This document shows, one piece after another, positions 1-28,321 of a DNA stretch of 28,321 nucleotides. The notes under the pieces are model-generated. The model did no database searches. It was not told the origin of the DNA and saw only the letters and a program-made list of their open reading frames with translations. Position 1 is the first letter of the stretch. Every line of letters starts with the position of its first letter. The position numbers were made by a program, and so were the translations under genes. Origin of the DNA: a virus. The stretch lies in the IMG/VR virus record IMGVR_UViG_3300009071_000044, positions 1 to 28,321 of that record; one strand, given 5' to 3'.

Positions 1-1155
1 ACCAAATGTTGCATCAATATCTGGCATGTAAAGTAGTCTTTCAACTTCGTCGAAGAATTTATAAAATCTTTTATATTGGCATTCTATATTATCGTAAGAA
101 TAATCTATCCAATCATATAGTTTATATCCTTCATCTTGAAGATACTTCATTGTTCCCTTTTTTGAAAATACTAAGAAAGGTTTACCATGCTTTAAATGCT
201 TTAATGTTTTTTCTGTTAATGAATTTTCGTATGGTCTGGTTTCTATAGAAACATTTAATAAAGCTAAATCGGTTTGTGGAAAAGAGGCATACTGATCAAT
301 ATTAGCTCTATTTACATTAACAGCATTTCCATCTTTATCTACTTGTCTAATTTTAAACACTTCTTCAAATAATGAATTATCATTTAAAACTTCATAATAA
401 TAGCTTCTATATTGTTCTGGTGTTTCTTTTATAAAACTATTTAATTTTATTCTTACATCTTCTAAATAATTTTCTATTGGTGTATCAGGTTGATTTGCAC
501 ATAATGTAAAGAAAGTTTCTTCATGGTTTAAGATATTTCTACGAGATGCCTCAAGCGCAGATAAAATTCTAAATTCGTTAGAACTTGCTTTTCCTATAAC
601 ATAACATATTTTTTTTGCAAAATCAGGATGTCTATCTTTAAATGTTCTTTTAAGATAATAATCATGATTCCAATTATATCTTGGCAGCATTCTATTTTTA
701 GTTTTAGGTAATTTAAAATATTTTTTTATATGTGGCTCTACGCCTTCTAGTGAATAACGATTATCATAAAAACTTAAGTGATGATCAATATTATGTTTTC
801 TAAAAAAATTTATTATATCATTAACTATAGAACTATTTTCTGGAATAACTTCTAAACACCAAATAACACCAACCTCAATATAGCGAGAAAAAATGAATTG
901 CATTAGTGATGGAGTAAAATGTTTTTCTAACCACAGAGTAATATTTTCAAGTTCATGAATTACTACCCATGGTATTAAAATTATATTTTCATCATTTAAG
1001 TCTAAATCATCCTCAACTGATTTATATTGTATAGACCAGTTTTTATAACGAAACTGTTCTCTTATTTCGTAATCAATTTGGTTCTTTGTTTTTGAATCAT
1101 ATAAAGATGATTTGTGATCATTCCACAAAACTAATATGTTCGAATCCTTTAGCAT
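1..1155 (-). CDS. Partial uncharacterised protein, possibly glycosyltransferase-like (3' end beyond window)
   Basis: An open frame of 385 codons runs from an ATG at 1155 to the left edge without a stop, so the C-terminus is missing. The protein begins MLKDSNILVLWND and is hydrophilic, with no membrane segment. Near the visible end there is a stretch with TEKT, then KPFLVF and GTMKYLQDEGYKLYD. A TEK motif followed by a small 'GKPF' strand and a glycine loop is reminiscent of the donor-binding end of some GT-B glycosyltransferases (GT10-like), but this is a weak resemblance and I do not recognise the family. The start overlaps the upstream gene by 38 nt and has no clear Shine-Dalgarno sequence, so the exact start is uncertain. 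In T4 the DNA polymerase gene follows regA; this gene is not a polymerase. Confidence 0.75.
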   Translation of the reverse strand, partial: MLKDSNILVLWNDHKSSLYDSKTKNQIDYEIREQFRYKNWSIQYKSVEDDLDLNDENIILIPWVVIHELENITLWLEKHFTPSLMQFIFSRYIEVGVIWCLEVIPENSSIVNDIINFFRKHNIDHHLSFYDNRYSLEGVEPHIKKYFKLPKTKNRMLPRYNWNHDYYLKRTFKDRHPDFAKKICYVIGKASSNEFRILSALEASRRNILNHEETFFTLCANQPDTPIENYLEDVRIKLNSFIKETPEQYRSYYYEVLNDNSLFEEVFKIRQVDKDGNAVNVNRANIDQYASFPQTDLALLNVSIETRPYENSLTEKTLKHLKHGKPFLVFSKKGTMKYLQDEGYKLYDWIDYSYDNIECQYKRFYKFFDEVERLLYMPDIDATFG

Positions 1156-1531
1156 AGCTATAATAAAAATATTTGTCCATTTGTTTTTTTGATTCAAAAG
1201 AATCTTCAGGAAATAAAAGACTTAAGTTTAAAACACATCCAGAATTTTCTATGTTTTGAGTTAATTTTGGAATACATCTTCCTAAATGAAATCCACAAAA
1301 GTAATAATAGTCATAACCTTCAGGGATTTCATTTACTTGTTTGCCAACCGTTATCTCATCCATAAGTTCTTCATCGTATTTAGTATACTTAAATATGTCG
1401 CAATCAATATGTTTTAATTGTGTATTTAAATATTTTCCAAAAGAAGTAGTTTCATCACTCAACCAAGGATATTTTTCTAAATCATAATCTTTAAGTTGTT
1501 TCCATGCATCAACTACTATTAAACAGTGCAC
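1118..1531 (-). CDS. Hypothetical protein, 137 aa, weakly isochorismatase-fold-like
   Basis: A 137-residue soluble protein directly follows regA (its start abuts the regA stop at 1532). I do not recognise it with confidence. The N-terminus (HCLIVVDAW) looks like a buried beta strand ending in an Asp. A later segment (YYFCGFHLGRCIPKL) places a Cys after a strand-turn. That strand-Asp and strand-turn-Cys arrangement recalls isochorismatase-like cysteine hydrolases, but the protein is short for that superfamily (about 180-200 aa) and no catalytic Lys can be assigned. It overlaps the next gene by 38 nt and is presumably co-transcribed with regA. Confidence 0.75.
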   Translation of the reverse strand: MHCLIVVDAWKQLKDYDLEKYPWLSDETTSFGKYLNTQLKHIDCDIFKYTKYDEELMDEITVGKQVNEIPEGYDYYYFCGFHLGRCIPKLTQNIENSGCVLNLSLLFPEDSFESKKQMDKYFYYSYAKGFEHISFVE

Positions 1532-1942
1532 TTACTTTCTTCCAATATTATACTTCGGACAAAGTTCCCAATTATGTTTTTCTTTAAACGATATAATTTT
1601 TATAGTTCTTAGTGGTGCACATTCTAGTACTTCTTTCTTTTCTAAAGAAAGTAAACCCCAATCGCTTAATAAAGTCGTAATTGTATTTCTACGAGCGATA
1701 TCGGTTTCTTCTAAGTTAGATTTTTTTCCATCAAGCAAAAACAATTCTTTAAAGTGGACAATAAAATATCGTCCTTGTTTATGTAATATATGACATGATT
1801 GATAGAGCTTTTTGTCTTTTCTAGATGCAACACCAATTCTTGTTAGCGTTTCTTTGATTTTTAAGAAATCATCTGGCTCATCTATTGTTACTTCTAACAT
1901 AAGATCTGGAGACCATTCTATTAAATTATTTTCTTCTTCCAC
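1532..1942 (-). CDS. regA: RegA translational repressor
   Basis: RegA binds AU-rich sequences at initiation regions of early phage mRNAs and blocks their translation; in T4 targets include genes 44, 45 and 62. The body matches T4 RegA closely: FLKIKETLTRIGVASRKDK, LYQSCHIL, YFIVHFKE, a central DWGLL and a C-terminal ISFKEKHNWELCPKYNIG. The length is 136 aa against 122 in T4. The extra residues are an N-terminal leader of about 14 aa. The chosen start is a GTG at 1942 preceded by AGAAGG at good spacing, and it overlaps the gp62 stop by 17 nt, suggesting translational coupling. An internal ATG at 1900 would give a T4-sized protein but lacks a visible ribosome binding site. Confidence 0.95.
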   Translation of the reverse strand: MEEENNLIEWSPDLMLEVTIDEPDDFLKIKETLTRIGVASRKDKKLYQSCHILHKQGRYFIVHFKELFLLDGKKSNLEETDIARRNTITTLLSDWGLLSLEKKEVLECAPLRTIKIISFKEKHNWELCPKYNIGRK

Positions 1943-2306
1943 CTTTATTCACCTTCTGCTTTAGTATAGTTATTTGTTCAGGCGACAGAAGGGTTAAAGC
2001 TATTCTTGCTTTTTCATTACTATAACCATAGTACACTTTAACCACTTCAATATCACTTAAAGATTCCGCTTTAAACCATTTACTAAAGCGTTTCCTTTTT
2101 CTAACCATATTTATAAGAAAATGATATTGTAGCTTTTTATCTATGCCATGACACTTATTCATTTCATTCGCAAGAATAACAGTATCATTAAAGTAAGATA
2201 AGCCGCGGTTGACCATAAAGGGGTTATAATTTTTTTCTGCTATATCATCAACCATAATATCTTTTTTGGTTGAGTTTATAGAATTTAAATAATCAAAATG
2301 ATTCAT
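1926..2306 (-). CDS. gp62: Clamp loader small subunit gp62
   Basis: In T4 one gp62 joins four gp44 subunits to load the gp45 clamp at primer ends; gp62 itself has no ATPase motif, and none is seen here. The segment YNPFMVNRGLSYFNDTVILA is the characteristic gp62 N-terminal signature. At 126 aa the protein is much shorter than T4 gp62 (187 aa), so the C-terminal region is reduced; compact forms are plausible in marine relatives. The C-terminus is very basic (KGGRRK). It starts 6 nt after the SGNH-like gene and overlaps regA. Unusually, it is separated from gp44 by two genes. Confidence 0.9.
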   Translation of the reverse strand: MNHFDYLNSINSTKKDIMVDDIAEKNYNPFMVNRGLSYFNDTVILANEMNKCHGIDKKLQYHFLINMVRKRKRFSKWFKAESLSDIEVVKVYYGYSNEKARIALTLLSPEQITILKQKVNKGGRRK

Positions 2307-2312
2307 AATATA

Positions 2313-3002
2313 TTATCCATAAAGTCTGTTATATTTTTTTAAATACATATTAGCTATATATTCATGTCCAGCTTTATTTGGGTGTAATCCATCTCCATCT
2401 GAAACTAAATACTTTTCTTTATCTCTTAGTAATACTTCAGACATAGGCTTGTCATATATTGGATGTCTTAGCCATCCTTTAGTTTTGAGGTTCCTATGGG
2501 GAAATTTAAAAGGTATATAACTGTGATCAATAGGTGGAAGCATTTGAGAAAATATATATTTTATATTTAGTGCTTCACATATATCAGTAAGAGTTTCAAT
2601 TTCTTCATAATACTTTTCTGCTATAATCTCTGGATCTGTTTTTGATATTAAAGCTTGAGCAACTGAGTAAGGATAATCACCTAAAAAATTATAAACTGGC
2701 GAATAGTCATCACCATCTTTACCATCTAACCAACGGATAGGATTAAAATGATGTCTATAATAAAAATGTAGACGAGTAGCATCAGTCCACCCAACTACAA
2801 CTAAATCAATTTCTTTATAATTACGAGATATAAACGGAAGTGATTTATCTAAAATATAATCATTCCCATAACCACACTTCGCAAAATTATAAAGAGGCTT
2901 GTCTAATTTTTCTGCTATTATTTCTGGCCACTTTAGCCAAGAAACGTCTAAGTCTGGTTGTGAATCTGATGCAGTATAACCACAACCTGCTGCTACTATC
3001 AT
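2313..3002 (-). CDS. SGNH/GDSL hydrolase-like protein with altered nucleophile motif
   Basis: The layout is that of an SGNH-fold esterase/acetylhydrolase of about 230 aa. It has an N-terminal strand with a glycine-rich turn (residues 3-12), a block II Gly near residue 44 (NFAKCGYGND), a third-block strand ending GWTD (71-74), and a clear C-terminal block V, DGLHPN (204-209), supplying the catalytic Asp and His. The block I nucleophile position is unusual: where families of this type have G-x-S, the sequence reads GCGYTASDS, with Gly at position 8. Ser12 or Ser14 may substitute, or the protein may be a binding rather than catalytic version. It overlaps dexA by 4 nt (ATGA). Members usually remove or handle acyl groups on carbohydrates, which is inference here. 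Confidence 0.7.
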   Translation of the reverse strand: MIVAAGCGYTASDSQPDLDVSWLKWPEIIAEKLDKPLYNFAKCGYGNDYILDKSLPFISRNYKEIDLVVVGWTDATRLHFYYRHHFNPIRWLDGKDGDDYSPVYNFLGDYPYSVAQALISKTDPEIIAEKYYEEIETLTDICEALNIKYIFSQMLPPIDHSYIPFKFPHRNLKTKGWLRHPIYDKPMSEVLLRDKEKYLVSDGDGLHPNKAGHEYIANMYLKKYNRLYG

Positions 3003-3610
3003 TGAATCGCCTGTACCAAAGTTTGTAATCTCATAACATCCATAGCAACGTCATGCTTTGGATCATGAGCAATAAAGGATTCTTGGCAACCTTCTGGAAC
3101 AAAACTATTTTTTAAAGTTGATCCCCAACTTAAACCTTCAATTGTAGAGCGAGTATCTCTAACTTCCCACCAATCATAGGGCATAGGATTACCGGTCTGT
3201 CTCATTATATATTCAAGAAAGATAGGATCAAAAGTGTTTCCTCTTGTATAAACTTTTTTAACATTAGCTGATTTGTTTAAAACGAAAAAACTATATAGTT
3301 CTGAAATAGATTTATCATCAGAAGAAGGTTTTAATTGTTCTTTTGCTAAGTCTCCCTGTTCCATCCACCAATTTAATGTATCTTTGTTTATGTTTCGCTT
3401 ATAACTTTTAACTTGATCTTGAACATCAAATTTAATCATATGAGTGTTTTCAACTAATTCACTAAATGTATAAGCCATAGTGTCACTAGTAAATCTTGAC
3501 TCAGCAAAATTTAACATTGCCATTGAAACAACTACACCATTAGTTTGTTCCTGTGATAGTGTTTCAAAATCAAATACACACGCATTATTTAAACCATCAT
3601 ATGCTACCAT
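2999..3610 (-). CDS. dexA: DexA-like 3'-5' exonuclease (DEDDh)
   Basis: T4 DexA is a 3'-5' DNA exonuclease of the DnaQ-like DEDD superfamily. The metal-binding residues are visible: DFET (Asp14, Glu16), NTFD (Asp128), and AHDPKHD, where His182 and Asp187 give the H-x4-D spacing of the DEDDh class. RDTRSTIE at 151-158 and the FIAHD segment match T4 DexA closely. Length is 203 aa against about 227 in T4. The start codon overlaps the last base of gp44 by 1 nt and the stop overlaps the SGNH-like gene by 4 nt. In T4, dexA is not in the clamp operon; here it lies inside it, between the two clamp loader genes. Confidence 0.88.
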   Translation of the reverse strand: MVAYDGLNNACVFDFETLSQEQTNGVVVSMAMLNFAESRFTSDTMAYTFSELVENTHMIKFDVQDQVKSYKRNINKDTLNWWMEQGDLAKEQLKPSSDDKSISELYSFFVLNKSANVKKVYTRGNTFDPIFLEYIMRQTGNPMPYDWWEVRDTRSTIEGLSWGSTLKNSFVPEGCQESFIAHDPKHDVAMDVMRLQTLVQAIQ

Positions 3611-4548
3611 TATTGCATCTCCACATTTGCCATGATTTCAGTCATACACGCTACAACGTTTAATTCATGATCTGCAACAAAAGCATTTTTATATTGATAG
3701 TCAGCTAAGATTAATACAAGTTGAGGTATTGATTGTGGTCTAACTTTATCTTGCATTCTATCATATATTCCACGGAAAATACTTGATGCATCAGTATCAA
3801 TATTATTAGTAACCCATTGTCTCATCTTTTTAAAATCTTTATTTTTAAGATAAGTAAACAAGTTTTGATATGATGTGTCAGATAAATTGACAAGTATTCC
3901 TGCGTCGATTTTGCCACTAATTGCATATCGTTGACACTCATTAAGAACACGTCTCCAATCAGGACCATGTTTTAAAATAACTTGAGCTAATGTATTACGT
4001 TCATATTCAACTTTTTCTTGTTTAAGAACATCCTCTAGTCTTTGTAACATTTGTGTAGAAAGTCCAGCTAATGTTTTACGATCTGTATTGAATTCATACA
4101 CTGAACAACGAGAATGTAAAGGATCTATAATACGATTCTTAAAATTGCAAGTTAAAATGAATCTACAATTGTTTGCAAATTCTTCAATGAATCCACGCAA
4201 TGCGGGTTGCGTAGATTGTGGATTAAGATAATCAGCCTCATCAAGGATGACTACTTTATATCCTCCGGATAAAGACACTGAAGAAGCAAATTGTTTTATC
4301 TTCGTACGAAGAGTTTCAATGTTGCCTTCTTCAGATCCGTTAACTAGAATGTAATCTAAATCTAGTTCATTACATATTGCTTTAGCAACAGTTGTTTTAC
4401 CAAGACCAGCAGATCCAGTGAAAAGCATATTAGGAACTTCACCAGAATCTACAATCTTTTGAAATACTTGTTTAAGTTGTTCAGGTAAAATGGTGTCTTT
4501 CACATATTGAGGGCGATATTTTTCTACCCATAAAAAATCATTATTCAT
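3610..4548 (-). CDS. gp44: Clamp loader large (ATPase) subunit gp44
   Basis: This AAA+ ATPase opens and loads the gp45 ring. It starts with the clamp-loader signature WVEKYRP. Walker A is at residues 45-53 (GSAGLGKTT), Walker B is VVILDEAD at about 99-106, and the trans-acting arginine-finger motif SRC is at 146-148, all typical of RFC/gp44 proteins. Length is 312 aa against 319 in T4. The next gene back is an FkbM methyltransferase ending 3 nt upstream of its start, rather than gp45. An SD-like GGAGTGA lies just before ATG 4548. By analogy with T4 it is a candidate RegA target. Confidence 0.97.
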   Translation of the reverse strand: MNNDFLWVEKYRPQYVKDTILPEQLKQVFQKIVDSGEVPNMLFTGSAGLGKTTVAKAICNELDLDYILVNGSEEGNIETLRTKIKQFASSVSLSGGYKVVILDEADYLNPQSTQPALRGFIEEFANNCRFILTCNFKNRIIDPLHSRCSVYEFNTDRKTLAGLSTQMLQRLEDVLKQEKVEYERNTLAQVILKHGPDWRRVLNECQRYAISGKIDAGILVNLSDTSYQNLFTYLKNKDFKKMRQWVTNNIDTDASSIFRGIYDRMQDKVRPQSIPQLVLILADYQYKNAFVADHELNVVACMTEIMANVEMQ

Positions 4549-4551
4549 ATA

Positions 4552-5271
4552 TCACTCCATTTTAAAAAGATAATCACCTCGGGCTGCATTTTTCCATTGA
4601 GGCGTGTAGTCCGTAAGATCTATTATAACATTATACCCCAAAGATTGTAAATAGCTTATTTCAAAATCTTTAATACTATTTTTCCAATGTGTTTCAGCAA
4701 TAATAACTGGATGATATTCCTGTATTGTATCTTTAGCACCAACTAAGATTTCAGGTAAATGACCTTCAGTATCAATCATTAGAAAATCTAATCCAGGTAA
4801 ATTTAAACAATCAATGTTTAGTGCCTGTACAGATAAAACATCTGTTACTTTTGCATCTGGCCAAGCATCGTCTGAAGCAACACGGCTTTGGCCTAGCTCT
4901 TCTGTACGTTCAAAGGCCAACTGTCCAGGAATTGTACTCAATGCTGCATTAAAGGGAATTACGTTATCACACGACGCAGTATTTGCAATTAAATGCTTAA
5001 AAGATTCAAAGTCAGGTTCAAACGTATAAACTGTTTCAAAATAATCTGACAATAAACGAGGTAAAACTCCAAGCCAACCTCCAGCTTGAAGTGCTATATC
5101 AAATTTGGTAACATGTTCAAATATAGCTTTTTTCTGACGACCTTCCCATTCAGTTTTTATAATATGGAATCCAACCGCGTCATTTTGATTAATAACGCTG
5201 GCTGGTAAAGACCAAGGGCCAACGCTATTATCGATATAAGAATTATATTGTTTCGTATTATTCTTCTTCAT
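4552..5271 (-). CDS. FkbM-family SAM-dependent methyltransferase
   Basis: A 239-aa Rossmann methyltransferase of the FkbM type, a family that O-methylates sugars or secondary metabolites. Motif I is at 58-69 (ALQAGGWLG), the acidic ribose-binding loop is TFEPD at 83-87, and the FkbM hallmark IDTEG follows at 166-170 (LDFLMIDTEGHLPEIL). The Asp of the common 'DVGANIG' motif is Gln here. The start ATG 5271 overlaps the small upstream gene by 14 nt with a poor SD, suggesting coupled translation. It sits between the sliding clamp and clamp loader genes, which are close in T4, so it looks like an inserted cargo gene. The substrate cannot be told; a surface glycan or fibre sugar is an inference. 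Confidence 0.85.
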   Translation of the reverse strand: MKKNNTKQYNSYIDNSVGPWSLPASVINQNDAVGFHIIKTEWEGRQKKAIFEHVTKFDIALQAGGWLGVLPRLLSDYFETVYTFEPDFESFKHLIANTASCDNVIPFNAALSTIPGQLAFERTEELGQSRVASDDAWPDAKVTDVLSVQALNIDCLNLPGLDFLMIDTEGHLPEILVGAKDTIQEYHPVIIAETHWKNSIKDFEISYLQSLGYNVIIDLTDYTPQWKNAARGDYLFKME

Positions 5272-5446
5272 TTTCTTGTTTAAATGCTTCTACGATTGAA
5301 ATACCTTGTGTACATTGATCACGTAATTGGCCAATTGTAGAAAGTTCTTCGCCGCGAAAGCCACCACGTTGTGTTACTGTATCAATAACTGCAATTGTTG
5401 AACGACAAATATTATTCATTTGTTCGTAAGCTTTTTTATGATCCAT
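5258..5446 (-). CDS. Hypothetical protein, 62 aa
   Basis: A small, probably all-helical soluble protein of unknown family. It starts MDHKKAYEQM and ends in an acidic tail (ENEEE). Coding is supported by a good Shine-Dalgarno sequence (GGAGA, inside the gp45 3' end) 7-8 nt before ATG 5446, by its tight fit between gp45 (2-nt gap) and the methyltransferase (14-nt overlap), and by a normal amino-acid composition. T4 has the small RNA-polymerase-binding gene rpbA near gene 45, but no sequence similarity can be claimed. Confidence 0.75.
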   Translation of the reverse strand: MDHKKAYEQMNNICRSTIAVIDTVTQRGGFRGEELSTIGQLRDQCTQGISIVEAFKQENEEE

Positions 5447-5448
5447 TC

Positions 5449-6126
5449 TTATTCTCCATAATTAGAATTTTTTTCTACTGCAATCCAGTAGGTTAAGTTG
5501 TTTTCAGTATTAGTAAATTGCGAAATTAGTTTAGATGAAACTTCAACATCATAATTACCAGACATCATTTTTAAGTTTGCAATATTAAATATGAGATTAT
5601 ATTTATCTGTGTTTGATTCACCTACTACGTCAATACTAAAAGTATTTGCTGTTGAATTATCACTACTTTGTACAGTAAGAGATACAACACCATCTCCACC
5701 TGGGGTAGCAGTAAGTTCAGTGTGGCCAAGTGCTGCAGCAGCACGTTTAATACGATTTAACGTATCATTATCTAAATGGAATTTAACATCTACTGAAGGC
5801 ATTGATGCTGTCTTTGTTGGTGTAGTTAGCATTTCCACATCAGAGAAATAATAACGAATTTTTGATCTGCCGCTTGAGTCTCCAATAACAGCATGGTCAT
5901 CTTTTAGTTGAATACGAGGTGTGTCAACTAAACCTAAAACACCAAGGAATTCATTTAAATCGTAAATGCCAAAGGTCTTATCAAATGTTTCATCTACACT
6001 TGCAACGGCTAGAATATTCTTAGCTTCGGAAATAGTTGAAATTCGATTGCCTTCTTTAATTACAAGGTTAGAATTAATCCCTGCAAAATTTTTCAACTTA
6101 GCTAAAGTTGATTCGCTTAGTTCCAT
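5449..6126 (-). CDS. gp45: DNA polymerase sliding clamp gp45
   Basis: The trimeric gp45 ring tethers the phage polymerase and activates late transcription by binding gp55 (and gp33). Length is 225 aa against 228 in T4. The N-terminus (LAKLKNFAGINSNL) and the repeated clamp-like strand pattern, with KIRYYFSD in the middle, fit this family. The C-terminal TYWIAVE is the expected final strand of the second clamp domain. It follows gp46 with a 30-nt gap containing an extended -10 promoter, and its ATG 6126 has the SD sequence AGGAG. Position between gp46 and gp44 is as in T4. Confidence 0.95.
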   Translation of the reverse strand: MELSESTLAKLKNFAGINSNLVIKEGNRISTISEAKNILAVASVDETFDKTFGIYDLNEFLGVLGLVDTPRIQLKDDHAVIGDSSGRSKIRYYFSDVEMLTTPTKTASMPSVDVKFHLDNDTLNRIKRAAAALGHTELTATPGGDGVVSLTVQSSDNSTANTFSIDVVGESNTDKYNLIFNIANLKMMSGNYDVEVSSKLISQFTNTENNLTYWIAVEKNSNYGE

Positions 6127-6155
6127 AATATACTCCTGTTTAAGTCAATTGATTT

Positions 6156-6164
6156 ATTATACCA
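6156..6164 (-). promoter_or_regulatory. Extended -10 promoter upstream of gp45
   Basis: On the minus strand the sequence reads TGGTATAAT, a perfect TGn-TATAAT extended -10 element, ending about 30 nt before the gp45 ATG. No convincing -35 hexamer is present at 16-18 bp. The element overlaps the gp46 stop codon. The same TGGTA(T/G)AAT core appears in the gp55 promoter, which supports a host-polymerase early or middle promoter. Chance occurrence cannot be excluded in AT-rich DNA. Confidence 0.55.
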
Positions 6165-7905
6165 CATTATTAGTATCTTTAACACCATTATTTACAAGTT
6201 TGCTGAAATTTTTTACTTTTGCAAACTCTAACTTGTTATTGAACTTGCCATCTAATATTTCACCTTTGTGAGATATGACAAATACATTAGTATCATCATC
6301 AAGTGTATGTAAAATTTTCATAAGATTGTCTACACCTTCATGATCTAATGAGCTATCAAATGTTTCATCTAAAACTAAAAGATTAGTTGAAACACTGTTT
6401 TTCATTTTAGCCACCATTCTCCAAGTAAACAATAAAGCTAAGTCTATTCGTTGTTTCTCACCTTCACTAAACGAAGCATATGAAAAAGAGTCTCTATGTC
6501 TAGATTTAATTGTTTCTTGAAAACTTTCATCTAAATCAAAGTAAACAAAAAAGTCAAGTATTTGTAAATACTTGTTTACTAGTTTATTAATTACTGGTAA
6601 GTATTGCTTTATGATTTTTGTTTTAATGCCAGTGTCTCTAAGCATTTCTGACATTGCCATATTGTAATTTAAAGACTCATTAGTCTGTAACTTTGATTGC
6701 CAGAAATCATTAGAATCGTTGTTTAATCTTTCTAATTCTTTTTGTGATTTTACTACATCACCATCATTCCCGCGTATCTTAGAAATGGCATCAGTAAGAT
6801 TTTTAATCTGTCCTTGCAACCGTAAGATTTCTTTATTGTTACCAGTAATAGATGAGGTGATTTCTCGTATTTTAGCAGCGGTTTCATTGAGCTGGCTAAT
6901 ATCTTGTTCCACAGCAGTTGATCGCTCCGCAGCATCGTCGAGAGCTTTCTTAATCTCTGCTGCTTTAGCTTTGGAGGAGGAGAGTTTTTCTGATCGCAAA
7001 CTTTCACTAATATCTTGGGAACATGATGGGCATTTATCATTTTCTTCGTAAAATTTAGAGTCTTTGACGAGGGTTGAGATTTTTTGATTAAATTCAGCTT
7101 TGTACTGTAAAAGAGCTTGTTTTTTGTTGTGGCTTTTTTTGAGTGCTTCATCAAGCCCATTTGATAAAACATTGATCTCGGATTCCTTTTCACTATTGAT
7201 GAAATGTAGTTCCTCGACTTCTGCTTCTGCGAGGAATATTTCATTCTCTTTAAATTCCACCTGATCATTACTAAGAGTCTTCACTTCTTTAATATATTTT
7301 TCTTGCAGACTTATTTTTTCTTTTGCTAATTCTAAATCATATTCAATTTTACTAAGTGTATCTTTTAATAAACCGGTTTGTTCTTTTAGTATTTGATTCA
7401 TTTTAGAAAAAATATTAATATCCAGAAGATCCTCGATAACATCCCTTCTATGTTGTGAAGGCAATTGCATAAATGGAATGAAGGAAGAAGAGCCTAACAC
7501 AACAATTTGATGAAAACTTTTATGATTAAGTTTTAAGATGTTTTGTTCGAGAATCTTCTGGTATTCTTTGGCGTGAGAAGACTGATTAAGTAGTTTTCCA
7601 TTTTGCCAAATTTCAAATATTCCTGGTTTAATACCTCTAATGATTTTAAACTCGGATCCTAAAGCATTGAATGAAACTTCAACGCAGCAGTCTTTATTGT
7701 TTATTGAGTTTATAAGTTGTGGTTTATTAATATTTCTATGTGGTTTACCAAATAATGCAAAGGCTAAAGCATCTAACAACGTAGACTTGCCAGCACCATT
7801 TTGGCCTACAATCAATGTAGACTTACTATCATTTAAATTAATTTCTGTCCAAGTATTACCTGTCGACAGAAAGTTTTTCCATCTAAGAGTTTTAAATAAA
7901 ATCAT
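6157..7905 (-). CDS. gp46: Recombination nuclease SMC-like subunit gp46
   Basis: gp46 is the Rad50/SbcC-type ATPase of the gp46/47 complex that resects DNA ends for recombination-dependent replication. Domains in order: Walker A at 34-41 (GQNGAGKS), an N-terminal coiled-coil arm, the zinc hook CPSC at 292-295, the returning coiled coil, the ABC signature FSEGEKQR at 479-486, and Walker B LLVLDE at 509-514. Length is 582 aa against 560 in T4. The start overlaps the gp47 stop by 4 nt (ATGA), so the two subunits are translationally coupled. The stop codon lies inside the gp45 promoter. Confidence 0.98.
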   Translation of the reverse strand: MILFKTLRWKNFLSTGNTWTEINLNDSKSTLIVGQNGAGKSTLLDALAFALFGKPHRNINKPQLINSINNKDCCVEVSFNALGSEFKIIRGIKPGIFEIWQNGKLLNQSSHAKEYQKILEQNILKLNHKSFHQIVVLGSSSFIPFMQLPSQHRRDVIEDLLDINIFSKMNQILKEQTGLLKDTLSKIEYDLELAKEKISLQEKYIKEVKTLSNDQVEFKENEIFLAEAEVEELHFINSEKESEINVLSNGLDEALKKSHNKKQALLQYKAEFNQKISTLVKDSKFYEENDKCPSCSQDISESLRSEKLSSSKAKAAEIKKALDDAAERSTAVEQDISQLNETAAKIREITSSITGNNKEILRLQGQIKNLTDAISKIRGNDGDVVKSQKELERLNNDSNDFWQSKLQTNESLNYNMAMSEMLRDTGIKTKIIKQYLPVINKLVNKYLQILDFFVYFDLDESFQETIKSRHRDSFSYASFSEGEKQRIDLALLFTWRMVAKMKNSVSTNLLVLDETFDSSLDHEGVDNLMKILHTLDDDTNVFVISHKGEILDGKFNNKLEFAKVKNFSKLVNNGVKDTNNVV

Positions 7906-8963
7906 AAAATTTCAAGCGCCTGAGCTTCGGTCATTAAGTTTCTCATTTTAGACTTAATGATATCTTTATCTAATTGTGTATCCACCGCGTCAATGTAACT
8001 GTCAAGTAAAACACTAGTATCTTCTATTGATATGTTTTCATCATCAACACTGGATCCAACAAAATCACTAAAGTTTTCAGCTATCTTTAGTTCATGTATT
8101 GGCCTATTTTGTATTCTATCAACAAATGAGTCAAATGTAAATATATCACTTTTATTATATACAACTATTTTTACAAATTTTTCATCAACGAGAGAAAGAT
8201 CAAAATCTTCTGGTTTAAATACTCTATCATCATAATTAATACGATGAAACAATGTATTAGGATTTAAGATTGGTGTTAATTCTCTTGTTTCTGTATCTAA
8301 GACATGAAAGTTTTTAGGATCATGTGCATCACTCCAAAAGAATTCCATTTGAGATCCTAAGTAATGAATATTACCTTCTTTAGATCCAACATGATAATGA
8401 CCACTTAGCACATTTTCAAAACGTGAAAATAATTTTGGATCCATACCATGAGTGTTTCTTATACCTCTCATCATCTCAAATCCAGTTAACTCCAAGTGAC
8501 CAGCTAACCAATCAGCTTTACACGTTTTTACAAAGTTAATAGATTCATCATAGTTATCATTTGCAATCCAAGGCAACAATGCTAGTTTCATGCTACCATA
8601 TGTCATAACAGTTGGTTTCATTACAATATGAATTTCATTCATAAAGTGACCAAGAAGCTCTTTTAATGAATTTACTTCATTTGTATTTTTGTAAAATGTA
8701 TCGTGATTACCAGGAATGATGTCCATAGTAATCTTATGTTCTCTTAATCTATCTAAAAAATGTTGACGATTTCTATTAAGCGCTCTAAAATTTATAAACT
8801 TACGATGATCGTAATAATCTCCTAGATGTAAAATGTGCTTAATACCATTTTCTAGTAAGTATGGAAAAAATACTTCACTATAAAATTTTTCAGCGTTGTC
8901 TAGGAAAATGTTAGAGCTATTACGGATACCACAATGTGTATCATTAAGAATAGCTATTTTCAT
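7902..8963 (-). CDS. gp47: Recombination nuclease subunit gp47
   Basis: This is the Mre11/SbcD-type metallophosphoesterase partner of gp46. The phosphoesterase motifs are complete: NDTH (Asp8, His10), HLGDYYDHR (Asp49), IPGNHD (Asn86, His87), AGH (His156) and SGHYH (His189, His191). Length is 353 aa against 339 in T4. It overlaps gp55 upstream and gp46 downstream by 4 nt each, in the T4 order 55-47-46. The C-terminal part (after about residue 270) is the less conserved region expected to contact gp46. Confidence 0.97.
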   Translation of the reverse strand: MKIAILNDTHCGIRNSSNIFLDNAEKFYSEVFFPYLLENGIKHILHLGDYYDHRKFINFRALNRNRQHFLDRLREHKITMDIIPGNHDTFYKNTNEVNSLKELLGHFMNEIHIVMKPTVMTYGSMKLALLPWIANDNYDESINFVKTCKADWLAGHLELTGFEMMRGIRNTHGMDPKLFSRFENVLSGHYHVGSKEGNIHYLGSQMEFFWSDAHDPKNFHVLDTETRELTPILNPNTLFHRINYDDRVFKPEDFDLSLVDEKFVKIVVYNKSDIFTFDSFVDRIQNRPIHELKIAENFSDFVGSSVDDENISIEDTSVLLDSYIDAVDTQLDKDIIKSKMRNLMTEAQALEIL

Positions 8964-9547
8964 TCTTCGAAGAATTCCTCTAAGTTAGAATCTGCGATTT
9001 TACTTTTACGTTTAATCTTTTCTTTCTTTGCAAACTCTTTAAATTCTGTGTCGTAATGCTTTACTTTTTCAATGCGGTCTTTTAAGACATCTACAAAATG
9101 ACTTGCAACATTAGCGCCGCCTGCTTCATCCCCGAAGTATAAAAATGCTTCAGCACCCGATTGTGTCATAAACTTATGTTTAATTTCTTGTTGTTTCTTT
9201 TCTTTTTGAATACGTCTTAAAAAAGCATACCAAATAATTTGTGTAAAATATGCGAAAGCATTTGGTTTACCGGTTCTTGTAGCAGCATTGATGTTGTAGT
9301 TTTCTATTGCCTTTAAGCAATTTTCTACAGCATCCATTACCATTTCTTCTCTATAAGTATAACGTATAAAATTAGATTTATGAGATAAATTCTGCGCAAT
9401 CTTTAGAAAACAAACAGCAATATAGTCTGTAACAATTGGTAATTTTTGATTAGCATCTTTTGCTTTATTAACTTCAGTTACATAATCAACTACAGCCTGA
9501 GAGAACTCCTTGTTATTTACGTAATGAATGCTTTTCTTTTTTGCCAT
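8960..9547 (-). CDS. gp55: Late-transcription sigma factor gp55
   Basis: gp55 directs host RNA polymerase to TATAAATA late promoters and is activated by the gp45 clamp. The region around residues 56-125 resembles sigma region 2, including AYFTQIIWYAFLRRIQKEKK, which is shared with T4-type gp55. The C-terminus NLEEFFEE is a short hydrophobic-acidic tail like the clamp-binding epitopes at the ends of T4 gp55 and gp33. Length is 195 aa against 185 in T4. The ATG at 9547 has a strong AGGAGA ribosome site, and a sigma70-type promoter lies just upstream, so it is the first gene of the left-hand operon. Confidence 0.95.
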   Translation of the reverse strand: MAKKKSIHYVNNKEFSQAVVDYVTEVNKAKDANQKLPIVTDYIAVCFLKIAQNLSHKSNFIRYTYREEMVMDAVENCLKAIENYNINAATRTGKPNAFAYFTQIIWYAFLRRIQKEKKQQEIKHKFMTQSGAEAFLYFGDEAGGANVASHFVDVLKDRIEKVKHYDTEFKEFAKKEKIKRKSKIADSNLEEFFEE

Positions 9548-9574
9548 GAAAGTTCTCCTTCAACATATAATATA

Positions 9575-9603
9575 ATTCTACCATAGTTTTCACCAAATGT
9601 AAA
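9575..9603 (-). promoter_or_regulatory. Sigma70-type promoter for gp55 and the replication operon
   Basis: On the minus strand there is TTTACA (9603-9598), a 17-bp spacer and TAGAAT (9580-9575), preceded by TG at the extended -10 position. Five of six bases match in each hexamer. The expected start site lies about 20 nt before the gp55 ATG. This is the best sigma70-like promoter seen in the window and would drive gp55 and the downstream gp47-gp46 chain by host polymerase. Confidence 0.75.
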
Positions 9604-9647
9604 CTACTTTTTTTTGTAAAAAAAATTAAAAAAGTGTATTTTAGGGG

Positions 9648-9675
9648 TGTACATCTCGCACAGCTATGGTATAAT
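9648..9675 (+). promoter_or_regulatory. Candidate plus-strand (antisense) promoter
   Basis: On the plus strand TGTACA (9648-9653, 4 of 6 to TTGACA), a 16-bp spacer and a perfect TATAAT (9670-9675) with TG two bases before it form an extended -10 promoter. It points opposite to every gene in the window and would start transcription near 9682, into the 3' end of the 141-aa gene and then uvsW, antisense. No plausible plus-strand gene follows. Function is unproven. Confidence 0.4.
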
Positions 9676-9704
9676 AATAGAGTGGCTTTGAGGATGGGGA
9701 TATA

Positions 9705-10130
9705 CTAGTGTAGTTTATCTTTATCAAATGGGAAATCAATTATATTATCCTCGTTTGATTCATCTAAGTCGTCAATATCATCTATATTCATAGTAGCGAG
9801 CTTATCTATTGCTTCATCTATATTCATAGTTCCGCCTGCGGCTTCGTCTTCTGATTTAAATCTTATTAAAGCTTGCTTATACTCTTTAAGCATTTCAGAA
9901 GATGGATTCGCCATTGCAACTATGTGATAAGCATTAATAGAAACCGGTTCTTGCAATTCATCTTTTAGCATCATCCAAGGTCTAAAAGAATAATATGTTA
10001 TGTCACTCGCGGCTTCTAATTTTAAAATTTTAAAGCAAAAGCGTGCAATGATTTCATCTTCATCCGGTTCACTTGAAATTACTTCACAAATAATTTCTTC
10101 ACCGTTTGTAAATTTAAATTGTCGAATCAT
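9705..10130 (-). CDS. Hypothetical acidic protein, 141 aa, possibly Sm-like N-terminus
   Basis: I do not recognise a named family. The first about 85 residues form a strand-rich domain beginning FKFTNGEEIICEV, with FRPWMML and ISINAYHIVAMANP-type strands further on. A 'nGEeii.ev' opening is typical of small Sm-like or SH3-like barrels, which is a weak fold guess only. The C-terminal third is highly acidic (many Asp/Glu), contains two copies of TMNID spaced 12 residues apart, and ends IIDFPFDKDKLH. The start overlaps the uvsW stop by 4 nt (ATGA), so it is translated in the uvsW operon. The stop is followed by the large intergenic region, making this the last gene of its transcript. Confidence 0.85.
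   Translation of the reverse strand: MIRQFKFTNGEEIICEVISSEPDEDEIIARFCFKILKLEAASDITYYSFRPWMMLKDELQEPVSINAYHIVAMANPSSEMLKEYKQALIRFKSEDEAAGGTMNIDEAIDKLATMNIDDIDDLDESNEDNIIDFPFDKDKLH
9779..9830. repeat. 16-bp direct repeat, 36-nt period, inside the 141-aa gene
   Basis: CATCTATATTCATAGT occurs at 9779-9794 and again at 9815-9830. The 36-nt offset keeps the reading frame and produces the repeated TMNID motif in the protein. It looks like a short in-frame tandem duplication. Confidence 0.85.
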
Positions 10131-11638
10131 TCAACTTCCACTTCATATATTTTATATTTAAATTTTTCTTTTTTATATATCTTTAGTCTTTCTATCCCAT
10201 GTAATAAAGAATAGTTTTTTCTGTTTTTCCAATGTAAATCATCTGAGAGATCAAATAGTTTTGCTGCTTCACCATTATCAGATTTCCTAAGTCCTCTTCC
10301 GATTGATTGTAACACTTTAATTTGTGACTTACTTGGACTAGCGAATATGATATTATGAAGATTGCGAATATTGATACCAGTGCTAAAAGTTCCCAACGAG
10401 GCCACAATGATCGCATTTTTCTGTCCTTCTGTAATTTTTCTAATTGCTTCTCTATCGGAAGCTTCTGTATTTCCTGAGACAAAGAAAATCTTTCTGCCTT
10501 CTTCAGCTCTGGATTCTATCATTTCATGTAAAGGTTTACCATGCTTTTCTACGAATTGAAATAGAACTAACGTGTTTCCATCTTGCTTTAATGCTAAATT
10601 TCTAATAAATGTGTTTCTTTTTTTATCGGTGATTAAATGTTCAATTTCATCGTGATATGATAACTGCCCAAAGTTTTTTCGAGTCTCTTCACTATGTTTA
10701 AAAACTATCATTGAAATATTTAAATCAGCAAGTGTATTTTCATCTTGTAGTTGTCTAGTAGTTGTAACCTTTAACAGTTTACCAAATAACCCTTCTAATA
10801 CCAATTGGTGGGTCTGAGTTCCATCGAGAGTGCCAGTGGTTCCAAACCTATAGGATGCATTACGTGATTTATTCATAATCGATGTTAAAGATTTCGATTT
10901 AAATCCATGACACTCATCACCAAACACAATTCCAAATTGTTCAAACCACGTTGGTGGTAATTTATATATGGATTGCCATGTACTAATAAACACTCTTTCA
11001 TTTATATTTATCTTTGGTTGACCAGAGTAAATTACGTGGCACTCATCACTTGGTATCCAAGACTGATCTGCCGAAGAATAATCTTCAAAGTCTGAATACA
11101 TTTGTCTAACAAGAGAAGTAGTTGGTACTATTATTAAAACTTTTTGATCGTAATTATGTAAGAACCATCGCATTAAAGCGTAAATAACTAGAGATTTACC
11201 AGATCCAGTTGGAGAAAGAAGTACAGCTCGCTTCCTTCTAATTCCTTCACATATGGCATTAAACTGATAATCTCTTATTTCTATTTCTTCGTTACGGCTA
11301 CGTAAGTCTAAGCTCTTTATAAAAGACATGACTTCTTTTGGATTAATATTGTTAAAATTTTCAGGTGATCCATATGGACTATCTTCATATTCAATTTCAT
11401 AATCACGTTTTTTACAAAAATCTTTTACATACGGTAATAGGCCTAATGCCACTTCATGTGTTTGAGCATTGAATAATCTTATTTTTCCATCCCACACTTT
11501 ATTTCTAAATGCAGGCATAAATTTATATCCAGGCACAAAGAAAGAAAAAAACTCACTTAGCTCAGCCGCAATACCGAAATCACAGCCGACAAGCATAATG
11601 CTTTCGTTTTTCTTTTGTATAATTAGTTTATCCGCCAC
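10127..11638 (-). CDS. uvsW: UvsW RNA-DNA and branched-DNA helicase
   Basis: UvsW is an SF2 helicase that unwinds R-loops at T4 origins and processes branched recombination intermediates, switching replication from origin- to recombination-dependent mode. Length is 503 aa, as in T4. Walker A is SPTGSGKS at 142-149, the DExH box is DECH at 241-244, and motif VI is QSIGRGLRKSD at 444-454. The N-terminal 110 residues form the expected separate small domain (VPGYKFMPAFRNKVWDGKIRLF). It overlaps uvsY by 11 nt and the next gene by 4 nt. Confidence 0.97.
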   Translation of the reverse strand: MADKLIIQKKNESIMLVGCDFGIAAELSEFFSFFVPGYKFMPAFRNKVWDGKIRLFNAQTHEVALGLLPYVKDFCKKRDYEIEYEDSPYGSPENFNNINPKEVMSFIKSLDLRSRNEEIEIRDYQFNAICEGIRRKRAVLLSPTGSGKSLVIYALMRWFLHNYDQKVLIIVPTTSLVRQMYSDFEDYSSADQSWIPSDECHVIYSGQPKININERVFISTWQSIYKLPPTWFEQFGIVFGDECHGFKSKSLTSIMNKSRNASYRFGTTGTLDGTQTHQLVLEGLFGKLLKVTTTRQLQDENTLADLNISMIVFKHSEETRKNFGQLSYHDEIEHLITDKKRNTFIRNLALKQDGNTLVLFQFVEKHGKPLHEMIESRAEEGRKIFFVSGNTEASDREAIRKITEGQKNAIIVASLGTFSTGINIRNLHNIIFASPSKSQIKVLQSIGRGLRKSDNGEAAKLFDLSDDLHWKNRKNYSLLHGIERLKIYKKEKFKYKIYEVEVE

Positions 11639-12074
11639 TTTCGAATTGTTTCCACTTAATTATATTTCCAATTGTTTGATGGCGCCATCTTAAAGTTTCT
11701 ACTATTTCATGTAAGGTTTCTACTAATGTTTTACAGTATTCAATTTTTTCTTCACTTCTTTGAATTTCTGTATCTGAATCATAATAGTAATCCATTTCAC
11801 CTTTCATTACTTTCAAACCTTCAAATGGATCGTAATCCCATCCTAATTTTTCTATTTCAGACTGATCCATTTTTCCATTATAATATTTCCATTTTTGTTT
11901 TAATAGAATTTTTTGCTCTAACTTTGCTTTTTTTAATCGCAATTTTGCTACAGCTAAGAATTGTAAATATTTTGCGTGGAGTGTTGCGCTGTCTACCGAA
12001 GATCTTGCTAAATCATTTTGATGAATAACGCTGTCAGTTTTCCAATTACTCAATACATTATCTAAATTTATCAT
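11628..12074 (-). CDS. uvsY: UvsY recombination mediator
   Basis: UvsY loads the UvsX recombinase onto gp32-coated single-stranded DNA. The 148-aa protein (137 in T4) is helical and Lys-rich in the middle (LRLKKAKLEQKILLKQKWKY), with an N-terminal NVLSNWKTDS segment and a C-terminal ETLRWRHQTIGNIIKWKQF helix typical of this family. It is followed by uvsW with an 11-nt overlap, the order known in T4 and cyanophages. Its start shares 1 nt with the stop of the sulfotransferase-like gene. Confidence 0.93.
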   Translation of the reverse strand: MINLDNVLSNWKTDSVIHQNDLARSSVDSATLHAKYLQFLAVAKLRLKKAKLEQKILLKQKWKYYNGKMDQSEIEKLGWDYDPFEGLKVMKGEMDYYYDSDTEIQRSEEKIEYCKTLVETLHEIVETLRWRHQTIGNIIKWKQFESGG

Positions 12075-12943
12075 TAAACCTCTACATGCATATTAGAAAA
12101 AGTTGGTCTATGCTCATGTCTTAATAACTCTTCTAGTTTATTATAAGCATCCATCTTTATGTAATATTTATTATCTCCAATATGGCCGTCTTCTTGTAAA
12201 CTTATAAAGTCCCAAACATTATAAAACAACCATCTAAAAGTAATATGGAGAATTGTCATATCACCGCCAGGTCGATATAAATCTTCGTATGAAGTTGATG
12301 AGTATCGACAACCAAATCTACCCATCCATCTCCAAACCATGATATTTTTTTCTCTAGTTTTTACTTCTTGATCTCTTAACTGACCTAATTTTTTTTCATC
12401 TGGTTCTTCTGGTTTCCATTTAGACAAATTTAATTCTGAAATTTCCCAATTTTTAGAAGTCCAGTTTTCACTTTCTTCAGCCCAATATAAAGATAATAAG
12501 CGATTCATAGAATTACGTCTATGAATGAAAATATTACTGTAATGATAATCATTTGCCTTTTGTATAATTAACTGACATAATGTGTCAGGAGTATATTCAT
12601 TTATAATTCTAAATGAAGGTCGATGCCATAAAATCATAGAAACAGCGCGGGATAATTTTTGATGATCTTTATCTTGTTCATATTGCTCATAAACATTTCT
12701 AAATATGCCATGAATAGGATCAAAGATAGTGTCACTCATATCATCTCTATAAACAGTATATCCTGCTTTTTCTACTACATCAAACAGATCATTCCATATA
12801 GTAAGCTTATGATGTTCAACTGTCATCCAGTTAAAGAATCTACCGCCGCCGGTTCTTTGGTTACACCAAACTATCATTGATCTATATAGTCTAACATACT
12901 CATCCACTACACGTGGTCCATATTGAATTTCTTTGTCACTCAT
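12074..12943 (-). CDS. Sulfotransferase-like protein
   Basis: The 289-aa protein has the two landmark regions of PAPS-dependent sulfotransferases in the right order. Near the N-terminus a strand ends in a 5'-phosphosulfate-loop-like turn (SMIVWCNQRTGGGRF, 22-36). About 110 residues later a strand-helix reads NIFIHRRNSMNRLLSLYWA (137-155), where Arg142/Arg143 and Ser151 match the 3'-phosphate-binding R-x(7,8)-S pattern. WNDLFD at 50-55 resembles the 'NELF' region of these enzymes. The loop is atypical (RTGGGR rather than RSGTT/S), so activity is uncertain. It would transfer sulfate to a sugar or protein hydroxyl. It is inserted between gp3 and uvsY, which are adjacent in related marine phages. 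Confidence 0.65.
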   Translation of the reverse strand: MSDKEIQYGPRVVDEYVRLYRSMIVWCNQRTGGGRFFNWMTVEHHKLTIWNDLFDVVEKAGYTVYRDDMSDTIFDPIHGIFRNVYEQYEQDKDHQKLSRAVSMILWHRPSFRIINEYTPDTLCQLIIQKANDYHYSNIFIHRRNSMNRLLSLYWAEESENWTSKNWEISELNLSKWKPEEPDEKKLGQLRDQEVKTREKNIMVWRWMGRFGCRYSSTSYEDLYRPGGDMTILHITFRWLFYNVWDFISLQEDGHIGDNKYYIKMDAYNKLEELLRHEHRPTFSNMHVEV

Positions 12944-12956
12944 AATATCTTATCTC

Positions 12957-13457
12957 TTAGGTTATTTCAAAGTGGGTTGTTCTAAATGTTATTGGAAAGG
13001 TTATTGGAGTTGGTTCTGTTAATGTAGATTGGAAAGAAATTGTACCAATTGAAACAGGTACACAATCTATATATTTAATTTTTTTAACTACATTATTATG
13101 ACTAGACATTACTAATAATGTAATATCAGCCTCAGGAACAAAAGTAGAATCTGGATCTCTTGAACCTGGTGTTTCATAATTTGATTGTACTGATTGTATA
13201 AGCCAATTGTACATTTCTACGTATGAAACCATATCTTCATCAACTAATACATCCATTGATAATTCATCGGTTGTTACTGTATCTCCTGTTAAAGATATCG
13301 AAGAAACTCTAGGAATAGGCATTGATACAGGATTGACTGAAGCACCAGGATGATTTACATTCTGAACAAAATACGTTAAATTAGAATAATTTCGATCAAT
13401 TGAGATCTGAAATTGTGTAGCTTGTAATAGATTTATATTATTTGTAATATTGGCCAT
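12957..13457 (-). CDS. gp3: Tail completion / tail tube terminator protein gp3
   Basis: T4 gp3 caps the tail tube once it has reached full length. This 166-aa protein (176 in T4) shares the arrangement of T4 gp3: an N-terminal FQISIDR strand, a VLVDEDMVSYVEMYNWLIQ segment matching T4's IVDEELKSWIGMYEWML, a strand ITLLVMSSHNNVVKKI, and a C-terminal ITFRTTHFEI matching T4's TIPYTYFQVE. The fold is related to the gp19 tube. It comes directly after gp23, as in cyanophage genomes, and has its own exact late promoter and an SD (GAGG) before ATG 13457. Confidence 0.85.
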   Translation of the reverse strand: MANITNNINLLQATQFQISIDRNYSNLTYFVQNVNHPGASVNPVSMPIPRVSSISLTGDTVTTDELSMDVLVDEDMVSYVEMYNWLIQSVQSNYETPGSRDPDSTFVPEADITLLVMSSHNNVVKKIKYIDCVPVSIGTISFQSTLTEPTPITFPITFRTTHFEIT

Positions 13458-13479
13458 GAATTACCTCGTTATTCTGTTT

Positions 13480-13487
13480 TATTTATA
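13480..13487 (-). promoter_or_regulatory. Late promoter (TATAAATA) for gp3
   Basis: An exact T4 late octamer TATAAATA lies on the minus strand 22 nt before the gp3 ATG. It sits 3 nt after the T-run of the gp23 terminator, so one transcript ends as the next begins. Confidence 0.8.
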
Positions 13488-13490
13488 CAG

Positions 13491-13518
13491 AAAAAAAGGG
13501 GCCAAAAATATGGCCCCC
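13491..13518 (-). terminator. Rho-independent terminator after gp23
   Basis: On the minus strand a 7-bp perfect GC-rich stem (GGGGCCA / TGGCCCC, pairing 13517-13511 with 13504-13498), with a 6-nt loop, is followed by seven T residues. This is a textbook intrinsic terminator about 30 nt past the gp23 stop, suited to ending or trimming the very abundant capsid mRNA. Confidence 0.92.
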
Positions 13519-13547
13519 TAAAGTTTTTTTTATTATTGTTTTTATTC

Positions 13548-14879
13548 TTACGCAGCCAAGATATTGTCGACGCGGAAGATTCTGTAGTATTGATTTGACT
13601 TCGCAGCAGCAAGACCACTTGCAGGTGTAGCACCTACGAATGGGTTTGAAACCATGCCGTAACGAGTTTTGAAACCAATTTTTGGCTGGAAGGTTTCTTC
13701 CCCAACAGCACGTACCATTGTTAATGGAACGTATGGGCAGTAGAAAATACCTGCGTCATATGGGTTAGTACCTTTGTATCCAACTGTAATGTAATCAACA
13801 GTTGCATATGGGTCGATGTATACTTTTGTACGACCGTTAAGAGTACCAGCAAAAGTATTGCCTGTGTCATCTACTTGCAAGTTTGTGGATAGCGCTGGTG
13901 CGTAATCCAACATACCTGTTGCAGACAATGCAGAAGCAACGTCAGAAGAAGTAATAATGAAGTTACCACGACCTCTACGAGTTTCTTTTGCAATTGTGTT
14001 TGCTTCACGCTCTAGTTGAACGATCAGGCCTTTAAACTTCTCAACTGACCAACGGCCATCTGCATCTGTAGAAAGATCAAAGATACCATTGATTGCAGTG
14101 TTAGAAGTACCTGCACCGGTTTTAGCTTGGCTGTTGATTGTACGAATTACTTCGCGGTTGATTTCAGCCAAAATCTCAGTTGACAGAATGTTTGCCAATT
14201 CTGTCTCAGCATCCAACCCGTGGATTGCTTTAAGATCCTGAGCAAGCTCGAGGCTGTACTCTGCTTTCAACGCGCGTGACTTGGCAGTCACTGTTGCTTT
14301 TTCAATGGTGAAACCCATTTCGTTGAAAGAAGAAGCTGGACCTGCGCCAGATGAACCAAGTCCTTCAGCGTCAGCTGTATCCATAGCACCGCCAAACGCT
14401 GGACCTGTTCTATCATTGTCGATAGAAGAGTCAGAGTTTGAGTCAGTTAGACCAGATAGACCTGAACCATCAGCACCATGTGTAGCAGAAGAATCACCAG
14501 AAAATTTAGTGTCTGCTTCGTTAAATAGTGCTTCAGTGTTACTTGTATCACCGCCGTCATAGCGTGACTTCATTGCGAAGATCAAGCCAGTTGGGCCAGT
14601 CATTGGTTGAACACCACATACGTCATACGCCATCATATTTGGCATTGCACGACGAACGAGTGAGATTAGAATTGGATTCCAGTTAGCAGTGCCACCAGTG
14701 TGGTTTCCCGGAACTGCTTCTTGAATTAGACCTTCTTCGCGAAGTGCTTTTTCTTGGTTCTCAAGAACCATAGCAGTCACTGCGCGCCGATGGGCGTCTT
14801 TGATGTTTCCAGCAGATTCCTCGTTAAGAACGGGAGCCCACTTTTCCATCATTTGTGAATATTGGATATTTTGTTCCAT
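13548..14879 (-). CDS. gp23: Major capsid protein gp23
   Basis: The 443-aa protein (521 in T4) forms the hexamers of the head shell. The N-terminal delta region is removed by gp21 in T4 after an L/I-x-E motif. Here LIQE-AVPGNH gives a predicted cut after Glu54. Conserved gp23 elements include NWNPILISLVRRAMPNMMAYD and VCGVQPMTGPTGLIFAMKSRY shortly after the cut, and FKTRYGMVSNPF near the C-terminus. A Gly/Ser/Asp-rich hydrophilic stretch (about 128-178) looks like a surface loop. gp23 starts 11 nt after gp22 and ends before a strong terminator. Confidence 0.98.
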   Translation of the reverse strand: MEQNIQYSQMMEKWAPVLNEESAGNIKDAHRRAVTAMVLENQEKALREEGLIQEAVPGNHTGGTANWNPILISLVRRAMPNMMAYDVCGVQPMTGPTGLIFAMKSRYDGGDTSNTEALFNEADTKFSGDSSATHGADGSGLSGLTDSNSDSSIDNDRTGPAFGGAMDTADAEGLGSSGAGPASSFNEMGFTIEKATVTAKSRALKAEYSLELAQDLKAIHGLDAETELANILSTEILAEINREVIRTINSQAKTGAGTSNTAINGIFDLSTDADGRWSVEKFKGLIVQLEREANTIAKETRRGRGNFIITSSDVASALSATGMLDYAPALSTNLQVDDTGNTFAGTLNGRTKVYIDPYATVDYITVGYKGTNPYDAGIFYCPYVPLTMVRAVGEETFQPKIGFKTRYGMVSNPFVGATPASGLAAAKSNQYYRIFRVDNILAA

Positions 14880-14890
14880 TTATATTTCCT

Positions 14891-15862
14891 TTATTTTTGA
14901 GATCTTTTTAGAGCTGAGACATACATGCTCATTGCTTCTGATACTTCTTCAACAGTTCCTTCATCATCGACTTCTTCAGCCACTGATTCAGTAGTTTTGT
15001 TTTCAGTTTTAAAATATGACTCTTTTAGTGTTGCAACTTTTTCAGCAAATTTCTCTGCTGATTCGAAATCAACACCTTCAGCCAAATCTTCAAGCTTCGC
15101 AGCTTGAGTATCTGCAAGTTCTTTAGAAGCTTCGCGGAGAATATCTTTACGCTGAAGTGTTTCCAATTCTTCTTTCAACGCAATAGATGTTTCTATCTCT
15201 TTACTAAGAGCTTCTTCAAGTTCTTCTGCATGCTCAGATAGGTCGTCAACTAGGTCAACTTTTTCGTCTGGTACTTCAATGTGAGATTCTACAAACAAGT
15301 CTTTCAACTGGCCCATAAAGTTCTCAGCAATTTCAGCACGCAAACCGTTTTGGATTGCAAGTTTATTATCTTCCATCCATGATTCAACTACGTAGTTTAA
15401 ATAGCCGTCTACCTTTTCAACCATTTCTTCTTTTTCGGTTTTCAAAGCTTCTGACAATTGCTCTTCGTACTGTTCTTCCAAGCGATTTACTTCCGCTGCA
15501 ACTTTAGAATTAATAGCTGCTTCGAAAATTAGACCTGCTTTATCTTTGAAGCCCTCAGATAGAGTTGCTTCTTCAGAAATCAGTGCACTTAAATCATCAG
15601 AAAAATCATAATCTTCTGTTGGTTGTGCACCAGCATCTCTTACGCTTGCTGTGTGTTTATCCGGATCACCCGGTGCGTGTTTATCTGCTTTTTCAGAATT
15701 GGACTTATCACCTTTACGCTTTTTAGATACGCTGGTTTTTGATCCAGCTGCTTTGCTTGCAGCTACACTTTGGGTTTCCGCATTTTTGGGATCGTGAGCT
15801 TCATCAACGATTTCCTCGTTTTCATTGAGCTCAAGATCCTGGTCTTGTGTTTGATCAGTCAT
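14891..15862 (-). CDS. gp22: Prohead scaffold (core) protein gp22
   Basis: gp22 forms the internal core on which gp23 assembles and is later degraded by gp21. The 323-aa protein (269 in T4) is strongly acidic and predicted to be mostly helical or coiled coil (long Glu/Lys/Leu-rich stretches from about 115 to 300). TLSE-GF at 100-105 fits an L-x-E cleavage site. Unlike the acidic rest, residues about 35-75 form a Lys/Ser-rich low-complexity segment (SKKRKGDKSNSEKADKH). Its place between gp21 and gp23 is diagnostic. Confidence 0.94.
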   Translation of the reverse strand: MTDQTQDQDLELNENEEIVDEAHDPKNAETQSVAASKAAGSKTSVSKKRKGDKSNSEKADKHAPGDPDKHTASVRDAGAQPTEDYDFSDDLSALISEEATLSEGFKDKAGLIFEAAINSKVAAEVNRLEEQYEEQLSEALKTEKEEMVEKVDGYLNYVVESWMEDNKLAIQNGLRAEIAENFMGQLKDLFVESHIEVPDEKVDLVDDLSEHAEELEEALSKEIETSIALKEELETLQRKDILREASKELADTQAAKLEDLAEGVDFESAEKFAEKVATLKESYFKTENKTTESVAEEVDDEGTVEEVSEAMSMYVSALKRSQK

Positions 15863-15872
15863 GCTTGACTCC

Positions 15873-16529
15873 TTATTTAATTTTCAGTAACGAGAGGAAA
15901 TTTTTGAACTCACGAACTTGTGTCTCATAAGAGTAAGTACGCGGAGCTTGTTTAATTTCAGTCTCCATTCTTTCAATTTCTTGTGCTTGAATAATACCAT
16001 TATTCCAAACCCATTCAACACCTTCCATAATCCCATTAACAAAAGCATCAGGTGCAGATGGATCTTGAACAATATCAACGGTGTTAAGCATAAAATCATC
16101 CTTAACATACATCACATTGTTCCTTTGCTCAAGACTTCCCATACCACGAGTTGAAACGCCTAGTTGTACACCACCTTCTAATAAACCTTTTACGATATTA
16201 CCCATCGGTGTGTCTAGTATAAGCGCTTTCCCCATCACATTATTATCGTCCCAATTAAGTTCAGTAATGCGATGTGAAACTTTATCTAAGTTTACTGTTG
16301 GTCCTTCTGGATGATTTAACTCACCAACAGCTCTCTTAGTTTTTACTTGATCCGTAACGTATTTGTCAACGGCTGATTCCATAACAGCCTTTGGATATAT
16401 TCTACCGTTACGATTTTTACCTTCAGCTTGTGCAAATATACCTTCAATAGTATACGATTTACTACCATCGCCTTTGGCTTCAGTAATGTATCCAATTTCT
16501 TGATCAATGTATTCTGCAATAAGCTTCAT
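15873..16529 (-). CDS. gp21: Prohead core protease gp21
   Basis: gp21 is a herpesvirus-assemblin-type serine protease that matures the prohead. The catalytic His lies in GELNHPEG (His73) and the Ser in LGVSTRGMG (Ser126), matching the family pattern. EGIFAQAEGKNRNGRIYP near the N-terminus is a second strong signature. Length is 218 aa against 212 in T4. It follows gp68 by 4 nt and precedes gp22 by 10 nt. Confidence 0.96.
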   Translation of the reverse strand: MKLIAEYIDQEIGYITEAKGDGSKSYTIEGIFAQAEGKNRNGRIYPKAVMESAVDKYVTDQVKTKRAVGELNHPEGPTVNLDKVSHRITELNWDDNNVMGKALILDTPMGNIVKGLLEGGVQLGVSTRGMGSLEQRNNVMYVKDDFMLNTVDIVQDPSAPDAFVNGIMEGVEWVWNNGIIQAQEIERMETEIKQAPRTYSYETQVREFKNFLSLLKIK

Positions 16530-16533
16530 TGTT

Positions 16534-16722
16534 TTAACCTTTATATTGTTTAATAAATGTAGCAGCCATTTTTCTAGCTTCTTTTTCAGATGAATATGTA
16601 TCTAACATATCCCCATCTACATATGCTACAAATTTATTACCTCTTTTTTGAATCTTGACAGGAATTCTATCAATCTTCTTATTAAATATTACCTGCTCTC
16701 TAAAGTCGCTAAACTTCTTCAC
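16534..16722 (-). CDS. gp68: Prohead core protein gp68
   Basis: A 62-aa basic protein, using a GTG start at 16722: (M)KKFSDFREQVIFNKK, then RIPVKIQKRG and KFVAYVDGDMLDTYSS, ending FIKQYKG. Small basic proteins of this kind follow gp67 in marine T4-like phages and are annotated as gp68; T4 gp68 is longer (141 aa). The GTG overlaps gp67 by 14 nt. A longer reading from an ATG at 16842 exists in the same frame but would be a frame-shadow of the acidic gp67 tail, with an implausible Met/Lys/Thr-rich composition, so I reject that start. Confidence 0.8.
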   Translation of the reverse strand: MKKFSDFREQVIFNKKIDRIPVKIQKRGNKFVAYVDGDMLDTYSSEKEARKMAATFIKQYKG

Positions 16723-17035
16723 TCTCGAATTCGTCTTCTGCTTCAAGATATTCACCTTCTTCTTCGACATCCTCAATATGCTCATCGTCTTCGGCGTAGT
16801 CGGTGTCATCATAGTCTTCCTCTTCGACAGCTTCATCAGCAAGTGCTGCTATTTCTTCATCACTGATATCATCTTCTTCAGGCTCAACATCATTAAATAC
16901 TTGACCTGCAACGTTGATTTTCTCAGCGTCTAAGGCGGTATCAATTTTTTGACCCATTAGTTCATTGAATATACCATTAGCTTGAGCATAATCCTTTTGT
17001 ACCATCGCGTCAATAAAATTATTCATATCTTCCAT
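16709..17035 (-). CDS. gp67: Prohead core protein gp67
   Basis: gp67 (PIP) is an essential internal core protein of the T4 prohead, later cut to small peptides. This 108-aa protein (80 in T4) has the same design: an N-terminal helix (MEDMNNFIDAMVQKDYAQAN), then LDAEKINVAGQVF, corresponding to the T4 segment ending KIAIARNFL, then a long, extremely acidic tail. It follows the portal gene, as in T4, has an SD AGGAG before ATG 17035 and an exact late promoter upstream. Confidence 0.88.
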   Translation of the reverse strand: MEDMNNFIDAMVQKDYAQANGIFNELMGQKIDTALDAEKINVAGQVFNDVEPEEDDISDEEIAALADEAVEEEDYDDTDYAEDDEHIEDVEEEGEYLEAEDEFESEEV

Positions 17036-17056
17036 TATTATCTCCTATTTACCAAT

Positions 17057-17064
17057 TATTTATA
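17057..17064 (-). promoter_or_regulatory. Late promoter (TATAAATA) for gp67-gp68-gp21-gp22-gp23
   Basis: Exact TATAAATA on the minus strand, 21 nt before the gp67 start and about 28 nt after the portal stop codon. No further exact octamer was found before gp23, so this may be the nearest late promoter for the prohead and capsid genes. Confidence 0.8.
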
Positions 17065-17092
17065 TAAAAATAGTTTTCTAACTATTAGAATA

Positions 17093-18595
17093 TTAGTCTT
17101 CAATTGGCGGATCCATATCTGGTTCCGCTTTCATTTGAGTGTCCATTTTGCTAATATCATCATCACTAAAATGTAAAATGTTTTTCATTACATATTCTTT
17201 GGAGAAATACATACCAACATATTGAGATATTTGATCTAAACTAGTTAGGCGTTCTCTCATAATCTCCATATCTTTTAATTCTGAGAAATGATTATCTAAA
17301 GCAAAATCTACTTTGATATCATATTTCCAAGCATTCCAATCTTCTTCAGTAATAATATTTTTTAACAAAAGATTTTTACGTAACATATCTAAAAATAAAC
17401 CAGAGAATCTACGCCGCAGTCTGTCAATAAATTTCTGAAATTTTACTTCATCTCTTGAAATTTCAGTAGCCCGACCAAGATTAAAACCTGATTCTTGTTC
17501 TAATCTATTTACTGGAACATTTAAAGCACGGTATACACGTTTTTGAAAATAGATAATATCTTCTATTTGACCTAAATTTTCACCACCTGGGAGAGTAGAA
17601 ATTTCAGTGCCTCTACCACCTTCTTTACGTGGTAGCCAAAAATCTTCAAGCATAGACATATGCTTGCGATCATCTTTAATTGCTCCAGAGTTTGCATCGT
17701 ATACAAGTTTGTTACGATACTTTGACATAATGTTTTGCATGTACTCCTCAGCTTTACCTTTAGGTAAGTTACCAACGTCAATATAAAATATTCTACGTTC
17801 GGGAGCCCGCGCTAAACGATAGATTACTAATGAGTCTTCCATCATTCTTAATTGATTTACTGGTTTTACTGCTTTATGTAAATGCGAAACAACTTTTTTT
17901 CTAGTTTCATCTAAAATACCTGATGTAATATAACTAATAGCATCACCAGAAATTTTAACACCAGTATTCATTTTTCCTGGTTTTTCTTGATAAATGTAAT
18001 ATTCATCTACCTTTTCAATTAACTTAGCACCAGTTTTTGGATCTTGTTTTGATTTAACTTCTTTGACTTTTCGTATTTTTGTAGAATCAATATAGCGAGC
18101 TTCTTGAATACCAAGCTTAGGATTTACATCATCTATAATTAAATGATGATATAATCTACCATCTGTATACCATCTACGGAAAATATCATGACCATTATTT
18201 GCAAAGTCTAGTAAATTTAAAACGTTTTTAAACTCATCATTTATAGTATTCTTTACTGACTCTTTTGCTTCTACATTATCTAAATTAATTTCTATGGTTT
18301 GATCTAAGCCACCAGCAATTATTGACTCGTTTACAATATCCTCAATAGCCATATCTACTTCAGGGTGCATTGAAACCCCTCTGTATTTCATAATTAATTG
18401 AACATTGTCTTTTGCTTGATCACCATTGATATCTACATATTGGCCATAGTGACCAGCTGCACCTGAAGTGACATATCCAGAACCATCCTCATCTTGAGGT
18501 GGAACGATAGAAACTCTTTTCTTTTCTTCTTTTTCAACTTTAGAAGATCTTCTGATCTCAAATCCGAAAAGTTTTACACCATTTGGTTCTGCCAT
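17093..18595 (-). CDS. gp20: Portal protein gp20
   Basis: Twelve copies of gp20 form the head vertex through which DNA is packaged. Length is 500 aa against 524 in T4. Recognisable segments are the N-terminal KLFGFEIRRS, YRGVSMHPEVDMAIEDIVNE, RRWYTDGRLYHHLIID, RLARAPERRIFYIDVGNLPK, FWLPRKEGGRGTEISTLPGG and a C-terminal helix-rich RLRRRFSGLFLDML region, all conserved in T4-type portals. It has its own late promoter and a leader hairpin. Confidence 0.98.
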   Translation of the reverse strand: MAEPNGVKLFGFEIRRSSKVEKEEKKRVSIVPPQDEDGSGYVTSGAAGHYGQYVDINGDQAKDNVQLIMKYRGVSMHPEVDMAIEDIVNESIIAGGLDQTIEINLDNVEAKESVKNTINDEFKNVLNLLDFANNGHDIFRRWYTDGRLYHHLIIDDVNPKLGIQEARYIDSTKIRKVKEVKSKQDPKTGAKLIEKVDEYYIYQEKPGKMNTGVKISGDAISYITSGILDETRKKVVSHLHKAVKPVNQLRMMEDSLVIYRLARAPERRIFYIDVGNLPKGKAEEYMQNIMSKYRNKLVYDANSGAIKDDRKHMSMLEDFWLPRKEGGRGTEISTLPGGENLGQIEDIIYFQKRVYRALNVPVNRLEQESGFNLGRATEISRDEVKFQKFIDRLRRRFSGLFLDMLRKNLLLKNIITEEDWNAWKYDIKVDFALDNHFSELKDMEIMRERLTSLDQISQYVGMYFSKEYVMKNILHFSDDDISKMDTQMKAEPDMDPPIED

Positions 18596-18619
18596 CTTTT
18601 TATCCTAATTATATTTACA

Positions 18620-18639
18620 GAGAGGGGTTTCCCCCTCTC
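18620..18639 (-). promoter_or_regulatory. Leader hairpin (GAAA tetraloop) of the gp20 transcript
   Basis: On the minus strand GAGAGGGG-GAAA-CCCCTCTC forms a perfect 8-bp stem closed by a GNRA-type loop. It begins about 10 nt after the late octamer and ends about 25 nt before the gp20 ATG. It is not followed by a T-run, so it is more likely a 5'-UTR structure (stability or translation control) than a terminator, though it could also attenuate read-through from gp19. Confidence 0.7.
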
Positions 18640-18649
18640 CGCTCTATTT

Positions 18650-18657
18650 TATTTATA
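18650..18657 (-). promoter_or_regulatory. Late promoter (TATAAATA) for gp20
   Basis: Exact late octamer on the minus strand, between the gp19 stop (18663) and the leader hairpin. Transcripts starting just downstream would begin a few nt before or at the base of that hairpin. Confidence 0.8.
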
Positions 18658-18662
18658 TAACC

Positions 18663-19196
18663 TTAACTAGTAGTATTTGACTGCCAGTACTGCATTTGGA
18701 ACTCAACTGTGAACTCTTCAATTGTGTCGTTCGTATCATATGCTAGATCAATAGCGCTCACATTTGTTGGGAAAGCACTTTTGATTCTATATGATTTTAG
18801 TTTAACACCATCTTTATCTAATTGATCTACAAAAAGATCAGTTTGATAATCGGATGGATTTGTTAAACCAGTGTTGGACGCATGTTGATTAATTGCATTC
18901 ATCCAACGTTCCATTGAGTTTCGTACAGTAAAATCAGTATCATTAATAATTGTTACTGTCCAAGGTTCAAAGGTTCTGTCTCCCGCAATTTGTAATTGTC
19001 TGCCACGGAATCCAACAGGAATTGATGACATCGTAGATGCCGGCAATTGTGCTGCTTTTGCCATGAACGCAGTTTTTACTATATCACCTTCAGCTTGAAC
19101 TGCTGGTGGATATGTAATAATACATTGAAACAGATTAGGGCGAGCGCCGCCACCTTTAAGTTGAGATTTAAAATCTTCTATTCTAAGAATTGCCAT
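18663..19196 (-). CDS. gp19: Tail tube protein gp19
   Basis: gp19 hexamers stack into the inner tail tube. Length is 177 aa against 163 in T4. Characteristic stretches are the N-terminal MAILRIEDFKSQL, the GARPNLFQ motif, AAQLPASTMSSIPVGFRGRQLQIAGDR and a central WTVTIINDTDFTVRNSMERWM. It lies 12 nt after gp18, as expected, and shares that gene's late promoter. Confidence 0.97.
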   Translation of the reverse strand: MAILRIEDFKSQLKGGGARPNLFQCIITYPPAVQAEGDIVKTAFMAKAAQLPASTMSSIPVGFRGRQLQIAGDRTFEPWTVTIINDTDFTVRNSMERWMNAINQHASNTGLTNPSDYQTDLFVDQLDKDGVKLKSYRIKSAFPTNVSAIDLAYDTNDTIEEFTVEFQMQYWQSNTTS

Positions 19197-19208
19197 TTTT
19201 CAATCTCC

Positions 19209-20825
19209 CTACACTGTACCGACGATTTCTTCAAACTCAACACCTGTTCTAGCTGCCACAAAATTAAGAGTGACGAAGTTGATAGAACGTGCTGGTTTAA
19301 TGAAAAGGTTCGAAATAAATTCGTTTCTGTCAATTACAGCGGCAGTATTGTTAGTTTCATCACATACGACTCTAAAGTCTGTGATGCCTCTTCCACCTTG
19401 AATTTCTCTCAAGAATGGTTCAACAATACTTACGAACTCAGCTCTTGTGAATTCGTCATTAAATTCAAACAAGACATTCTTTGCTGCTGCCGCGATTGAT
19501 CGTTCAATAACTAAGAACAATCTACGGACATTGATTCTATCAAATGCAGAAGGTCTAGATAAATGAGTTTTGTCACCATATAACAATATTCCTTCACCAG
19601 GAATGTTTGCTACAGGATTAATACCCGCTTTATATAGAGTGTCTCGCTCTGTTTTATTAGCACTGTATGCTAGTGATGTTACACCTAAATATTGGCCTCT
19701 TCTTGATCCTGCTGGTGAGAACCAAGGTGCTGCGTTAACAGCCGTTGATGCCATAATACCTGCTGTTGAAGATGCAGCAGGAATAAAGATGTATTGGTCG
19801 TTATATTTATCATATACTTTTAGGAAGTTATTATCTACCGCTAAGTATGAAGATCTTGTTAAACCAGTTAGTGCTGCAGTTGTATCAGTTACTTCCGCAC
19901 CGCTATTATTTACAACGGCTGCTCTATTTGGCGATGCTACCACCATACAATCTTGTCTACCATCTTGTGCAATGGAAACCAGATCATTTACTACTGTTCT
20001 ATGACTTGCAGCAGCTGACATGCTAGGAGCGATTAAGAAATCAACTGTAGTAGTGTCGATATCTTCAAATAAATCAAATCCTGTCGCATATTGACTAGTG
20101 CTAAGAGTTCCTGATTGAGCACCAGAACTAAGGCTAGCAGAAACACTGTCTCCTAATGATCCAACCGCATAGACCCAATTTGATCCATTGTTGATAACAT
20201 TAGGCGCGTAATTATCAGTACCATCTGCTGTTTTTGCACCAGAAACAGTTGACAAGAACTGCCATGTTTCTAACACTTCACCAGCGGTACCAGTGATATC
20301 ACCGTCTTCGTCAATAACCAAAACATGAACTTCATTACTGTCCGGCGCCGCATCAAATTGATTTTGCTGTGCTGAATCAAATTGACTTGTAAAATTGTTT
20401 GGTCCGGCTGTAATAACTTTTAAGCTGTTACCAAGTGTACCTGGATAACGAGCTGCGAGGCTAACACCATCTGAATCTAAGCCTGACTCGCTTATATCAA
20501 AATGTGCCTCATTTCTAATTTGTCGGGCGCTCCCTGCATCTACAGCATTAACTGCTGAATCCGTAGCTTCTCTGACCACATATAAATCTGAAGAGTACCT
20601 CAAGTAATATGCGGCTGAGTGGAAGTCTACGGAATTAGTTGCTTCAGGGGCACCAAATTTTTGTACTAGGACTCCTTCATCACTTACGAGAATTGGGGCT
20701 CTAACTGGACCCCAATTGAAATCACCTACATATGCGCCAATAGGGGAAGTAATCCCCGGAACAACATTAGTTAGGTCGACTTCTCTTGTCGTGACTGCTG
20801 GAGACGCTGATGGATTGAATGCCAT
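19209..20825 (-). CDS. gp18: Contractile tail sheath protein gp18
   Basis: The sheath protein contracts during infection. Length is 538 aa against 659 in T4, shorter in the variable outer domains, as in marine relatives. The N-terminus has PAVTTREVDLTNVVPGITSPI and GAYVGDFNWGPVRAP, and the C-terminal third carries the conserved FDRINVRRLFLVIERSI and EFNDEFTRAEFVSIVEPFL sheath core. Its late promoter lies 67 nt upstream. SD sequence AGGAAGAG precedes ATG 20825. Confidence 0.97.
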   Translation of the reverse strand: MAFNPSASPAVTTREVDLTNVVPGITSPIGAYVGDFNWGPVRAPILVSDEGVLVQKFGAPEATNSVDFHSAAYYLRYSSDLYVVREATDSAVNAVDAGSARQIRNEAHFDISESGLDSDGVSLAARYPGTLGNSLKVITAGPNNFTSQFDSAQQNQFDAAPDSNEVHVLVIDEDGDITGTAGEVLETWQFLSTVSGAKTADGTDNYAPNVINNGSNWVYAVGSLGDSVSASLSSGAQSGTLSTSQYATGFDLFEDIDTTTVDFLIAPSMSAAASHRTVVNDLVSIAQDGRQDCMVVASPNRAAVVNNSGAEVTDTTAALTGLTRSSYLAVDNNFLKVYDKYNDQYIFIPAASSTAGIMASTAVNAAPWFSPAGSRRGQYLGVTSLAYSANKTERDTLYKAGINPVANIPGEGILLYGDKTHLSRPSAFDRINVRRLFLVIERSIAAAAKNVLFEFNDEFTRAEFVSIVEPFLREIQGGRGITDFRVVCDETNNTAAVIDRNEFISNLFIKPARSINFVTLNFVAARTGVEFEEIVGTV

Positions 20826-20892
20826 ATGTCTCTTCCTTTTCCATTTTTTTTAATTATAAGTTCTTAACATAATACGAATGTTCAATTAATAC

Positions 20893-20900
20893 TATTTATA
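20893..20900 (-). promoter_or_regulatory. Late promoter (TATAAATA) for gp18-gp19
   Basis: Exact late octamer on the minus strand in the 79-nt gap between gp17 and gp18, 4 nt past the gp17 stop. The leader downstream is AT-rich with no evident hairpin. Confidence 0.8.
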
Positions 20901-20904
20901 AAAA

Positions 20905-22524
20905 TTAAATATCCCACGGATCTTCTTTAATTTGCCAAGGATCATCAGGTTTCCAAGGCTCAGCTTCTTCGACAATTCCATTATCATAAAAACCAAATGG
21001 TACCATATTATCTTCTATTTCTCTCATTCTTTGTTCAAACATTAGTTTCTTTATATTAATATCAGTGACTTCTCCAAAATAACTAGTGCCAACAAAATAA
21101 CCAAATAAAACTAAATTCATTACTAAATCATCATGATTACCATCAGATGCTTCAAAGCTTTGACCCTTTGAAATAAAAGTTGATACTTCTAAGATAGTAT
21201 CTTCATCTACAATATCTAATTTATTTTCTTCTAATAAATCTTTAAATGATGAACATCCAATTCTTTTGACTTTTCTATTCATATTAACACCAATAGAATC
21301 TGCTTTTATAGTAGATTCCACAAACATATTTTCATACTCTAAATCGTGATATAGACCATTACACACGACCACTCCTACATCATTAGATTCAACAACAATT
21401 AGTGCTTCATTATAAGAATTCGCATACTTATAAATAATATTTGGGAAGAGTAATGGAGAAATAAGATTATTGCGATATACAGCAACCTGTTGAAACGGCC
21501 TCACGCTAATGTCGATTACGTTAAATGTACTAAAGTCCTGTCCTCTTCCCTTCGCAACATCTACCATTATTACATAGTCATGTGTTTTTTTGGTTTCTTC
21601 ATATATTTTTACACCTTCTGGTGTAACCATTATAGGTTCTTTTCTTCTCAATTTTAATAGCGTGTCGGCATTAATTAGAGTATCACCAGTGCCAAAGAAA
21701 GTATTCCCAAATTCTTGATCAAACTGAATTTGAGATGTGTTAGCAATTGTTTGTTCTTTCCATACCTGATCACGGCCTGGTACATCCCACCAATCTACTC
21801 TAAAAGACTTATATTCATTTGTTCCTTGTTCAGCGCCTTCCCATATTTTATGGAACACATTACCAATACCATTTGCAGTAGATGTAATAATAACTTTAGT
21901 GTTAATACCAGATGAGATAACTGGATATGTTGATGTGTAAAAGGTTGCGTCATTTTCAACAAATGCAAATTCGTCAAGATATAGTAAAGAAACTGACATA
22001 CCACGAATAGATGAGCCAGAGGTAGCAGCAGCTACTATTCTAGAATTATTTGAAAATTCAATTGAACCTTTATTTAATGCTTTACACCCAGGCTGTAAGA
22101 AGAAAGGAAGATTCTCGAGCATTAGAGTGATTCTAGCCAACATCTCTCGTGATGTCGCGCCTTTATTAGCAAGAATAGCAATTGTTTTTTCTGAATTAAA
22201 AATAGCATACCACAGCAAATAGGCGACAGAAGAAATAGATTTACCTGACTGGCGGCATGCTAAAACAATACTAAATCTATTTTCATTAAATTTCTCGAAC
22301 ATTTCTTCTTGATATGGATATAAATCAAAAGGAACTAGACCTCTATCAAGAGATATAACTTTACAATATTTTCTAGCAAAGTAAATTGGATCATCCATAC
22401 ATATGGTATATTCTTTTATTTGATCTTCTGACCAGTTTTGAACTATACCATCTTTTTTTACATTAGGATTTCCTAAGTAATGCTGATCATTCTTCTGTAA
22501 ATCTATCGGTGATATCAATGACAT
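20905..22524 (-). CDS. gp17: Terminase large subunit gp17
   Basis: gp17 is the packaging ATPase and headful nuclease. Length is 539 aa against 610 in T4. The ATPase Walker A is CRQSGKS at 90-96, and Walker B LLYLDE at 180-185 carries the catalytic Glu. The RNase H-like nuclease triad is visible as MVD (Asp322), VVES (Glu379) and HDD (Asp465/466). It overlaps gp16 by 38 nt; no strong SD precedes ATG 22524, so translation is probably coupled to gp16, as is common for this pair. The C-terminus is Trp/Pro/Asp-rich (EPWKPDDPWQ). Confidence 0.98.
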   Translation of the reverse strand: MSLISPIDLQKNDQHYLGNPNVKKDGIVQNWSEDQIKEYTICMDDPIYFARKYCKVISLDRGLVPFDLYPYQEEMFEKFNENRFSIVLACRQSGKSISSVAYLLWYAIFNSEKTIAILANKGATSREMLARITLMLENLPFFLQPGCKALNKGSIEFSNNSRIVAAATSGSSIRGMSVSLLYLDEFAFVENDATFYTSTYPVISSGINTKVIITSTANGIGNVFHKIWEGAEQGTNEYKSFRVDWWDVPGRDQVWKEQTIANTSQIQFDQEFGNTFFGTGDTLINADTLLKLRRKEPIMVTPEGVKIYEETKKTHDYVIMVDVAKGRGQDFSTFNVIDISVRPFQQVAVYRNNLISPLLFPNIIYKYANSYNEALIVVESNDVGVVVCNGLYHDLEYENMFVESTIKADSIGVNMNRKVKRIGCSSFKDLLEENKLDIVDEDTILEVSTFISKGQSFEASDGNHDDLVMNLVLFGYFVGTSYFGEVTDINIKKLMFEQRMREIEDNMVPFGFYDNGIVEEAEPWKPDDPWQIKEDPWDI

Positions 22525-22855
22525 TATCCGGTTCTTTCACTTTCTTAGCATCTTTTAGTAATCTTTGTAAATCTGTTGTTGATCCTACAAAAAGATTGTT
22601 TGTTGTTTGACCTATTTGATTTTTATCATCTACTTTAAAATGCTCTTTTTTCTTTTTATGCATTGCTAATAGATCGCCATTTATATCAGCTCCATGTTTT
22701 ATCATTTGAGATAAAACTTCGAATGCTCTAGGATGTTCAGTATTCCTAGCAACTTCCATCATATCTTCAATAGCTGATGATTGTTTATTAATTAGATCGT
22801 GATATACTTGTCTAGTAAATTCAAAATCATTTTTCGCATTATCTGAATCATTCAT
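22487..22855 (-). CDS. gp16: Terminase small subunit gp16
   Basis: gp16 recognises phage DNA and regulates gp17. The 122-aa protein (164 in T4) is predicted to be helical: DFEFTRQVYHDLINKQSSAIEDMMEVARNTEHPRAFEVLSQM is the central coiled-coil oligomerisation region known in T4-type gp16, followed by a basic linker (KKKKEH). It lies between gp15 and gp17, the invariant T4 position, starting 4 nt after gp15. Confidence 0.92.
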   Translation of the reverse strand: MNDSDNAKNDFEFTRQVYHDLINKQSSAIEDMMEVARNTEHPRAFEVLSQMIKHGADINGDLLAMHKKKKEHFKVDDKNQIGQTTNNLFVGSTTDLQRLLKDAKKVKEPDNVIDITDRFTEE

Positions 22856-22859
22856 CCCT

Positions 22860-23651
22860 TTACCCTACACCGCCCACTTCAGTAATTGTAGTGCTAAAAC
22901 CATAATCACTATCTGCACTTACATCATAAGGATCTAAATCAATAGGGTTAGGTTCTACAATAATAGTTGCGGCTTTAGCATTAGAGTCATCTTTAATTAA
23001 ATCAACTTCTGAAGTAGCTGATCTAATTATATTTAAATCGTCAATAGGACCATAAAATGCTACTCTCATTTCAAAATCTAAAGTGTAAATAATTGTTCTT
23101 CTAGCTTCTAATGCTCCTTCAAAATCATCACTAAATGATGTTGACATTATAGTAATAGGAATGTCTTCTTTTATATCTTGAAAACTTTCAAAAGGTTTTA
23201 CAGTAATAGTATACTGTGGATTGAAATATGGTAAAATTTGTTCTACAATTTGTAAAGCATCATCTTGTGTTTTAGTATACACGTTTAATTGAAAATTAAT
23301 TAAATATGGTGCTGGAGTAAAAAATCTTTCTGCCCTATTTCCATTTAATTCATCAGTATATCTCATAAAGTTATTTAACTTAGGCAGTCTTCTTTCTGCA
23401 TCATATTGAAATGATGTTATTTCAAAAGACATTCTAGGAAGTTTTAAAGCTAAAGTAGTGTCAGTGTCTAAATTAGGATTCTCTCTAATTCTTTCTAAAT
23501 ATTTATTTTTCGGCGCATAGGATAAAGGAACTTTAACTTGACTTATTGTTCCACCGCTACTATTTTTTCTTAGAACATATATACTATTAAACAATGATCC
23601 AAAAATAGCAACACTTTTTCTTAATTTTTGATGATAAAAATAACTAAACAT
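22860..23651 (-). CDS. gp15: Tail terminator / sheath stabiliser gp15
   Basis: gp15 caps the completed tail and connects it to the neck. Length is 263 aa against 272 in T4. The N-terminus MFSYFYHQKLRKSVAIFGSL and the following SQVKVPLSYAPKNKYLERI match the family strongly, as does NFQLNVYTKTQDDALQIVEQ in the middle. The start shares 1 nt with the gp14 stop. Confidence 0.95.
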   Translation of the reverse strand: MFSYFYHQKLRKSVAIFGSLFNSIYVLRKNSSGGTISQVKVPLSYAPKNKYLERIRENPNLDTDTTLALKLPRMSFEITSFQYDAERRLPKLNNFMRYTDELNGNRAERFFTPAPYLINFQLNVYTKTQDDALQIVEQILPYFNPQYTITVKPFESFQDIKEDIPITIMSTSFSDDFEGALEARRTIIYTLDFEMRVAFYGPIDDLNIIRSATSEVDLIKDDSNAKAATIIVEPNPIDLDPYDVSADSDYGFSTTITEVGGVG

Positions 23652-24529
23652 TAGCTAGGATCTCCAAATGGGTTTGATTCGCTGAAGTCTAAGAAGTCTG
23701 TGAATGTAGTTTGGAAATCATCGTTTTGTTCATTATTAGAAATCTTATTATCTTCTGCTATAGTAGTTATAGTATAAGTTGTGTTTGTTCTTGTGTTAAC
23801 AATACTTCCAGGAATAAATTCATGATAGAGTCCATCTGCCGCACCTGCATGAACTAGTGATATTTTATTATTAACAAAGTCCCATGTTGCTAGCTCTCCA
23901 CTCATTGTAGTAGATGGTAATGTTTGTCTAAACACATCTCCTGCTTCAAAATCTTCATCATCAGCAATATTATCTGAAACTGTTAATGTGTAAGTATATG
24001 CATATTTAGTTTCTATATTATCTACATCTACTACGCCGGTATCTAAATCTTCATCATTATATTCAAATAGTTGAGCTCTTAATTTATAAACTGGTAAATT
24101 ACTTAGTTGATAAAAAGGTTGTTCATGTTCTACATGCATAATTTGAAATAATGAACGAGACAGGGGAAGATAGATTAAATCACCTTCTAAAGGTCTCACT
24201 GAATTTATTTCATTATCAACTCTGCCTACTGTTTGCGTCCATCTTCTTCTTGAAACTATGAATGTAGCCTCATCTCTAATTTCAACACCAAACCTAGTAA
24301 ATAAGTCGCCTTCTCCATCAAAACCTTCAACATTCTCAATATACATTTCAATTTTGTAATTTGAATTGAATCTCGCTGGAACTTCATCACCAAGTATTCT
24401 GTCTTCTGCTACAGTATCTCTAGGTAAATAATATAAATCTTGGCCATAAATTTTTAAAGATTCTATGACAATATCTTCATATAAATTTTGTTCTGAACGT
24501 TTACCGTCAGTGAAGTATGGATTTCTCAT
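23651..24529 (-). CDS. gp14: Neck protein gp14
   Basis: gp14 sits below gp13 at the head-tail junction. The 292-aa protein (256 in T4) begins MRNPYFTDGKRSEQNLYEDI and contains IESLKIYGQDLYYLPRDTV, the diagnostic gp14 segment, followed by strand-rich repeats and an acidic C-terminus ending SNPFGDPS. It is flanked by gp13 (1-nt gap) and gp15 (1-nt overlap). Confidence 0.93.
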   Translation of the reverse strand: MRNPYFTDGKRSEQNLYEDIVIESLKIYGQDLYYLPRDTVAEDRILGDEVPARFNSNYKIEMYIENVEGFDGEGDLFTRFGVEIRDEATFIVSRRRWTQTVGRVDNEINSVRPLEGDLIYLPLSRSLFQIMHVEHEQPFYQLSNLPVYKLRAQLFEYNDEDLDTGVVDVDNIETKYAYTYTLTVSDNIADDEDFEAGDVFRQTLPSTTMSGELATWDFVNNKISLVHAGAADGLYHEFIPGSIVNTRTNTTYTITTIAEDNKISNNEQNDDFQTTFTDFLDFSESNPFGDPS

Positions 24530-24530
24530 A

Positions 24531-25286
24531 TTAACCTACAAAAAATGCTGGAGGGAGTTCGTGTTCTAATCTAATTTTTTCTTCAAGCGATTCTATTTCT
24601 GTTATAGCATCTTCAAAAATTTGTCTTCCATTCATTGTTACGCCGCCTGGAAGTTGCATTCCTTCAAACTTAATAAGGTTAGCACCCCATTGTCTTTTTA
24701 TTAATGCAGTGGTATATTTTTTCAGCCACATATCATTATAAACTGAAGTATGGGTATCAGGATCTACAGTTTGATAAACTTCAGCTACAATATAATCACC
24801 TTCTTTTATATCTTTATCTGCAAAATCTCCATGAATATAAAGCCTGTTTTGTCTTCTAGCAAAATTAACTATAGGCGCACCATTTAATTTCATATCTAAT
24901 AAAGATAAGTATTGTTGCATTTGTTCATAATAAGCTAAATCACCAGCCCAGTTTTGCAAATCTGCTATGTCATTTAACATCATTTGATATTTAATATCAA
25001 AAAAATTCATTGAGTTATTAAATGAGCTTGAAAGAGGAAAAAGTCTTTGTACATAAAGTATATCTGCAGAGATTGGAATATACTCATTAGTAACATCAGA
25101 TGCAGTAACTTGATGTTTTAAATATGTTTTAAATGTGGCGTCTGAATGAAATTCTTGATAATATTGAATAGCTTCATCAACGCGATCTTCTATTTGATCT
25201 ACATCTACATTAATTTCAATAACAGGATCACCCAATTTCCTTAAAGAATAATCAATTAAATCATTTCTACTTGCAGGACTGGCCAT
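24531..25286 (-). CDS. gp13: Neck protein gp13
   Basis: gp13 completes the head-tail connector. The 251-aa protein (309 in T4) starts MASPASRNDLIDYSLRKLG, with VDVDQIEDRVDEAIQYYQEF following; both are hallmarks of the gp13 family. KKYTTALIKRQWGANLIKF is a second conserved stretch. SD GGAG precedes ATG 25286 and a late promoter lies 30 nt upstream. It opens the long virion operon. Confidence 0.95.
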   Translation of the reverse strand: MASPASRNDLIDYSLRKLGDPVIEINVDVDQIEDRVDEAIQYYQEFHSDATFKTYLKHQVTASDVTNEYIPISADILYVQRLFPLSSSFNNSMNFFDIKYQMMLNDIADLQNWAGDLAYYEQMQQYLSLLDMKLNGAPIVNFARRQNRLYIHGDFADKDIKEGDYIVAEVYQTVDPDTHTSVYNDMWLKKYTTALIKRQWGANLIKFEGMQLPGGVTMNGRQIFEDAITEIESLEEKIRLEHELPPAFFVG

Positions 25287-25315
25287 AGTTTTCTCCGCTT
25301 AAAAGTATCTTATGA

Positions 25316-27904
25316 CTATTTATAAGATTTTGTTGGTCTAAAAACTCTTTGTCCAATATGATCACACATTAAACTTGTATCTGCCCAAACTTCAAATCCA
25401 TTCGCACGAGCCTTTTGACAAAAATAAGTATCTTCTGATATAGTGTTTTTATGATCTATCGCAGGCTTATATAAGAAATGAGGATATTCTAATGTTTTAT
25501 AAACCTCACCTTTAACTAAAACGCAACCAAATCCACACCCACCAACTTGAACTAAACCATGTGGCAACGCGGCGAGTACTGCGTGATCTAAGCCTCCAGT
25601 ATGTGGATTATCTAAAAATATTTCAGGTGTGTTGTTTTCGTTTCTTTGAACATATACACCAGAAACAACATCTTTGTCATATGATATTAATTTTTCTAAT
25701 GTGTCATTTGGTAATATTATATCTGAATCTACGTGTAATACAAAATCATAGTGTTTACCCCATTCAGCTATTAAGTTTCTTATTTGATCTACTTGATAAC
25801 CATAGAAAAATTCTAATTGAGTTTCGTATCCATTTGGAACTCTTAAATCATATATAGATTTAAAAGTATCAGATTCAATATTTTTATTTGTTGGTACTGC
25901 AATCAGTATTCTTTTCAAATCAAATTCCTTTTTATATGAAACAGAAGCATTTTTATTTTGTTCTATTGTATTCACTTTATAATCGTTTAGAGGATTTACA
26001 TCATTATAATAACAAACTATTTCTTTTACTGCTTTAATTTTTTCGTGGGGAATTTTTTCTATTAGTTCATAAAATAGTGGATTATCCATACCACTCATTA
26101 AAAAATTTCCATCTTCTTTAAAAACTTCTTCATTTAAATCTAAACAGTATTCACCTTTAACAGTTCTTAAATGAGTATAAGGTATTTTCCAGTTAAATAG
26201 ATGTTCCCTGTAAGTTTTATTTTCTTTTACTTTTTTAGGATAATCTTGAGCAACTAATGGAATTTCATCTGCTAAACTCCACATAGATCCATATGTGAAT
26301 TCGTATCCTTCATCGTATAATCTGTTATAATAATCGAATAAAGTATTATTACTAACTAAAAAGTCGTCACCATCTAAAAACATAACAATGTCATCTTTTT
26401 TAACAAACTTTTTAATTGCTTTTAATTGATTTGCAATACACCCTTCTCTTTTAGAATTTCTTATTACGCACCTATTTTTATTTTCCATTATAATAGGTGT
26501 ATCGTCTGATGCATCATCTACTAATACATGAATATAATTATTATAGTCTTGCTGTTCAATTGACCTGCAATGTGTATAAACATAATCATTAGCGTTTCTA
26601 AATGGTGAAACTATTATTATTCTTCTTTCAATTCCAATTTTAGGATGTACGATTAAATCATCTTCATTTACAAACTTTCTTCCGTAAATTCTTGCTACAT
26701 CTCGGTTAATTTTATTAACTTTTTTAAAATCAGTTTTTGGTAAATATTCTTCAACTTTTCTATAAAAGTGTTGTTTCCATTGTAATGCTATAGTAGACCA
26801 TGAATAAATGTCGTTTACTACATCACAATAATTTTGTTTTTGCATAAGTAAATAATCATTATGATAAGCGTCTAATACTAAATCTATAAATTTTTTAGAT
26901 TGTTCTTCTGCATTTATGTAAGGAAATAATCCATTTGGAACTATTGGATAATCAGTTTTATAACATGCTAAATCAATAGCGGTTTCTTCTAAAGCACCAA
27001 AATTATTTGTAATGACCGGTGTCTTATATAAAAGAGATTCTAAAGTTGATATACCAAATGTTTCAGGATATTCAGTTGGATATAACATAAAAGTAGCATT
27101 AGCTAGAATTTCTGCTACCTTTTTTTGTGAAATTACCCCAGTAAAAGATACATCTAAATCGCTATTTTCAAATTCTTTCTGATAACGAATTAAATCCTGT
27201 TCTTGTTTATCAGGCTCAGCTTTATCTGAAAATTTATAAAACCCACCTATTATTGTCAATTTAGCTTCAGGTATTTTTTTCTTTACTTCAGGCCAAATTA
27301 ATTGCAATAATGGATTAAGCCCTTTAGTAACAGCAGATGCATACACAAAATGATTTTTATCTTTTTTAGATAAATCTATTTCATCTATATGTTTGGTCGC
27401 ACCGTTTCTAGTTTGAAAGATATAAGGTTTCATCACTTCAAACATTCTTTTAATATTAAAATGATCACTGGTTGTTGTGTAAACTGTATGAAAATCAGAT
27501 AAAGTAAATAATTGGTGTATTACTCCAGTTTCTAGCAAATTTGGAATAGATTCATCACCCCAAGCAAAAGTGTCGTGTAACCACATAACTCTATACTTCG
27601 AATTCATAACCATATCATGGTATCTTTGAGGCTCAAGAAATGGAATTGTTGTTCTAGAAACTACAGTGATATCAAATCTTTCACTAAAATCTGCTTCACT
27701 ATGATCAACGTATCGTACATTGTCATAGATTCCAGATGAAGAAGTTTCATCATTACAATTATTAAACACAGTAACTTCAAATCCAATTTTTTGAAGTTCT
27801 TTTGCCATCATTACTACAGCATATTCAGATCCACCTAGTCCACGTTTACTAAGTGTTTCACCATCATACACTAAACCTAAAGGATCGATAAATGCAATTT
27901 TCAT
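25316..27904 (-). CDS. Three-domain glycosyltransferase (GT4-GT2-GT-A)
   Basis: An 862-aa fusion of three glycosyltransferase modules. Residues 1-380 form a GT-B, GT4-type domain with GGSE at 24-27 and the E-x7-E motif (Glu281...Glu289 in ETFGISTLE). Residues about 428-640 form a GT-A, GT2-type domain, with VDDAS at 462-466 and the DxD-like DGDD at 511-514. Residues about 664-862 form another GT-A-like domain with DSD at 726-728 and a later SED...WADTSLMCDH segment that may supply acid and metal-binding residues. No signal peptide or membrane segment is seen, so it should act in the cytoplasm. It lies between a fibre-like gene and gp13. The target (fibre protein, virion glycan or host surface sugar) is unknown. 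Confidence 0.9.
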   Translation of the reverse strand: MKIAFIDPLGLVYDGETLSKRGLGGSEYAVVMMAKELQKIGFEVTVFNNCNDETSSSGIYDNVRYVDHSEADFSERFDITVVSRTTIPFLEPQRYHDMVMNSKYRVMWLHDTFAWGDESIPNLLETGVIHQLFTLSDFHTVYTTTSDHFNIKRMFEVMKPYIFQTRNGATKHIDEIDLSKKDKNHFVYASAVTKGLNPLLQLIWPEVKKKIPEAKLTIIGGFYKFSDKAEPDKQEQDLIRYQKEFENSDLDVSFTGVISQKKVAEILANATFMLYPTEYPETFGISTLESLLYKTPVITNNFGALEETAIDLACYKTDYPIVPNGLFPYINAEEQSKKFIDLVLDAYHNDYLLMQKQNYCDVVNDIYSWSTIALQWKQHFYRKVEEYLPKTDFKKVNKINRDVARIYGRKFVNEDDLIVHPKIGIERRIIIVSPFRNANDYVYTHCRSIEQQDYNNYIHVLVDDASDDTPIIMENKNRCVIRNSKREGCIANQLKAIKKFVKKDDIVMFLDGDDFLVSNNTLFDYYNRLYDEGYEFTYGSMWSLADEIPLVAQDYPKKVKENKTYREHLFNWKIPYTHLRTVKGEYCLDLNEEVFKEDGNFLMSGMDNPLFYELIEKIPHEKIKAVKEIVCYYNDVNPLNDYKVNTIEQNKNASVSYKKEFDLKRILIAVPTNKNIESDTFKSIYDLRVPNGYETQLEFFYGYQVDQIRNLIAEWGKHYDFVLHVDSDIILPNDTLEKLISYDKDVVSGVYVQRNENNTPEIFLDNPHTGGLDHAVLAALPHGLVQVGGCGFGCVLVKGEVYKTLEYPHFLYKPAIDHKNTISEDTYFCQKARANGFEVWADTSLMCDHIGQRVFRPTKSYK
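25317..25324 (-). promoter_or_regulatory. Late promoter (TATAAATA) for gp13-gp17
   Basis: Exact late octamer on the minus strand. Its last bases coincide with the TAG stop codon of the glycosyltransferase gene, so promoter and coding sequence overlap. Confidence 0.8.
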
Positions 27905-27923
27905 AATATAAAACCTTATTTAA

Positions 27924-27931
27924 AACTATTT
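27924..27931 (-). promoter_or_regulatory. Degenerate late-promoter-like site before the glycosyltransferase
   Basis: On the minus strand AATAAATA, differing from TATAAATA at the first base, overlaps the region of the stop codon of the glycine-rich gene and lies about 20 nt before the glycosyltransferase ATG. Placement resembles the exact late promoters elsewhere, but the match is imperfect. Confidence 0.3.
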
Positions 27932-27932
27932 A

Positions 27933-28321
27933 TTATACGTTTCCGGTGTTAGTTGCAGGATACGCTCTATCAGCTCCCCAAATGATTCTAACAGCCCCAT
28001 CAGCTCCGTCTCCGCCAAAACCAGTGTAATCATCGTCATCGGCACCACCGCCGCCGCCATATAATCCGCCGTTAGAATTTGAATTTCCTACAGAACCATT
28101 CGCGCCGCCAGATCCACCATTGCCTCCCTGCCCGGAGCCAGGTAACCCGCCCGATGCTCCTTCACCCAAAATACCAACGCCACCACCGCCGCCGCAAGCT
28201 GAGCTTATGCAAGTACCACCAGAGCCACCACCGCCAGATCCTGCTGATCCACCGGTGTTGCTATTTGAGTATGCACCAGCCCCACCATTTCCAGAATAGC
28301 CAGCAGCACCACCACCGGCAC
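27933..28321 (-). CDS. Glycine-rich fibre/adhesin-like protein, C-terminal part
   Basis: The frame is open from the right edge to a TAA at 27933, giving the last about 128 residues of a larger protein; the apparent TTG start at 28169 is internal. It is dominated by Gly with Ser, Asn and Ala in runs (GGGGG, GGSGG), carries two Cys (TCISSAC) and an Asp cluster (DDDDY), then ends in a non-glycine tail, GAVRIIWGADRAYPATNTGNV. Glycine-rich segments of this kind form polyglycine-II bundles in phage tail-fibre adhesins, and the RIIWG...P tail recalls C-termini of marine phage structural proteins. The higher GC of this stretch follows from the Gly codons. Confidence 0.8.
   Translation of the reverse strand, partial: AGGGAAGYSGNGGAGAYSNSNTGGSAGSGGGGSGGTCISSACGGGGGVGILGEGASGGLPGSGQGGNGGSGGANGSVGNSNSNGGLYGGGGGADDDDYTGFGGDGADGAVRIIWGADRAYPATNTGNV

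Follow-up and report, generated by a model that had tools for sequence, protein, structure and literature searches.

Fusions of several glycosyltransferase (GT) domains in one viral polypeptide are known from the chloroviruses. A064R of PBCV-1 is a GT-GT-methyltransferase fusion with verified activities, which builds the tip of the capsid-protein glycan (PMC7019647, PMC9614988); in vitro it adds two rhamnosyl units and then methylates the terminal one at O-2 (PMC9614988). In A111/114R of the same virus, three GT domains, proposed to be Gal-, Xyl- and Fuc-transferases, share one chain of 860 aa, with a suggested role in making the core oligosaccharide of the capsid glycan (PMC9614988). Mycobacteriophages use GTs of their own, such as Che8 gp110 and Corndog gp38, to glycosylate capsid and tail-tube proteins (PMC12363180). 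In T4-like aquatic pelagimyophages, the GTs of the host-recognition cluster, an island between a baseplate gene and gp14 that adjoins the fibres, were read as host O-chain enzymes, with GT8 reported as the most represented family (PMC7029224).

The GT protein analysed here joins one GT-B and two GT-A modules in 862 aa. No description of such a trimodular protein was found in the open-access literature; multi-GT fusion, known from chloroviruses, is met here in tailed phages in a conserved, widespread and apparently undescribed form. With A064R it shares several virus-encoded GT domains in one soluble chain and, in relatives, a capping methyltransferase, A064R being an enzyme that acts on the glycan of its own virus (PMC9614988). 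The C-terminal sugar methyltransferase, however, is absent from the window copy and present in 47 related loci, and A064R is a protein of 638 aa with other GT domain types from a eukaryotic algal virus; the likeness, taken from descriptions and not from sequence comparison, is one of mode of working. A111/114R has a similar length and three GT domains, but no N-terminal GT4 is described for it. The mycobacteriophage enzymes, likewise phage GTs modifying virion proteins and likened here by description rather than by sequence, are encoded by separate genes in siphophages of actinobacteria. The pelagimyophage cluster resembles our locus in phage type and fibre neighbourhood, whereas the available text describes no trimodular protein (PMC7029224).

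The window, by which we mean the whole stretch of 28,321 bases analysed (IMG/VR IMGVR_UViG_3300009071_000044), belongs to an aquatic T4-like virus of bacteria. Its late genes run on the minus strand (gp13, gp14, gp15, gp16, gp17, gp18, gp19, gp20, on to the major head protein), and its terminase shares 71% identity with the one of Phage C48C1 (Kyanoviridae) and 47-49% with those of cyanophages. The GT gene occupies 25316-27904 (minus), where the plus strand is stop-rich; a chance ORF was ruled out by conserved motifs, dN/dS and structure models. Read along the minus strand, both neighbours were found where the sequence-only reading had placed them. Upstream lies the C-terminal part of a Gly-rich fibre-like protein (27933-28319, minus; 39% Gly), cut by the window edge and a candidate acceptor, and downstream lies gp13, the head-tail adaptor Ad2 (24531-25286, minus; PHROG 211, 3.4e-42). 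The Gly-rich gene is complete, as a 342 aa homologue, in locus L002, whose GT protein is 99.9% identical to that of the window. In C48C1, which is not among the 120 records with a GT match, a structural gene runs straight into gp13, so the GT gene looks like an accessory insertion before gp13. Elsewhere in the window, a GDSL-hydrolase-like ORF (2313-3002, minus) scores under the Pfam cut-off.

An AlphaFold model of the whole protein (pLDDT 89.1, pTM 0.73) resolved three domains, and the proposed order of a GT4-like GT-B module and two GT-A modules was borne out by Pfam, profiles, models and structure superposition. Domain 1 (residues 1-388; 26741-27904, minus) contains Pfam Glycos_transf_1 (PF00534) at residues 179-324 with 53 bits against a cut-off of 26.4, and its residues 1-386 superpose on MshA (3c4q) with Z 30.6 and 2.7 Å over 329 residues; BshA and PimA match likewise. 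The GT-B fold, Glycos_transf_1 and an E-x7-E motif place it in GT4. A helical linker seen in the secondary structure of the model (residues 389-426; 26627-26740, minus) leads to domain 2 (residues 427-655; 25940-26626, minus), a GT-A fold with Glycos_transf_2 (PF00535) at residues 431-552 (50.3 bits, cut-off 23.3) and profile matches to TagF, GalT1 and TarS; the Glycos_transf_2 domain with its DXD motif identifies it as GT2.

Domain 3 (residues 660-862; 25319-25927, minus) reached pLDDT 94.4 when modelled alone. No Pfam family exceeds its cut-off there, the value for Anp1 (GT62) being 19.9 bits against 28.8. Its closest solved structure is A197 of STIV (2c0n; Z 20.4, 2.2 Å, 167 residues, 22% identity), which is also the best profile match; a profile of 56 sequences matches A197 at 1.3e-8 and yeast Mnn9 at 1.6e-4, and the domain matches PHROG 1574 at 2.6e-21. 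A shared fold and a detectable sequence relation thus group it with the A197-like viral GT-A proteins, although A197 is a stand-alone GT-A protein of an archaeal virus. A distant domain-3 homologue occurs in mycobacteriophages such as Baka and Halley. A collagen-glycosyltransferase reading was considered and rejected: the best structural matches include human LH3, COLGALT1 and Mimivirus R699, yet the match to LH3 (residues 293-536, Z 18.9) is to an accessory domain, and therefore no function was drawn from it for domain 3.

The acidic and E-x7-E motifs expected of the modules are intact in each (E281-x7-E289, D464, D511-G-D-D514, D607, D726-x-D728, E824-D825 and H849), as had been claimed. All these residues, which include the catalytic ones of each domain, are invariant across 52 homologues of 46-92% identity, so that no domain looks like a dead remnant. 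E281-x7-E289 of domain 1 is encoded at 27038-27064, the DXD of domain 2 (D511-G-D-D514, with D511, D513 and D514 invariant) at 26363-26374, the DXD of domain 3 (D726-x-D728) at 25721-25729 and the candidate catalytic acids E824-D825 of domain 3 at 25430-25435, all on the minus strand. Pairwise dN/dS between the window and its 92% relative is 0.05 for GT4, 0.06 for GT2 and 0.19 for the third domain; judged by these ratios, each domain is under purifying selection, and domain 3 evolves faster yet is constrained.

A conserved-peptide scan of viral contigs yielded 550 candidate relatives. Among the best 80 of these 550 (IMG/VR), nearly all match over the full length and the three-domain order recurs. 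A predicted viral structure library contains two relatives of near full length, both from uncultured phages and one of them labelled 'Methyltransferase FkbM', while the named-phage collection gave partial matches and no full-length relative. A cellular origin of the whole fusion was rejected after a conserved-peptide scan of 84,980 genomes, in which one MAG contig matches at full length and the others share domain 2 only; plasmids share domain 1 only. The full-length copy (L091, 8370-11031) lies on a contig that was assigned to a gammaproteobacterial MAG but is probably of phage origin. The GT2 domain alone has an unexpected cellular distribution in Dependentiae/TM6/Babeliales MAGs (L094, L095, L096, L099, L101). 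Domain 3 is a separate ORF in the near-identical loci L073 and L077 and in L007, where the split, an apparent one-base frameshift in an A run, may be a sequencing error. In L037, the terminase (gp17 cluster; 11148-13381) is in two ORFs, and an intein-like stretch opens the second.

Most relatives reach 1,080-1,130 aa owing to a fourth, C-terminal FkbM methyltransferase domain (PF05050, 44.8 bits in L017), which the window protein lacks, as does its lineage. Apart from the 47 loci with the fusion, FkbM is the next gene in about a dozen and a remnant in several. In nine loci (L035, L037, L040, L047, L059, L060, L061, L065, L066) a separate FkbM gene comes directly after the three-domain form, L057 and L058 have the fused form plus a separate FkbM gene directly after it, and a shortened remnant is present in L024-L026, L030, L031, L073 and L077. 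Mapped on the tree, presence of the methyltransferase in whatever form takes 9 changes and the four-state label 13, or 15 if two unassigned rows are treated as a group. Because FkbM is fused in some loci and adjacent in others, there is good reason to expect that methylation would act on the product of the transferases. The window itself has a free-standing FkbM ORF (4552-5271, minus; PF05050, 28.8 bits over 22.7) ~20 kb from the GT gene, a possible partner in trans. It sits among replication genes, weakly matches (4e-8) those methyltransferase genes that in relatives come after the GT gene, and was found neither in the C48C1 record nor in the fragmentary record of the 92% relative. A weak sulfotransferase-like gene follows the methyltransferase gene in L035 (7407-7988, plus), and in L048 a GT29 (sialyltransferase-like) gene (12922-13458, plus) and another methyltransferase gene lie near the GT gene; judged by these similarities, further decoration of the glycan by the sulfotransferase-like and GT29-like products is possible.

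Adjacency to fibre genes is common but not universal. With a strict definition of fibre-like genes (collagen triplets or at least 18% Gly) and 48 non-redundant loci, the GT gene has a Gly-rich or collagen-like neighbour at a distance of up to two genes in 28 loci and of up to four in 33; the other 15 of the 48 lack a Gly-rich neighbour within four genes. Among the best-scoring matches listed for eight longer records, the GT gene is closer to collagen repeats than random positions are (combined p ~0.001). The GT gene either is co-directional with the fibre genes and precedes gp13, as in the window, or is opposed to the fibre genes (e.g., L006-L010, L056-L066, L071, L074), or is followed by a NUDIX gene and a gp15-like gene on the other strand. 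The collagen triplets are Thr-rich in most loci and Gln-rich in some, and because of this variation no common acceptor site is visible. Thr at the collagen Y position, considered as a glycosylation site, was not retained, since its share of 38%, a figure with no control set beside it, is frequent yet not universal. In L048, a phage with collagen-like fibres, a 2-oxoglutarate/Fe(II) oxygenase gene (PF13640; 8429-8998, plus) ends directly before the GT gene; 3 of the 24 related records contain the family. As a hypervariable island, the fibre region gathers many accessory genes, so the neighbourhood weighs little in the choice of acceptor.

Promoter motifs divide the family. In the window, the late-type motif AATAAATA (27927-27934, minus) stands 30 nt upstream of the GT start codon, and TATAAATA (25317-25324, minus), which overlaps the GT gene end 38 nt upstream of gp13, is a candidate late promoter of gp13. 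Of 50 upstream regions of GT genes, 13 contain the late-type motif NATAAATA (3.1 expected). Near-consensus sigma-70 promoters of early type (TTGACA-N16/17-TATAAT-like, scored at ≥11/12 matches) lie directly upstream in 17 of 50 relatives, nine of them perfect, where 0.2 are expected; L069, L076, L086, L045, L089, L068, L079, L072, L038 and others have perfect or near-perfect examples in the upstream 100 nt. Upstream of neighbouring structural and NUDIX genes, ~159 regions in all, no promoter attains this score. The early type is found in 0 of 12 members with gp13 next versus 17 of 38 others (Fisher p 0.004, relatedness ignored) and takes 6 changes on the tree; from these motifs, whether expression is early or late seems tied to the place of the gene in the genome. 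The sequence-only reading had called the protein late, which holds for the window with NATAAATA at -30 and does not for much of the family. Downstream terminators were seen in 1 of 49 loci, and so an isolated transcription unit is not supported.

These early-type promoters weaken the argument from late timing and strengthen the possible, if rather unlikely, alternative that the enzyme remodels polysaccharide of the host surface, or precursors of it, early in infection and thereby keeps other phages, or the phage's own progeny, from binding to the infected cell or its debris; the fibre neighbourhood would then reflect joint selection for host range. The promoters of the 17 relatives would be no less fitting for a host target than for a late structural protein. 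The published interpretation of the pelagimyophage GTs (PMC7029224) and the sugar-nucleotide-type genes in some GT neighbourhoods point the same way. The window's group, however, has the late-type motif and no early promoter, and the protein contains no 19-residue segment above a mean Kyte-Doolittle hydropathy of 1.45, i.e., no transmembrane segment. It also departs from the GtrB-like O-antigen conversion type, with no membrane anchor and a PHROG 841 match of E 0.0058, and no flippase or GtrA/GtrC-like partner was noticed adjoining the GT gene. Modification of a virion protein is favoured over the host surface, as the enzyme is soluble and sits among structural genes, and as virion glycosylation has precedents.

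T4-like phages employ DNA glucosyltransferases, and several kinds of GT fold serve this purpose in phages, which would allow the domains to glycosylate modified bases of phage DNA against restriction. The GT gene is placed among structural genes, though, and a TET/JBP hydroxylase occurs in 1 of 24 relatives' records, which are fragmentary, ~36 kb from the GT gene (L006 record, G005, 81576-82013); DNA modification is an unlikely role, and we give it very little weight. It is improbable, though somewhat less so, that activity is confined to one or two domains and the others are structural. The resemblance of domain 3 to LH3 residues 293-536 speaks for this idea, as that inert GT-A-like accessory domain of a collagen-modifying enzyme is dispensable for LH3 transferase activity (PMC9546862). 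Against it, the DXD, ED and H of domain 3 are invariant in the 52 homologues and also in stand-alone relatives, and the domain is nearer to A197 than to LH3. A processive polymerase finds no support. Heparosan synthase 2 and the chondroitin polymerase K4CP, among the top Foldseek matches of the whole model, are bifunctional, with two GT-A domains per chain, and polymerise a repeat; in the window protein a GT4 domain comes first and domain 3 has no Pfam GT2 match above cut-off.

Synthesis of a short oligosaccharide, as first proposed, is the natural reading of three motif-intact GT modules conserved as a unit in a large family. Its processive part was dropped, because three different domains imply single additions in sequence. 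As to sugars, order of addition, acceptor and purpose, we infer that the three active sites would each add a sugar in turn, each domain handing its product to the next, to give a short glycan some two to three sugars long, which in most relatives the FkbM domain or the next gene would cap by O-methylation. The acceptor would most likely be a virion protein, foremost the neighbouring Gly-rich or collagen-like fibre proteins, which the glycan may mask or tune. That the enzyme makes such a glycan, often methyl-capped in relatives, on a virion protein, first of all its fibre neighbours, is a reading to which we give an even chance.

More tentatively, a widespread family of aquatic T4-like phages may carry a one-polypeptide glycan assembly line, three transferases and mostly a methyl cap, that coats collagen-like tail fibres as a counterpart of chlorovirus capsid glycosylation and is switched between early and late expression by its place in the genome. 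The fused enzyme would also offer a compact means of making glycans in a set order. Should the fibres be glycosylated and methyl-capped, common aquatic phages would have a receptor-binding apparatus that is a glycoprotein of their own making. Such a finding would matter for host range, for the concealment of adhesins by phages, and for the question why so many marine phages carry sugar genes, hitherto read as modifiers of the host O-antigen.
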